Assembly: GCF_030064895.1 (NCBI RefSeq)
Contig: NZ_JASJEB010000015.1
Location: 1 to 59,668 of the forward strand
Direction of reading: 5' to 3'
DNA: 59,668 bases
DNA from: Crocosphaera sp.
GTDB taxonomy: Bacteria; Cyanobacteriota; Cyanobacteriia; Cyanobacteriales; Microcystaceae
Part shown: piece after piece, positions 1 through 59,668 of the stretch
Layout of the letters: each line of letters opens with the position of its first letter
Position numbering within the stretch: position 1 is the stretch's first letter
Program-made: the position numbers and the translations under genes
The notes under the pieces: generated by a model
Seen by the model: only the letters and a program-made list of their open reading frames with translations
Databases searched by the model: none
What the model was told of the DNA's origin: nothing

Positions 1-2444
1 GATTCATCTTCAGCACTGCTAACCAAGGAGGAGACGACGCATTAGACAGTGACGCTGACCCCACAGGATTAACAGAAACAATCACCCTAGAAAGTGGAGA
101 ATTCAACGGCACAGTAGATGCAGGATTAGTAGAACTTACACCCGGTATTGACATCGAAAAATTCGTCAACGGCGAAGATGCAGATACCGAAGCTGAAGCG
201 GTAGAAATCGCTGCTGGTGACCCTGCTGTCTTTACCTACGAAGTGACTAACACAGGAAATGTCTCATTTGCTGGAAGTGACGTTGTAGTAATTGATGACA
301 ACGGAACCGCTGGTGATACATCCGATGACTTTAACCCTGACCAAGTTTTAGAAAATGGGTTCAACGTTGGTGATACAAACCAGAATAACTTCCTTGACAG
401 TGGTGAAACTTGGGAATACAGCACAACACTGCCTGCTGAAGATTTATCTAGCAACACAACCACCACAACCACGAAAAATCACGTCATTGACTTTGAAGGC
501 TTTGCCGCAGGAACAGTCATTGATGATGAATATGCTAATCTCGGCGTAACCATCTCAGCTACAGGCGGTTCCAACCAAGCCATGATCTTTGATAGTGCTA
601 ACCCCACAGGTGGAGACACTGATTTAGCAACAGCTAATGAAGGCAACATCCTCATCATTTCTGAGGATGGTGATAGTTCTGACCCAGATGACAACGCTGG
701 TGGCGGGACAATTACCTTTGACTTCAACAATGGAGTTGACATTAACAGCATTAACTTTGTCGATATTGAAGAAACAGGTGGTCAGGTCTTTACCACTGAT
801 GCGGATGGCAATGTAACAACTACTGCAATTCCTGCACCGGGTAATGGTAGCATCCAAACCCTAAATATCAATGACAGCGATGTTGTCAAAGTAGAAGTTC
901 AACTGGCTGGTAGTGGAGCAATTTCTGGGTTAGATTTCGATAAAATTGAGGTTACTCCTTCTGGCGACGGTCTCTATACCAATATCGGTACAGTGCAAGT
1001 GGGTGATCTAACAGATGAAGATGCTGCTAACTATGTCAATCCCGAACCCCAAAATCCTGGTATTGACATTGAGAAGTTCACCAACGGAGTCGATGCTGAC
1101 ACCTTAGCCGAAGCAGTAGAAATCGCTGCTGGTGAAACCGTAACTTGGACTTATGAAGTAACCAACACCGGTGATGTAGCCTTTGACATCAGTGAAATTA
1201 CAGTAACTGACGACCAAGAAGGCACAATTACTAACATTACTAACCAAGGAGATGGCGATAGCACCTTAGCTGCTGGTGAAACTTGGATTTATGAGCAGAC
1301 TGGAACTGCTCAAGATTTATCGACAACAACCAGTTACCAAGACATCACCTTCTACCTCACAGGGTCTAGTTCCACCACAGGGAACAATGGCAATGTCCGA
1401 ACCTTCACCCAAGATGGTGTCTCCGTTGATGTGAGTGCATTTAGTTACAGCGATTATTATGGATGGGAAACAGGTTATCTTGGTGCTTATGACGGCGGTT
1501 TAGGTGTTACAGATCGTGATGAATATGGTTCCGATCACCGCATTGATAATTACGACAATGGTAATTACGTCCTCTTTGAGTTCGACCAAGAAGTAACTGT
1601 AGATAGAGCATACCTTGACTATGTTAGTGGTGATAGCGACATCTCAGTATGGATAGGCGATCGCAATGGAGACATCTCACTGTTAGACAGCGATATCTTA
1701 AACAGCTTCACCAAGGAAGTTAACAATGGTGCCGAACATGATCGCTGGGCTGACTTTAATGCGGATGATTTAACTGGCAATACCCTAGTTATTGCTGCCC
1801 GTGATGACCACCATAATGATGCCTTCAAGTTGAAAAAACTCGACATTTCTGTACCCGGTGAAACAACTATTGGCGATTATGTCAACGTTGGAACAGTAAC
1901 CGCAGGTTCAGTGAGTGATAGTGACACCAGTAGTTATACCAATCCTGCAACAACCTCTCCTACTGTTGATCCTGTTCATTACGAAGCCGAAGATTTATAT
2001 CTCACCGGTTACCATATTGAATACAATAGTTTTGCATCAGGTGGCGCACTGATTAAGTTAGACTCTGGTGATGACTATGATGATGACGATGATTATAATG
2101 TTCATGAAGGTCATGCTACCAAGCATTTTGACGGTCTGACAGGGACTTATGACATCATCGTTGGTTATTTTGATGAAAGTGATGGTCAATCCCACGCTGA
2201 GGTCTCAATCGGTGGTCATGTTGAAGCTGCTTGGAATTGGGATCAGCATTTATATGAGGATTTCGCATCTGAAGATAACTTCACTCGCTATGGTATCGAT
2301 AATGTTCATGTAGGAAGCGGTGAGCAAATCAAGTTATCTGCAACCCTTGATCAATATGAGTTTGGTCGCTTTGACTATGTTAAGTTCGTTTCTTCTGACA
2401 AGATCCATGCTGACGGTATTATCGAAGACCATGTCGTTATCTAG
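1..2444 (+). CDS. Large secreted repeat protein, 3' part (start outside window)
   Basis: The reading frame is open from the left edge, so this is the C-terminal ~814 residues of a larger protein. Two copies of a module beginning GIDIEKF.NG.DADT.AEAVEIAAG and ending TYEVTNTG (around bases 140-265 and 1054-1180) look like DUF11/SdrD-B-type Ig-like repeats of surface adhesins. Between them is an insert beginning HVIDFEGFAAGTVIDDEYANLG, reminiscent of Ca-binding or lectin-like beta-sandwich domains. The last ~150 residues start with YEAEDL and end with FDYVKF, resembling a CBM6-type carbohydrate-binding fold. The protein is very acidic (runs of D), as expected for a calcium-loaded extracellular protein. 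No C-terminal anchor is visible. A terminator follows directly. The adhesin or matrix role is inferred; the exact family is unknown. Confidence 0.8.
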   Translation, partial: FIFSTANQGGDDALDSDADPTGLTETITLESGEFNGTVDAGLVELTPGIDIEKFVNGEDADTEAEAVEIAAGDPAVFTYEVTNTGNVSFAGSDVVVIDDNGTAGDTSDDFNPDQVLENGFNVGDTNQNNFLDSGETWEYSTTLPAEDLSSNTTTTTTKNHVIDFEGFAAGTVIDDEYANLGVTISATGGSNQAMIFDSANPTGGDTDLATANEGNILIISEDGDSSDPDDNAGGGTITFDFNNGVDINSINFVDIEETGGQVFTTDADGNVTTTAIPAPGNGSIQTLNINDSDVVKVEVQLAGSGAISGLDFDKIEVTPSGDGLYTNIGTVQVGDLTDEDAANYVNPEPQNPGIDIEKFTNGVDADTLAEAVEIAAGETVTWTYEVTNTGDVAFDISEITVTDDQEGTITNITNQGDGDSTLAAGETWIYEQTGTAQDLSTTTSYQDITFYLTGSSSTTGNNGNVRTFTQDGVSVDVSAFSYSDYYGWETGYLGAYDGGLGVTDRDEYGSDHRIDNYDNGNYVLFEFDQEVTVDRAYLDYVSGDSDISVWIGDRNGDISLLDSDILNSFTKEVNNGAEHDRWADFNADDLTGNTLVIAARDDHHNDAFKLKKLDISVPGETTIGDYVNVGTVTAGSVSDSDTSSYTNPATTSPTVDPVHYEAEDLYLTGYHIEYNSFASGGALIKLDSGDDYDDDDDYNVHEGHATKHFDGLTGTYDIIVGYFDESDGQSHAEVSIGGHVEAAWNWDQHLYEDFASEDNFTRYGIDNVHVGSGEQIKLSATLDQYEFGRFDYVKFVSSDKIHADGIIEDHVVI

Positions 2445-2501
2445 ATTAAAGACAGTTTGAACGTTATCAAGTCTAAGTTCAATCCATAAAATTTATTTGG
2501 T

Positions 2502-2533
2502 GAGACTATCAAGTTATTGGTAGTCTCTTTTTT
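2502..2533 (+). terminator. Rho-independent terminator of the surface protein gene
   Basis: GAGACTA (2502-2508) pairs with TAGTCTC (2521-2527). Four further inner pairs close a GTTA loop, and six T follow. It lies 57 bases after the stop codon and just before the convergent desaturase gene ends, so it may serve both directions. Confidence 0.85.
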
Positions 2534-2536
2534 CAT

Positions 2537-4009
2537 TTAGCCGTTTTTGTCAATCAAATTAGCGACAATTTTTCCTGAATTGAGGACACCGGGTAAACCT
2601 GCACCCGGATGAGTACCTGCACCCACAAAATACAAATTTGGAATATCCTCACTTTGATTATGGGGACGAAACCAAGCCGATTGAGTTAAAGTGGGTTCAA
2701 TGGAAAAAGCAGAGCCATTATAACTGTTTAAGGTATTTTCAAAGTGCCTTGGATCGATATAATGTTCCGTAACAATGTGTTGGGATAAATTAGGGAGATA
2801 ATGCTTTTCTAAATAGTTCACAATGCGATCGCGATATTCTTGCGCTACAAGTTGCCAATTAATTTGCCCTTGTAAATTAGGCACAGGAGCTAAAACATAC
2901 CAACTATCACACCCTTCAGGAGCTAGAGTTGGATCTGTAATGGTCGGATGGTGAAGATAAAGAGAGAAATCATCTGGTAGCATTTTTTGCTTAAAAATAT
3001 CTTCGATCCAAGGGCGATAACGGTTACCCAATAAAACCTCATGATGTGCCATCTGGGGATACTGAATATCAGTTCCAAAATAGAAAACAAATAAAGACAT
3101 GGAATAGCGTAACTTTTTGACCTTGAGATCGCTCCATTTTTTTCGATATTGAGCAGGGATTAAATTCAAATAAGTAAAAGCAACATCGGCATTACTGACC
3201 ACCATATCAGCTTCTAAAAATTCTGAATTGTCTAAATAAACCCCTTTCGCTCGTTTTGTAGAGGAGTCAATGGCAATTTGTTGAACTTCTCGATTGAGTA
3301 ATAATTGACCACCTAGTTCTTGAAATAGTTGAATGAAAGCTTTAACTAAAGCTCCTGTTCCCCCCAGAGGAAACCAGATCCCGAATTCCTGTTCAAGCTT
3401 ATGGATCATTGCATAGATTGAAGTGGTCTCAAAAGGATTTCCGCCAATTAATAAAGGGTGAAAGCTAAACACTTGTCGTAGTTTTTCATCCTTCAAATAT
3501 TGATTAACAAAACCGGCCACCGATTTGTAAGTTTGCAATCGGACTAAATCTGGAGCCACTTTCACCATATCCCAAAACTTATGAAACGGTTGTGCCATTA
3601 AAGGTAAACCTGCTTTAAATATTTTGTCTGACGCTTCTTTTAATCGATAATAACCCTTGACATCATCAGGATTAAACTTACGAATTTGCTCAATTAAGCT
3701 ATGGGCATCATTGTTATAATGAAACACTTCTCCAGAAAGAAACCGCACATTATAAAAAGGATCGAGAGGAACTAAAGTTAGATAATCTTTCCTATCTTTT
3801 AGAGCTAAAGTAAACAATTCATCAATGAGGGAAGGAACCGTAATAATAGTCGGTCCTCCATCAAAAGTAAACCCATCTTGCTGATAAACATAAGCTCGTC
3901 CTCCAGGTTTATCTCGTTTTTCAATCAGAGTAACCTGATGGGATGCGGCAGCTAATCGAATAGCCACCGATAGTCCTCCGAAACCACTCCCAATAACAAT
4001 GATTTTCAT
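2537..4009 (-). CDS. crtI: CrtI-type phytoene desaturase
   Basis: FAD-dependent carotenoid desaturase of 490 residues, the usual length of bacterial CrtI. The N-terminus has the Rossmann dinucleotide-binding motif GSGFGGLSVAIRLA followed by EKRDKPGGRAYV. The C-terminus has the bacterial phytoene dehydrogenase signature NLYFVGAGTHPGAGLPGV. Internal blocks FTFDGGPTIIT, FSFHPLLIGGNPF, WFPLGGTGALV, FSLYLHHP and TQSAWFRPHNQ match the pattern I know for Erwinia/Pantoea CrtI rather than the cyanobacterial CrtP/CrtQ or the CrtO ketolase. CrtI converts phytoene to lycopene in one enzyme. The gene stands alone, without crtB or crtY beside it. A 3',4'-desaturase (CrtD-like) activity on another carotene remains possible. 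Confidence 0.85.
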   Translation of the reverse strand: MKIIVIGSGFGGLSVAIRLAAASHQVTLIEKRDKPGGRAYVYQQDGFTFDGGPTIITVPSLIDELFTLALKDRKDYLTLVPLDPFYNVRFLSGEVFHYNNDAHSLIEQIRKFNPDDVKGYYRLKEASDKIFKAGLPLMAQPFHKFWDMVKVAPDLVRLQTYKSVAGFVNQYLKDEKLRQVFSFHPLLIGGNPFETTSIYAMIHKLEQEFGIWFPLGGTGALVKAFIQLFQELGGQLLLNREVQQIAIDSSTKRAKGVYLDNSEFLEADMVVSNADVAFTYLNLIPAQYRKKWSDLKVKKLRYSMSLFVFYFGTDIQYPQMAHHEVLLGNRYRPWIEDIFKQKMLPDDFSLYLHHPTITDPTLAPEGCDSWYVLAPVPNLQGQINWQLVAQEYRDRIVNYLEKHYLPNLSQHIVTEHYIDPRHFENTLNSYNGSAFSIEPTLTQSAWFRPHNQSEDIPNLYFVGAGTHPGAGLPGVLNSGKIVANLIDKNG

Positions 4010-4324
4010 AGCGTTAATTTTTTCAAGGTGTCATCAACTTATATTAATTTGACACACATGGGGTAATTTCATTTATCATTTAACATTTATCATTCCTTTG
4101 GAATTAGGCTTGAAACCTCTCCCAAACTTCTTTCTCCCTAAAGGGAGAGGCTTGAAACCAAAATGAAAGATGTTCAATGTTGAATGTTCAATGTTTGGTC
4201 AACTAACCAATTAGGGTTCTACAGTACACACCATCCTAAACTATTAGTTATATGCCAAAACAATAAAGCTCTATTTTTGAAGTTATTTATATTTCTAATT
4301 AAAGCCATTAATTGAAGTAATCGC
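4010..4324. other. Non-coding gap with an inverted repeat
   Basis: No gene is visible. CCTCTCCC (4116-4123) and GGGAGAGG (4143-4150) form an inverted repeat, and GGCTTGAAACC occurs on both sides of it, so the segment looks like a small dispersed repeat. A second short repetition of TGTTCAATGTT lies at about 4168-4195. Confidence 0.5.
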
Positions 4325-5482
4325 CTAACTTTTGGGCTGACTCTTCACACTGAGTAATGTCAGCAATACTGATAATACTAAGAGCATTTTTAGGTTACTG
4401 GGTTCGGGAATACTGACACTTAATTGTTGTTCATTAATAGTTAATTCAGTTAATTCAGTTAATTCTAATAATTTTTCATTACTTATTAACTCCAATATTT
4501 GTTCGTTTTCTTGACTTTTTTTATTATTATTCCCTATCACTTCAAGAAATTGACGATTGATTTGTTGACTGTCAATAATAGTATTATTCAAAATTTCATT
4601 AATAAAAATATCAATGGGAAACTCATCTAAGTTATTTGAATCGATATTTGTGTTCAAAAAGCTTGGTAGAAGATAATTTTGTGTAACACTATCAAATTCC
4701 AGAAAAGATATATTATCAATGGATTGATTAATACTTTGGATAATATAATTATTCTTGCTAAAATTTATGAATGTCTCTTGAATAGTTAACTGTGTTGGCA
4801 TTAATAAATTTTCTTCTCTCCAAATATTAATTTCAAATGAAGTATTGGAATTAGTATTGCTAAAAATAAAAATATCAAAAGTTTGTGTAATACTTTGATC
4901 AATAATATTATTATCTCCAAAAAGCAAAGAATCTTGTGAACTAAATTGAAAAGAATCTAATAATTTACTTTCTAATAGTTCATCAAGAAATTGACTAACA
5001 TCATTTGAATCTGTTGCATTATCTGATAGTTCTAATAGAAAAAAGTCAGTTATATTTTGATTGCTTACTTGTGCAGTTATATTAGCATTTCCTTTAATAA
5101 ATGCTCGTTGTTCATTAAATTGAACTCCATTGAGAATATTGTCATCTCCTAGAAAATTCTTAATGGTCAAATCCGTTGAAATTAAAGGCATCAAGTGGGA
5201 ATTAAAAACAAGTTGATTAATTCCTTGAGTAACTTCATTATTAGTATTGTCTAAAAATTCTCCTTGAATATTAAAATTAGGAATAACTGCCATCTCAAAG
5301 TCAGGAACATTAATAAAATGAAGATTAAGGTTTTGATTTAACTGTTGAGTAACTTGGTTGAAATCACCTTCAATATAAATTTGTTGAAAACTACCTTGAG
5401 GAATTTCTGCTTTAGTCGAAAGATTATTAATTCCACAAAAGAACGTGGGAACTAAAACTAATAGACTGAAAATTTTATTCAT
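4325..5482 (-). CDS. Secreted Asn/Gln-rich repeat protein with PEP-CTERM-like tail
   Basis: The 385-residue product begins with a signal peptide (MNKIFSLLVLVPTFFCGINN) and ends with a PEP-CTERM-like sorting signal: IPEPSNLKMLL, a hydrophobic stretch, then KSQPKS. The tail has lysines rather than the usual arginine cluster. The body holds about eight degenerate repeats of 20-45 residues following a pattern like G-D-x-N-x-x-x-x-Q-x-I-x-Q-x-F (for example FGDNNIIDQSITQTFDIF), which recalls the N...Q ladder of curlin repeats. No catalytic domain is seen. It is transcribed away from three small secreted-protein genes that share Q/N richness. Export and surface retention by a cyanobacterial exosortase is inferred; amyloid character is a hypothesis. 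Confidence 0.7.
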   Translation of the reverse strand: MNKIFSLLVLVPTFFCGINNLSTKAEIPQGSFQQIYIEGDFNQVTQQLNQNLNLHFINVPDFEMAVIPNFNIQGEFLDNTNNEVTQGINQLVFNSHLMPLISTDLTIKNFLGDDNILNGVQFNEQRAFIKGNANITAQVSNQNITDFFLLELSDNATDSNDVSQFLDELLESKLLDSFQFSSQDSLLFGDNNIIDQSITQTFDIFIFSNTNSNTSFEINIWREENLLMPTQLTIQETFINFSKNNYIIQSINQSIDNISFLEFDSVTQNYLLPSFLNTNIDSNNLDEFPIDIFINEILNNTIIDSQQINRQFLEVIGNNNKKSQENEQILELISNEKLLELTELTELTINEQQLSVSIPEPSNLKMLLVLSVLLTLLSVKSQPKS

Positions 5483-6048
5483 TGATTGTTGTCTTGTCTG
5501 TTTTTCTATAAGTCATTGCTACGACTATCCATTATTAATTTACCGAAGATATTTTGAGATGTCAGTGGAAAAAAAAGGAATTTTTAGGTCAAGAAAGTGG
5601 AATTTATTGGCAAAAGTTCTAAATAATAAATAGAAAAAAGTAGAAATATTAGGATTTATATAGAAACTTGACGCTATAGCAATTTTCGCTTTTCCCTTCT
5701 CCCATGACTCAAAACAATGATAGACAAGGGTTTCATTCATTCCCAAGGGATTAAGTTGCTGAAATAGGATACTCCCTTTAATTAAAACAGTTAACTATCA
5801 ACTCAAAAATATATCTCAGGTTGAACATAATCAGATTAAATATGTAACATCTTTCTACTTTTTTCTATATTTTGACACTTTTTTCTATGTATTAAACAAA
5901 ATTTACCACTAAACTGCGCAAAATTAATTAAAAAATTCTACTTTTTTTGGGACTGACATCTAAAAAAAAATTCAGTAAATTAAAAACAGTCAGCCCAAAG
6001 GCAGACAAAACATCAACTTTCGTCAACTTCATGTGGAGTGTTCTTATT
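5483..6048. other. Divergent intergenic region
   Basis: 566 bases between divergently transcribed secreted-protein genes, very AT rich. A short direct repeat ACTTTTTTCTAT occurs at about 5857-5868 and 5878-5889, overlapping a TTGACA hexamer near 5873. Short open frames here have no ribosome binding site or recognisable product. Promoters for both sides must lie here but cannot be placed with confidence. Confidence 0.4.
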
Positions 6049-6381
6049 ATGAAAAACGTACTTATTGCTCTGTTTAGCTTAACCACCGTCGGTGTAGTAA
6101 CTATCCCTACTATGGCCAATGAAACAGACGTTTCAGGAGATAAAGTGATCATTCAAGAGTCATACCAAGGTAGCTACCAAGAAGGTAACGGTAATCAGAG
6201 TTTTCAAGAAAGTTCACAGATCCATCGTGAGACTAACCGTAGAAGAAACGAAGGTTCTGGTAGTTTCGGTGGAGTTCAAACCGTTGACCAATATCAAGAG
6301 CAATTTGGCGAACGTAACCGTTCTCGACAAACCGTTGAGCAACGTACTGAAATGAGAAATGGTAGAGGATCTCGTCGTTAA
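6049..6381 (+). CDS. Small secreted Q/R-rich protein (110 aa)
   Basis: I chose the ATG at 6049 over an upstream in-frame TTG at 5947, because it opens a clean signal peptide (MKNVLIALFSLTTVGVV...TMANETD) and has GGAG about 10 bases upstream. The mature part of ~87 residues is rich in Q, S, G, R and E, with QESYQGSYQEGNGNQSFQESSQ followed by repeated RNR/RNE and VDQYQEQF-type units. No cysteines or catalytic motifs are present. It is the first of four small exported proteins in the same orientation. I do not recognise a family. The Q-x-x-x-Q spacing suggests a self-assembling, curlin-like structural protein, but this is only inferred. Confidence 0.7.
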   Translation: MKNVLIALFSLTTVGVVTIPTMANETDVSGDKVIIQESYQGSYQEGNGNQSFQESSQIHRETNRRRNEGSGSFGGVQTVDQYQEQFGERNRSRQTVEQRTEMRNGRGSRR

Positions 6382-6420
6382 TATAGGTCTCCTATCTTGA
6401 ACTCTGCCTATACTAAAAAA

Positions 6421-6487
6421 GACAGGGTAAACGATTGATTCGCTAACTATCATAACAATCATCATTTCCTGTCTGATCTTTCTTTTT
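6421..6487 (+). terminator. Possible long-loop terminator
   Basis: GACAGG (6421-6426) can pair with CCTGTC (6469-6474), preceded by a run of A and followed within 7 bases by a T-rich stretch. The 42-base loop contains a further GATTG/CAATC pairing. A partial terminator between the first and second small secreted-protein genes is plausible but weak. Confidence 0.35.
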
Positions 6488-6569
6488 TTACTTAACTTTA
6501 AGTATAGCATAGGCTAGTTCTCCACTCTCATGTTGTCTTATCTCTGTTTTATCGTTAGGAGGGCAAACC

Positions 6570-6902
6570 ATGCACGGGAAGGCCTTCATGCTTTTACTAG
6601 CAATTGTCATGAATTTCTCAATGCCAATGAAGTCTAATGCAGGGGAAATACAAGTACAAACCGAGAGGATGAATATTCGGCAGAATCGTAATGGTAATAC
6701 GAATATTAATACAGAAAATATGCAATTTTCTGTACCAAATCGTCGCTCCCGTTTTCGAGATTATTTCCCTCATAATTATTCGCAGCAATCTACATTTAAA
6801 GGATGTAGTAGTGGTCAAGTAGTCCGTCAGTCTAATCAACAAATTAATCATTCTTATCGGACGAGAAACCATAGTTCTACTTCCCATTATCAATGTCGCT
6901 AG
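6570..6902 (+). CDS. Small secreted N/Q/R-rich protein (110 aa)
   Basis: A strong Shine-Dalgarno AGGAGGG (6557-6563) sits 6 bases before the ATG. The product starts with a signal peptide (MHGKAFMLLLAIVMNFSMPMKSNAGEI, probable cleavage after SNA). The mature chain is basic and rich in N, Q, R and S (MNIRQNRNGNTNINTENMQF), with two cysteines (KGCSS and the C-terminal QCR) that could form a disulphide. It has the same length and style as the preceding gene but no clear alignment. Family unknown. The strong SD suggests high expression, as expected for a structural protein. Confidence 0.7.
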   Translation: MHGKAFMLLLAIVMNFSMPMKSNAGEIQVQTERMNIRQNRNGNTNINTENMQFSVPNRRSRFRDYFPHNYSQQSTFKGCSSGQVVRQSNQQINHSYRTRNHSSTSHYQCR

Positions 6903-6926
6903 TTAACTAATTAGTGAATCATTAAC

Positions 6927-6961
6927 TGAATCAAATGCTGTTTGGCTAAGCATTTGATTCA
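6927..6961 (+). other. Perfect 13-bp stem-loop between two small secreted-protein genes
   Basis: TGAATCAAATGCT (6927-6939) and AGCATTTGATTCA (6949-6961) are exact inverted complements around a 9-base loop. No T run follows, so this is more likely an mRNA-stabilising or processing hairpin within an operon than a terminator. Confidence 0.7.
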
Positions 6962-6997
6962 TCCCAAGTTAAATTTAATTTAGAGGAGTGTAACCTG

Positions 6998-7384
6998 ATG
7001 AAAATAATCAGATCACTGATCCATTACTCAATGTTCTTTTTTATAGTTGAGTCGTACTTAATTACTTCAGTTAAGGCTCAATGTGTGCAAGCAGATGCTT
7101 CAGTTCAATATGATATTAGTAGTTCTCGAAAACCTACTCAAAGAACTAATGATGTTACTATGGAGAGTAGCCCAAATTGTCGAGGAAACAGTAGCGTAAC
7201 CAGAGGAGTTCAAGGACATATAGGACCTAACGAAACCGAACAAAATCGTCGTGTTTCTCATAGTCAAGAGGGGAATGATAAGTACCCTGAAATTCCCAAT
7301 GGAAGAACAGTACAAATTCGTTCAAATGTACAAGTAGATGTAGATAATCCGGCTGAAAGATTTCCCCATAATCCCAACAAATAA
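6998..7384 (+). CDS. Small secreted protein (128 aa)
   Basis: ATG at 6998 is preceded by GAGGAG (6983-6988). The signal peptide is MKIIRSLIHYSMFFFIVESYLITSVKA with probable cleavage before QCVQ. The mature part of ~101 residues is polar, rich in S, N, Q, R and T, with two cysteines (QCVQ and NCRG) and alternating-residue stretches such as VQIRSNVQVDVDN that suggest short beta strands. No family is recognised. It follows the previous gene with a hairpin spacer and precedes the next by 22 bases, so it is probably co-transcribed with the next gene. Confidence 0.7.
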   Translation: MKIIRSLIHYSMFFFIVESYLITSVKAQCVQADASVQYDISSSRKPTQRTNDVTMESSPNCRGNSSVTRGVQGHIGPNETEQNRRVSHSQEGNDKYPEIPNGRTVQIRSNVQVDVDNPAERFPHNPNK

Positions 7385-7406
7385 AGATATTCTCTGAGGT
7401 AAAGCT

Positions 7407-7835
7407 ATGTCTTTAAGACCTTTAGTATTAGCTACTATCTTGACTGGAGTTTTGTTCGGGATGGTTTCAGGATATACTCATGAAATTAATGCAATTGCTC
7501 AAAGCGCAAGCTCCATTCAAAGTAGTTCGATTAACTTGAATTCTAGTGAACTTAACCAACCTCTTTGGTTAGAAATAAAAGGATTAAATGGCTCCCGACT
7601 TCAAGGAGAAGTTAAATTGAATGGACAAGTAATTAAAACCCTACAAGGAAGCAGCAATAAAGTAGATTTATCTAACTATTTGCGTCGGGGTAATCATCAA
7701 CTTACTGTCCAGGGCAACTATTATCCTTCTCAGGGTTCAGTGCGAATTAATTTGAATGGAAATAACATCCAAGTAATGCAAGAAACCAGTGGTAATGGAT
7801 TACTTGATCAACAACTAAATCTGGAGGTTAGATGA
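7407..7835 (+). CDS. Small secreted beta-rich protein (142 aa)
   Basis: ATG at 7407 is preceded by GAGG (7396-7399). An N-terminal signal peptide (MSLRPLVLATILTGVLFGMVSGYTH) is followed by a short Ser/Ile/Asn spacer. A ~90-residue domain follows with alternating hydrophobic residues (LWLEIKGLNGSRLQGEVKLNG, then HQLTVQGNYYPSQGSVRINLNG), predicted as an Ig-like or jelly-roll beta sandwich. It differs from the Q/N-rich upstream proteins and might be an assembly partner, chaperone or cap. Last gene of the set; the following DNA is occupied by repeats. Function unknown. Confidence 0.7.
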   Translation: MSLRPLVLATILTGVLFGMVSGYTHEINAIAQSASSIQSSSINLNSSELNQPLWLEIKGLNGSRLQGEVKLNGQVIKTLQGSSNKVDLSNYLRRGNHQLTVQGNYYPSQGSVRINLNGNNIQVMQETSGNGLLDQQLNLEVR

Positions 7836-7854
7836 GTCCTATACACCCAATTTA

Positions 7855-7974
7855 GGGCGTGTCTGCAAAGTTCAAAAATCTTAGTTGAGGGAGGCAGAGG
7901 GGGCAGAGGAAGCAGAAGGGGCAGAGGGGGAAATTAGTTTATTTTTAATATTCTAATAGTTTGCAGACAGAGCC
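7855..7974. mobile_element. Candidate MITE (type A), 120 bp, TA-flanked
   Basis: The 15-base ends (GGGCGTGTCTGCAAA at left; complement of right end GGCTCTGTCTGCAAA) match at 12 of 15 positions, including ten in a row. TA dinucleotides flank both ends (7853-7854 and 7975-7976). The inside is a purine-rich array of GGGGCAGA-like units with no coding capacity. Terminal repeats plus TA duplication fit a miniature element mobilised by an IS630-type transposase. The family assignment is inferred. Confidence 0.6.
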
Positions 7975-7994
7975 TAGACTAAATTCGGTTTATA

Positions 7995-8122
7995 TAGCCT
8001 TTATCAGACTCATCAGGTACACCTAATATCTAACTCCGAACTCCGAACTCCGAACTCCGAACTCCGAACTCTGAACTCCTAAAACTAGAAAACTCTGTAC
8101 CTCACAAGTATGAGAAGTGCTA
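7995..8122. mobile_element. Candidate MITE (type B), 128 bp, carrying AACTCCG heptamers
   Basis: Including the flanking TA, the 28-base ends 7993-8020 and 8097-8124 are inverted matches at 21 of 28 positions and share TATAGC at the tip and GGTAC inside. The middle is a 7-unit heptamer array. The right half (8081-8123) is repeated exactly at 12278-12320, showing that the element is dispersed in the genome. Confidence 0.6.
8032..8080. repeat. Tandem heptamer array AACTCCG x7
   Basis: Five perfect AACTCCG units are followed by AACTCTG and AACTCCT. The array sits inside the type B element. Its 7-base period is the STRR (short tandemly repeated repetitive) type known in cyanobacteria. The same unit recurs at 12243, 18534 (inverted) and 47676. 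Confidence 0.9.
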
Positions 8123-8193
8123 TATACCCTCTCCCCACACTCCCCACACTCCCCCATCTCTACCAAAACTGGGTTTTATAAGTCGGACTTGGA

Positions 8194-9594
8194 TTATCTA
8201 TCAGTTTGGATAGTTAACACTTGAGGGGGTGTGGCATCAGGGGGGTAAAGAAAATCTAAGCGCACCAGTCGCCATCTTTTGGGAGGAATCGTTTGACGCA
8301 CAAGAGGTTCTCCCATTTGACCTCGATGTTGTACTAAATGGAAATAGCGATTTTGCCAAGTTGCCTCTTCATCAATGTAGCGAACTCGAATGGGTCCTCG
8401 GAAGAAAACAGATGGGGAAAAAGGAGACAGGAAACGTAATCCATCCGTTAGAGTATCTTGTTTTAGAGGAGTTTGTAGGCGAACCGTCACTGTTTGCTGT
8501 TCTTCGCTTGAGTTATAAAGAGGTAAGGTTAGGCTATATTGTACGCCATAATTTCCATGAGCTTCATAAGCCGTATCAGGATAACGCACAAGTAGCGGTG
8601 CGGTTTGTACTTGATTAGTTCCGAAGGTTCCTCCTTTAAGGGTACTTAACCCATAAGAGATAGATTCTCCCGCCGCAGGAATAGTCAGGAATCCTGTTTC
8701 ATCTGTTACCCTCGTGTTCCAAACCGACCCCTGGGATACTCCAGCAACTCTTCCATATATCAAGCTACTGGCGTTAGGGGGTGAAGGAGCGCGGTCTCGT
8801 GGGGTGACTAATTCACCTTCTTTAAGGAGTTTTTCCCATTCCTCACTGGTTGGGGGGCGTTCAACTCCTGTGGCCTCGTCAACCGGGGCATACTTAGCTA
8901 AACTGGCTCCATAAACCCCCCCATTGGTTTCTAAACGCACATAGGTGGAACGTCCATTTAACGGTGGGGTGAGTTCTTTGACTGGAATAGGTAAATTCAG
9001 TAACATCCGACTTTCCTTTGGTGGAATAACCAACTTGGGGGGAAAGATGTCTTGACGAACCCCTCGAAGGATATCTCCCATTACCCGACTACCAGGGCCA
9101 GCATAAACTCTGCCTAAAGGGTCCTCAACTTGAGAAGGTAATTTCACAAAAGGGGCATCCGGTTGGCTCAAATGACTTGCACCTTGTAGAATCCTGATAG
9201 TGACGGGATTTGTGGTGGGGTTGTGTAGAATAATCCCTAAATATAAGGTTCGTAAATCCTCTGGTGTTGGAGGTGAAGCCACATGATGAGCAAAAATATC
9301 AAACTGGCCACGGAATAAATAATTTAAGTGTGCGTTGGGATGTTTTTTTCCCAAGGGAGGAAAAGTCGATAGTAAGACTCCTTCATTTTTCACTAATTCA
9401 GGACTATTACTATTAAAAACAGGGGTTGAATTTAGTCCTCCAGGTAAGGGACGAACTTCTTGCGGTTGAACAATTTCTTGGGGCGGTTGGTTGTCTATGG
9501 TTGTGTTATTGGCCAGGAGTACGGGGAGGAATATCATCTCTAATCTTAAAAGGCGTAGCGGTTTAAGCTTATCACAGAAATACGCTGTTTCCAT
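8194..9594 (-). CDS. DUF3370 family protein
   Basis: A 466-residue protein found mainly in cyanobacteria. The block LYLGIILHNPTTNPVTIRIL-GASHLSQPDAPFV, with GRVYAGPGSRVMGD after it, is what I associate with DUF3370. Assignment is from memory of the family. The printed start places 19 residues before MIFLPVLLANNTT; the internal Met near residue 20 begins a short hydrophobic stretch and may be the true start of a secreted form. The rest is beta-rich with several Pro-rich turns and no catalytic signature. It is divergent from the rubrerythrin gene with 124 bases between. Function unknown. Confidence 0.65.
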   Translation of the reverse strand: METAYFCDKLKPLRLLRLEMIFLPVLLANNTTIDNQPPQEIVQPQEVRPLPGGLNSTPVFNSNSPELVKNEGVLLSTFPPLGKKHPNAHLNYLFRGQFDIFAHHVASPPTPEDLRTLYLGIILHNPTTNPVTIRILQGASHLSQPDAPFVKLPSQVEDPLGRVYAGPGSRVMGDILRGVRQDIFPPKLVIPPKESRMLLNLPIPVKELTPPLNGRSTYVRLETNGGVYGASLAKYAPVDEATGVERPPTSEEWEKLLKEGELVTPRDRAPSPPNASSLIYGRVAGVSQGSVWNTRVTDETGFLTIPAAGESISYGLSTLKGGTFGTNQVQTAPLLVRYPDTAYEAHGNYGVQYSLTLPLYNSSEEQQTVTVRLQTPLKQDTLTDGLRFLSPFSPSVFFRGPIRVRYIDEEATWQNRYFHLVQHRGQMGEPLVRQTIPPKRWRLVRLDFLYPPDATPPQVLTIQTDR

Positions 9595-9718
9595 TCCACT
9601 GATTTCTCTGAATAAAAGGGGGAAAAAGGGTGATATTATCGATAAAACACTTTAAACCATCCTTGGGATAGTCGTTATCTAATTTTTGGCTCCAAAAGTC
9701 ATACCTTAACAAACTACT

Positions 9719-10432
9719 ATGAACTTGTCTAACAACAATACCGCGAAAAATCTTGAAGCTGCTTTTGGTGGCGAATCAATGGCTAATCGCAAATATCTGT
9801 TTTTTGCCGAAGTTACTCGGAAATTGGGTCTTAAAGAACTTTCAAAACTGTTTAAAGAAACCGCTAATCAGGAAACCGAACACGCCTTTGCTCATTTTCG
9901 TCTATTGCATCCAGAATTAGTAATTGATGATCCATCGGAGTTAACTGATGAGCAGAAAAAAGAGATCGCCGCTCGTTGTTTAGAACTAGCGATCGCGGGA
10001 GAAACCTATGAATATACAACCATGTATCCAGACTTTGCTGACGCAGCAAAGAAAGATAGAGATCAGGATGCCGTAGCTGAATTTGAAGAACAAACCGCAG
10101 AATCTAAGGAACACGCTCAAATTTTCCGTAAAGCTGCCCACAATTTTGGTCTATTAACTCATATTGAGGAGCATCATGCTAAGCAATACACGGATGCGTT
10201 AAGTACGCTGGATGGTCAAACAGTGACCAAGCAAGCTCCCAGTAATGATCCCACAACTCAAAAATGGATTTGTCGTCAATGTTCAATGATTTACGATCCA
10301 GTATTGGGAGATCCAGATTCGGGAATTGCTCCTGGCACTCCTTTTAGCGAAATTCCAGAGGATTGGACTTGTCCTATTTGTGGAGCCATCAAAAAACTGT
10401 TTATCCCTTACGAAGAACCAGTGGGAGCCTAA
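9719..10432 (+). CDS. rbr: Rubrerythrin
   Basis: A 237-residue non-haem iron peroxidase with the two standard parts. Residues ~1-150 form a ferritin-like diiron four-helix domain with carboxylate and histidine ligands in ANQETEHAFAHF and EQTAESKEHAQIF. The C-terminal ~50 residues form a rubredoxin domain with two Cys pairs, WICRQCSMIYDP and WTCPICGAIKK, binding one iron. It reduces hydrogen peroxide in the cytosol using electrons passed through rubredoxin. In a cyanobacterium this supports protection of oxygen-sensitive processes. Length and both motifs are complete. A hairpin follows the stop codon. Confidence 0.93.
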   Translation: MNLSNNNTAKNLEAAFGGESMANRKYLFFAEVTRKLGLKELSKLFKETANQETEHAFAHFRLLHPELVIDDPSELTDEQKKEIAARCLELAIAGETYEYTTMYPDFADAAKKDRDQDAVAEFEEQTAESKEHAQIFRKAAHNFGLLTHIEEHHAKQYTDALSTLDGQTVTKQAPSNDPTTQKWICRQCSMIYDPVLGDPDSGIAPGTPFSEIPEDWTCPICGAIKKLFIPYEEPVGA

Positions 10433-10444
10433 AGCAACCCATTC

Positions 10445-10474
10445 ATAGGAGTTTATCAACTGATCAACTCCTAT
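10445..10474 (+). terminator. Hairpin after rubrerythrin
   Basis: ATAGGAGTT (10445-10453) pairs perfectly with AACTCCTAT (10466-10474). The following CTTCTTG is only weakly T rich, so this is a probable but not ideal terminator. Confidence 0.55.
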
Positions 10475-10528
10475 CTTCTTGTTGATGGGTTTTGATGCCA
10501 GTTTTGAATTTTTTCTGAAAATTAATAT

Positions 10529-11011
10529 ATGATTGACATTGTTAAAGCAGACCTTAGTTTATCTGCTCATGCCGAAGCTATGATCCAGTTAATGGATGAG
10601 TATGCACTTGATCCAATGGGTGGTGGTCAAGGTCTCCCCGATGACGTTAAGGCCAATCTGCCAACAGAACTTGCAAAGAGAAAATCTGCTCATGTAATTC
10701 TCGCTTTTGTTGATTCTCAACCGGCAGGTCTTGTTGTTTGCTTAGAAGGATTTTCTACGTTTGCTTGCAAGCCATTACTAAATATCCATGATGTCATTGT
10801 TGCTTTACCCTATCGTAGACGAGGTTTGTCCAAACTTCTTTTACACAAAGCTGAGGAGATAGCATACGAGTTGGGCTGCTCTAAAATGACTCTAGAAGTG
10901 CTTGAAGGAAATCATGTTGCTCAATCGGCATACAAATCGTTTGGATTCAGTGGCTATGAGCTAAATCCCGAAATGGGCACAGCATTATTCTGGGAAAAGA
11001 AATTAGGATAA
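10529..11011 (+). CDS. GNAT family N-acetyltransferase
   Basis: A 160-residue single-domain acetyltransferase. The acetyl-CoA pyrophosphate-binding loop is seen in VALPYRRRGLSKLLLHKAEEIA, matching the R-x-x-G-x-(S/G) motif A. The downstream AYKSFGFSGYEL is the typical motif B end. The N-terminus contains a loop with GGGQGLPDD. Substrate cannot be told from sequence. It is separate from its neighbours, with hairpins on both sides. Confidence 0.85.
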   Translation: MIDIVKADLSLSAHAEAMIQLMDEYALDPMGGGQGLPDDVKANLPTELAKRKSAHVILAFVDSQPAGLVVCLEGFSTFACKPLLNIHDVIVALPYRRRGLSKLLLHKAEEIAYELGCSKMTLEVLEGNHVAQSAYKSFGFSGYELNPEMGTALFWEKKLG

Positions 11012-11082
11012 TGAAGATAAATTAGGACTAATATTCACAAATCAAAAGTTTACCTCTTCCTAAAATAACAGGATTCAAAAAA

Positions 11083-11165
11083 CGGATAATCTCGCAGTGG
11101 GATGGCAAGATTATCCGTACCAAGCAATGATTATTTTATTGTTTTTCTTCTTCATAAATGAAGAG
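11083..11165. terminator. Paired hairpins between convergent genes
   Basis: CGGATAATCT (11083-11092) and AGATTATCCG (11108-11117) form a perfect 10-bp stem. A second stem, CTTCTTCAT/ATGAAGAGG (about 11147-11166), follows a T-rich tract. They lie between the GNAT gene and the convergent transporter gene and probably act as a bidirectional terminator. Confidence 0.6.
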
Positions 11166-11214
11166 GCTTTAGACCTAATAATGAATAATATTAAGCCCCT
11201 ACATACATAGTTTA

Positions 11215-12084
11215 TTATACAGAAATAACCTTTCGATTACGGACAAATAAAGCGAACCCTGCGCTAGTAACAAACATCAGTAAACTATAGATACCTGCTG
11301 GAATAGCCATAGTAGGTGAATTTAATAAAACACTGGCAATAGTAATAGCTAAGGTTCCGTTTTGAATACCTACTTCAACAGTAATTGTTTTTCTACTTTT
11401 ATCATCCAGTTTAGCCAAACTAGCGATGGCATATCCCAGGAACATAGTTAGTAAATTTAAGCTTAAAGTTACTCCTCCAACCTGTAACAAAGATGACAGT
11501 AAAGTAGCTCGTCCTTTAACCATTAAACCAAAAATAATTAACCCTAAAAAGAATAAAGATAACCATTTAAAAATTTTTTCTAGTTTAGCTGCTAATTTGG
11601 GTTGATATTTATTAATAAACATCCCTAAAGAAATAGGCAGAAGAGTAATAACAGCAATTTGAGTTATGCTTGTTAAGACAGGTAACTGTAGTGTTGTATC
11701 TGCACCCATAAACATCTGCATTCCTAAATTAATTACCAGAGGAATAGTAATAATAGTAATGAGACTACCGATAGCTGTTAAAGTAACAGATAGAGCAACA
11801 TTTCCTTGTACTAAATAACTAATGACATTAGAAGTTGCACCACCCGGACAAGCAGCTAAAATAACCACTCCAACAGCTAATTCTGGGGTAAGAGGAAAGA
11901 TAGCAGCTAAGATAAAACCCACAATAGGTAAGACAATTAATTGAGCAACCAATCCTAGAATAACCCCTTTAGGTTCGATAAAAATGCGCTTAAAATCAAC
12001 AATTTTTAAACCCAAACCCATACCCATCATAATCAAAAATAGGGCAAGGGGAAGAAAAACCGCCGATAGAAAATTAGACTCCAT
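11215..12084 (-). CDS. BASS-family (bile acid:sodium symporter-like) transporter
   Basis: An integral membrane protein of 289 residues with about ten hydrophobic segments. The conserved LAACPGGATSNVISYLVQGN crossover motif of the SBF/BASS family is present, and a second family block VEVGIQNGTLA lies near residue 240. These proteins move organic anions with sodium; the substrate is unknown. I chose the ATG at 12084 (MESNFLSAVFLP) because GGAG lies 6 bases upstream; a GTG five codons further up is also in frame. Confidence 0.85.
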   Translation of the reverse strand: MESNFLSAVFLPLALFLIMMGMGLGLKIVDFKRIFIEPKGVILGLVAQLIVLPIVGFILAAIFPLTPELAVGVVILAACPGGATSNVISYLVQGNVALSVTLTAIGSLITIITIPLVINLGMQMFMGADTTLQLPVLTSITQIAVITLLPISLGMFINKYQPKLAAKLEKIFKWLSLFFLGLIIFGLMVKGRATLLSSLLQVGGVTLSLNLLTMFLGYAIASLAKLDDKSRKTITVEVGIQNGTLAITIASVLLNSPTMAIPAGIYSLLMFVTSAGFALFVRNRKVISV

Positions 12085-12242
12085 AATCACTCCAAACACA
12101 AATTTTTTGTTATCTTACAATAGTTTGGTAAATATACCTACCTTTCTCGGACTCATGAACCTGAGTTCGATATAAGGAAATTTATAGATAACCTGTCAAA
12201 ATCAAGATTCTTAAACCCTAATTATCTTATGGAAAACACTCC

Positions 12243-12320
12243 AACTCCGAACTCCTAACTCCGAACTCCTAACTCCTAAAACTAGAAAACTCTGTACCTC
12301 ACAAGTATGAGAAGTGCTAT
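12243..12320. repeat. Heptamer array plus right half of type B element
   Basis: Five units alternate AACTCCG and AACTCCT (12243-12277), then 12278-12320 matches 8081-8123 exactly. The left end of the type B element is not recognisable here, so this looks like a truncated or decayed copy. Confidence 0.8.
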
Positions 12321-12322
12321 CC

Positions 12323-12613
12323 CTACCTTTCTATTGCACCCAATGTTTTTAAAGCGTGTTTTTGTGCGGAGTTTAAACCAGTGACTCCTGTAATATCCAT
12401 GTTCTCATAGGGTCGAGGCGATCGCCAGGTTGATAAACATTCTCCTGTGAAATAATTCCAGCGTTTGATCGTGCCATCCTTACTGCTACTAGCTAAAATA
12501 GGCTCATGAGGGTGAAAAGTAACACACATAACAGCATCACCGTGTCCTTGAAGGATTTTGTCACAATTGTATTGAGTTGAGGAGAGTTTCCATAAGCGAA
12601 TACTGGTATCATA
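12323..12613 (-). pseudogene. C-terminal WD40 fragment cut off by a 103-bp insertion
   Basis: This encodes YDTSIRLWKLSS onwards, i.e. the end of WD40 blade 13, all of blade 14 (VMCVTFHPHEPILASSSKDGTIKRW) and a short C-terminal tail. It has no ribosome binding site and its first Met is in the insertion junction. Removing the 103-bp element and one TA joins it in frame to the large upstream gene (GSY + DTSIRLW). It is therefore the severed 3' end of that gene, not an independent gene. Confidence 0.9.
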
Positions 12614-12716
12614 TAGCAATAGACAGGCTAGTTAGGACACATAAATTATATTTTAAGGGAACAGGGAACAGGGAACAGGGAACAGAAAAATGTCCTAATA
12701 GCTTTGGCGACTGCTA
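12614..12716. mobile_element. 103-bp MITE (type C), copy 1, inside a STAND/WD40 gene
   Basis: Bounded by TA at 12612-12613 and 12717-12718. Ends are TAGCA...TGCTA with imperfect ~26-base terminal inverted repeats that share TAGGACA further in. Internally it holds four GGGAACA heptamers. It is identical base for base to 57045-57147. No coding capacity. The TA duplication fits IS630-type mobilisation (inferred). Confidence 0.9.
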
Positions 12717-15700
12717 TAACTACCACTAGCTAACCACTGACTATCGGGACTAAAAGCAACGGATGAAATCCAGTTACGATGGTCTTTAATAATAATAATT
12801 GGTTGTGTATTTTCTGATTCTAAATTCCAGATACATATAGTATTATCATTACTACCACTGGCCATTAATTTACCATTGGGACTAATAGCAACCGTCCAAA
12901 CTTCACGTTGGGAACTTTGAAAAATTTTAACCAGTGGATTGTGGTTTTTTAGATTATCAATATCCCAGAACTTTACAGTACCATCATCACTCCCACTGAT
13001 TAATAAGGGTTGGGTAGGATGAAAACAAGTAGCTCTAATCCAATCTGTGTGACCTAGAAAATTACCCAATAGATTATAACTATAAGCATCCCATAATTTA
13101 ACCGTTTTATCGTCACTTCCTGTTGCTATAAATTTTTTATCCGGACTATAAGCAACGGTTCTAATCCAATTTTTATGTTTTGCTACACTTTTCATTAGTC
13201 GATTGTTACTAAAAGTATCCCAAATATACAGTTTTGTATCATCGCTTCCACCAATAATAATTTGATTATCAGGACTATAATCAAGACATAAAATATTACC
13301 TTTATTAGTTAACATTTCTGCCTGAGTTTTACCATCTGAGCTATCTTTTAAATAGACAATTCCTTGATTCGTTCCCACCGCTAGAATTTTACCATCAGGA
13401 CTGTAGGTGATGGGTTTAACTTCTTGACTGTGTCCCTGGCCAACCCGTAAACATTCTCCCGATTTAAAATTCCAAATTCTAACGTTAAATCCCATTTCAC
13501 CACTGAGTAACCAAGGAAGTTCCGGATGAAAATCTATTGACCAAACCCCACCATTATTACCCCTCAATGTGTGTAGGTGTTTACCCGTTTTGACATCACT
13601 AATACAGATAGTTGTATCTTCACTACCACTAGCGATTGTATCACCATTAGGACTAAAGGCAAGACTTCTAATCCAATCATTGTGATTATGAATGAAATTC
13701 TTTTTAAACTTACCTTTTTCTATGTCCCAAAGACGAACTATTCCATCATCAGTTCCACTTGCAAGAATTGTCCCGTCAGGACTAATAGCGATCGCTCTTA
13801 AAAGATTATCTTCATTTTCTTTTAACGAAAAGGATTTTATTAACTTTGTTTCCAAATAGTTGACATCCCATAGACAAATTTGATTATCTTGACTTGCACT
13901 AATCAAGGTATCTTTATTAGAATGAAAATTTACCCATCTTACCTTATCTTGATGCTTGGTTAAAACAGTAATCATTTCTTCTCGATTACAATCCCAAATT
14001 CTAATGGTTCGATCATCACTACTACTAGCTAATAATTGACCATTAGCACTGTAAGTTAAGGATCTAACTCGATCGAGATGTCCTGAAAAAGTAACAATAG
14101 GTTTTCCTGTTTCCACCTCCCATAAATAAATATTTCCGTCTTCTCCACCACTAGCAATTCTTTTACTATCAGGACTAAAAGCAATCGCTCTTACCCAGAA
14201 GTTATTACAATTAATTACATGGTGTAAAATAGGACACCCTTCTCCAACTTTCCATAGATAAATTTGAGCATTGGTATCGCCAATTGCCAACCATTTCCCA
14301 TCAGGACTAAAAGCAACACAAATAATCTTACTAAACCCATTTAAAAACATTGAGTTTTTTAAATTGGAGCCGGCAAAATTAGCATTCTCTAAATTAATTT
14401 CCCGTAAGTTGGCATTCCTTAAAACTAAACCTGAAAAGTCTTCATTGTTTAAAGGTCCTAAATGTCGTAGTAAGTTAAAAATATTTCCCCCTGCATATCT
14501 ATCTGATTTATTATTTTTATGTTCATGTAAAATGTTTCTTAAATGGTCTTTAATTTGTTCTTCTGTATTGAATTTAGTTTTAAGCTTTTCAATAATGGGT
14601 TTGAGGATAAATTTTTCTTGATCTTCTCTCACTTTTATTGTTGCTGTGGGTAAAAATAAGGGAAATTGATTTAACAACTTAAAGCTATTATTAATTATTT
14701 CCTCAGACATATCCTTAATTAATTGTTTAATTAAATAATCTCGAATCATTGGGGGTTGAATTAAAACCCCTTCATTTTTACTTTCTACAAAAAAACGTGA
14801 CTTTAAATGTTTAGTAATAATCAATATTTGCTCACCAGATAATTCTCCCATAATATCCTTCAATTCAAATAAACTAATAGGATTACGATATATAGCAAGC
14901 CAATACATTATATTTCTTTCAGTTTCAGATAAATTCTTTAATTGTTCTTTTATAAAATCTCCAACTCCATTCAAAGCAAAATTAGTTTCAGTACAATAAT
15001 TTATAAAATGTGTAATATTACCATCAAAACTTTTCTTAATATTAATAGCAACATTCACTAGAATAAAGGGATTTCCTTGATAGGTATCTCTTAGGAAAAT
15101 CCATTCTTCTTCCGTTCCTTGAAATGAACCCAAATGATTAAAAATATCTTTAATTGCTTCTACAGATAAAGGTTTTATTTTTAAGCAACGACTCCACTTA
15201 TTTTGAGCAAGTAATAAAGTCATTTCTTTCGGTTCAATATTACTGGTCATAACTAAACAACTTCTTCCTGATTTTTTAGCAATTCTTTTTAAGAATATAT
15301 TATAATTTGGATCTTGGAAATTAAGAGACTCTTGTTTTATTCCCCAATCAACATTAGCTAAAACCACTAAGCAACGAAATGCTTGTAACTTGTCCATGAG
15401 ATTATCTAATTTTTGCTTAGTATTTAACCTATTAACATCTTCCTCATCATTGAAAAAATTTAATAAATCTGTTAATAATTCATCGATTGATTTATATTGG
15501 TCTAGTGAACGTAAAATAACATAATCAAAATTATCTTTAATTTGTTGTGCTAATTGATAGGATAGGTTAGTTTTACCCATCCCTTTCATCCCTTCAATTA
15601 AAATAACACGACAGTGATCTTGAAGAATCCATTGTGTCAAAGTTTCTAATTCTTCTTTTCTTGCAGAAAGATCAAAAAGACCACTATTTTCTGTCGATTC

Positions 15701-15967
15701 TCCCCAATCTATTTTTGTTTCCTTTTTTGTTTCTTGTATGTTAGATTGTTGGACATAAGTTACTTCTCCGACTTCACAAGCTAATGCTTTACAAATTTCC
15801 TCAGCATTTAAACGATCAACCGGTTTACCATTCAAAAAACGACTAACCACATCACGAGATAGTAGTAGATGTTCAGCTAAAGCTTTTTGACTCGAAAAAT
15901 TATTGCGAGGAAGTAATGCTTTAATCTTTTTTTTTAGTTCGGTTTTTAGTTGAATAGACCTAGGCAT
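12695..15967 (-). CDS. HTH-NTPase-pentapeptide-WD40 STAND protein, 3' end disrupted
   Basis: NLR-like signalling ATPase. Order: N-terminal XRE-like helix-turn-helix (QKALAEHLLLSRDVVSRFLNG); NTPase with Walker A GMKGMGKTNL and a Walker-B-like CLVVLANVD (second acid missing); helical region; pentapeptide-like ANLREINLENANFAGSNL; then WD40 repeats, twelve complete plus part of the thirteenth. In the restored gene there are fourteen, i.e. two 7-bladed propellers. A 103-bp element ends the frame early in blade 13, replacing the last ~93 residues with SSRQSY. I chose the ATG at 15967 (MPRSIQL); a GTG eight codons upstream is in frame. The restored length is 1179 residues. Such proteins are often sensors in phage defence; that role here is inferred. 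The truncated form may be inactive or have altered sensing. Confidence 0.85.
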   Translation of the reverse strand: MPRSIQLKTELKKKIKALLPRNNFSSQKALAEHLLLSRDVVSRFLNGKPVDRLNAEEICKALACEVGEVTYVQQSNIQETKKETKIDWGESTENSGLFDLSARKEELETLTQWILQDHCRVILIEGMKGMGKTNLSYQLAQQIKDNFDYVILRSLDQYKSIDELLTDLLNFFNDEEDVNRLNTKQKLDNLMDKLQAFRCLVVLANVDWGIKQESLNFQDPNYNIFLKRIAKKSGRSCLVMTSNIEPKEMTLLLAQNKWSRCLKIKPLSVEAIKDIFNHLGSFQGTEEEWIFLRDTYQGNPFILVNVAINIKKSFDGNITHFINYCTETNFALNGVGDFIKEQLKNLSETERNIMYWLAIYRNPISLFELKDIMGELSGEQILIITKHLKSRFFVESKNEGVLIQPPMIRDYLIKQLIKDMSEEIINNSFKLLNQFPLFLPTATIKVREDQEKFILKPIIEKLKTKFNTEEQIKDHLRNILHEHKNNKSDRYAGGNIFNLLRHLGPLNNEDFSGLVLRNANLREINLENANFAGSNLKNSMFLNGFSKIICVAFSPDGKWLAIGDTNAQIYLWKVGEGCPILHHVINCNNFWVRAIAFSPDSKRIASGGEDGNIYLWEVETGKPIVTFSGHLDRVRSLTYSANGQLLASSSDDRTIRIWDCNREEMITVLTKHQDKVRWVNFHSNKDTLISASQDNQICLWDVNYLETKLIKSFSLKENEDNLLRAIAISPDGTILASGTDDGIVRLWDIEKGKFKKNFIHNHNDWIRSLAFSPNGDTIASGSEDTTICISDVKTGKHLHTLRGNNGGVWSIDFHPELPWLLSGEMGFNVRIWNFKSGECLRVGQGHSQEVKPITYSPDGKILAVGTNQGIVYLKDSSDGKTQAEMLTNKGNILCLDYSPDNQIIIGGSDDTKLYIWDTFSNNRLMKSVAKHKNWIRTVAYSPDKKFIATGSDDKTVKLWDAYSYNLLGNFLGHTDWIRATCFHPTQPLLISGSDDGTVKFWDIDNLKNHNPLVKIFQSSQREVWTVAISPNGKLMASGSNDNTICIWNLESENTQPIIIIKDHRNWISSVAFSPDSQWLASGSYSSRQSY

Positions 15968-16294
15968 AATCTTAGTTTTATAATGGTTCACCTTATGCTA
16001 CTACAAAAAATCTCTAATTTTTGAATTTGTACAATAAGTTATGCACCTTAAAATATAACTCTGACAGTAACTTTGACATTCCAATAAATTGTAACAACTG
16101 ATACATTACTAAAATAGCTGTACAGTTGAAAATTATTTCAATATATTTGATCAGTTGTAACTTTTATCATTCTGAACTTTGTAAAGAAAATTAGACAATC
16201 ACTCCTTGAAAATCAGACAATCACTCAGTCAATATCAGCTACAAACATAATCCATAATCAAAATATGTTCCCTAACTAACTGGAGAAATTATCC
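15968..16294. promoter_or_regulatory. Divergent region with inverted and direct repeats
   Basis: GTAACAACTGAT (16091-16102) and ATCAGTTGTAAC (16150-16161) are inverted partners at 11 of 12 positions. AGACAATCACTC occurs twice (16193-16204 and 16215-16226), 22 bases apart, i.e. two helical turns on the same face. They lie between the HTH-containing STAND gene and a small membrane-protein gene and look like operator sites. Which regulator binds is unknown. Confidence 0.5.
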
Positions 16295-16468
16295 ATGTTC
16301 AAATTCTTATCTCTATTCGATGACAAGAAGAATCTCATCTTCATTATCCCAATCGTTTTTATTGTCCTTGTCTTCGTAATCATCTTAACGCAAACTGAAA
16401 TGATGGTTGAGATTAAGCTGGCTTCTGATTTAACAGAACTAAAAATTGATACTCGTCCTTCTCTGTAA
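16295..16468 (+). CDS. Small single-pass membrane protein (57 aa)
   Basis: ATG at 16295 is preceded by GGAG (16282-16285). The product has a charged N-terminus (MFKFLSLFDDKKN), one strongly hydrophobic segment (LIFIIPIVFIVLVFVIIL) and a 25-residue polar tail ending DTRPSL. It is followed by a good terminator, so it is its own transcription unit. No family is recognised. It lies downstream of operator-like repeats next to the STAND gene. Confidence 0.6.
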   Translation: MFKFLSLFDDKKNLIFIIPIVFIVLVFVIILTQTEMMVEIKLASDLTELKIDTRPSL

Positions 16469-16494
16469 ACATGATCGAAATACTGAGTTTTGAT

Positions 16495-16533
16495 CAGGGA
16501 GTTCTTATTTTAATTGGGATTCCCTGGTTTTTT
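16495..16533 (+). terminator. Rho-independent terminator after small membrane protein
   Basis: CAGGGA (16495-16500) pairs with TCCCTG (16521-16526), followed by G and six T. A partly similar arrangement lies after the next gene (about 17281-17320), part of a duplicated intergenic sequence. Confidence 0.75.
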
Positions 16534-16548
16534 AATAATATCAATCTT

Positions 16549-16562
16549 TAAAATGCTAGAAT
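16549..16562 (+). promoter_or_regulatory. Duplicated promoter element, copy 1
   Basis: TAAAATGCTAGAAT ends 30 bases before the ATG at 16592. The identical 14-mer ends 30 bases before the ATG at 17379, and flanking bases GTAT and TTTTACTATGAG are also shared. TAGAAT is a good -10 hexamer, which would give a leader of roughly 23 bases. Confidence 0.6.
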
Positions 16563-16591
16563 AGTATGTGTAAAAAATCTTAGCTTTTACT

Positions 16592-17272
16592 ATGAGCGTA
16601 ACAGAAGAACAGGTAATAGATATAGTAGACCGCAAGATAGATGAGCAATCAGAAAGAATTGCTACTATAGTTGATAATGCTTTGAGAGAAGTTGTAGATA
16701 AGGTTGAAACTCAATCAGAGCAGATTGCTAATATTAATGATACCTTGACGAGAGTTGTAGATAAGGTTGAAACTCAATCAGAGCAGATTTCTAATATTAA
16801 TCATACCTTGGCGAAAGTTGTAGATACCATTAAGGCTCAATCTGAGCAAATTACTAGAATTGATACTACTGTCCAGAACCAAGCAGAAAAAATTACTAGA
16901 ATTGATACTACTGTCCAGAGACAATCAGAGCAAATTAATAGAATTGATGCTACTGTCCAGAATCAAGCAGAGCAAATTAATAGAATTGATACTACTGTCC
17001 AGAATCAAGCAGAAAAAATTACTAGAATTGATACTACTGTCCAAATTCAACAACAGTCAATCCAACATATACCTAATTTAGTGGAAAAAATGGGCAGAAA
17101 TGAAGGTATTTTAGAAAAACAACAAGATGATATTAAAAGAATACCTGATTTGAGCGAAAAAGTAGGAGAACTGAAGAACTGGCGACAAATTGCTCTTGTT
17201 GTTATTGGTGGTCTTATTACGGTTTCTGTTGGTGTTGTTACATGGTGGCTTCGTGGATTCCTTAATGTTTAG
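16592..17272 (+). CDS. Coiled-coil repeat protein with C-terminal membrane anchor
   Basis: 226 residues. Residues ~5-150 consist of 14- and 21-residue repeats (ITRIDTTVQNQAEK and VVDKVETQSEQI types) in a continuous heptad pattern, so a long parallel coiled coil is expected. IPNLVEKMGRNEGILEKQQ and IPDLSEKVGELKNWRQ follow, then one transmembrane segment (IALVVIGGLITVSVGVVTWW) and a short LRGFLNV tail. The C-terminal module VGELKNWRQI-TM-LRG is shared with the gene at 18004. Tail-anchored topology with a cytoplasmic rod is inferred. Near-identical DNA repeats within the gene suggest length variation by recombination. Function unknown. Confidence 0.8.
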   Translation: MSVTEEQVIDIVDRKIDEQSERIATIVDNALREVVDKVETQSEQIANINDTLTRVVDKVETQSEQISNINHTLAKVVDTIKAQSEQITRIDTTVQNQAEKITRIDTTVQRQSEQINRIDATVQNQAEQINRIDTTVQNQAEKITRIDTTVQIQQQSIQHIPNLVEKMGRNEGILEKQQDDIKRIPDLSEKVGELKNWRQIALVVIGGLITVSVGVVTWWLRGFLNV

Positions 17273-17335
17273 ATTTTCAGCAGGTAGTTCCGATTTTGAT
17301 GGGAATTGCCTTATTTTTCATAACTTATAAGTCTC

Positions 17336-17349
17336 TAAAATGCTAGAAT
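17336..17349 (+). promoter_or_regulatory. Duplicated promoter element, copy 2
   Basis: An exact copy of the 14-mer at 16549-16562, with the same 30-base distance to the start codon at 17379. The upstream ~50 bases are also similar (GGAATTGCCTTATTTTTCATA versus GGATTCCCTGGTTTTTTAATA), so the whole intergenic region was duplicated. Confidence 0.6.
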
Positions 17350-17378
17350 GGTATATCTAAAGAATATTTATTTTTACT

Positions 17379-17933
17379 ATGAGTTCTGATAAAAAACTAT
17401 CATCATTTCCAAGACGAACTTTCTGGGATGGTATGGCTTCAGTTCTAGATATAAGTGGTAGATATGCTCGTAACTTGGACTATCAGTATCGTGCTATTGA
17501 TAGTAAACCATCTTATTTAAAATCTGATAAAGAAGCAATTAGCTCAGATTGGGCTACCATAGGATTAGATATTAGGAAAGCGATTGGAGCTTTTCAAGAA
17601 TATGAGGATATTTTGCCTGAAAGTATGGATAAAATATTATCAATGACAGAGATAGAAACACAACATCTTAGAGAGATTGAGAAAAGAGATCAAGAACACA
17701 AAATCAAAATGGAAGAGGAAGAAATAGAAATGAAAAAAGCAGTTATAAAGTCAGATGCTAGACGTGCCAATTTAGGATTAGTAACCGGTTTAATAATTGC
17801 TATTATTGGTTTAGGTGGTTCTATTTATTTAGGGATTAATGACAAAGTTGCAGCTTCGGCCATAATTGGTTGTGGTACTATAACAGGATTAGTGGCTGTT
17901 TTTGTTACTGGTAATAAACGCCAAAGAAGTTAA
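17379..17933 (+). CDS. DUF2335-like membrane protein (184 aa)
   Basis: The N-terminal ~70 residues (FPRRTFWDGMASVLDISG...SDKEAISSDWATIGLDIRKAI) are a short soluble segment common in small cyanobacterial proteins. The rest has the pattern of DUF2335: EYEDILPESMDKILSMTEIETQHLREIEKRDQ, a charged helix, then two transmembrane segments (LGLVTGLIIAIIGLGGSIYLG and AIIGCGTITGLVAVFVTG). The two parts look fused. It lies between two coiled-coil membrane proteins and shares the promoter of the first. Function unknown; family assignment is from memory. Confidence 0.7.
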   Translation: MSSDKKLSSFPRRTFWDGMASVLDISGRYARNLDYQYRAIDSKPSYLKSDKEAISSDWATIGLDIRKAIGAFQEYEDILPESMDKILSMTEIETQHLREIEKRDQEHKIKMEEEEIEMKKAVIKSDARRANLGLVTGLIIAIIGLGGSIYLGINDKVAASAIIGCGTITGLVAVFVTGNKRQRS

Positions 17934-18003
17934 AAATGATGAATTTATAATGTTTTTCAAAAAATACTCTGCAATGTCTAATAACAACTAATCAACTATC
18001 ACT

Positions 18004-18504
18004 ATGAGTTTAACTAACGAACAAATTGAAGAAAAAATTAATACGCAATCAGAGCAAATTAAGAAGATTGATGATCTTTTAGAACTTCAACTAGAGTTAA
18101 CTGATAGAATAAATAAATTAGATCAAAAATCAACTCAACAAATCAATGATTTAGATAAGAGGATGATTGGCATTGAGGGGACGTTAAAGAGTATTGAAAA
18201 TACGTTAAAATTGCAAGGAGATTATATCCAAAAAATCCCCGAATTGAGTGAAAAAGTAACTGGCGTTGAGACTAATATCACTAAAATTGAGAATAAAATG
18301 GAATCTCAAAAAGAATCAATGCAAAGTTTAGACAAAAAAATGAGTAAAATTGAGGGTTTATTGGAAGGACAAAACACTAACTTGCAAAAAATACCTGACT
18401 TGATTGAAAAAGTAGGAGAACTCAAAAACTGGCGACAAATTGTTATTATTATTCTTACTGGTTTGGTAGGTTGGTATCTTCGTGGAGTTAACCTTAAACC
18501 TTAA
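18004..18504 (+). CDS. Coiled-coil protein with C-terminal membrane anchor (166 aa)
   Basis: Paralogue of the gene at 16592. About 130 residues of heptad-type coiled coil (SEQIKKIDDLLELQLELTDRINKLDQ and KIENKMESQKESMQSLDKKM) lead to IPDLIEKVGELKNWRQ, one transmembrane segment (IVIIILTGLVGWYL) and LRGVNLKP. Only the last ~40 residues align closely with the paralogue, so the anchor is conserved while the rod diverged. The start also has ACTATGAGT. It probably forms hetero-oligomers with its neighbours; this is inferred. Confidence 0.75.
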   Translation: MSLTNEQIEEKINTQSEQIKKIDDLLELQLELTDRINKLDQKSTQQINDLDKRMIGIEGTLKSIENTLKLQGDYIQKIPELSEKVTGVETNITKIENKMESQKESMQSLDKKMSKIEGLLEGQNTNLQKIPDLIEKVGELKNWRQIVIIILTGLVGWYLRGVNLKP

Positions 18505-18533
18505 CTGAAAACAACTTACAAACTACCCAACGT

Positions 18534-18566
18534 GAGTTCGGAGTTCGGAGTTCGGAGTTCGGAGTT
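18534..18566. repeat. Heptamer array GAGTTCG x4 (inverted AACTCCG)
   Basis: Four perfect GAGTTCG units plus a partial one, circularly equivalent to the reverse complement of AACTCCG. It lies 30 bases after a stop codon and shares the unit with arrays at 8032, 12243 and 47676. Confidence 0.9.
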
Positions 18567-18718
18567 ATGATTTTTTTTATGAGAGAATGAGGGTTTGATA
18601 CTTTTGATTTGAGTCAGTTTTCTACAAATTTACTTATATCAAACTTAGGTACTCAGATAATCAAAAAAACTTCAAAAATGGATAATAGATGAACTAATAA
18701 GAGAGATTTTTAAACGAA

Positions 18719-18752
18719 TTAATTATCCATTATCCACTGTCCATTATTCATT
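18719..18752. repeat. ATTATCCATT-type short repeat
   Basis: Three to four tandem imperfect copies of a 10-base unit like TTATCCATTA. A similar block lies at 46092-46123 downstream of the glycan cluster. It is intergenic in both places. Nature unknown; probably another short tandem repeat family. Confidence 0.6.
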
Positions 18753-18756
18753 GATA

Positions 18757-20214
18757 TTAAGCAGCAAGATGGGTTTCTACAACTCCCACTAAATAATTAA
18801 CCCAATGATTAGCAGCATCAGGACATTCTGATTCAACCATCACCCTAATTAAAGGTTCAGTACCCGAAGCACGAACCAAAACCCGGCCCGTATTACCCAT
18901 ATCTTCCCCTGCTTCAGCGATCGCATTTTGCAAAGGTTCACATTGTTGCCAAGAGCGTAATTTTGTACGATCCTCTAAACGAACATTGCGTAAAATCTGC
19001 GGATAGGTGTCAAAACTATTTTGCACCAACTCAGCCAAGGATACCCCAGACTCATGCACCAAAGCAGCCAACTGTAACGCCGTTTGCACACCATCCCCTG
19101 ACACCCCGTAATGATGACAGATAATGTGTCCCGACTGTTCACCCCCAAGCATGGCTCCGGTTTCCCACATTTGCGCCTGAACATGGCGATCGCCCACAGA
19201 AGTCCTCACCAATTGACCCCCTAGACCCTGCCAAGCACGTTCAAACCCCAAATTTGCCATAACTGTGCCAATCAAGAGGTTATCGGGCAATTTACCGCGC
19301 TCTAAGAGGTATTTTCCCCAGAGGTAGAGGATATAATCTCCATCGATCACCTTACCCGTACTATCTACAGCCATCACCCGATCAGCATCTCCATCAAAAG
19401 CAAACCCCATGTCCGCTTCATGTTCTGCGATCGCAGCTTGCAACAGACCAAGATGAGTCGAACCACAATTAACATTAATGCGATCGCCGTTGGCCGTATC
19501 GTGCAAACAAATAACTTCCGCACCCAAAGCTTTAAACATAGCTGGTGCCACATTTACCGAAGCACCCCAAGCCAAATCTAAAACAATTTTCATGCCTTGA
19601 CAACTAAAAGAAGGAGGTAAACTGTCTTGTAAAAACTGACAATAATCCTTAACTAAACCGGATTGATACAAGGTTTTACCCCAAACACCCGTGTCATCCG
19701 TGGAAACAACAAGATTACCTCGTAATCCCTCTTCTATTTCTTGCGCTAGGGTTGAGGACAACTTAGTACCATCCCCATTAAAGAATTTAATCCCGTTATC
19801 TTCTGGGGGGTTATGACTAGCAGAAATCATTATCCCTGCCATTGCCTCACTGTGACTGGTTAAATAAGCAACACAGGGAGTGGGACATAATCCTAATTGC
19901 CAGACTTCCAACCCAGCCGAGGTTAGTCCTGCTGCCATAGACATAGCTAACATATCGCTGGAGTTACGAGAGTCTTGACCGATGATAATAGGAGATTGTG
20001 TGTTTGTTTTTGACTTTAAAACTTGTCCAGCCCAAAATCCCAATTGTAGAGCAAAAGGAGCAGTTAATAACTCTCCTACTTTACCTCTGATGCCATCAGT
20101 GCCAAACAAAGGACTATTGGGTAGATGGGGGAATGGATTCAAAAAGCCATTATTTAAGTTAGTCGTCTGACGATTTAAACGACCACTGCCATTAGGGGAT
20201 AGGGAAATAACCAT
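18757..20214 (-). CDS. glmM: Phosphoglucosamine mutase
   Basis: Converts glucosamine-6-phosphate to glucosamine-1-phosphate on the way to UDP-GlcNAc for peptidoglycan and glycans; cytosolic. 485 residues with all family motifs: [13 protein letters not shown] near the start, the phosphoserine loop [16 protein letters not shown], metal-binding FDGDADRV, sugar-binding GGEQSGHI, and phosphate-binding [14 protein letters not shown] at the end. The N-terminus has ~33 extra residues before the FGTDG motif, common in cyanobacterial versions. Stands alone. Confidence 0.95.
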
Positions 20215-20362
20215 TAATTCACTGCCTCACAACTCACTTATCTTTACAGGATATACTCTTTGATTCTATCTGGGTAAAATTCAAGCCTACAATCACTGTA
20301 AACGTTAAAAGGTTGGCCAATGTTCCAGAGCTTTTTTAGTCCACTAATATGAATATTTGGAA

Positions 20363-20851
20363 TTATGATTCTATTTCCTCACAGGCACCGATACTAACCC
20401 AAGTACCAGAACCATCAGCCCAAAATTCTTTTTTCCAGATAGGAGCATTATGCTTTAAAGTATCAATACCATAACGACAAGCAGCAAAGGCTTCACCACG
20501 ATGAGGGCAGCCCACAGCAATTAAAACACTAATTTCACCAATCTCTAGCTTGCCAATGCGATGATGGATCACTATTCGGTTAGTTTGCGGCGATTTTTTA
20601 CGAATATTAGCAGCAATTTCTTGGAAAATAACCAAAGCCATCGGTTCATAAGCCTGATATTCTAGATAACGAACCGCTTTGCCTTCGGTTTGTTGTCGCA
20701 CTGTGCCACTCATCAAAGCGATCGCACCATTGCTGGGATCATCCGCTAAACCATAAACCTCTTCTAAAGATAAAGGAGCAAAGCTAATTCTAAAATTATC
20801 GTGGGGATGGGCTGAACTTTTGCCAGGAAACGGATTAATAGAAGCTTTCAT
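20363..20851 (-). CDS. moaE: Molybdopterin synthase catalytic subunit
   Basis: MoaE transfers sulphur from MoaD thiocarboxylate to cyclic pyranopterin phosphate to make molybdopterin. Family motifs are GAIALMSGTVR, LEYQAYEPMA, IHHRIGKLEIGEISVLIAVGCPHRGEAF and WKKEFW near the C-terminus. I chose the ATG at 20851 (MKASINPFPG, 162 residues) because the longer frame begins at a TTG. Other moa genes are not adjacent. Molybdenum cofactor would serve nitrate reductase. Confidence 0.93.
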   Translation of the reverse strand: MKASINPFPGKSSAHPHDNFRISFAPLSLEEVYGLADDPSNGAIALMSGTVRQQTEGKAVRYLEYQAYEPMALVIFQEIAANIRKKSPQTNRIVIHHRIGKLEIGEISVLIAVGCPHRGEAFAACRYGIDTLKHNAPIWKKEFWADGSGTWVSIGACEEIES

Positions 20852-20915
20852 AAAGTTAATGCCAGTCAAAGAACTTAGTTTTATGTTATCCTAGTAAAGT
20901 TGTTAAAATCTCGCA

Positions 20916-20960
20916 CATTCAGGACTTCGGGTGTTTCTTGAGTAGAAATACACCTGAATG
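20916..20960 (+). promoter_or_regulatory. Stem-loop in the rpsB leader
   Basis: CATTCAGG (20916-20923) pairs with CCTGAATG (20953-20960). Inside, GTGTTTCT pairs with AGAAATACAC with small bulges. It lies 34 bases upstream of the rpsB start. In other bacteria S2 represses its own mRNA through the leader; a similar role here is a hypothesis. Confidence 0.55.
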
Positions 20961-20993
20961 GAGGATTAACCCGAAACAGGAGAAAATTTAATC

Positions 20994-21812
20994 ATGCCAG
21001 TCGTATCCCTCGAAGACTTGCTCAATGCAGGGGTTCACTTCGGACATCAAACCCGTCGTTGGAACCCAAAAATGTCTCAGTACATTTATACAGCCCGTAA
21101 CGGGGTTCATATCATTGATTTGGTGCAAACAGCCCAATTGATGGAAGACGCTTATCAATACGTTCGTAGTAACTCTGATAAAGGAAAACGCTTCTTATTT
21201 GTGGGAACCAAGCGTCAAGCCGCCGGCATCATTGCTCAAGAGGCTGCTCGTTGTGGAGCAAACTACGTTAACCAACGCTGGTTAGGAGGAATGCTCACCA
21301 ACTGGGAAACCATCAAAGGCAGGGTTGAAAGACTCAAAGAATTAGAGGCCATGGAAGACAGTGGACAAATAGACCGTCGTCCCAAAAAAGAAGCCTCTGT
21401 ACTTCGTCGAGAATTAGGAAAACTACAAAAATATCTCGGTGGGATCAAAACCATGCGTCGTCCCCCCGATGTTGTGGTCATTGTTGATCAACGTCGGGAA
21501 TATAACGCCATCCAAGAATGCCAAAAACTGGGCATTCCTATGATTTCTCTCTTGGATACTAATTGTGATCCCGACTACGCGGATATTCCCATTCCAGCCA
21601 ATGATGATGCTATTCGCTCCATCAAATTAATTTTGGGTAGATTAGCGGATGCCATTTATGAAGGTCGTCATGGTCAGTTAGACTCTGATAATGATTATGA
21701 AGAGTTTGACGAAAGCCTTGCAGAAGGGGAATACGATGACTACGAAGAAGAAGAAGAAGAGCAAGAAACTGAAGCCGTCTCTTCTGAACAAGGAGAAGGA
21801 GAAGAGCAGTAA
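20994..21812 (+). CDS. rpsB: 30S ribosomal protein S2
   Basis: Ribosomal protein S2 of the small subunit head/platform. The N-terminus [23 protein letters not shown] and the block [11 protein letters not shown]...[12 protein letters not shown] are diagnostic, as are [16 protein letters not shown] and [15 protein letters not shown]. After residue ~230 there is a ~40-residue acidic tail ([13 protein letters not shown]), typical of some cyanobacteria and not required for the fold. It is followed by tsf, the conserved bacterial pair. Confidence 0.97.
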
Positions 21813-21845
21813 AGCACCTTCTTAAGTAGTTATTGTAGTTAATCG

Positions 21846-21884
21846 GGAGTGAGAGAGATCCTAAAGGGGATTTCTGATCACTCC
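21846..21884 (+). other. Hairpin between rpsB and tsf
   Basis: GGAGTGA (21846-21852) pairs with TCACTCC (21878-21884), with a second inner helix (GAGATCC/GGGGATTTC). No T run follows, so it may be a processing or partial attenuation site that sets the rpsB:tsf ratio. Confidence 0.5.
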
Positions 21885-22034
21885 ATACTTGCAGTACCGC
21901 TTTAGGTTAAAATTAAAAGGAGCCGTGTCCCTTGGCTAAAGCAGGAATTGAACAGTAAACCTGTCTAGGTTTGTGTTGGTTTCATAAAGCAGTGTCAAGT
22001 CAACATAGTTTTTAGCATAAACACGAAAATCACA

Positions 22035-22697
22035 ATGGCCGAAATCTCAGCAAAACTGGTTAAACAACTCCGTGAAAAAACTGGCGCGGGGATGATGGAT
22101 TGTAAAAAAGCCCTCAAAGAAAATGAGGGTGATACGGAAAAGGCCATGGAATGGCTACGGCAAAAAGGCATCACCTCCGCGGAAAAAAAATCAGGCCGAC
22201 AAACCGCAGAAGGATTGGTTCATAGTTATATTCATACTGGAGGCCGCATTGGGGTACTGGTAGAAATAAACTGTGAAACCGACTTTGTTGCCCGTCGAGA
22301 TGAGTTTAAAGACCTTGTCCAGAACGTCGCTATGCAAATCGCAGCTTGTCCTAATGTAGAATATGTGACCAAAGAAGAAATTCCTGAAGCGATAATCGCT
22401 AAGGAAAAAGAAATTGAAATGGGACGAGATGATTTAGCCAAGAAACCCGATAACATCAAGGAAAAGATTGTTGAAGGGCGTATTGAAAAGCGAAAAAAAG
22501 AACTTTGTTTGCTCGATCAACCCTATGTTAAAGATCAGAATATGACGGTTGAAGAGTTACTAAAACAAACCATTGCCCAACTGGGTGAGAATATTCAAGT
22601 TCGTCGTTTTACTCGCTTTGTCTTAGGAGAAGGGATTGAAAAGCAAGAAGTTAGTTTTGCTGATGAAGTCGCTGCTCAAACCGGACAAAAAGCATAA
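22035..22697 (+). CDS. tsf: Elongation factor Ts
   Basis: Nucleotide exchange factor for EF-Tu. 220 residues, the short form seen in cyanobacteria and plastids. The UBA-like N-terminus [21 protein letters not shown] and the core block [22 protein letters not shown] are diagnostic, and [15 protein letters not shown] lies near the end. It follows rpsB with 222 bases between and ends before a strong terminator. Confidence 0.97.
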
Positions 22698-22736
22698 TTA
22701 GCAAAAAAGTAAGTTCTTTCAAGAATGGTTATTAAT

Positions 22737-22791
22737 AATAAGGCAAAAGTAAGGAATATCCCTCCCACTCTTGCCTTATTTCTGTATTTTT
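22737..22791 (+). terminator. Terminator of the rpsB-tsf unit
   Basis: AATAAGGCAA (22737-22746) and TTGCCTTATT (22771-22780) form a perfect 10-bp stem, followed by TCTGTATTTTT. This ends the ribosomal transcription unit before the next gene. Confidence 0.8.
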
Positions 22792-22823
22792 AATTAATAT
22801 TTGGGGTTATCAAGAGTTGACTT

Positions 22824-23702
22824 ATGGGAAAATCTCTGCAAAAAATTAGGCAAGAAATAGAACAATTAGAACAACAATCAAAAGATTTTTTTACCGAATT
22901 AAATGAACTTTATAAACGCTATTTAGAGGCATTAAATTTATCCTTAAAAAAACAATTAATCTTGGCAGTTTATGAAATTTGCACCAAAATTTATCCTGAA
23001 GAATTTTTGCTGTTATCTTATAGTAAAAGAGAAAAATTTCAGGTAAAACTTAGGGAATTATGTCAACCGATTGAATCAAAATTTTTAGCCTATATAACTT
23101 TCCCACAACCAAGACCAACAGCAACTTTAACCGAACAAATATTGACCCAATTATCTCTGATGAACAATCAGGAGTTTCAAGTAGAAGATCAAAGTGAAGA
23201 TGATGATGATTCAATTTCCCAAATTGATAATCCTGAAGACCTTGTTTTATGGTGCAAGAGAGTGGAGCAGGGTGTGAGAATGATTCTTCATAATCTTTCT
23301 CAAGATGTTAATAGGGAGTTACAAACAAATAATATTATTGCTAATCAGTTACCCCCTCAAGTTTTAGAAATGGCTTTACAAGCAGAAGAGGGAAGCACCT
23401 CTTCTGGAAATCCTCCTAATATTTTAAATTTATTAATAGAAACCAATGCCAAAGATAAGCAAGAAGAAAACGAGAATGGGGAAGATGAGGATAATACAGA
23501 ATCGCAAATAACTAAAATTTCTGCTATCCATTTACGATTATCTGACCTAGAATTTGCTGATCCTCAATTAAGTATTCAACGTCAACAAATTCGCCAAAGA
23601 TTAGATATGGTCAAAAAAATGCGTAAAGCTTATCAAAAAATCCAACGAGAAAATTCTCAGGCACAAGCAGAAGCAGCATGGCGTTCTAGTTGGCATGAAT
23701 AA
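22824..23702 (+). CDS. Conserved hypothetical protein (292 aa)
   Basis: The N-terminal 60 residues form a coiled-coil-like helix (LQKIRQEIEQLEQQSKDFFTELNELYKRYLEAL) leading into an alpha-helical core (KKQLILAVYEICTKIYPEEFLLLSYSKREKFQ). There is an acidic low-complexity middle and another helix at the C-terminus (RQQIRQRLDMVKKMRKAYQKIQR). No signal peptide, membrane segment or catalytic motif. It probably belongs to a cyanobacteria-restricted family located next to tsf. Function not known. Confidence 0.75.
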   Translation: MGKSLQKIRQEIEQLEQQSKDFFTELNELYKRYLEALNLSLKKQLILAVYEICTKIYPEEFLLLSYSKREKFQVKLRELCQPIESKFLAYITFPQPRPTATLTEQILTQLSLMNNQEFQVEDQSEDDDDSISQIDNPEDLVLWCKRVEQGVRMILHNLSQDVNRELQTNNIIANQLPPQVLEMALQAEEGSTSSGNPPNILNLLIETNAKDKQEENENGEDEDNTESQITKISAIHLRLSDLEFADPQLSIQRQQIRQRLDMVKKMRKAYQKIQRENSQAQAEAAWRSSWHE

Positions 23703-23837
23703 TGATCAATCTTCGATTTATCCACCTTAACTATAGTGAGATACTTCTCCCGAAATTAAGTTAAATTACGCAAACTTCCAACCCAAAATTCTATTTTTCT
23801 GCTAAATTTTAAAATGATTGTAGAGATGTTTAGTCCC

Positions 23838-25199
23838 ATGAAACCCCTAAAATCCTCTCAAAAATGGCTCGGAACTGTTTTAATGGTTTCTTTGTTAAGC
23901 ACAGGTTGCGCCTCCGATGAACCCACTGCCACTGCTCCTCAGGCCGTTGAGGTGGAACTGCAAACCCTTAAACCTGCTGCCCTAGTTGACAGTAGCACTT
24001 ACGTTGGAACCCTCGAAGCCAGACAAAGAGTAGAATTAGCCCCCAGTCGAACCGATGGGAGAATTAAGCAAATTTTCGTCAGTGAAGGGGATTTTGTACA
24101 GCAAGGACAACGATTAATTGAAATTGAACCCCAACAACAACAACAAGACTTAGTGGCCGCTACTGGTAATCTCAATGTAGCTATAGCCGATCTCAAAGCG
24201 GCAGAAGCAGAGTATCGGCAACGGGAGGCGGAAAGAGATCGTGCTAAAGCCGATGTAGAGACCGCTAAAGCTGACTTAGCTAGTGCAGAAGCAGATGTAG
24301 AAAGGGTAGAAGCGGATTTAATCTTAGCGAAAAAAGAACACGAACGTGCAACATTTCTTGAGTCGGAAGATGTGGTTCCCACACAAACCCTTGATGACGC
24401 AACTCGTACCCTTGATGCAACCAAAGCACAGTTACTATCCACAGAAAAAATCCGTGACGCTCAAAAAGAAGCAATTAAAGCTCAGGAAAACAATCTGCAA
24501 GCAGCACAAAGAAGGGTAGAACTAGCATTAGCCAATATAGACAGTCGCAAATCTGCCATCATTCAAGCCCAAGGACAACAGGGTTCTACGGCAGTTACTT
24601 TAGGTTACAATTTCTTATTGTCTCCGATTACTGGAGTTATTGGGGAATTCAACGAGAAGAAAATTGGTGATAGTGTCACCGTGGGGGAACGAATCACAAC
24701 AATTACCGATAATCAAGTTTTTTATCTCAATGTCAATATACCAACTGAAAACCGTAACCGTCTTCGTAAAGGACTTCCTGTTGAACTAATTAACCCCAAT
24801 GGCAGTCCTGGGGTTCGAGGACAAATTACTTATATTGCACCGGTGGTTGATCAAAATGCTCAGTCTATCCTCGTTAAAATGGCCTTTCGTAACAATGGTA
24901 GTTTACGGGATAGACAGTATGTACAAGCAAGAGTTGTCTGGCAGACTCAAACCGGGGTTTTAGTTCCTACAACTGCGGTGACCAGTTTAGGTGGACAAAA
25001 ATTCGTCTTTTTAGCTCAACAAGGAGAAGAGCAAGACGCTTTAGTGGCCAGACAGATTCCAGTCAAAGTGGGAGCTATTCAAGGTCAATCTTATCAGGTT
25101 ATTTCTGGGGTTAAACCAGGCGATCGTATTGCTGTCAGCCGTATTCTTGACTTAAAAGATGGCCGAGCGATTAAGGAAGCATCTGTTACCACTCAGTAA
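23838..25199 (+). CDS. RND-type efflux periplasmic adaptor (HlyD/MFP family) lipoprotein
   Basis: Membrane fusion protein linking an inner-membrane RND pump to an outer-membrane channel. A lipoprotein signal (VSLLSTGCASDE, lipid on Cys) is near the N-terminus. A first lipoyl half (ARQRVELAPSRTDGRIKQIFVSEGDFVQQGQRLIEI) leads to a long Ala/Glu-rich coiled-coil hairpin, the second lipoyl half (LSPITGVIGEFNEKKIGDSVTVG), a beta barrel and a C-terminal membrane-proximal domain (GDRIAVSRILDLKDG). I favour the Met at 23838 (MKPLKSSQKW); an earlier Met at 23814 is in frame. The pump itself is not adjacent. The stop overlaps the convergent gene by 7 bases. Confidence 0.88.
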   Translation: MKPLKSSQKWLGTVLMVSLLSTGCASDEPTATAPQAVEVELQTLKPAALVDSSTYVGTLEARQRVELAPSRTDGRIKQIFVSEGDFVQQGQRLIEIEPQQQQQDLVAATGNLNVAIADLKAAEAEYRQREAERDRAKADVETAKADLASAEADVERVEADLILAKKEHERATFLESEDVVPTQTLDDATRTLDATKAQLLSTEKIRDAQKEAIKAQENNLQAAQRRVELALANIDSRKSAIIQAQGQQGSTAVTLGYNFLLSPITGVIGEFNEKKIGDSVTVGERITTITDNQVFYLNVNIPTENRNRLRKGLPVELINPNGSPGVRGQITYIAPVVDQNAQSILVKMAFRNNGSLRDRQYVQARVVWQTQTGVLVPTTAVTSLGGQKFVFLAQQGEEQDALVARQIPVKVGAIQGQSYQVISGVKPGDRIAVSRILDLKDGRAIKEASVTTQ

Positions 25200-26275
25200 T
25201 TCAACTGTTGATTAATGAGATCGATAATTATTTGAGTTCTCTTTTTTCTGCCATTATCTTTAGGATGATAATTGGTATCATACATCAATTCTGGAGCTAA
25301 TAAAGAGTTTTCAAGAGAATCTAAAAAGGGTATATTTTGCTCTTCCCAAAACGTTTTGATTGTCTGTGCAGACGCTTGAAAAGATGGGTTTTGATAATCA
25401 TCGGTACGGGTTGACACTGGATAAAGAGGAATCAATATTGCCCCTTTTTCTCTTGCAACTTCAATAAAAGTTTTGAGATATCCACCTGGATCGATCTTGC
25501 CTAGAGAATGGGGTAAAGCCGTCACCGAAATTGTGGGCAAAGTAGGAGCATCGTCTTTCCCTATATTACAAGTTTCATCTCCATATTCATTGAGTGTTAA
25601 ACCACTGTAACACCCAAATAGAATACGTTGTTGTTGAAGTCTTTTATCAATCACTTTTCTGGATAAGTCACCCCGAAAAAAATTTTGATATTCACTATAA
25701 TTTGGCCAAGAACAAGCATTTTCTAATACAAAAGTAAGAAAAGATATGGGTGATATTTTAGATAAGGATTTTGGGTCATAAGAAATAATAAATTTAGACA
25801 GTACCATATACTCATTAAAATCATAGGAAATCCCAGGTGAAGAATAAAATGGATACTCTAAGGGAAGGAGAACAATATCTCCTTGATTGATTAGTTTTTG
25901 TGAACGACTGAGAATATATTCACCCCCTAAACCAGCATGAGAAGCTAAATTAATGGCTTTAATTCCAGTAGTTTGAGAAATTTGTTTAGCTGAGAGTCCA
26001 AAGAGTGCATTACTTCCTGAAACGATTAAAATTTTTCTTTGATCAGAAAGAACATTTGCTGCTATTTTTTCTTGATGTGAAATAGTTAAGTTTAACCAAT
26101 CATCGGTACCAATTAGGCGACCTGTTGAGAGTAATATATTAAGATCAATTAGGGTTTTTATGATGGGATAAGCAAAAAGAGTTAACAAGAAAACCCAAAT
26201 AAAAAAAACAGAATTTTCTCGTTTTTTTTGATTCTTTACTGATATTTGCTTCTTCTTAAAAAGCTTTAAGTTCAT
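25193..26275 (-). CDS. Membrane-anchored SGNH-like protein
   Basis: 360 residues. A single transmembrane segment (FFIWVFLLTLFAYPIIKTLID) follows a basic N-terminus, so the rest is periplasmic. ILIVSGSNALFGLS resembles the GDS-like nucleophile block of SGNH/DltD-AlgX-like proteins. Near the C-terminus MYDTNYHPKDNGRKKRT provides a D-x-x-(Y)-H type catalytic dyad. Such proteins often acetylate or deacetylate exopolysaccharides, which fits the divergent glycan cluster that follows. Activity is inferred. Confidence 0.65.
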   Translation of the reverse strand: MNLKLFKKKQISVKNQKKRENSVFFIWVFLLTLFAYPIIKTLIDLNILLSTGRLIGTDDWLNLTISHQEKIAANVLSDQRKILIVSGSNALFGLSAKQISQTTGIKAINLASHAGLGGEYILSRSQKLINQGDIVLLPLEYPFYSSPGISYDFNEYMVLSKFIISYDPKSLSKISPISFLTFVLENACSWPNYSEYQNFFRGDLSRKVIDKRLQQQRILFGCYSGLTLNEYGDETCNIGKDDAPTLPTISVTALPHSLGKIDPGGYLKTFIEVAREKGAILIPLYPVSTRTDDYQNPSFQASAQTIKTFWEEQNIPFLDSLENSLLAPELMYDTNYHPKDNGRKKRTQIIIDLINQQLNY

Positions 26276-26580
26276 AGTCCACTATATTTGAAAAAATAAT
26301 CAAAACTAAATATACCAGGAGGTGCTACTATTAGGTTTGAGTTTGAAAAAATGTCCTAACTGCCAAGGCAGTTGCTATATATTATAGATTTGATCTGGCT
26401 TTATGTTTTGTGCTAAATCCATGGAACAAAAAAATTACAATAACGTCTTCATGTGAGACTACTGTATGGATAAAACCATATTAATGATGATCATATTAGA
26501 ACAAAATAACTGTATTTAAAAGTATTTTGTTGATGTACAATAGCACAAAATTAACCATACTCATTTTTTTATAAATTATT
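26276..26580. other. Intergenic region upstream of the glycan cluster
   Basis: 305 bases between divergent genes. It includes a type C-like element end (26346-26379). No other gene or clear promoter could be placed. Confidence 0.4.
26346..26379. mobile_element. Solo end related to the type C element
   Basis: AAAAAATGTCCTAA then CTGCCAAGGCAG and TTGCTATA resembles the right end of the 103-bp element (AAAAATGTCCTAA...CTGCTATA). No matching left end is visible, so it is a decayed or related copy. Confidence 0.5.
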
Positions 26581-28401
26581 ATGAGCCTGACAACTCCAGT
26601 CGCTTTCCTTATATTTAAGCGACCTGAACTCACTCAGAAAGTATTTAATGCTATAGCCCAAGTAAAGCCGAGAAAATTATTAGTAGTGGCTGATGGTCCT
26701 GCATCAGAAGAAGATGAAGAAAAATGTCGTAAAACTAGAGCCATTATTCAACAAGTGGATTGGGATTGCGAAGTTTTGACTAACTTGTCTGACAAAAACT
26801 TAGGCTGTCAGCAACGAATTTCTAGTGGTTTAAATTGGGTTTTTTCCCAAGTCGAAGAAGCGATAATCCTGGAAGATGATTGTTTACCCGATTTATCCTT
26901 TTTTAAATTTTGTCAAACTTTACTAGATTATTATCGCCATGATGAAAGAATTATGCACATCAGTGGTAACAATTTTCAGTTAGGCCAAAGTCGAACTCAA
27001 GATAGTTACTATTTTTCTCAATATCCACATATTTGGGGTTGGGCAACTTGGAGACGCGCTTGGAAACATTATGACGTAACGATGAAAGATTGGCCAGAGT
27101 TTCGCCAAAGTGATAGCTTGGCTTCTGTTTTTCCTGATTCCCACGAACAAAAATATTGGACAGACTTATTAGAGCGAACCTATCAAGGAGAAATTAATAC
27201 TTGGGACTTTCCTTGGGGTTATAGTTGTTGGGCACAAAATGGGTTAACCATTTTACCCGATGTCAATTTAGTAACCAACATTGGTTTTGGGATCGATGCC
27301 ACCTTTAAAAAAGAGAATCATCCTTTAGCTAATTTACCCCGACAATCCATAGAGAAGATTAAACATCCTGAGTTTGTCATGGTGAATCAAGAAGCCGATG
27401 CTTATAGCCGAGTTTATATCTTTCTCAATGAAGAAAATTTCTATTATCAACAGGAGCAACTAGGTAAAAAACAACAACAAATTGAACAAGGAAAAGAACA
27501 TTTACGTCAACTTCAAGAACAAATTGTCACTACCAAAGAACAGATTACAGGAATGAAGTCTAGTAAATTTTGGAAATTAAGGAATAAATGGTTTAAAGTC
27601 AAAGGCAAACTCGGACTTAACCCAGAAAACGATCTCCCTCAATGGGAAGGGGCCGTCAGTGAATCGATGATTTTAGACGTACCAGAAACCCCCCAAAATA
27701 TTGTTATTGCTCCTGAAGTAGATACAGTTGCGGTAGAAATGAAAGAAGAGCCTACTCCTTCCCCAATTATTCAAGAAAATAAACAACTAGAGTATATTAA
27801 ATCCAAAGTTCAACCTTTTACCCTAGTTGGACCAGAAAGGATGGAAAGTCTTTATAATTTATCCCAACGTATTGATTTAGAGAATATTCCGGGAGATGTT
27901 ATAGAGTGTGGGGTATGCAATGGAGGAACAGCCGCTATCTTAGCTCACTTCGCCACCAACTCTTATAAATACGAGCGTAAAGCTTGGTTCTTTGACTCTT
28001 TTCAAGGAATGCCTGAAACCACCGAAGAAGACGAAGAAGAAGCCAAAGAATATGTAGGGGAAGTGGTGGGGGACATTTCCAAAGTATTAACGGTATTGAA
28101 CCTCCTCAACGCAGATATGACCAAAGTAGAGATTCTCAAAGGATGGTTTGATGAGACATTCCCTACAGTTAATATTCCCAAAATTGCTTTACTCAATATC
28201 GATGCAGATTGGTATGTTCCCGTTAAATTCTGTTTAGAAACCTTCTATGATGCTGTGGTGCCAGGTGGTTTTATTTCCTTTGATGACTACGGCCATTGGC
28301 CAGGGTGCAAAAAAGCTGTAGATGAATTTTTCCAAGAACGGCAACTCTCCTATAAATTACACGAAGTTGATTATACCGCTCGATGGATTCAAAAACTTTA
28401 A
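26581..28401 (+). CDS. Glycosyltransferase (GT-A)-TylF methyltransferase fusion
   Basis: 606 residues with two enzymes. Residues 1-~290 form a GT-A glycosyltransferase: PVAFLIFKRPELTQKVF, VVADGPASEEDEE, the metal-binding ILEDDCLPDLSFF, and WGWATWRRAWKHYD. A coiled coil (~290-324) precedes the shared motif MKSSKFWKLRNKWFKVK (from residue 325). The C-terminal ~200 residues are a TylF/macrocin-type SAM O-methyltransferase: PGDVIECGVCNGGTAAIL, WFFDSFQGMPET, LLNIDADWY and FDDYGHWPGCKKAV. It opens a 12-gene same-strand cluster for a methylated surface glycan. The GT may add a sugar that the second domain methylates; this is inferred. Confidence 0.85.
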   Translation: MSLTTPVAFLIFKRPELTQKVFNAIAQVKPRKLLVVADGPASEEDEEKCRKTRAIIQQVDWDCEVLTNLSDKNLGCQQRISSGLNWVFSQVEEAIILEDDCLPDLSFFKFCQTLLDYYRHDERIMHISGNNFQLGQSRTQDSYYFSQYPHIWGWATWRRAWKHYDVTMKDWPEFRQSDSLASVFPDSHEQKYWTDLLERTYQGEINTWDFPWGYSCWAQNGLTILPDVNLVTNIGFGIDATFKKENHPLANLPRQSIEKIKHPEFVMVNQEADAYSRVYIFLNEENFYYQQEQLGKKQQQIEQGKEHLRQLQEQIVTTKEQITGMKSSKFWKLRNKWFKVKGKLGLNPENDLPQWEGAVSESMILDVPETPQNIVIAPEVDTVAVEMKEEPTPSPIIQENKQLEYIKSKVQPFTLVGPERMESLYNLSQRIDLENIPGDVIECGVCNGGTAAILAHFATNSYKYERKAWFFDSFQGMPETTEEDEEEAKEYVGEVVGDISKVLTVLNLLNADMTKVEILKGWFDETFPTVNIPKIALLNIDADWYVPVKFCLETFYDAVVPGGFISFDDYGHWPGCKKAVDEFFQERQLSYKLHEVDYTARWIQKL

Positions 28402-28440
28402 ACTCAAATAACCTTTATAAAACAAATAAACGATAAAACT

Positions 28441-29124
28441 ATGCCTACTATCGATTGGCTAAAACAAGAATTTGACTATGGATATGATAGCGGTGACGTA
28501 CTATCCCTTACTCCCAATGAAACCCGCATTGAAGAGGAAAAACTCTCAGGAGCTTCCTATGGAGAAGTCTTTCTCAAAGCTGTTGCAGTTCACCTCAAAC
28601 CAGATGCTAAGGTCTTAGAACTTGGTCCAGGAAAAGGATCGTGGTCAAGAGCGATTTTAAGACATATTCCCGAAGGGGAATTACAGGTGGTTGACTTTCA
28701 GGACGTTAAACAATGGCTGCAACCCCAAAATTATCAGGGTCGACTGATTTGTCATCTTGTGCAAGATAATTCCTTTTCTATGGTGCCAGATAACTATTTT
28801 GACTTCTTTTGGTCTTTTGGGGTTTTATGTCACAACAATATAGATAATATTGCTCAAATCCTCAAAAATGCCCTACCCAAGGTTAAACCAGGAGGGTTGG
28901 CCGTACATCAATACGGGGACTGGAATAAATTAGATGATTATGGTTGGGAAAAAGGAGGGGTTCCAGTTACTTTTCAACAACAACCAGACGACCAAATTTG
29001 GTGGCCACGCAATAATCGAGCAACCATGAATTCCATTGCCCAAAAAGCAGGATGGAGTGTCATTACGGCTGATTTAGGACTGGTAAAACGGGATTCCATC
29101 ATAGTTTTGCGTCGTCTTCCTTAA
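28441..29124 (+). CDS. Class I SAM-dependent methyltransferase (227 aa)
   Basis: The SAM-binding motif I is AKVLELGPGKGSWSRAIL; the acidic post-I residue is in LQVVDFQDV; motif IV-like YFDFFWSFGVLCH and the LPKVKPGGLAVHQYG loop complete the fold. Single domain. It lies between two multi-domain glycan enzymes, 39 and 29 bases from them, and is probably co-transcribed. Likely modifies a sugar of the same polymer. Confidence 0.85.
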   Translation: MPTIDWLKQEFDYGYDSGDVLSLTPNETRIEEEKLSGASYGEVFLKAVAVHLKPDAKVLELGPGKGSWSRAILRHIPEGELQVVDFQDVKQWLQPQNYQGRLICHLVQDNSFSMVPDNYFDFFWSFGVLCHNNIDNIAQILKNALPKVKPGGLAVHQYGDWNKLDDYGWEKGGVPVTFQQQPDDQIWWPRNNRATMNSIAQKAGWSVITADLGLVKRDSIIVLRRLP

Positions 29125-29153
29125 CTTTAATCCTTAATGATTCAGAAAAAATA

Positions 29154-31226
29154 ATGGTATATTCTGCACCTATCGCCCTATTTATCGGTCATCGTCCTCA
29201 GTTGACCCAAAAAGTTCTCAAAGCGATCGCTCAAGTTCGTCCTCAAACCCTCTTGATCTTTGCCAATGGTTCTCCTTCTCTTGAACAAGAAGAGAAAACT
29301 CAGCAAACTCGGGAACTGATACAACAGATCAACCCCCAGACTCAGGTGTTAACCCATCTCTGTGACACCTATTTAGATCCTTCTCAAAGAATGGCAACGG
29401 CCCTGAATTGGATCTTTTCTCAAGTAGAAAAAGCGGTTATTTTAGAGGAAGTTTGTGATCCTTCCCTCAGTTTTTTTGCCTTTTGTGAACGCTTATTAGA
29501 GGATTATGCTCAGGATGAAAGAATCACCCATATCAACGGTATTAGGGGGCATCAACAGGCACCTGTTGGGGAAAATAGCTATGATTTTTCTCGATACCCT
29601 CATTACTTAGGTTGGGCTACCTGGAAACGGGTTTGGCAACATTATGACGGTGAATTGCAACAGTGGCCAAAGTTGCATAATCTGGGGTTACTCAAAGGAT
29701 TGTTTGCTGACCCCCAAGAACAGGAATATTGGACTAGACAACTCAAAGCCAGTTTTCGGGAAGAATTAAACGATGGAACCTTAGCTTGGAACTTAGCTTG
29801 TTGGTCCCAAAATGGCTTCGCTATTACTCCAACCGTTGACTTGGTTTATGCTTTAGAAACAGAGGACTATCCTAGTTTTTATCCTACTGTTGCTCAGGGG
29901 TTTGAACCGTTAATCAAAGGAAAACAATTAATCCTTAATCATCCTGATTATTTATTACCCAATCAGACGAGCGATCGCCAAATTTTTGGTCAATATTTAG
30001 AGGCTGATTCTGGGTTGACTATTTACCAACAATTACAGCAAAAACGAGAAGAATTAGAACAAACATATCTCAAGGAACAACAAGAAATCATTGCATCTCA
30101 ATACCATGATGTTGACAACAAAGTATCTCAATTAAACGAGCAACTTCGGCAAGGACAAGAAATTGTTGAAGCGATGGAATCAAGTAAATTCTGGAAGCTC
30201 AGACAACGATGGATAAGGTTAAAGGAAGCTATTTTAAACTCTCCTTTATTTTCCACTCAAATCAGTGTTAGACAACAATTTAAAGCCGATGCGATAAATA
30301 GAGAAACTCCACCGCAAATCTCAGTGGTTAGTCCTCTAACTGGATCTCCTTCGGTCAAACTTTTAGAAATAATGTCGGCACAAAAGCTAATTGATGATTG
30401 GAAACTGCATACGGGACTAGATATTAGTGAAGAATTAGAAGGACATTCGGAAATTTATCTTTATCAATGTGAGCAAACAAAACTCAACTTTTTTGTACCT
30501 ACTGATACAGTGGGATCAGGAAAATTGTACGCTCAGTTAGATCAATTTGACTGGTATTATACCGATGATAAATGGGAATATTCCCTAGCTTTACGAGACT
30601 TATCAGGTTGTAAAAATGTCTTGGAAGTAGGTTCAGGATTCGGATTTTTTATTGAAAAAGCACAAGAAAAAGGTATTAATATAACTGGGCTAGAATTGAA
30701 TGAACACGCCGTTAAAGTGGCTGAAGGAAAGCAGTTGCCTGTTAAAAAATTAGACTTACAAAATGTAGCCGAAAATACTCCTGAATCCTATGATGCTGTG
30801 TGTAGTTTTCAAGTCTTAGAACACGTTAGGGATCCTAAAAATTTTATTCGTTGGTCAGTGGAAGTTCTCAAACCAGGAGGCAAATTAATTCTTGGGGTTC
30901 CTAATGCCCACAGCTTTTTAAAACATCAATATTGTCTATTAGATATGCCTCCCCATCACATGACGCAGTGGTCAGCAGGAACCTTTAAATCCCTAGAAAA
31001 TATTTTTCCCATTAAATTAACAAAAGTCAAAATAGAACCCTTAGCAGACTGTCATGTGACGGGTTATTTAACCAGTTATCGAGATTATTGGTGTTCCGTT
31101 TCTCCCTTGGGTAAATTTTTCTTAAGTGAAGCAGCTATGTCCTATTACGAAACCGTCTTAAATAAAGGATTAAGAAAATTCTTTCCTGGACAAACCCTTT
31201 ATGTTGAATTCAAGAAAATAGGCTAG
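29154..31226 (+). CDS. Glycosyltransferase-methyltransferase fusion (690 aa)
   Basis: The N-terminal ~290 residues are a paralogue of the GT-A domain at 26581 (PIALFIGHRPQLTQKVL, VILEEVCDPSLSFFAFC, YLGWATWKRVWQHYD). The DD of the metal site in the paralogue is EEVCDP here, so the catalytic acid may be altered and activity is uncertain. A coiled coil leads to the shared motif MESSKFWKLRQRWIRLK (from residue 341). The C-terminal ~270 residues form a class I methyltransferase: KNVLEVGSGFGFFIEKA and DAVCSFQVLEHVRDPKNFI, then LKPGGKLILGVPN. Part of the glycan cluster. Confidence 0.85.
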   Translation: MVYSAPIALFIGHRPQLTQKVLKAIAQVRPQTLLIFANGSPSLEQEEKTQQTRELIQQINPQTQVLTHLCDTYLDPSQRMATALNWIFSQVEKAVILEEVCDPSLSFFAFCERLLEDYAQDERITHINGIRGHQQAPVGENSYDFSRYPHYLGWATWKRVWQHYDGELQQWPKLHNLGLLKGLFADPQEQEYWTRQLKASFREELNDGTLAWNLACWSQNGFAITPTVDLVYALETEDYPSFYPTVAQGFEPLIKGKQLILNHPDYLLPNQTSDRQIFGQYLEADSGLTIYQQLQQKREELEQTYLKEQQEIIASQYHDVDNKVSQLNEQLRQGQEIVEAMESSKFWKLRQRWIRLKEAILNSPLFSTQISVRQQFKADAINRETPPQISVVSPLTGSPSVKLLEIMSAQKLIDDWKLHTGLDISEELEGHSEIYLYQCEQTKLNFFVPTDTVGSGKLYAQLDQFDWYYTDDKWEYSLALRDLSGCKNVLEVGSGFGFFIEKAQEKGINITGLELNEHAVKVAEGKQLPVKKLDLQNVAENTPESYDAVCSFQVLEHVRDPKNFIRWSVEVLKPGGKLILGVPNAHSFLKHQYCLLDMPPHHMTQWSAGTFKSLENIFPIKLTKVKIEPLADCHVTGYLTSYRDYWCSVSPLGKFFLSEAAMSYYETVLNKGLRKFFPGQTLYVEFKKIG

Positions 31227-31270
31227 ATATTATCTGTTTTTCTCATTAATTGAAGTATATTTTGTAATCC

Positions 31271-33751
31271 ATGAAATACCTTAATGTAGGCTGCGGTTCT
31301 CACTTTCATCCTGACTGGACAAATGTTGATTTTGTCTCTACCCAAGAAGGGGTAATAGCCCATGATTTACGGCAAGGAATTCCTTTTGAAGATGCTTCTT
31401 TTGATGTGGTTTATCATTCCCATGTCCTCGAACATTTTACCCAAGGAGAAGCAGAACGTTTTTTAGAAGAATGTCACCGTGTTCTACGACCAAAAGGTTT
31501 AATTCGGGTGGTTGTTCCTAACTTAGAAAATCTGGCAAAACTATACCTTAAATATCTAGAAGAAGCCAGTCAAGGAGCAACAGAAGCGATCGCTAAATAT
31601 GATTGGATTTTATTAGAAATGTTCGACCAAATAGCCCGTCATCAATCTGGGGGCGAAATGGCTACTTATTTAGCCGATGAAAATATTCCTAACGAGTCTT
31701 TTATTATCGAAAGAATTGGCATAGAAGGGGAAATTTTAATTAAGCTGTTACGTCCTGTTAAAGAGCAAATACCGCCTCCTTTTTCTTTTGATCCCAAAAC
31801 CGATGATTTTGATGAAGTTGCCCTAAAAGTGGGTAAATTTCGGCTTAGTGGAGAAGTTCATCAATGGATGTACGATCGCTATTCTCTAGAACGCATTTTA
31901 ACTAAAACCGGCTTTACAGATGTGAAGGTTTGTGAAGCCCATGAGTCAAGAATCGCCAATTTTGAGCAATTTGGCTTAGATGTCACCCAAGAAGGTCGTA
32001 TTCGTAAACCAGACTCTCTATTTGTCGAAGCGGTTGAATCTCGTGCTAACTATTGGTCACAAGTATTTGTGTCAGGAAACCAGCAAACAAACTCCCTCAA
32101 AGTGGCCCAGTTAAACACCATTGATGTGGGTGGAGGGGCTGCCAGGGCGGCTTATCGTTTACACAAGGGACTGCAACAAGCTGGACAAAAATCTCTCCTA
32201 TTGGCTAAATATAAGCTTTCTAGGGATGAAACAGTGGGTTTAGTGCAATCTCTCCCATCCTTGGATACGGCGCAAACAGACCCGTTTACGGCTCTACAAA
32301 CCCATTATATCAATAACAATCGCACGGATTTGTCTAATACTTTATTTAATTTTCCCTATCCTGGATGGGATATGAGTCAAGCAGAAGAAGTGCAAACAGC
32401 TGATATTATTCAGTTACATTGGGTGGCCATGTTTCAGTCACCTCAAACCCTAAAACGGTTAGCCAGTTTAGGTAAACCCATTGTTTGGACACTGCACGAT
32501 ATGTGGGGGTTTACTGGGGGATGTCACTATGCTGCTGGATGTGAAGGGTATCAGTTCAATTGTAATAATTGTCCGCAATTAAAAGCGGATCAATTTGATT
32601 TAGCAGCAGCTATTTTACAAGATAAATTAGATTTATTATCAGGGATAAATTTAACCCTTGTTACGCCTAGTTATTGGTTAGCTGATTGTGTACGAAAAAG
32701 TGCTTTATTTAAACATCAACGGGTTGAAGTTATTCCCAATGGAGTGGAAATCGATAAATTTATTCCCATTCCTAAAGCAAAAGCTAAAGAAAGTTTAGGC
32801 ATTAAACCTAATACTTTTACTTTATTGATTGGGGCGGATAATGGCAATGAAAAACGCAAGGGATTTGAGCAAATGATCAAAGCTCTTGAAGTTTGTTTAG
32901 ATGATGAGAAATTTTTTATTGCTGTTCAACAAGAAAAGATTAAATTATTGTCTTTTGGTGTGCCAAATGATCAGCTTAATTCTCTGAAAATCCCTGTGGT
33001 TTCTTTAGGGCAGATTAACTGTGATGATAAGTTAGCTGAAATTTATTCAGCAGCGGATATTTTTGTCTTACCTTCCTTAGAAGATAATCTGCCCAATACT
33101 ATGTTAGAATCCATGAGTTGTGGAACTCCTGTGGTGGGATTTGAAGTGGGAGGTTTACCTGATTTAGTTCAGGATAATATCACTGGAAAATTAGTGCCGA
33201 AAGGGGACTGTTTTGCCTTAGCTCAAGCTATTTTATCTGCTTTGAAAACACCAGAAAAACGAGCAGTCATGGGAGAGAACTGTCGTCAATTAATTCAGGA
33301 AAAATATTCTCTCTCGGTGCAAGCTAATGCTTATTTAAACTTATACAAAGAGTTACTGGGTAATTATCCATCAGATGGGTTAGGAACTGAACAGCAACTG
33401 ACCTCTGACGTTAAATCTTTAGGTAAAAAAACAAAAGGTATTTTTGTTCCTGTTAATACAGAAATGAATTCTGGTTCTAGTTCCGTATTAGAATCTGTAT
33501 TACGTTATTCTTTATCACAAGAATTAAGCAAAACTCAACAGAAAATTGAAACTATTGTCCAATCCCATCAACAAGAAATTCATCAATATCAACATCAAAA
33601 ATCTCAGGATTTCTCGGTTGAGATACAGCAATATCAACAACACATTCAAAGCTTAACAGAAGAACTGGAAGCTATGAAAACCAGTAAGTTTTGGAAACTG
33701 CGATCACTTTGGTTTAAAATTAAGCAAAAATTAGGCTTACCGACCGATTAA
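31271..33751 (+). CDS. Methyltransferase-GT4 glycosyltransferase fusion (826 aa)
   Basis: Domain order is reversed compared with the previous gene. Residues 1-~265 are a class I methyltransferase (MKYLNVGCGSHFHPDWTNVDFV, DVVYHSHVLEHF). Residues ~275-700 form a GT-B glycosyltransferase of the GT4 type: IDVGGGAARAAYRLHKGL, IVWTLHDMWGFTGGCHY, VEVIPNGVEIDKF, and the E-x7-E region LEDNLPNTMLESMSCGTPVVGFEVGG. A Gln-rich coiled coil (~765-800) and the shared motif MKTSKFWKLRSLWFKIK (from residue 802) end the protein. Part of the glycan cluster. Confidence 0.88.
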   Translation: MKYLNVGCGSHFHPDWTNVDFVSTQEGVIAHDLRQGIPFEDASFDVVYHSHVLEHFTQGEAERFLEECHRVLRPKGLIRVVVPNLENLAKLYLKYLEEASQGATEAIAKYDWILLEMFDQIARHQSGGEMATYLADENIPNESFIIERIGIEGEILIKLLRPVKEQIPPPFSFDPKTDDFDEVALKVGKFRLSGEVHQWMYDRYSLERILTKTGFTDVKVCEAHESRIANFEQFGLDVTQEGRIRKPDSLFVEAVESRANYWSQVFVSGNQQTNSLKVAQLNTIDVGGGAARAAYRLHKGLQQAGQKSLLLAKYKLSRDETVGLVQSLPSLDTAQTDPFTALQTHYINNNRTDLSNTLFNFPYPGWDMSQAEEVQTADIIQLHWVAMFQSPQTLKRLASLGKPIVWTLHDMWGFTGGCHYAAGCEGYQFNCNNCPQLKADQFDLAAAILQDKLDLLSGINLTLVTPSYWLADCVRKSALFKHQRVEVIPNGVEIDKFIPIPKAKAKESLGIKPNTFTLLIGADNGNEKRKGFEQMIKALEVCLDDEKFFIAVQQEKIKLLSFGVPNDQLNSLKIPVVSLGQINCDDKLAEIYSAADIFVLPSLEDNLPNTMLESMSCGTPVVGFEVGGLPDLVQDNITGKLVPKGDCFALAQAILSALKTPEKRAVMGENCRQLIQEKYSLSVQANAYLNLYKELLGNYPSDGLGTEQQLTSDVKSLGKKTKGIFVPVNTEMNSGSSSVLESVLRYSLSQELSKTQQKIETIVQSHQQEIHQYQHQKSQDFSVEIQQYQQHIQSLTEELEAMKTSKFWKLRSLWFKIKQKLGLPTD

Positions 33752-33779
33752 TTATTTTAAAATATTGTTATTAATTATC

Positions 33780-34754
33780 ATGAAAATTTCCATCATTACG
33801 GTTTGCAAAAATGCAGAGACAACTATAAAAAAAGCCATAGAAAGTGTTATCAATCAAACTTATTCAGACATTGAATATATTGTGGTTGATGGAAATTCTA
33901 GGGATAAAACAAAAGAAATCATTAATCAATACAAAACACACATAAGTCAATGGGTGAGTGAACCTGACACTGGAATTTATAATGCGATGAATAAAGGCAT
34001 TAAACTAGCGACAGGAGACTTTATCTATTTTCTAAATTCTGATGATTATTTATTAGATAATAATGTGATTCAAGATGTAGTTAATTATTTAATTAAATCT
34101 CCTCATTGTGATGTTATTTATGGTAATTTAGAAGCACGAGATAAAGAGAATAAGACTCTAGTAAAACCTCCTCAACCTGAGAAGATTTTAGACTGGATGA
34201 TCTATGGTAGTATGCCTCATCAAGCCACATTTGCTAAAGTCAATGTCTTTGAAAAATATGGTTTATTCAATGAAGAGTATAAGATAGTTGCTGACGTGGC
34301 ATGGTATCTCAATCTTTTACAATATACTAATATTAATTGGCATTATTATCCGAGAACAATCGCCTCTTATGCTCTCGATGGTTTATCGACTAAAGATATT
34401 AAATTAACTAGGAGTGAATATTGGCAAGCTCACAATACTGCTCAAGTTTATCAAGGTCATAATTGGGATAATAAAAGACTCTTAAAATATCAAGATATTA
34501 TTTTATATTTTGAAGAACAATTATTATTATCTCAGAAAAATAACCAGGAACTTAAGTCTAATTTAGAAACGACTAATCAACAACTTCAAGCATCTCAAAG
34601 GCTAGTCATTAACCAAGATAATACAATTAGAGAAATTGAGGAGGAAATTGTAGCCATGAAAACTAGCAAATTTTGGAAATTAAGAGCTTTTTGGTTTAGA
34701 CTAAAGAAGCCCTGGCGATTCTTTTTAACCCCGATTAAGGGGTTGTTAAATTAA
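33780..34754 (+). CDS. Family 2 glycosyltransferase with coiled-coil tail
   Basis: I chose the ATG at 33780 (MKISIITVCKNAETT) over the upstream TTG. The GT-A fold is clear: IKKAIESVINQTYSDIEYIVVDGNSRDKT, GIYNAMNKGIKLATGDFIYFLNSDDY (DXD-like), then VADVAWYLNLLQ. After residue ~245 a coiled coil (LLSQKNNQELKSNLETTNQQLQ) leads to MKTSKFWKLRAFWFRLK (from residue 293). 324 residues in total. Transfers a sugar during polymer assembly; donor unknown. Confidence 0.88.
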   Translation: MKISIITVCKNAETTIKKAIESVINQTYSDIEYIVVDGNSRDKTKEIINQYKTHISQWVSEPDTGIYNAMNKGIKLATGDFIYFLNSDDYLLDNNVIQDVVNYLIKSPHCDVIYGNLEARDKENKTLVKPPQPEKILDWMIYGSMPHQATFAKVNVFEKYGLFNEEYKIVADVAWYLNLLQYTNINWHYYPRTIASYALDGLSTKDIKLTRSEYWQAHNTAQVYQGHNWDNKRLLKYQDIILYFEEQLLLSQKNNQELKSNLETTNQQLQASQRLVINQDNTIREIEEEIVAMKTSKFWKLRAFWFRLKKPWRFFLTPIKGLLN

Positions 34755-34801
34755 ACTTTTTAAAAACCAACTTTTTGAAATCACCATTGAAATTAAATCT
34801 T

Positions 34802-36241
34802 ATGAAATCTACAAAAGATAGACAAAAAAGCCACAAACAAGCCGATAAAGAATCTGTTTTCCTGCCTGAAACTTGGAGAAAGAGAAACTTATTATATTAT
34901 CAAGATATAGAAAGATTTTATCGCTTTTACGTAAAATCCAATTCAAAGGTCTTAGAAATTGGTTCAGGAACAGGATATTTATTAGCTTCAGTCAATCCTG
35001 AATCTGGTTTAGGAATTGATATCAATGATCAAGCCATAGAATATGCTAAATATCGATTTCCTGATTTAGATTTTCTCTTAGAAGATGGAGAGTCTTACAA
35101 TTCTCAACAACAATTTGACTACATTCTTTTAGCTAACACCGTCAGTTATCTTCATAACTTACACAAAACTTTTAACAATTTAGCTGATGTTTCCCATGCT
35201 AACACCCGTTTAATTTTAACCTTTCATAATCCGGCTTGGGAAATCATTTTAAAACTGGCAACCTTACTTAAACAAAGAATGCCAATTGATAACTTAAATT
35301 GGCTCAGTTATGAAGATATTAAAAACATCTTGAACTTAAATGGATTTGAAGTCATTTCTCATCATAAACAGATGCTTCTACCTAGACGTATTGTGGGGTT
35401 ATCCTGGCTGTTTAATAAACTAATTGCCCCACTTCCTTTAATTAATCAATTATGCTTAACTGAATCAATTGTTGCGAGACCAAAAATTCATCAAACCAAT
35501 ACAGTTCAGCAACATCAAACCTTAACTTGTTCTGTAATTATTCCTGCCCGTAATGAAGCCGGAAATATCGAAAGTTGTGTCACCCGAATGCCTTTACTAG
35601 GAAAACACACAGAAATTATTTTTATTGAGGGTCATTCAAGGGATAATACCTGGGAAGAAATTCAAAGGGTCCAAGCCAAATATGGTCATCAATGGGACAT
35701 CAAAATTTGTCAGCAAACCGGAAAAGGAAAAGGGGATGCTGTGCGTCAAGGGTTTGCTATGGCAACAGGAGACATTTTGATGATTTTGGACTCTGATTTG
35801 ACCGTCAGACCAGAAGATTTAACCCATTTCTTTGATGCCTTGGCTTCAGGGTCTTGTGAGTTTGCCAATGGTTGCCGTTTGGTGTATCCGGTTCATCCCC
35901 AAGCTATGCCCTGGTTAAATCGCATGGCAAATCGCTTTTTTGCTTGGTTATTATCCTATTTATTAGGTATTAAAATCAAAGACTCTTTGTGTGGAACTAA
36001 AGTGCTATTTCGCCATCATTATCAACAGATTGCTGAAAACCGTTCCTACTTTGGAGAATTTGATCCTTTTGGGGATTTTGACTTATTATTTGGTGCAGCA
36101 AAACTGGGTTTACAGATGAAAGATGTACCAGTAAGATACGATCCCAGAACCTATGGTTCTTCTAATATTCAACATTTTAAGGAGGGAATCGTTCTTTTAA
36201 AAATGTGTTTATTTGCAGCCAAGAAAATAAAATTTCGTTAA
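34802..36241 (+). CDS. Methyltransferase-GT2 (DPM1-like) fusion (479 aa)
   Basis: I chose the ATG at 34802 (MKSTKDRQ); the longer frame begins at TTG. Residues ~40-220 are a class I methyltransferase (SNSKVLEIGSGTGYLLASV; DYILLANTVSYLHNLH). Residues ~235-479 are a GT2 of the dolichyl-phosphate mannosyltransferase-like type: CSVIIPARNEAGNIE, EIIFIEGHSRDNTWEEI, GKGKGDAVRQGFAMATGDILMILDSDLTVRPEDL (DSD metal site), and CGTKVLFRHHY. It may make a lipid-linked sugar donor for the two membrane GT-C-like proteins that follow; this is inferred. Confidence 0.88.
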   Translation: MKSTKDRQKSHKQADKESVFLPETWRKRNLLYYQDIERFYRFYVKSNSKVLEIGSGTGYLLASVNPESGLGIDINDQAIEYAKYRFPDLDFLLEDGESYNSQQQFDYILLANTVSYLHNLHKTFNNLADVSHANTRLILTFHNPAWEIILKLATLLKQRMPIDNLNWLSYEDIKNILNLNGFEVISHHKQMLLPRRIVGLSWLFNKLIAPLPLINQLCLTESIVARPKIHQTNTVQQHQTLTCSVIIPARNEAGNIESCVTRMPLLGKHTEIIFIEGHSRDNTWEEIQRVQAKYGHQWDIKICQQTGKGKGDAVRQGFAMATGDILMILDSDLTVRPEDLTHFFDALASGSCEFANGCRLVYPVHPQAMPWLNRMANRFFAWLLSYLLGIKIKDSLCGTKVLFRHHYQQIAENRSYFGEFDPFGDFDLLFGAAKLGLQMKDVPVRYDPRTYGSSNIQHFKEGIVLLKMCLFAAKKIKFR

Positions 36242-36284
36242 ATATTAATACAATTTCTTAATAATTACTTACGATGGGTAAAAA

Positions 36285-37013
36285 ATGACCGAAACAATTC
36301 TACAACAACATCGAGTAACCTGGGAAAAAAAGCCTATTTTACGAGCTTTGTACACTACTTGGTACAAAGAAATGACGGCGCAACTCTCTCCTGGAAAAAC
36401 CTTAGAACTAGGGGGAGGAAGTGGAAATTTTAAGGAGTTTGCTCCTAATGTCACCTCCAGCGATATTGTTCCTCTCCCTTGGATTGACGTGGTGGCCGAT
36501 GCTCAAGATATGCCTTTTCCCGATCAATCTTTTGACAATATTGTGATGTTTGATGTTCTTCATCATATTGAAAATGTTACCCTATTTTTTAACGAAGCCT
36601 TACGCATTCTTCGACCTGGGGGCAGAATTATTATGATGGAGCCTTATATCTCACCTATTTCTTGGCTAGTTTATCATTTTTTACACCCAGAACCGGTTAA
36701 CTTTAAACAAGATCCTTTGGTATTTATTGACCCCTCTCCCAATCGTCAACCCTTGGATGCCAATCAAGCTTTTGCGACGATTTTATTTGAACGAAAGTTC
36801 TCCCAATTTAGAGATAAATATCCGCAATTTTTAAAAGTTTATCATCGTCGTTTGTCCTTTTTTATTTATCCTTTGAGTGGAGGATTTGAAAAACCATCAT
36901 TAATTCCTATGTTTTTATACCAACCTTTATTAAATTTAGAGAAAAGATTATCTTTTATAAGTCAATTTCTCGCCTTTCGTATTTTAGTTGTTTTAGAAAA
37001 AAGGGAAGTTTAA
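36285..37013 (+). CDS. Class I SAM methyltransferase (Methyltransf_11 type, 242 aa)
   Basis: Motifs: GKTLELGGGSGNFKEF (motif I), WIDVVADAQDMPFPDQSFDNIVMFDVLHHIENV, and LRPGGRIIMMEPY. The C-terminal part has a 90-residue substrate-binding region. Three bases separate it from the next gene, so these are translationally linked. Part of the glycan cluster. Confidence 0.85.
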   Translation: MTETILQQHRVTWEKKPILRALYTTWYKEMTAQLSPGKTLELGGGSGNFKEFAPNVTSSDIVPLPWIDVVADAQDMPFPDQSFDNIVMFDVLHHIENVTLFFNEALRILRPGGRIIMMEPYISPISWLVYHFLHPEPVNFKQDPLVFIDPSPNRQPLDANQAFATILFERKFSQFRDKYPQFLKVYHRRLSFFIYPLSGGFEKPSLIPMFLYQPLLNLEKRLSFISQFLAFRILVVLEKREV

Positions 37014-37016
37014 ACT

Positions 37017-37871
37017 ATGAAAATTTCCACAGAAGGTAAAATTAAAATTGCTCGTTTCCTCAGTCGTTTGATTGTCACTATTCGCTCTTTATTTGGCTTA
37101 TCTTCTATAACAAGAGTTAAACGTCGAGGGGTTAAATGGTCTTTAGATTTACGAGAAGGCATTGATCTTGCTATTTATTTAAACGTTTATGAACCAGAAA
37201 CCCTTAATTCTTTTCAATCCCTGATTAAACCTCGTGATGTTGTCTTAGATATTGGGGCAAATATTGGTGCAATGACCCTTCCTTTAGCGCAAGCAGTAGG
37301 GGAAACGGGTCAAGTTATTTCTTTTGAACCGACAACTTGGGCCTATGAAAAATTACAACGTAATTTAGCTCTTAATCCTCAATTAATCAATCGTGTTCAA
37401 GCTGAACAAATCATGTTATTAGATAGAGGAGAAAATCCTCCTACTTTAGTTTATTCCAGTTGGGATTTAACGGCTGAAGTTGATAATAATCCGAGTATTC
37501 ATCCCCTCCATCAAGGCAAATTGATGACAACCGATGGCGTTCAAGGTATTTCTTTAGATGAATATTGCGAACAGCAAAGAATAGAAAAAATTGATCTCAT
37601 TAAATTAGATGTGGATGGGTATGAACTAACCGTATTAAACGGGGCAAAGAAAACGTTAAGAAAGTACCGACCCAAAATTATCATGGAAATGGCTTTGTAC
37701 GTACAAGAAGAACGCCAACAAATTGACGAGTTACTGATAACTTTACAGGAAGCTGATTATCAGTTGGTACAGTTAACAAACCGTCAACCTATTACTATGA
37801 ATCAAGCTGCATTAGAAAAGCTTTGTCCTAAAGATGGTGGCATCAATGTTCTTGCCATTCCTAAGCCCTAG
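37017..37871 (+). CDS. FkbM-family methyltransferase (284 aa)
   Basis: FkbM family SAM-dependent O-methyltransferase. VVLDIGANIGAMTLPLAQAVG is motif I; VISFEPTTWAYEKLQRNLALN and ISLDEYCEQQRIEKIDLIKLDVDGYELTVLNGA follow with the family spacing. Such enzymes methylate sugar hydroxyls in polysaccharides. Its 3' end is 12 bases before a second FkbM gene. Confidence 0.88.
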   Translation: MKISTEGKIKIARFLSRLIVTIRSLFGLSSITRVKRRGVKWSLDLREGIDLAIYLNVYEPETLNSFQSLIKPRDVVLDIGANIGAMTLPLAQAVGETGQVISFEPTTWAYEKLQRNLALNPQLINRVQAEQIMLLDRGENPPTLVYSSWDLTAEVDNNPSIHPLHQGKLMTTDGVQGISLDEYCEQQRIEKIDLIKLDVDGYELTVLNGAKKTLRKYRPKIIMEMALYVQEERQQIDELLITLQEADYQLVQLTNRQPITMNQAALEKLCPKDGGINVLAIPKP

Positions 37872-37883
37872 AGGAGATTAATT

Positions 37884-38699
37884 ATGTCAATTATACAGCA
37901 AGTTTTACTCTGGATTTATGCCCTATTTAAAAAAATAGGTTTATTAGAAACAGCTTGGTTTAAGAAAATTTTTTATTGGGCTTACTTTTTTTATAAAAAA
38001 CATATAGAAGATCCATTTTTTGGATTAACTCAACAATATCCAGAACTTTTTAAAGGGGGTCATATTTTGGATGTGGGGGCTAATATTGGTTATACAGCCA
38101 CTTTATTTAGTCAAGTTATTACCTCAGGTTTTCAAGTTTATGCCTTTGAACCCGAAACAAAAAACATTGATAGTTTACGAGAAATTCTCAACATTTATCA
38201 TTTAATTGGTCAAGTAATTCCCATTCAGGCTGCTGTTGGTGCAGAAAAAGGAACTATTGAATTATGGCACAATGAAACCCATCATGCTGATCATCGAATT
38301 CTTACCAACACTTATAAATCATCTGGAGTTGCCCTACAAGAAGTTTCTCAAGTTACCTTATTATCTATCGATGATTTTGTTCAAAATGAGTTAAACAATG
38401 GTGCCATTAAGTTTATTAAAATTGATGTCCAAGGGTATGAATTACCGGTTTGTTTAGGAATGGAAAAGACTTTACAAAATAATCCTGATGCAGCAATTGT
38501 TTTAGAATATATGCCTTCTATGATTACTGAATTAGGGTTTATTCCTCAAGAAATACTGGATTTTTTTCAGAAACGAGGTTATTTTATGTATGTTCTTGAT
38601 CAAGGAGGTAAATTACTGAAAGCTGATTTAGCAATTATAAAACAAGAAATTAAAAAAAGAACTTATATTGATTTAGTTTTTACTCATAAATTAATTTAA
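37884..38699 (+). CDS. FkbM-family methyltransferase (271 aa)
   Basis: Second FkbM enzyme in tandem. GGHILDVGANIGYTATLFSQV, VYAFEPETKNIDSLREIL and LLSIDDFVQNELNNGAIKFIKIDVQGYELPVCLGM match the family. The N-terminal ~45 residues are hydrophobic and aromatic (VLLWIYALFKKIG...KIFYWAYFFYKKH) and may associate with the membrane. Divergent from the first copy, so probably a different position specificity. Confidence 0.87.
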   Translation: MSIIQQVLLWIYALFKKIGLLETAWFKKIFYWAYFFYKKHIEDPFFGLTQQYPELFKGGHILDVGANIGYTATLFSQVITSGFQVYAFEPETKNIDSLREILNIYHLIGQVIPIQAAVGAEKGTIELWHNETHHADHRILTNTYKSSGVALQEVSQVTLLSIDDFVQNELNNGAIKFIKIDVQGYELPVCLGMEKTLQNNPDAAIVLEYMPSMITELGFIPQEILDFFQKRGYFMYVLDQGGKLLKADLAIIKQEIKKRTYIDLVFTHKLI

Positions 38700-38709
38700 T
38701 AAAAAAATC

Positions 38710-40395
38710 ATGAAATCAACAACGGAATCACAAACACAATGGAGCAAAGATAGGAATTACCATCACAAGAAAAGAGGAAAAATTCTTATCACTAATCTCT
38801 TAGTTGCTGGAGTTATTATCTTAATTTGTTTTTTCTTTTTTTGGCAAACAGGACTATTAGTGAGTGGCTTGAATTTTTTCATGAATGATCACACCATTGT
38901 CACTATGCACCAAGAAGTTCAAGAATTGGGGCTTTGGCCAACTATAAAACAATGGGTTATACGTGATCATAGCATGGGTCGATTTGTCCCTCTTTACTAC
39001 ACTAATCAAGTTTTGCTCAGTCAACTATTAGGTATTAACGGTAATGTTTGGTTTACTTTCAGTTGTTTACTGCTAAGTTTGACTGCGTTTGCAATGGTTT
39101 GGTTTGCTAGATTATTGAATATTCCCTTATTAATAGCTTGTATTTTTCCAGCTTTAGCATTATTAGGTCCACAAGCATCAATCTGGACGCAACCTAGTTA
39201 TACTCAAGTAACAGGAACATTTTTCCTCGCAGTTGCTATGGTTTTTGCTGTACTGTTGGCCAAAACTAAAAACAATAGTCAAGCATTAATATTTAATATT
39301 TTATTTGTTTTATCAACTCTTTGCGCTTCTCTTATTAAAGAGTCTTACATTATTTGTATCCCTGCTTTAATCGCTCTGAGAATTTGGTCATATAGTTATC
39401 TCAATCATACATCATTGTATGAATCAATCGCAAAAACTCTCAAAACAAATATTATTGTTATAGGAATTTTAATTGCTGAACTATATTACATTTTTTTTGT
39501 TATTGGTTCGGATGGAATGAACTATGCAGGAATTGATCAACAAACCTTTCAATTGTCGAAAATTTTCAGTACTGCATTGGACTTGTTCAATAGTAGTCAT
39601 TTGTGGATTTTTCCAGTTTCATTCCTAGCTACAATTATTATTATTATCTATCAGAAAAAATCCATTCAGGGATTTATTAAGCAATTATTACCTGCTGTGA
39701 TCATTTCCTTATTAATTATGGGTCCTCAAATCCTACTGTACACCAAATCTGGTATTTTAGGGATGTTGGGCTATTACTTGATACCAGCAACCATTGGTTC
39801 AGCATTTTTGATCACTTATTCAATAGAACTTCTTCGGGTTTATTCAAAAATAATTGCTTATATTTTTATCGGTATCTCTATTGCTGTTATTACCTCTAGT
39901 ATTCCAAAAGTTTGGACAGTTTATAGTAATATTGCCTATAATAATTTCAATATTAATCAACTGTTTCAAGAAATTGTTCAGTGTACCCCTAATAATGAAC
40001 CCATTCTGTTTGCTGTTAATCCAAGAGTTCGATATGAAGCTGCTAGTGTAACACCAAAAATTCTTGATTATGTTTATAATCGGCAAAATCTATTTATTGC
40101 TACCTATGGATTAAAAGATACCGAATTTTTTTCCGACACTCTTCAAGAAGCTGAGAATTATTTGACATATCTTGTACCTCAAGCTGTCATTAATCAGTAT
40201 GATGGTAGAACCATTACTTCATTTGATAAAAAACAAGACATTTCTACAGTGGTGGTTTTTGACGGTTTAGATAATGATTTTTTGGAAACTTCAAACTCAT
40301 GGTTTCAGTTAGATGATTACGAGAAAACTGAATTTCCTATTCCCTTAGCACCAGCTAATTTATATTGTAAATCTTTCACAAGTAATCTTAATTAA
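38710..40395 (+). CDS. Multi-pass membrane protein, GT-C-like (561 aa)
   Basis: About ten hydrophobic segments, beginning ILITNLLVAGVIILICFFFFW. The first large loop carries FMNDHTIVTMHQEVQELG and RDHSMGRFVPLYY, an acid-rich arrangement typical of GT-C glycosyltransferases that use lipid-linked sugars. The C-terminal ~140 residues are a soluble domain, presumably periplasmic. No close family name is recognised. It lies in the glycan cluster next to a second membrane protein of similar build. Confidence 0.7.
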   Translation: MKSTTESQTQWSKDRNYHHKKRGKILITNLLVAGVIILICFFFFWQTGLLVSGLNFFMNDHTIVTMHQEVQELGLWPTIKQWVIRDHSMGRFVPLYYTNQVLLSQLLGINGNVWFTFSCLLLSLTAFAMVWFARLLNIPLLIACIFPALALLGPQASIWTQPSYTQVTGTFFLAVAMVFAVLLAKTKNNSQALIFNILFVLSTLCASLIKESYIICIPALIALRIWSYSYLNHTSLYESIAKTLKTNIIVIGILIAELYYIFFVIGSDGMNYAGIDQQTFQLSKIFSTALDLFNSSHLWIFPVSFLATIIIIIYQKKSIQGFIKQLLPAVIISLLIMGPQILLYTKSGILGMLGYYLIPATIGSAFLITYSIELLRVYSKIIAYIFIGISIAVITSSIPKVWTVYSNIAYNNFNINQLFQEIVQCTPNNEPILFAVNPRVRYEAASVTPKILDYVYNRQNLFIATYGLKDTEFFSDTLQEAENYLTYLVPQAVINQYDGRTITSFDKKQDISTVVVFDGLDNDFLETSNSWFQLDDYEKTEFPIPLAPANLYCKSFTSNLN

Positions 40396-40460
40396 ATTAA
40401 TTAATAACATTCTAAATTGCAAAAAGCCATTATTCAATTTTAAAGATATAGCTTGAAACA

Positions 40461-42380
40461 ATGAAATTTCAAAAACTATACTTCAAGATTCCTCAAATAC
40501 CTTTATGTATATTGATAATATTAATTATTAGCCTAAGCTGGTACTACTTAATTTTATCTTTAGGACTTCCTGAACCTATCAATCAATTTTTTTTAGAAAC
40601 TAATTATTTAACCGGTTTCATTCTTGTTATTTTTACTTTATTGTATTTAGCTTATTTACCCAATGGTTGGCTAGGAATTTTCACAAGTTTTACTGCTACT
40701 CTAACTTTATTCGCTGGACAATTGGCAGGTTTATGGAATAATTTAGTTGATTTCCATTATACATTGAGTGGCTTTTTCCCTTTTAATGATGCTAATTTTT
40801 ATTATATAAGTAGTTTGAAGCTGTTAGAGGGTAAACCATTTCATCCAGTAGGTTCCTGGCGACCTTTATCTCATGCAGCTATAGGAAATTTATTAGGATT
40901 AACTCAACAAAATTTGCAGCTTACTATTACCATTCTTGTTTTATTCATAGCAATTAGTTGCTTTTTTTTAGCTCGTGAAGTTCAATCTAGTCACGGCACT
41001 GTTGCTGGGGTTTTAGTCCTAACAGTAATTTTCATGTTTATTAAACCTTTTATTGGTACTTTAGGCACAGAAAATTTAGGGTTTGTATTTGGGGCAGTTG
41101 GCTTAACTATGTTATGGAGAGGGTTACATAGTCAAAGAAAAATGTGGTGGTTAGGTGGTCTTTTTATACTTACATTCGGCTTAAATATTCGTGCAGGTAC
41201 TTACTTTATTTTACCTGCTTTTGGACTTTTGGGAGCTTGGCTATTTCGTCACAAATCTAAGCTTTCTTTTAACTTTTTGATGAGTGAATTTACAGTTATT
41301 TTTTTAGGATTTCTTCTCAATTCTTTAATCTTTAAACTGGTTGCTTTTCCGGGTGCTGAAGCTAATGGCAATTTCTCGGTAGTTTTATATGGAATGGCAG
41401 TTGAAGGTAGTTGGGTTTCTTTTTCTCAAGATTATCCAGAAATACAAGATACAAATGAAATATATCGCTTAGCATTCCAGGCAATATGGGCCGATCCTTT
41501 GGTCTTAGTTAGGAGTTTTTGGCGTGCTAGTCAAGCATTTTTTAAGGATGGTTTTCTTTTTTCTTTTATAAAAAGTTCTCAAATTCTTATTGTGCTACAA
41601 GTTCTTAGTTTAGTTAGTTTTTTTTACTTTTATCGTCAACGAAGAACTCTGATTACATGGTTTATGTTAGCTGGATTTTTAGGTATTTTATTCTCTTTAC
41701 CGTTTGTTCCTCCTTGGGATGCAGGAATTCGAGTTTATGCAACAACGATTCCTTTTGTTGCAATTTTTCCTGCTTTGGGATTAGCTTTTATTGTTAATTG
41801 TTTCTCACCTTTATTGCCTAAAAAAATAAGGCAATCTCCCCATATCTCATCTCCTTTAGCTATTTTCGCAGTTGGGTTAGTTTTGCTGATTACGATGGGA
41901 ACAGTAACAACTAAAATCCTTAGTTATCAACCTAAATTTTCACAAATATCTTGCCCTTCTGATACAGAAATTATTTACTTTCGTAACAGTCAAGGTTCTT
42001 CTATAAATTTAGTTGCAGATAAAGAAATTAATAAGAATTATATACCCAATATTCGTATCAGTGATTTTAAACATGATATTCTTCCTCAACTCAATTCACC
42101 AGAAATGATTAAAATTGGTTTTCAACCTTTCTATAAAGCATTAGATAGTCTTACTGTTGACACTACAATAATGGCTAAAATTGCTTTACCTAATCCTAAC
42201 CAACAAACGACATCTAAACAATCAATTCAAAGTGGAGATGGACTATGGATCATAGCTAAGAAAAACTTATTTCCTCAAAAAAATGGAATTGTTGGTGCTT
42301 GTGGAAAGTATCTTCCTCTTCAATACGATGGTTTTCACGGAAAATTATTTTTTGCTGATTCAATGAAGTTAGTGAAATAG
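40461..42380 (+). CDS. Multi-pass membrane protein, GT-C-like (639 aa)
   Basis: About ten to twelve hydrophobic segments. The first periplasmic loop has FFPFNDANFYYISSLKLLEG and GSWRPLSHAAIGNLLG, again the acidic loop style of GT-C enzymes. A ~170-residue soluble C-terminal portion follows the last membrane segment. No nucleotide-binding or transport motif is seen. Likely a membrane glycosyltransferase or polymerase of the cluster; a Wzy-type polymerase is an alternative. Confidence 0.7.
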   Translation: MKFQKLYFKIPQIPLCILIILIISLSWYYLILSLGLPEPINQFFLETNYLTGFILVIFTLLYLAYLPNGWLGIFTSFTATLTLFAGQLAGLWNNLVDFHYTLSGFFPFNDANFYYISSLKLLEGKPFHPVGSWRPLSHAAIGNLLGLTQQNLQLTITILVLFIAISCFFLAREVQSSHGTVAGVLVLTVIFMFIKPFIGTLGTENLGFVFGAVGLTMLWRGLHSQRKMWWLGGLFILTFGLNIRAGTYFILPAFGLLGAWLFRHKSKLSFNFLMSEFTVIFLGFLLNSLIFKLVAFPGAEANGNFSVVLYGMAVEGSWVSFSQDYPEIQDTNEIYRLAFQAIWADPLVLVRSFWRASQAFFKDGFLFSFIKSSQILIVLQVLSLVSFFYFYRQRRTLITWFMLAGFLGILFSLPFVPPWDAGIRVYATTIPFVAIFPALGLAFIVNCFSPLLPKKIRQSPHISSPLAIFAVGLVLLITMGTVTTKILSYQPKFSQISCPSDTEIIYFRNSQGSSINLVADKEINKNYIPNIRISDFKHDILPQLNSPEMIKIGFQPFYKALDSLTVDTTIMAKIALPNPNQQTTSKQSIQSGDGLWIIAKKNLFPQKNGIVGACGKYLPLQYDGFHGKLFFADSMKLVK

Positions 42381-42424
42381 TAAATCATTATTCATCAATT
42401 AAATTGGAGTATATTTTATTAATT

Positions 42425-45400
42425 ATGAAAAAATTTATTATTATCGATCACTCCCTATGTAATCTTCAAGGACACCATTATGAATGTAGTTTATCCGTTG
42501 CTGAATCAGCTTCTAGGCAAGGATATGAACCCATAATTATTGCTAATAAGAAATTTCCAAGCTCATTATATCCTGATAATATTAAGGTGATTTCTGCTTT
42601 TGAAGTTGATTGGTTTGATAATCCAGTTTCTTCTGAGAAAAAAACTAAGATATTAGATATTTTTTACTTTTTACAAAATAATCCTCTTGAACAATTATCA
42701 GAAGACATCAATAATAAATTTCAATTTTACTTTAGATATTGGGAATTAACTAAACCTAAATTAAAACTTCTTTTAGAGAAAATTAAAGGAAGTATATCAA
42801 GGTTAATTAATTGGATAGAAGAAGATATTAAGTTGTTACGTTCTATTCCTTTGTCCAATACATTATGGGGAGTATTTAAAATTATTTGGGGATTAGTTAG
42901 ATACATATTATCTGTATTTTTTAGAAAAATAAATCAACTATTAATTAAGCTATTAACCCCAAAAATAAAAAGCTTTAAAGAAACTTTATCACAAGTTTTA
43001 AAAGAAATTAAACCTACCTTAGATGATGAAGTTTTTATTCATACAGTTGGTATTAAACAAGTTGAAGAGGTATATCATTATTTAACCTCTCAGAATCTAT
43101 CAAAAATGCCTCGATTTCATATTCTCTTACGTCGAGATATTGATGATCCTTTAGTAGTTTATGCGGAAGGAATGGGATTAAAAGCAATCTTCGATCAATG
43201 TTATCAATCTAAATTATGGCCAGAGAAAATACAGTTTTATACCGATACCGATGATTTAATTGAACGCTACAATAGTTTAAGTAACGTAAAATTGCAAAAA
43301 ATACCTATTCCTTTTCGACAAGAAAAATTACAAGAAATAACAAAAGAGAAAAATACAGATAAACCGATTAATTTTGTTTATTTAGGTGATGCAAGACCAG
43401 AAAAAGGCTATCATTATTTACCTAATATTATTGAATCTTTATGGAAAGATTATATTCAACCTGGGAAAATCAAATTAACTATTCAATCTAATTTTAGTAT
43501 TGAAGGAGGAGAAGGATTAATACCTCAAGCGCGTTTAGCTTTAGAAAGATATCCAGAAAGCAAAGTAAAATTGATAAAAAATGCTATGTCTGCTGATGAT
43601 TATTATCAAATTTTAGCAGAAGCTGATTCTTTAATCTTACCTTATGATTCTAACAGTTATCGCTTCCGTACTTCGGGGGTATTAACAGAAGCTTTAGCAG
43701 CAGGAAAACCAGTTATTGTACCTAAAAATAGTTGGTTAGGAAAACAAGTTAACTCATCACGAGCAAGTCTTTATCAAAACCCTGAAGAAATACCCCAAAA
43801 AGTAATTGAAATTCTGGAAAATTTACCTCAATTTTCAGATTCAGCTAAAAGGTTTTCTCAAGAATGGTTGGAACAAAATTCCCCCGATAATTTAGTTAGA
43901 ACTTTATTATCAGATAAAGAAAATATTGAGGTTGATAATGTAGAAGATAGTCAATCACAACATGATATAAATAATGAAATAGTTTCTCACAATATATCTC
44001 AAGCAGTTCCTAAAATTCTTCTAATTATAGAAAGTGACTTTTTATTAGATCAAGAAACTATAGATGCTTCTTTTCTTAACTATCTTGAATATTTAGGGCT
44101 GTGCAGTTACGATGTTTATGGATTATTTTTTACCAATAAACAAGAAAGAAAAGGTGAAAATTATGAACCTTTTTATCATCAAATCTATCCGATAATTGAC
44201 CGCATTTTTCAGGAATTTTCTGTTAATTTAACACAAAGATGGATTGTTACTTATAGTCCTTGCGATGTTTTTGCTTATGATATTAATCCTAAAGAATATA
44301 TCAAGGAAGTTTTAGAACAAAAAAATAGCCTAAAAAGAGATTTAATTGAGAGATATAATTTAAGTATTCCATCAGATTTAAGTCAATTACTACAAAGTAA
44401 TCAATTTGATGTTATTTTTCTCAATTCTATTGTTAGTTACAGTATTATAGACAGATTTAATGTCACACAATCTTCTGTAATTTGTGAAGTTCCTGAGATT
44501 GTCTCTTATCAATATGCTGTTCATAATCATCGGGATATTGATCAAGATGAATATCAAAGGGAATGTCAATTATTTAATCAATGTGATGCCTTAATTTTTC
44601 ATCATCAATACGAACTGGAAAAAATCAAACAAACTGTTAATAAACCTCAAGGGTATGTTATTTCTGAGCATAATAATTTAGATAAGAGTGATTATTTTGA
44701 AACAATGGATCAAGTGTTTGAATCTTTTCTTCATGATCGGGCTATATCTTTAAGAGAAACAGGTAAAAAAGTCGCTATTTTCTATCCTTGGGGAGATATT
44801 TTAGAGCGAAAAAGTGGGGCAAGTAAGCGAGTTGGACTACTTATTGATTATCTAAAATCACAATCTTATCAAGTGTGGTTATTCACCACAGGAGATTCTA
44901 AAGACTTCAGAAAAGATGGTGTAAACTATACCTATTATCAACAAGATTATCAAGATTATTGTTTAGTCAATGATATCTATAAAGATGCTTATCAATCTTG
45001 GTATGATGCCTTAAAATCTAATAATTATATTTTAGACAATAACCAAGAATCCGAGCATTGGTTGCCTTGGATATATTATCAATATCGTTTCGATTCAGGA
45101 TTTATTAATTGGGTTAAAAAACTAACAGAATGGGCAGATACTGTTATCTTAGAATATCCTTTTTGGGCGTTAACAGTTGGAAATATTTGCCATCAATCTA
45201 AAACTCAATTAATTATTACAGCACATGATATTTTAGTCCAACAACTTGATGAAAATACCTTGATAGGAAAAATTGCTTTAGCTGAAGAAATTAAAGCTTT
45301 AAAACAAGCGGATAATCTTGTCTCTGTTTCTCAAGATGATCAAGCATTTTTAAAAGAATATAAATTATCTTCTACACTGATACCTAACCCAGTTAATTTT

Positions 45401-45970
45401 GATGAATGTAGTGAGCAAAAATTAACAGAATCTTCCTCATTTAAGAGGATAGAAAATAACTTCTGTTTATTTGTTGGTAGTCGTCATGATCCTAATATAG
45501 AAGCTGTCAAAATAATTCAACAAATAGCCCAAGATTTTATAATCGAATACCCTGATCTTTCTTGTCAGTTTATTGTTGTGGGTAGTTGTTGGGAACCTGA
45601 AGAAAATAATAATTTTATCTCCCTCGGGAAAGTCAGCGATCAAGACTTAGCATGGTTATATCATCATGCAGCCTTGATTCTATCACCCATTCTCTCAGGC
45701 ACAGGAACCTCCTTAAAGACGGTTGAAGCTATGGCCTATGGTAAAGTTCTTTTAGGCACCAGTGTCGCCTTTAGAGGCTATCCTGTCCAGTCTGGAAAAG
45801 AAGGTATTATCTGCGATCGCTTAGAGGAGTATCATCATTTAATAGCTAACCTCTTAAAAGATAAAAAGAAACGTCAAGAAATAGGGACAAATGCCAAGAA
45901 GTTTGGTAAAAAATATGATTATCGGCTTTTATATTCTTCTTATGATGAGATTATTCAAAATCAACTTTAG
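42425..45970 (+). CDS. Large protein with two GT-B glycosyltransferase domains (1181 aa)
   Basis: I chose the ATG at 42425 (MKKFIIIDHSLCNLQGHHYE); the longer frame starts at TTG. The N-terminal half is a GT4-like glycosyltransferase (FVYLGDARPEKGYHYLPNII; ADSLILPYDSNSYRFRTSGVLTEALAAGKPVIVP). The C-terminal half (from ~760) has a second GT-B: IFYPWGDILERKSGASKRVGLLI, LFVGSRHDPNIEAVKII and the donor-site SGTGTSLKTVEAMAYGKVLLG. Between ~100 and 210 there are hydrophobic stretches that may bind the membrane. Two glycosyl transfers in one chain suggests a disaccharide repeat. Last gene of the cluster. Confidence 0.85.
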   Translation: MKKFIIIDHSLCNLQGHHYECSLSVAESASRQGYEPIIIANKKFPSSLYPDNIKVISAFEVDWFDNPVSSEKKTKILDIFYFLQNNPLEQLSEDINNKFQFYFRYWELTKPKLKLLLEKIKGSISRLINWIEEDIKLLRSIPLSNTLWGVFKIIWGLVRYILSVFFRKINQLLIKLLTPKIKSFKETLSQVLKEIKPTLDDEVFIHTVGIKQVEEVYHYLTSQNLSKMPRFHILLRRDIDDPLVVYAEGMGLKAIFDQCYQSKLWPEKIQFYTDTDDLIERYNSLSNVKLQKIPIPFRQEKLQEITKEKNTDKPINFVYLGDARPEKGYHYLPNIIESLWKDYIQPGKIKLTIQSNFSIEGGEGLIPQARLALERYPESKVKLIKNAMSADDYYQILAEADSLILPYDSNSYRFRTSGVLTEALAAGKPVIVPKNSWLGKQVNSSRASLYQNPEEIPQKVIEILENLPQFSDSAKRFSQEWLEQNSPDNLVRTLLSDKENIEVDNVEDSQSQHDINNEIVSHNISQAVPKILLIIESDFLLDQETIDASFLNYLEYLGLCSYDVYGLFFTNKQERKGENYEPFYHQIYPIIDRIFQEFSVNLTQRWIVTYSPCDVFAYDINPKEYIKEVLEQKNSLKRDLIERYNLSIPSDLSQLLQSNQFDVIFLNSIVSYSIIDRFNVTQSSVICEVPEIVSYQYAVHNHRDIDQDEYQRECQLFNQCDALIFHHQYELEKIKQTVNKPQGYVISEHNNLDKSDYFETMDQVFESFLHDRAISLRETGKKVAIFYPWGDILERKSGASKRVGLLIDYLKSQSYQVWLFTTGDSKDFRKDGVNYTYYQQDYQDYCLVNDIYKDAYQSWYDALKSNNYILDNNQESEHWLPWIYYQYRFDSGFINWVKKLTEWADTVILEYPFWALTVGNICHQSKTQLIITAHDILVQQLDENTLIGKIALAEEIKALKQADNLVSVSQDDQAFLKEYKLSSTLIPNPVNFDECSEQKLTESSSFKRIENNFCLFVGSRHDPNIEAVKIIQQIAQDFIIEYPDLSCQFIVVGSCWEPEENNNFISLGKVSDQDLAWLYHHAALILSPILSGTGTSLKTVEAMAYGKVLLGTSVAFRGYPVQSGKEGIICDRLEEYHHLIANLLKDKKKRQEIGTNAKKFGKKYDYRLLYSSYDEIIQNQL

Positions 45971-46091
45971 TATAAATTTCTCTAAGGTTAATCTGAAAAG
46001 GAATAAAAAATAACATTTAAGAATAATAGACAGGCAAGATAATGAAGAGGAAAATTAATTTTCAATCCTTATAGAAAGGTTTTGAGCCTAA

Positions 46092-46123
46092 TTAATTATC
46101 CATTCTCCATTATCCATTATGCA
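46092..46123. repeat. ATTATCCATT-type short repeat
   Basis: AATTATCCATTCTCCATTATCCATTATGCA-like sequence, related to the block at 18719-18752. Three copies of a ~10-base unit. Placed between the glycan cluster and the convergent thiC gene. Confidence 0.6.
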
Positions 46124-46148
46124 CTAAGATTGCCAGCAGTTTGTTACC

Positions 46149-47540
<1,392 letters not shown>

Positions 47541-47547
47541 CTATAAA

Positions 47548-47626
47548 CAGCTTCCCTACGCTGGTATTACCCAGTCTCAGGTTCTAAGGGTCTTTCTCAG
47601 CCTTACTCCACAGACACCCCTAGCTA
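47548..47626 (-). promoter_or_regulatory. TPP riboswitch (thi box) upstream of thiC
   Basis: On the minus strand the sequence runs GGGGTGTC...GTAAGGCTGAGAAAGACCC...AACCTGAGACTGGGTAATACCAGCGTAGGGAAGC, the conserved THI element with the CUGAGA core and the ACCUGA and GGGUAAUACC-like arms. It ends about 20 bases before the thiC start, so TPP binding probably blocks translation or ends transcription. Confidence 0.93.
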
Positions 47627-47628
47627 TG

Positions 47629-48065
47629 AGTCCTATTTTAACATCAAAATCTATCCCAACATTCCCATTAACCTGAACTCCGAACTCCTAACTCCGAACT
47701 CCTAACTCCGAACTCCTAACTCCGAACTCCTAAAACCTAACTATTAACTTTCATTAACCATAAGATTAGAAAATATCATTGCGATTTATATTGTCAAAGG
47801 GGCCAAGGTTCTCTATTGTTTATATAGAAGGTTGATAAGTTAGCTACCCCCGTGAAAATTTTCTCTCCAGTACTTTACTACCGGAATGAGCAAATTTCAC
47901 TAGGATTAGATAATGGAAGCTATTAGGTAGATATATCTATTAGCCTACTTTCTGTTTAATCAGACAACAATTTTTCTAATTGTTAGAAAAAAAAGTCTAG
48001 GGAAAATTGAGGGTAACTTCTCATTAATTAAATTTAGTTTTGGCCTTAAAGCGAGGATATTAAAA
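47629..48065. other. Intergenic region between thiC riboswitch and ccmK2
   Basis: About 430 bases, upstream of two divergent units. It contains a heptamer array (47676-47731) and the presumed carboxysome operon promoter, which I could not place. No gene is seen. Confidence 0.5.
47676..47731. repeat. Heptamer array AACTCCG/AACTCCT x8
   Basis: Eight units in strict alternation of AACTCCG and AACTCCT, so the higher-order period is 14. The same alternation occurs at 12243. It lies between the thiC leader and the ccm operon. Confidence 0.9.
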
Positions 48066-48377
48066 ATGCCAATTGCCGTTGGAATGATCGAAACAAAGGG
48101 TTTTCCTGCTGTCGTAGAAGCAGCAGATGCCATGGTAAAAGCAGCCCGTGTTACTTTAGTTGGTTACGAAAAAATTGGAAGCGGTCGTGTTACGGTCATT
48201 GTGCGCGGTGATGTTTCTGAAGTACAAGCGTCTGTAGCTGCTGGGATCGATAATGCTAACCGAGTCAATGGGGGAGAAGTTCTGTCTACCCACATTATTG
48301 CCCGTCCCCACGAAAACCTCGAGTACGTTCTACCCATTCGCTACACCGAGGAAGTAGAGCAATTTCGCTCCTATTAG
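48066..48377 (+). CDS. ccmK2: Carboxysome shell hexamer protein CcmK2
   Basis: BMC-domain protein of 103 residues forming hexameric tiles of the beta-carboxysome facets. [54 protein letters not shown] is the single BMC domain, and the pore loop KIGSGRV is intact. The order K2-K1-L-M-N and lengths 103/111 match Synechocystis. Naming K2/K1 rests on this length and order. Confidence 0.93.
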
Positions 48378-48441
48378 CCGTCCTTTCCCACAATAACGGT
48401 TAATTAAACAATCAATGATCAATTATTAGGAGAAAAAACTC

Positions 48442-48777
48442 ATGTCAATTGCAGTTGGAATGGTAGAAACCCTTGGTTTTCCTGCTGTTGTCGAAGCAGC
48501 AGATGCAATGGTAAAAGCAGCCCGTGTGACCTTAGTTGGTTACGAAAAAATTGGAAGCGGTCGTGTTACCGTTATCGTACGGGGTGACGTTTCTGAAGTG
48601 CAAGCATCGGTTGGTGCGGGTATAGAGAACGCAAGACGAGTCAACGGTGGAGAAGTATTATCCAACCACATCATTGCCCGTCCCCACGAAAACCTCGAAT
48701 ATGTCTTACCCATTCGTTACACCGAAGCCGTAGAACAATTCCGTGAAAGTGTTAATCCTACCCCCTTACGACGGTGA
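48442..48777 (+). CDS. ccmK1: Carboxysome shell hexamer protein CcmK1
   Basis: 111-residue BMC protein, a close paralogue of the gene before it, with an extra C-terminal tail [11 protein letters not shown]. An AGGAG ribosome binding site lies just before the start. The pore KIGSGRV is the same. Together with CcmK2 it forms the shell facets. The high DNA similarity of the two genes suggests a local duplication. Confidence 0.93.
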
Positions 48778-48799
48778 TAATTAGTCATCTCCCAACATA

Positions 48800-49105
48800 A
48801 TGCAAATTGCCAAAGTTCGAGGTACTGTTGTCAGTACCTACAAGACCCGCAGTTTAACTGGAACAAAGTTCTTATTGATTCAGTTTATGGATGCCCAAGG
48901 ACAACCGCTTCCCAAGTACGAGGTAGCAGGTGATCTCGTTGGTGCAGGAATCAATGAGTGGGTATTGGTATCAAGAGGCAGTGCTGCTCGCATTGACGAT
49001 GGTATGGAACGCCGTCCTCTCGATGCGTTGGTAGTGGGAATTATTGATACGGTTACGGTGGAAAATAATCGATTGTATAGCAAAAAAGACGAAGAACGAG
49101 GTTAA
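48800..49105 (+). CDS. ccmL: Carboxysome shell vertex protein CcmL
   Basis: 101-residue pentamer protein (EutN/CcmL family) that caps the twelve vertices of the carboxysome. The start MQIAKVRGTVVSTYKT and GVGINEW-like region (LVGAGINEWVLVSRGSAAR) are diagnostic. 22 bases after ccmK1. Confidence 0.95.
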   Translation: MQIAKVRGTVVSTYKTRSLTGTKFLLIQFMDAQGQPLPKYEVAGDLVGAGINEWVLVSRGSAARIDDGMERRPLDALVVGIIDTVTVENNRLYSKKDEERG

Positions 49106-49167
49106 AACCTTCATCAAAGTCTGCTAATAACTGATACTAAATTATAAAGAGGAGGACAAATATTGTC

Positions 49168-51171
49168 ATGGTAGTCCGCAAAAGGGCGGCACCCCCAACA
49201 CCCTGGTCACAAACACTCGCAGAACCCAAAATAGATGATAGTGCCTTTGTACATTCCTTTTCTAACCTGATTGGGGCTGTTGAGATCGGTGCTAATGTTT
49301 TAATAGCCCCAGGAACCTCCATCAGAGCCGATGAAGGTACACCTTTTTATATTGGTGAAGGCACAAACATCCAAGATGGTGTTGTCATTCATGGTCTAGA
49401 ACAAGGGCGGGTTGTGGGAGATGATGGCCGGGAATATTCCGTTTGGATCGGCAAAGAAGCTTGTATTACCCACATGGCACTGATCCACGGGCCGGCTTAT
49501 ATTGGTGACGGCTGTTTTATCGGGTTTCGCTCAACCGTATTCAATGCCAGAGTTGGTGATGGCTGTGTTATTATGATGCACGCCTTGATTCAGGATGTAG
49601 AGATTCCCCCAGGAAAATACGTCCCCTCTGGTGCAGTTATTACTAACCAACAACAAGCTGATCGCCTTCCTGAAGTAACAGATAGCGATCGGCACTTTGC
49701 CCATCATGTGGTGGAAGTCAACGAAGCGTTGCGGGTAGGATATCAATGCGCTGAAAATAACGCTTGTATCACCCCCATTCGTGGACAGTTAGGGCAGTCT
49801 ATAAAAGACATTAATCAGACTGATTATAGAAATTCGGTGACAAGTATGAGTTTAAGTTCGGACATTGTAGCTCAAGTACGTTCTTTACTGTCCCAAGGCT
49901 ATACCATTGGGGCAGAATATGCTAATAAGCGTCGTTTTAAAACAAAATCTTGGTTAACCGGTGGGACTTTTAATGGTCGCGCCGATCAAGTTTTAGCCAA
50001 CCTAGAAGGGTTTTTACAAGAGCATCAAGGGGAATATGTTCGCCTCTTAGGGGTTGATACAGGAGCAAAACGCCGTGTTCTCGAAGTGATTGTGCAACGG
50101 CCAGAAGATATCCCAGGAGAACCCAGTCGCATTACTACCACCAAAAACAACTCCAGTAATGGCCATGTTTCTATTACCAGCAACGGGAATGGAAATTTTG
50201 GCGGTGATATTGCTGACCAAGTTCGTGCCATACTCCATCAAGGGCATAAAATTGGCACAGAATATGCTAATAAGCGTCGTTTTCAGACTAAATCCTGGAA
50301 AACTGGACCTTCTATCAATAGTAACCGCGAATCTGAGGTTATTAACCAATTACAAAACGTTTTAGCCGAACACCAAGGGGAATATGTTCGTTTAATTGGT
50401 GTTGATCCTAACGCTAAATGTCGGGTATCGGAAACCATTATTCAACGTCCAGGAGAAGCAGGTAGCATTCAAAGTAATGGTGCTGTTGCCTCTCCCAGAG
50501 CAGCTAATATCGGTGCTGCGGCTAGTAGTGGTTTAAGTGCTGAGACTACCCAACAAGTGCGTTCCTTACTATCTCAAGGATATAAAATAGGCACAGAACA
50601 CGCCAATAAGCGTCGTTTCCGTACCAAGTCTTGGAAGAGTTGCGAGCCTATTAACAGCAACCGTGAAGCAGAGGTGCTTGCTGCTTTAGAAGCCTGTTTA
50701 GCCGAGCATAATGGGGAGTACGTTCGTTTAATTGGGATTGATACTCAAGCTAAACGCCGCGTCTTAGAAACCATTATTCAACGTCCTGGTCAAAATTCTA
50801 CTAATGGGGCCAGAACTGCTACCGTGACTGCACCTGCTCAAAGTTATAGTTATGCCAGCAGTAGTCGTGACAACAGCAATAGTAATGGTAATGGTGGTGT
50901 TGCTACCATGAACTTAACCACCGAGATAGTTTCTCAAGTGGGTTCGTTACTCAAGCAAGGGTATAAAATAGGCACAGAACACGCAAATAAGCGTCGTTTT
51001 CGTACCAAGTCTTGGCAAAGTTGCTCTCCTATCGATAGCATTCGTGAAGCAGATGTGCTTGCAGCTTTAGAAGCCTGTTTATCAGAACATCAAGGGGAAT
51101 ATGTCCGCTTGATCGGCATTGATACCCAAGCCAAACGCCGCGTCTTAGAAACCATTATTCAACGTCCATAA
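49168..51171 (+). CDS. ccmM: Carboxysome scaffold protein CcmM
   Basis: 667 residues. Residues ~1-200 are a gamma-carbonic-anhydrase-like left-handed beta helix ([32 protein letters not shown]). This is followed by four RuBisCO small-subunit-like (SSUL) repeats of ~85 residues, each with (I/T)GxE(Y/H)ANKRRF(K/Q/R)TKSW and EYVRLIG(V/I)D, separated by Ser/Asn/Gly linkers. The SSUL modules bind and condense RuBisCO. An in-frame ATG at 49846 ([11 protein letters not shown]), with a GTG three codons earlier, starts just before the first SSUL and is a candidate start for the short form known in other species; no strong SD is seen there. Confidence 0.95.
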
Positions 51172-51449
51172 TAATCTGTAGAAGGGGTGAGGGAACTTAC
51201 CCCTCAATATTATCTAGGTTTTTTGAGAATTTATACCAATTTTCTGAAGTTCGGCTACACATCCCGTAGGAGTCAACGGCCGTTCACTCCTAAAGTGTAA
51301 ACTTATGTAGTTTAAGTTAAGAACAATGGTATTAGAAGTTAGAATTTAGAATTAATTTTTTCTGCATTCTAAATTACCTTAATCAAGTCGTTTTTGAGAA
51401 AAACCGGCGGAATATTGACTTACCCCTTCTCATTACCAGAGATAAAGTG
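51172..51449. other. ccmM-ccmN gap with palindromic repeat
   Basis: About 278 bases between ccmM and ccmN, longer than the other gaps of the operon. It holds the 26-base palindrome at 51267-51292 and otherwise no gene. Confidence 0.5.
51267..51292. repeat. 26-bp near-perfect palindrome
   Basis: TAGGAGT (51267-51273) and ACTCCTA (51286-51292) frame AACGGCCGTT, itself self-complementary; only one C/C position breaks the symmetry. CAACGGCCGTT-type palindromes are, from memory, dispersed REP-like repeats in related cyanobacteria. It lies inside the ccm operon. Confidence 0.75.
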
Positions 51450-52187
51450 ATGCCTTTACCCCTTATTCAACCACCCAGTCGTTCAGAAGTTTCGATTATT
51501 GGCGAGGTTATTATTCATGAGGGTGCGGTTGTCGCACCTGGAACTGTTTTGCAAGCTGCCCCTAATTGTCGTATTGTCATCTATCCGGGGGCCTGTATTG
51601 GTATGGGAACTTTAATTAATGCCTATAAAGGAGACATTGAAATTGAATCCGGTGCTATGTTAGGGGCAGGGGTTTTAATCGTTGGTCAAGGTAAAATTGG
51701 TCAAAATGTTTGTCTGGGTTCTTGTGTCACAGTCATTAATAATTCTATTGAGTCGGGAACCACCATCGAAGCTGGAACATTAATCGGTGATACTTCTCGT
51801 CAGTTGTCAAAACAAGAAACCGAAACTCCCAAACAAATTAAACCAGAAAATAATGGTTCTTCAGAAAATGGTCATTTAATTACCGATAATCATGAAAAGG
51901 ATGCTCAACCGAAGGAAACTGAGGAGAAAAAGCCTGAATTTGTGGAAGAAATAGAAGACTTATGGGCAGATACCCCACCCGAAATTGAGGAAGTTACAGA
52001 GGTTCCAAAAATTCCAGAAATTCCAGAAATTCCGACAAAACCTGATGTTCCTGCACAGACTAATAATGCTCCTGTAGTGGGTCAAGTTTATATTAATCAA
52101 TTATTATGCACTTTATTCCCCGATCGCCAAGCATTTAATCAATCTCAAAATAATTCTTCACAAAATTCTACTGACAAAAATAAATAA
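51450..52187 (+). CDS. ccmN: Carboxysome assembly protein CcmN
   Basis: Links the CcmM-RuBisCO core to the CcmK shell. I chose the ATG at 51450; a GTG just before it is in frame. Residues ~20-120 are hexapeptide repeats of a left-handed beta helix (VVAPGTVLQAAPNC, SGAMLGAGVLIVGQGKIGQNVCLGS). An acidic Pro/Glu-rich linker (IPEIPEIPTKPDVP) leads to the encapsulation peptide GQVYINQLLCTLFPDRQ at the C-terminus, which binds CcmK2. 245 residues. Confidence 0.93.
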   Translation: MPLPLIQPPSRSEVSIIGEVIIHEGAVVAPGTVLQAAPNCRIVIYPGACIGMGTLINAYKGDIEIESGAMLGAGVLIVGQGKIGQNVCLGSCVTVINNSIESGTTIEAGTLIGDTSRQLSKQETETPKQIKPENNGSSENGHLITDNHEKDAQPKETEEKKPEFVEEIEDLWADTPPEIEEVTEVPKIPEIPEIPTKPDVPAQTNNAPVVGQVYINQLLCTLFPDRQAFNQSQNNSSQNSTDKNK

Positions 52188-52291
52188 TCATTAGAGAGAT
52201 TAACGATATTTTAGACACACCTACCCTCTCATTCCTTTAATAGTAAAATGAACCTTGATAACCTTTGAATATAGTCGTCAAAATTTTTACT

Positions 52292-53320
52292 ATGCTAAGT
52301 CGTCTTATCGCTTTTGTAATGAGTGTGACTTTGCTTTTGTTTGCCTATCCTAATACAACCAAAGCAGATACATTATCGGACAAAACTACATTTATCGTTT
52401 ATGGTGATTTACCTTACATGATCACCCTAGCTGATGGTAGAACCGATGAAGAAGTTTTCTTTGAAGAGATTATTCCCGCTATTAATGAACATGAGGAAGT
52501 CCCTTTTGTTATTCATCTGGGTGATCTAAGTCGACCTGAATATACCTGTTCTGATGAGTTACTACAATCATTTAAAGACGTTTGGGACAATGATATTGAT
52601 AAACCGATCTTTTATACCCCAGGGGATAATGACTGGACAGACTGCGACAGAGAAAAATTAAGCAACCCTCAAAGTGAGTTAGCAAGGTTGGCATCGGTTC
52701 GGAAAATCTTTTTTAGTGAACCAAAAACCCTCGATCCTGAGTGGCAATATGAACAAAACTCGGATCTTCCAGAAAATGCACTTTGGATCTATGACGGAGT
52801 TTTATTTGTCACCGAACATATGATTGGTACAAATAATGGTCGGGATGAGATTTTGCAAGATGATCCAGCAACCATTTTAGCTGAGGTGGAGAAACGAGAT
52901 CAAGCAAACAGAGAATGGCTTGACTATGCCTTCTATCTTGCTCAAAATAATAATGTTGAAGCGGTGGTTCTTGCCAGTCATTTAGATCCCTTTGGCGCTG
53001 AAAATGGGGAAAATGACGCTTTTACACGGTGTACTAATAAACCTGCTTATGCAGGATTTTGCCAGCAGATCCAAACCTTTGCCCATAAGCTCCAAAAACC
53101 CGTATTATACGTTCATGGAGATACCAATGCTTATTGTTATGATAAACCCTTCAACGCAGAATTAGCCCCTAATATTTGGCGGTTAAACGCTCCTGGAGAC
53201 ATCAAATACATTGATGCTTCCTTGATCTCTTATGATCGTTCTAATCAGGATCTTCCCTTTGAAGTAACAGGGTTACTCTCAGGAGAAGTTCCCCCGGAAA
53301 TTTGTGATTATAGTCGCTAA
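52292..53320 (+). CDS. Secreted calcineurin-like metallophosphoesterase
   Basis: I chose the ATG at 52292 (MLSRLIAFVMSVTLLLFAYP), which opens a signal peptide ending near TTKADT; the longer frame starts with TTG. The fold shows metallophosphatase blocks FIVYGDLPY, VIHLGDLSRPEY, YTPGDNDWTDC, VVLASHLDPFG and VLYVHGDTNAYCY, in family order with Asp/His/Asn ligands. The first block lacks the usual DxH histidine, so metal binding may differ. Six or more Cys suggest extracytoplasmic disulphides. Substrate unknown. Confidence 0.8.
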   Translation: MLSRLIAFVMSVTLLLFAYPNTTKADTLSDKTTFIVYGDLPYMITLADGRTDEEVFFEEIIPAINEHEEVPFVIHLGDLSRPEYTCSDELLQSFKDVWDNDIDKPIFYTPGDNDWTDCDREKLSNPQSELARLASVRKIFFSEPKTLDPEWQYEQNSDLPENALWIYDGVLFVTEHMIGTNNGRDEILQDDPATILAEVEKRDQANREWLDYAFYLAQNNNVEAVVLASHLDPFGAENGENDAFTRCTNKPAYAGFCQQIQTFAHKLQKPVLYVHGDTNAYCYDKPFNAELAPNIWRLNAPGDIKYIDASLISYDRSNQDLPFEVTGLLSGEVPPEICDYSR

Positions 53321-53410
53321 ACTTTCAATAAAAATAACTTTTGATAAAGCTAAGAAAAGAAAATAATGTTTTAAACAGTTGATTAACAATTTAATAACCC
53401 AAAAAAAGAC

Positions 53411-53833
53411 ATGGAAGAATTATTTACATTAAAAGAATTATTGCTGTCAGGAAATGTGACGGATGCTTTAGTATTGGTTGAGGAATTGACAGAAATGAGC
53501 AAAGATGATAAGCTCAACAAAATTTTTAGTTTTGGTAAAATTCTGCTTTTACATCTTATTAAACAAGCAGCAGAAAAAAGAAAAACACGCTCATGGGATT
53601 TATCTATTGCTAATGCAGTCAAAGAAATTCAACGAACCAATAAACGACGTAAAACTAAGGGATATTATCTTACGAGAGAAGAGTTAGAAGAGACCCTAGA
53701 AGATGCTTATGATTTAGGTTTAAAAGCTGCTGCAAAAGAAGCTTTTGAAGGTAAATATGAAGCTAAAGAACTTGCAGAAATGGTTAATAAAAGAGCAATT
53801 ATTGATGAAGCAATAGACTTGATTTATAGTTGA
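53411..53833 (+). CDS. DUF29 family protein (140 aa)
   Basis: All-alpha protein of 140 residues with MEELFTLKELLLSGNVTDALVLVEELTEMSKDDKLNKIFSFGKILLLHLIKQ, the pattern I associate with DUF29, a large cyanobacterial family. No known function. KRRKTKGYYLTREELEETLEDAYDLGLKAA is the second helical block. It stands between a phosphoesterase and a Uma2 gene. Confidence 0.75.
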   Translation: MEELFTLKELLLSGNVTDALVLVEELTEMSKDDKLNKIFSFGKILLLHLIKQAAEKRKTRSWDLSIANAVKEIQRTNKRRKTKGYYLTREELEETLEDAYDLGLKAAAKEAFEGKYEAKELAEMVNKRAIIDEAIDLIYS

Positions 53834-53968
53834 TTTTATTTTTTATTTATCAGTATAGTCTAACATATATAAAATTAATTCTTGTAAACAATGTCAACTA
53901 ACTCTTAAAAATTTGCTATATTTACTAAATAGATTATCATATTATTTAGAAGTCAAAAAATACTTGCT

Positions 53969-54532
53969 ATGACTACTATTTTAGATTTGAAACCACTAAT
54001 TAAGTTGACATCAGAAGATTTTTATAAACTCTGTCAAATTAATCGAGACATACCCTTAGAATTAAGTCGTAATGGAGAGTTGATTATTATGTCACCTGTT
54101 GGTGGAGAAAGGGGAAATCAAGAAGCTAATTTAATCACTGATGTAAGTATTTGGAATCGTCAAAATAAGTTAGGTTTTGTATTTAGTTCATCTACTATTT
54201 TTGATTTAGCTAACGGGGGTAAACGATCTCCTGATGTTGCTTGGATAAAAAAGGAAAGATGGGAAAGTTTAACTCTTGAACAAAGGCAAAAATTTCCCCC
54301 TATTTGTCCTGATTTTGTAATTGAATTACGTTCTCCTAGTGATCGATTAAAACCGTTACAAGACAAAATGCAAGAGTATTTAGATGCTGGTTTAAAATTA
54401 GGATGGTTAATTAATCCCCAAGATAATAATGTGGAAATTTATCGTACGAATCAATCAGTAGAAGTTTTAAGTTTACCTGTTTCTTTATCAGGGGAAGATG
54501 TTTTACCTAATTTTGATTTATTAGTTGAATAG
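53969..54532 (+). CDS. Uma2 family (DUF820) nuclease-like protein
   Basis: 187 residues of the PD-(D/E)xK superfamily. GELIIMSPVGGERGNQEANL is the typical N-terminal block, then RSPDVAWIKKERW (catalytic Asp), FVIELRSPSDRLKPLQDKMQEYLDAG (E-x-R/K), and LGWLINPQDNNVEIYR. Cyanobacteria carry many of these. Activity and target unknown. Similar to the gene at 58748 (other strand), so a pair flanks the TIR-STAND gene. Confidence 0.85.
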   Translation: MTTILDLKPLIKLTSEDFYKLCQINRDIPLELSRNGELIIMSPVGGERGNQEANLITDVSIWNRQNKLGFVFSSSTIFDLANGGKRSPDVAWIKKERWESLTLEQRQKFPPICPDFVIELRSPSDRLKPLQDKMQEYLDAGLKLGWLINPQDNNVEIYRTNQSVEVLSLPVSLSGEDVLPNFDLLVE

Positions 54533-54760
54533 TTGAGGGAAAATAATCATATTGAAAAGTTAATTGCAAAAAAATGTTGCTATAATTAATTCAAATAGAA
54601 ATGATACAAAACTTTCCTAATGTATTTTTAGCATAGTGAAAATCCTGCTCATACTCCTCTTTCTCAAACTTATTTAAAACAACTATATATCCTTATTTTC
54701 ATTCCAAGAAAACAATAACCTCATTAACTGCTTAAGCAAAATATGTAGTGCTATGATAAT

Positions 54761-57044
54761 TTAGCCAAAGCCTTTTGGTTTTTTAGATGACTTACTAGAT
54801 TTCTTCGATTTTACCTTATTACTTCGCTTAATACACTCCTCTAGTTTCTGTTGATAAAAATCAATGTTTTTATCTTCCCTTACTCTACAATTTTCAACGG
54901 CTTTCTCATAAAAATAAATTGCTTTTTTAAATTGTCTTGTACGGTTATAAAATTTTCCCAGATGTTCATAACAGTGTACCATCTCAGGGTGATCAGTTTT
55001 TAGTAATTTTTCCCAAATACTGTTACATTCCAATAACATTTTTTCAGTTTGATCATTATTTTTCTTTTGCCAATCGTAACAAGCACCAAGACTCAAGAAA
55101 GATTGTCCAACAAGATAAGATTCCTCTCCAAGCTCTTCCCGTCTTAGTTGTAAAGAAAATCTATAACTTTTTTCTGCTTCCGAATATTTCTCTAAATCTT
55201 CTAAAATTAAACCTAAATTATTATGTATATTTGACACCATAGATTTAATTTCTTTATCATGACTATTTTCATCAATTTTGCATAGCTCTAAAGAATATTT
55301 AGTACATTTCTCTGCCTCTAATAAAAACTGTTTTCGTTGAGATAACTGTGGAAGACTTGTCAAGTTTTGAGCTAAATTCCAGAATGCACTTCCTAAAGTG
55401 TTAAAACTATTAGCAATAACTATATTAAGAGAAGTAGCAGAACTAATCGTAATTTTTGTTCTACTAGATTGAGGTAGAAGTTTTTTAGCTATGTTTATTG
55501 CCTCTTTTGCCAGGGTAATGGCTTCTTCCGTTTTTTGGACATGGATATAAGATGTTGCTAACAAATTAAGTGATTCACAATATTCTATTGAGCTAGTTAA
55601 ATGAAATTTTTGATAGAGTTGATTAATTTTCAGTGATATTTGTTCTACTTTTTCATACAAACCTTTATAAAAATATTGAGAAGCGATAACTTCTAACGCC
55701 TTCAATGCTTTAGGCTCTAAATAATCTAGTTGGAGTTGTAACTCAAATAATTCAACCACAATTTTTTCAGCCTCATCCAGTTTATTTTCGATAATATATA
55801 AACATGCTAAATGATCAAGTCCTAAACGATAATTGAGATGTTTGGGATCGAGAATACGCTTATTGAGTTCCAATGCTTGTACTAAATAATTCTCTGCTTC
55901 TTCATATCTTTTCATATACATATATAAAGACCCTAAATTCTTAGCTGCTTGACTAAAAATTGCTTGAGCAAAAGATGATTTATCTTGAATATCTTTTTCA
56001 ACAATCTCTAATATCAGTTTGTAACAATTTTCAGCTTTTTGGTATTTTTTTATTGATTGATAAACTAATGCTAAATTATTATTTACTAAGATAAATACAA
56101 TTACTTTTTGAGCAATTTCTTTTTTATTATTTGATTCAATATTTATATTAGAGAGCATCCCAATTTTGCATCTCAGTTTTTTTAAGAGGTGCTGAAACCC
56201 TTGGGCGATAATTACTAGGGGTGATGCTTTTACAAAAATGGGATGCTTTCTTATATTATATTCGTTTGAAAGAATCCAATTAATTGTAGAATAGTATAAA
56301 GTAGTTAAGATTTCTTCAGCTTCCTTATATTTTTCCATTTGCCGATAAGTATCACCTATTGCGTTAGTTATCATCATTGTTTCATGATGATTTTTTCCCA
56401 GACATTTTTTGGCGATTGATAAAGCTTTCTCTAATAATTTTAATGCTTCGTGATATTCATATATATCCTTTAAAGCAAGTGAAAAATCATTATAAAGAAC
56501 CATCAAATGTATATCACCTTCCCCAAATTTATTTTTAGTAATATCTATATACTCTCTAAAATATTGAATTGCTTGAGGGTAAAAACCTTGACTCACATAA
56601 AAACTATTAATTGCCTTAATCGGTAAATTCCAATCACTAGGAATTACACTATTATAATCATCAACAATATAATCATAGTGGTATTGAGTAATCTGTTTAA
56701 TATGAGGAATTAGTGGTTTTAAATATTCTATTTTTTCGGGTGATAATGTAGTGTAAGTAAACCTTTCAGATTTTTCAACTAATAGCTTACAATAATCTTG
56801 TTTTGCTCTTAGCATAAACTTAGATTCATCTAGTTTCTCTCTCAGATAAAGATGAATTAGACTATGAAGTTCATATTCAGTATTGGCTATTTGCTTAACT
56901 AAGTTTAAATTAACTAAACTATCCATTAACCATTCTTCTATATCATCTTCATCTTCATTAGGAAATAACTCGTTAATCCATGTTTGTTGAATAGGAGCAA
57001 TAGCAAATAAGCTAAGCGAAAGAGCTAAATTTTGAATTTTGTTA
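54761..57044 (-). pseudogene. TPR sensor part of a split TIR-NB-ARC-TPR gene
   Basis: This is the C-terminal part. It continues (after removal of the 103-bp element) from NKIQNLALSLSLFAIAPIQQTW, through the winged-helix end of NB-ARC (DSLVNLNLVKQIANTEYELHSLIHLYLREKL), to about ten TPR-like helix pairs (YNDFSLALKDIYEYHEALKLLEKAL; LGLILEDLEKYSEAEKSYRFSLQLRREELG) and a basic KSKKSSKSSKKPKGFG end. The TPR set is the likely ligand sensor. The first Met of the open frame (56926) has no ribosome binding site and lies after the WH start, so it is a severed 3' part, not a proven gene. Confidence 0.85.
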
Positions 57045-57147
57045 TAGCAATAGACAGGCTAGTTAGGACACATAAATTATATTTTAAGGGAACAGGGAAC
57101 AGGGAACAGGGAACAGAAAAATGTCCTAATAGCTTTGGCGACTGCTA
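57045..57147. mobile_element. 103-bp MITE (type C), copy 2, inside a TIR-NB-ARC-TPR gene
   Basis: Identical to 12614-12716 over all 103 bases. TA flanks both sides (57043-57044, 57148-57149). It enters the minus-strand gene between codons for PET and NKIQ; excision of the element and one TA restores the frame. It ends the NB-ARC frame at 57077 by adding IAVAKAIRTFFCSLFPVPC. Confidence 0.92.
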
Positions 57148-57967
57148 TAGTTTCTGGTTCATTTTCTAATTCATACCAACTTAAATCAAAAGCAACTTTA
57201 ACACCATATTTTGCTGTCATTTCAGGATGAGGTTTACTTAATAAACTATTATCTTTTAAACCTCTTTCTTTTAACTTTTCTCTAGCCTTTTTTATTGTCC
57301 ATCTCCGTCTTTTTAATAGTCTCGCTATTAATTCTAAAGCCAAAGGTAAATATCCTAAATCTTGACAAAGTAATTTTGATTCCTCAAGTTCTGTATTAAT
57401 TCTCTCATCGCCAACATAAGATCGTAATAAATCAAGGGAAGCGTCTTCAGAAAATTCTTCTAAAGGAATATTCTCTATAGTATCGGATAAGTATTTACAG
57501 CGAGTTGTAATAATTACTTTAAATTTTTTGAATTCATAGGGTGGTAAATATTCAAAAAAATCTTCAGCATTGCGTACATCATCAAAAATAATCAAGACAT
57601 CCCCATTAATCCAATTCTGCCAGCAATCTTGTACTTTTTCAACAGGAGTTGTTCCACTGGGTTCACCTAATTTAAGTTTAATCTTGAAAAAACTTATAAT
57701 ATCGGCACTTGGATCATTTCCTTTAACATTTACCCAACATATCCCACCTTGATAAGTTCCTTTTTTATATTCTTGCCAAGCATATCGTAAAGCAAGTTCT
57801 GTTTTGCCAATTCCTCCCATTCCTGAGAGAGTGGAAATAGCGACTATGTCAGCTTTTTCTAGCTTGTTACATAACTCATTTAAATCTGTTTCTCGTCCTA
57901 CAAATTTAGCAATACCACTATTTTTTAGATTTTGAGGAATTAAACGATCTAATTGATCTTTTTTTTT
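57077..57967 (-). pseudogene. NB-ARC ATPase part of a split TIR-NB-ARC-TPR gene
   Basis: The frame runs from the A9 tract (57959-57967) through DQLDRLIPQNLKNSG and FVGRETDLNELCNKL to Walker A SGMGGIGKTELALRYA, Walker B DVLIIFDDV, sensor VIITTRCKYL and GLPLAL-like LGYLPLALELIARLL, then KVAFDLSWYELENEPET. The first Met of the open frame lies within Walker A, so it cannot start its own protein. It must be entered from the TIR frame by a -1 shift. It ends in the inserted element at 57077. Confidence 0.88.
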
Positions 57968-58575
57968 AAATTCTGGGAGTCTTGTAGTCTATCTTCAATT
58001 GCATTAATAACTTGAGCAAAATCATTTTCTAAATGCTCATCCAAAGACAAATTATTCATGTTCGAGATAACATCAATTAATTGATCCCACTTATTTCTTA
58101 TATCAGAATAAAGACTTAATTCCTCTTGGATTCCTAATGTATTTGACATTGATTGAAGTTTTCTATATTCATTATCTAACTCACTATGTTTTTCTTCCCA
58201 ATACTGAAGATAACGTAATTTTTCTATTACGTTGTAAATTTCGCTATCTTGAGTGACGATTGGAAAAATTCTTTCATAAAACTGACCATTTTGGGCAATT
58301 TCTAATAACTCAAACATACAACTCTTGGATTTGAGATATTGTTTACTAATAATGATAATTATCGCTTTTCCTTGTCCTAATCTTTTCATAAACTCCAGAA
58401 TTTGACCCTTATAACCAATTTCTCCTTTATCCCTCAGTGTTTTAAACATTTGTATTTGTTTTGCTTGACAAATACTTTCTAACTTTTCGACAATTTCTTC
58501 GCTTTTTCCGCCCCATGCGTAGGAGATAAAAACTGCCTCTCGCGTAGTTAAATCAGAATTTTTTTGTTTTTCCAT
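57949..58575 (-). CDS. TIR-domain protein (N-terminal part of TIR-NB-ARC-TPR)
   Basis: TIR domain in residues ~15-145: EAVFISYAWGGKSEEIVEKL, KGQILEFMKRLGQGKAIIIIISKQYLKSKSCMFELLEIA (with the catalytic-type Glu in FELLE), then ERIFPIV. A helical linker of ~60 residues follows and the 0-frame stops after KKKIN. TIR domains of bacteria often cleave NAD+ when activated. In-frame 0 ends as a TIR-only protein of 208 residues; with a -1 shift and without the element the product would be 1236 residues. I chose the ATG at 58575; a GTG four codons upstream is in frame. Confidence 0.82.
   Translation of the reverse strand: MEKQKNSDLTTREAVFISYAWGGKSEEIVEKLESICQAKQIQMFKTLRDKGEIGYKGQILEFMKRLGQGKAIIIIISKQYLKSKSCMFELLEIAQNGQFYERIFPIVTQDSEIYNVIEKLRYLQYWEEKHSELDNEYRKLQSMSNTLGIQEELSLYSDIRNKWDQLIDVISNMNNLSLDEHLENDFAQVINAIEDRLQDSQNLKKKIN
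57958..57964 (-). promoter_or_regulatory. -1 slippery heptamer A AAA AAG
   Basis: Within A9 the TIR frame reads TTA AAA AAA AAG ATC AAT TAG. The last seven bases before ATC are A AAA AAG in the correct phase, the same heptamer as E. coli dnaX. A -1 slip gives GAT CAA TTA GAT CGT, which continues as the NB-ARC. Either programmed or transcriptional slippage, or a 1-base deletion/insertion mutation; the sequence alone does not tell. Confidence 0.65.
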
Positions 58576-58689
58576 ACCTTTTAGCACTTTTTAAAGCGAA
58601 TAAGTGTATTTGAGTAAATAGCTTAGCTTGAAATTTATTATATCAGCAGATAATGGATCATTGTATCAGGATTGAAGGAGGCAGGAGGC

Positions 58690-58714
58690 CGATTAGAGGA
58701 CGTACCTCTAATCG
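58690..58714. other. Perfect 10-bp hairpin between TIR and Uma2 genes
   Basis: CGATTAGAGG (58690-58699) pairs with CCTCTAATCG (58705-58714) around ACGTA. No T run on either strand. A REP-like dispersed palindrome or a processing signal are both possible. Confidence 0.6.
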
Positions 58715-58747
58715 AAGACCACCAACTCGAAAATTGTGGTGAAAGTT

Positions 58748-59323
58748 TTACCAAATTAGAGCTAAATCTAATCTAAATTCGGGTAAAATATCCTCTCCTG
58801 ATAAGGTTTGAGGATTATCTAAAATAACTTTTTCTTGTCCTTGACGATAGATTTCTACTTGTTTCTTTTCAGGGTTAATTAACCAGCCCAACTTTACCCC
58901 ATTATTCATATATTCTTGCATCTTTTCTTGAAGTTCCTTTAAAGAATCGGTTTTAGACTTGAGTTCTAAGACAAAATCTGGTGCAATGGGTGGAAACTTT
59001 TCTTTCTCTTCTTGTGTTAATTTATCCCATCTTTCTTGTTGAATATAAGCCACATCTGGAGAACGATTACTCCCTAAAGGAAGTTTAAAACCGGTAGAAG
59101 AATCGAAAATTTGTCCTAATTTTTTCTGACGATTCCATATACCAAAATCGGTAATTAAATTAGCATTTCTTTTCCCCGTTTCTCCTCCTGTGGGCGACAT
59201 AATAATGATTTCTCCATTTTGATTTTGTTCCAACTTTAACTCAGGGTTATTACGACAAAGTTTAAAAAACTGTTCATCGTTAATCTTGGTAATGACATCA
59301 AAATTAATAGTGTAAGCATTCAT
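58748..59323 (-). CDS. Uma2 family (DUF820) nuclease-like protein
   Basis: 191 residues. GEIIIMSPTGGETGKRNANL, RSPDVAYIQQERWDKL, FVLELKSKTDSLKELQEKMQEYMNNG and KLGWLINPEKKQVEIYR match the Uma2 pattern with catalytic D...ExK complete. Paralogue of 53969-54532 with the same block order. Together they bracket the broken TIR-STAND gene. Role unknown. Confidence 0.86.
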   Translation of the reverse strand: MNAYTINFDVITKINDEQFFKLCRNNPELKLEQNQNGEIIIMSPTGGETGKRNANLITDFGIWNRQKKLGQIFDSSTGFKLPLGSNRSPDVAYIQQERWDKLTQEEKEKFPPIAPDFVLELKSKTDSLKELQEKMQEYMNNGVKLGWLINPEKKQVEIYRQGQEKVILDNPQTLSGEDILPEFRLDLALIW

Positions 59324-59409
59324 CCTGATATCTCCGCATTCTTTCTTCTACTAAACAATTATGATAGCAAAAATAAATAGAAACATGAAATATCATACCA
59401 ATATAAAAC

Positions 59410-59444
59410 AAAAAAGCACCCCCATTTCTGAGAGTGCTTTTTTT
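59410..59444. terminator. Bidirectional terminator of psbA
   Basis: GCACCCCC (59416-59423) pairs with GAGAGTGC (59430-59437) with some G-T pairs. Six A precede and seven T follow, so it acts in both directions. It lies about 25 bases after the psbA stop codon (minus strand). Confidence 0.85.
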
Positions 59445-59469
59445 CTAATATTTAGTTTTTATCAAGGAA

Positions 59470-59668
59470 TTAACCATTGATTGCAGGAGCAGATACAGGC
59501 TCAGCAGAAGCTAAGTCTAAGGGGAAGTTGTGAGCGTTGCGCTCGTGCATTACTTCCATTCCGATTCCTGCACGGTTTAATACATCAGCCCAGGTTCCGA
59601 TTACACGGCCTTGAGAATCAAGGATAGACTGGTTGAAGTTGAAACCGTTTAAGTTGAACGCCATGGTG
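59470..59668 (-). CDS. psbA: Photosystem II D1 protein, C-terminal part (runs off the window)
   Basis: The last ~66 codons of psb[22 protein letters not shown] is the conserved region before helix end, and [20 protein letters not shown] holds the C-terminal ligands of the Mn4CaO5 cluster (His, Glu, Asp, and the terminal Ala after processing). The 16-residue-type tail [12 protein letters not shown] is removed by CtpA. The gene starts beyond the right edge. Confidence 0.97.

Follow-up and report, generated by a model that had tools for sequence, protein, structure and literature searches.

The joint between a TIR effector and an NB-ARC receptor on the minus strand of the window, by which we mean the whole analysed stretch of 59,668 nucleotides from Crocosphaera sp., is probably a translational recoding site, at which translation would mostly terminate and in a minority of cases slip by -1 into the receptor. 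The joint has an A AAA AAG heptamer in phase and an overlapping -1 frame without a start, and there are 12 other genes with such a joint. Most ribosomes would halt at a TAG and release a free and complete TIR domain, and a minority would slip by -1 on the A AAA AAG and enter the NB-ARC part, resulting in a receptor that carries the TIR. Family-wide, the joint would determine how much effector is free and how much is part of a receptor. Most of the genes would do this by an apparent UGA or UAG readthrough with a hairpin or pseudoknot on the 3' side, and a minority by -1 frameshifting; a few activated receptors may then nucleate the assembly of many free effector domains. The anatomy of the sequence, its recurrence, the phase and the covariation of the structure are seen directly, and it is the behaviour of the ribosomes, the ratio of the products and the role of the free effector in the assembly of the signal that we infer from them. 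That cyanobacterial NLR-like receptors set their effector ratio by recoding at a portable joint, with effectors and engines being swapped and with the readthrough element, a small pseudoknot, being a new RNA motif, is reasonably likely; the effectors on such a cassette would be TIR, CHAT or helical, and the engines NB-ARC or NACHT.

The TIR effector ORF (57949-58575, minus strand) begins with ATG, represents the 0 frame and ends with the TAG at 57949-57951; an alternative GTG is found at 58585-58587, upstream of the ATG (58575). Pfam assigns the ORF to TIR_2 with 41.5 bits (cut-off 28; E 2.2e-10). Searched against solved structures, the TIR piece matched a non-TIR chain best (E 0.015) and the TIR of flax L6 second (E 0.03), and this weak L6 match pairs SKSCMFELLEI of the window with SKWCLMELAEI; the Glu in the SKSCMFELLEI stretch is presumably the NADase residue. 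As judged by eye, several of the closest TIRs elsewhere have their end at a similar position within the domain. The stop codon lies seven bases beyond a run of nine A (57959-57967, minus strand; T9 on the plus strand), and the heptamer A AAA AAG (57958-57964, minus strand) has the phase in the TIR frame that is required for -1 re-pairing. Across the joint, the TIR frame reads ...CAG AAT TTA AAA AAA AAG ATC AAT TAG and the -1 frame ...TTT AAA AAA AAA GAT CAA TTA..., and the two overlap by 37 nt (57952-57988, minus strand). The -1 frame comprises the linker and the NB-ARC part (57077-57988, minus strand, 303 codons) and has its stop at 57077-57079 within an inserted element. It holds FVGRE...GMGGIGKTE with the P-loop GMGGIGKT at 57800-57823 (minus strand), reaches 53.7 bits for Pfam NB-ARC (cut-off 23.5), and lacks any ATG, GTG or TTG ahead of the P-loop. 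TPR families also exceed the Pfam cut-off at this locus, and according to Pfam the TIR, NB-ARC and TPR domains share one locus and strand. The first-pass annotation had claimed that the TIR frame ends soon after the A9 run with an in-phase A AAA AAG, that a -1 slip leads into FVGRE...GMGGIGKT, and that the NB-ARC frame has no Met ahead of Walker A, and all of this has been borne out, the -1 frame being open from 57988.

The window thus possesses an X XXY YYZ heptamer in 0-frame phase inside the frame overlap. An overlap of this size received an in-phase A AAA AAG in 1.3% of 4000 random codon draws from the TIR ORF, which is why the motif by itself is suggestive and not conclusive. In ORFs of at least 150 aa, true cases included, A AAA AAG occurs 7 times in 16,084 codons of the window and 41 times in 172,254 codons of the surveyed loci. 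The usual stimulators of -1 frameshifting are a 3' structure or an upstream Shine-Dalgarno motif, which are not obligatory in bacteria; the 3' region in the window has no unusual structure (fold z = +0.71), and no Shine-Dalgarno-like motif could be seen by eye just upstream of the heptamer.

The comparison with relatives speaks for a recoding joint and against a chance lesion. NB-ARC relatives were drawn from 59 genomes and 80 named loci, giving 106 locus rows with a recognised P-loop and five further rows without one. Genes were regarded as start-poor if they had no ATG more than 40 codons ahead of the P-loop and at most 100 open codons there, which applied to 35 rows that represent 33 distinct genes. 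ATG is entirely absent before the P-loop in 26 of these 33, and ATG, GTG and TTG are all absent in five (window, L011, L013, L032, L093). The effector ORF is out of frame in four start-poor genes (window, L018, L020, L133), all of which need a -1 shift and have an in-phase A AAA AAG in the overlap. The remaining 29 have a putative effector ORF in the NB-ARC frame that is ended by a stop. Joints of the recoding type are frequent in the relatives, mostly as apparent stop readthrough, and this aspect had been missed in the first-pass annotation. At L007, small ORFs are found between an effector-like ORF and the NB-ARC frame, which we take to resemble a HicA/HicB pair.

Surveys of CHAT and of the NACHT N-terminus added L170, L166, L200, L171, L172, L182, L202 and L227 to the -1 class, and a TIR search within the genus added L259, so that 13 genes, window included, share the -1 offset after an effector-type ORF. 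These genes are not independent, as six of them (L018, L170, L166, L200, L171, L172) share one CHAT effector type, identified in L018 as EAD10-CHAT. The heptamer is A AAA AAG in 12 genes and A AAA AAA in L202, and it is followed in all 13 by a 0-frame tail of 0-2 codons. The A run has a length of nine in seven genes, eight in two, ten in two and six in two (L020, L133), with the phase being kept. It had been proposed in the first-pass annotation to see whether relatives conserve the frame break with A AAA AAG, and relatives with an in-frame A10 or A7 had been named as the sign of a simple mutation; the break does recur, the run length varies at constant phase, and this is not the outcome that had been named. 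The effectors of the -1 genes vary (TIR, CHAT and an unknown type), and in 9 of the 12 members other than the window the -1 frame stays open for at least 500 codons. Two of the 13, L170 and L200/L203, have a downstream frame that soon closes, which is why these copies look decayed. L259 is a TIR gene of the same genus with 53% identity in which the TIR likewise ends at an in-phase A AAA AAG ahead of a -1 frame; its -1 frame has a possible GTG start, and its partner is, by eye, not a STAND NTPase. An orthologue of the whole window gene was not found in 243, 9 and 50 genomes. Similar arrangements outside the count of 13 are a CHAT ORF with an A9 run in L186 (G221:C90), where the overlapping downstream ORF needs +1 (or -2) and no STAND was identified, a similar A run at the record end in L201, and L225, which has no upstream ATG, yet neither recoding device.

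The same cassette was found by a pattern search between CHAT and NACHT genes on plasmid pn3 of Nostoc sp. UHCC 0926. The pattern TWAAAAAAAAGTCCRRTTAA has five matches in 243 genomes, all five at effector/receptor joints including the decayed L170, and its reversed control has none in these genomes; the window itself does not match this stricter pattern. A window-type pattern with one mismatch allowed gave four matches in 386 genomes, three of which are joints (the window and two with CHAT) and one of which is unrelated, and its reversed control likewise gave four. A modular use of the joint is further suggested by the CHAT effector, which precedes NB-ARC in L018 and a NACHT-type frame in L166, L171 and L172, and by L227, which has a different effector ORF of 179 aa on the same cassette. 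TIR is found with both devices, since L084 (Oculatella) has a TIR ORF, TIR_2 according to Pfam, on a TGA element. The closest NB-ARC relative, L267, has 84% DNA identity to the window, and the match starts just 3' of the TIR stop; its upstream part is a different domain that is fused in frame without recoding, so continuous in-frame fusion exists alongside recoded joints. As the match begins 3' of the TIR stop and another domain lies upstream, the recoding site travels with the effector side.

At the same joint, the 29 in-frame start-poor genes have a stop and hairpin layout that suggests stop-codon readthrough. What is called effector in this class is inferred from its position: none of L096, L161, L070 and L013 has a Pfam match above cut-off, and L155 and L159 have weak hydrolase-like matches below it. 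The effector ORF ends with TGA (27 genes) or TAG (two), never TAA; past the stop come 8 nt and then a 5-bp hairpin (S1) with an 8-nt loop, and NB-ARC continues in the frame of the effector. In 25 of the 29, S1 has all five of its pairs, in a fixed register. In the alignment A2 of these 29 elements, 97.1% of S1 is paired and four of its five pairs show double changes, and a second helix (S2), in which the loop pairs with a downstream CCC, is 76.8% paired. The covariation score of A2 is 0.491, versus at most 0.134 for slid structures, and is reached by 0 of 500 shuffles. A covariance model, R1, was built from S1 only, and at E <= 0.01 it had at least 56 matches in at least 38 of 386 genomes of the phylum, a lower bound because strict filters were used and 14 candidates were scored per genome. 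All 30 fetched R1 loci have TGA (28) or TAG (two) first and an in-frame ORF upstream, and 24 of them have at least 500 open in-frame codons downstream up to the end of the fetched stretch. Six have 97-108 downstream codons (L139, L142, L145, L148, L155, and L162, which is at a contig end). At L145:1501-1554 and L148:712-765, the frame continues past the readthrough element for 97 codons, with no NB-ARC, and in L145 a TPR-like frame can be seen by eye after this extension.

Alignment A3, comprising 25 elements outside A2 (24 R1 loci and L125), has S1 97.6% and S2 84.0% paired, with a covariation score again beyond 500 shuffles; two weaker measures did not exceed all shuffles there (pairs with a double change 98/500, pair types 36/500). 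For S2 alone, the covariation score of A2 was reached by 0 of 500 shuffles, and that of A3 was weaker (23/500). The hairpin of the readthrough class is well supported, and the pseudoknot is probable. Among 55 elements (29 of A2, 25 of A3, and L064), the first codon is TGA in 50, TAG in four and TGG in one. The latter, L064:587-640 (Trichodesmium MAG_R03), carries a naturally occurring sense codon at the putative readthrough site: TGG replaces TGA, and the effector-like ORF and NB-ARC form one frame that runs on through the remnant of the element. In the linker past the element, nine close pairs, some of which share members, differ 40/33/94 times at codon positions 1/2/3, as is to be expected of a translated linker. 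A reading of the UGA as selenocysteine was rejected, as TAG in four and TGG in one of the 55 elements speak against it. RF01852, a weak test, had matches in 39 of 39 genomes, with three just over the cut-off and none over it in this genome; the control genomes were matched in 14 of 14 cases, five over the cut-off. This genome has a UGA and hairpin joint of its own, where an ORF of 136 aa meets an NB-ARC gene (L161, G000:C20:92534-92587). The window has no readthrough element according to R1 with its strict filters, C20:92534-92587 being the match listed in the genome.

The window copy itself is interrupted by an insert of about 105-108 bp (57043-57150, no strand assigned) with TATAGCA...TGCTATA ends and AGGGAACAGGGAAC direct repeats inside, which is MITE-like. 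It is multi-copy, with at least 40 matches of 98-100% identity in this genome, the window's own included, among the 40 of 172 candidates that were scored, and the edges are identical in the six other copies inspected. The insert splits the gene C-terminal to NB-ARC and brings in the stop at 57077-57079, so that the window has no single coding path through TIR, NB-ARC and TPR. The C-terminal part, a TPR ORF of 721 aa from an internal ATG (54761-56926, minus strand), is severed from NB-ARC. Because of the insert and its stop, the window copy as sequenced is unable to make the whole receptor; the short product, the TIR, is unaffected. The first-pass annotation had considered a TIR-only protein and a full fusion possible; the -1 slip has gained support from the recurrence of the site at similar joints, and the full TIR-NB-ARC-TPR fusion is blocked by the insert. 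The window copy is thus probably a damaged member that still keeps the frameshift cassette. Two similar ORFs of about 190 aa flank the locus (53969-54532 and 58748-59323), which by eye are presumably Uma2/DUF820-like.

Such damage raises the question of simple decay, in which the frame break at A9 would have arisen as an indel of the homopolymer after the insert had inactivated the gene. The insert is real and multi-copy, A9 is prone to indels, the closest NB-ARC relative is a continuous fusion to another domain, and L170 and L200/L203 appear decayed as well, yet other genes with different effectors share the offset, the heptamer and the short 0-frame tail, mostly ahead of a long open -1 frame, and the related cassette pattern is specific to such joints, which makes decay an unlikely explanation. 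An assembly or sequencing error in the homopolymer of nine would be conceivable in a draft genome of 188 contigs, but breaks of the same kind are found in other genomes, complete plasmid records among them, which makes it highly improbable.

Two products could also arise without any slipping of ribosomes, by transcriptional slippage, in which RNA polymerase would slip on the A9 and produce mixed mRNAs. Runs of 8-10 A are long enough for polymerase slippage and are present in 11 of the 13 genes, for which this process is possible, but L020 and L133 have only A6 and have nevertheless kept the heptamer and a significant 3' hairpin (z -2.85 and -3.03, respectively), which fits ribosomal slipping. 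In the other 10 of 12 members tested, window included, the 3' fold is unremarkable (z -1.6 to +1.25). What is conserved is the phase of the heptamer and not the length of the run, and a long run is not common to all members, so that polymerase slippage is rather doubtful as the general explanation. It is very unlikely that there are simply two separate genes, a TIR alone and an NB-ARC/TPR protein made from an internal start or by termination-reinitiation. Such loci do appear in annotations as pairs of genes, there are TIR ORFs that stand without NB-ARC, and in 28 of the 33 start-poor genes at least one ATG, GTG or TTG can be found after the upstream stop and ahead of the P-loop. The window, L011, L013, L032 and L093 have none, however, the changes in the linker of the sister class are of the coding type, and L064 has a TGG instead of the stop.

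Other database searches added little. Rfam gave nothing relevant on four readthrough loci or on window positions 53000-59668, and in PADLOC the TIR and NB-ARC pieces of the window had no match and the third piece had a weak TPR match. Viral contigs had 0 exact matches to one strict readthrough pattern, and the window TIR matched two distant plasmid records only.

It is usual to depict bacterial NLR-like receptors as one polypeptide each. Should many of them produce free effector in excess and only a few fused receptors, signalling could run by nucleation and amplification, for which animal inflammasomes offer an analogy, and the ratio of effector to receptor would be written into the mRNA. If this is true, gene callers split such genes or start them too late, as is the case in five annotated records. 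In L251, L252 and L253 from Nostocales plasmids, considering the tables only, the downstream gene is annotated 87-306 nt past the end of the first ORF; the joint is missing from their annotation because the downstream gene starts inside or after the linker. The readthrough element would then be a rare example of structure-stimulated readthrough in bacterial cellular genes, and a candidate bacterial readthrough pseudoknot would be added that is directly testable.

A description of recoding in STAND or NLR genes was not found in the literature searched, which is weak evidence, subscription papers being mostly outside of it. The words frameshift, readthrough, stop codon and recoding are absent from the text of the papers on EAD and TRADD-N (PMC8195603, PMC7159879), and neither recoding at effector/STAND joints nor a conserved bacterial readthrough hairpin was found in the searched text of PMC3711429, PMC5009743 and PMC4066793. 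Bacteria are known to use A AAA AAG for programmed -1 ribosomal frameshifting (PMC4066793). The novel aspect would be its use at effector/STAND joints, together with the conserved bacterial readthrough hairpin.

In their domain plan and cyanobacterial abundance, the proteins resemble the known bacterial NLR-like STAND proteins, which combine NB-ARC or NACHT with an N-terminal effector and repeats. A AAA AAG frameshifting is well known from the dnaX and IS3-family type, and the -1 joints are similar to these sites with respect to heptamer, phase, overlapping frames and the two N-coterminal products that are expected, as are L020 and L133 with respect to their 3' hairpins. They differ in the gene class, which is an effector joined to a STAND-type receptor, and in that a long A8-A10 run without a significant hairpin is the rule among the members, the window being without a detected stimulator. 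The sister joints rather recall gammaretroviral gag-pol, in which stop readthrough comes with an 8-nt spacer and a pseudoknot: they likewise have a stop, 8 nt, a compact hairpin and a probable second helix, and a short protein would be made either alone or fused to a larger one. Unlike gag-pol, they are bacterial cellular genes and mostly use UGA, and the window differs from gag-pol by its frameshift arrangement in place of readthrough.
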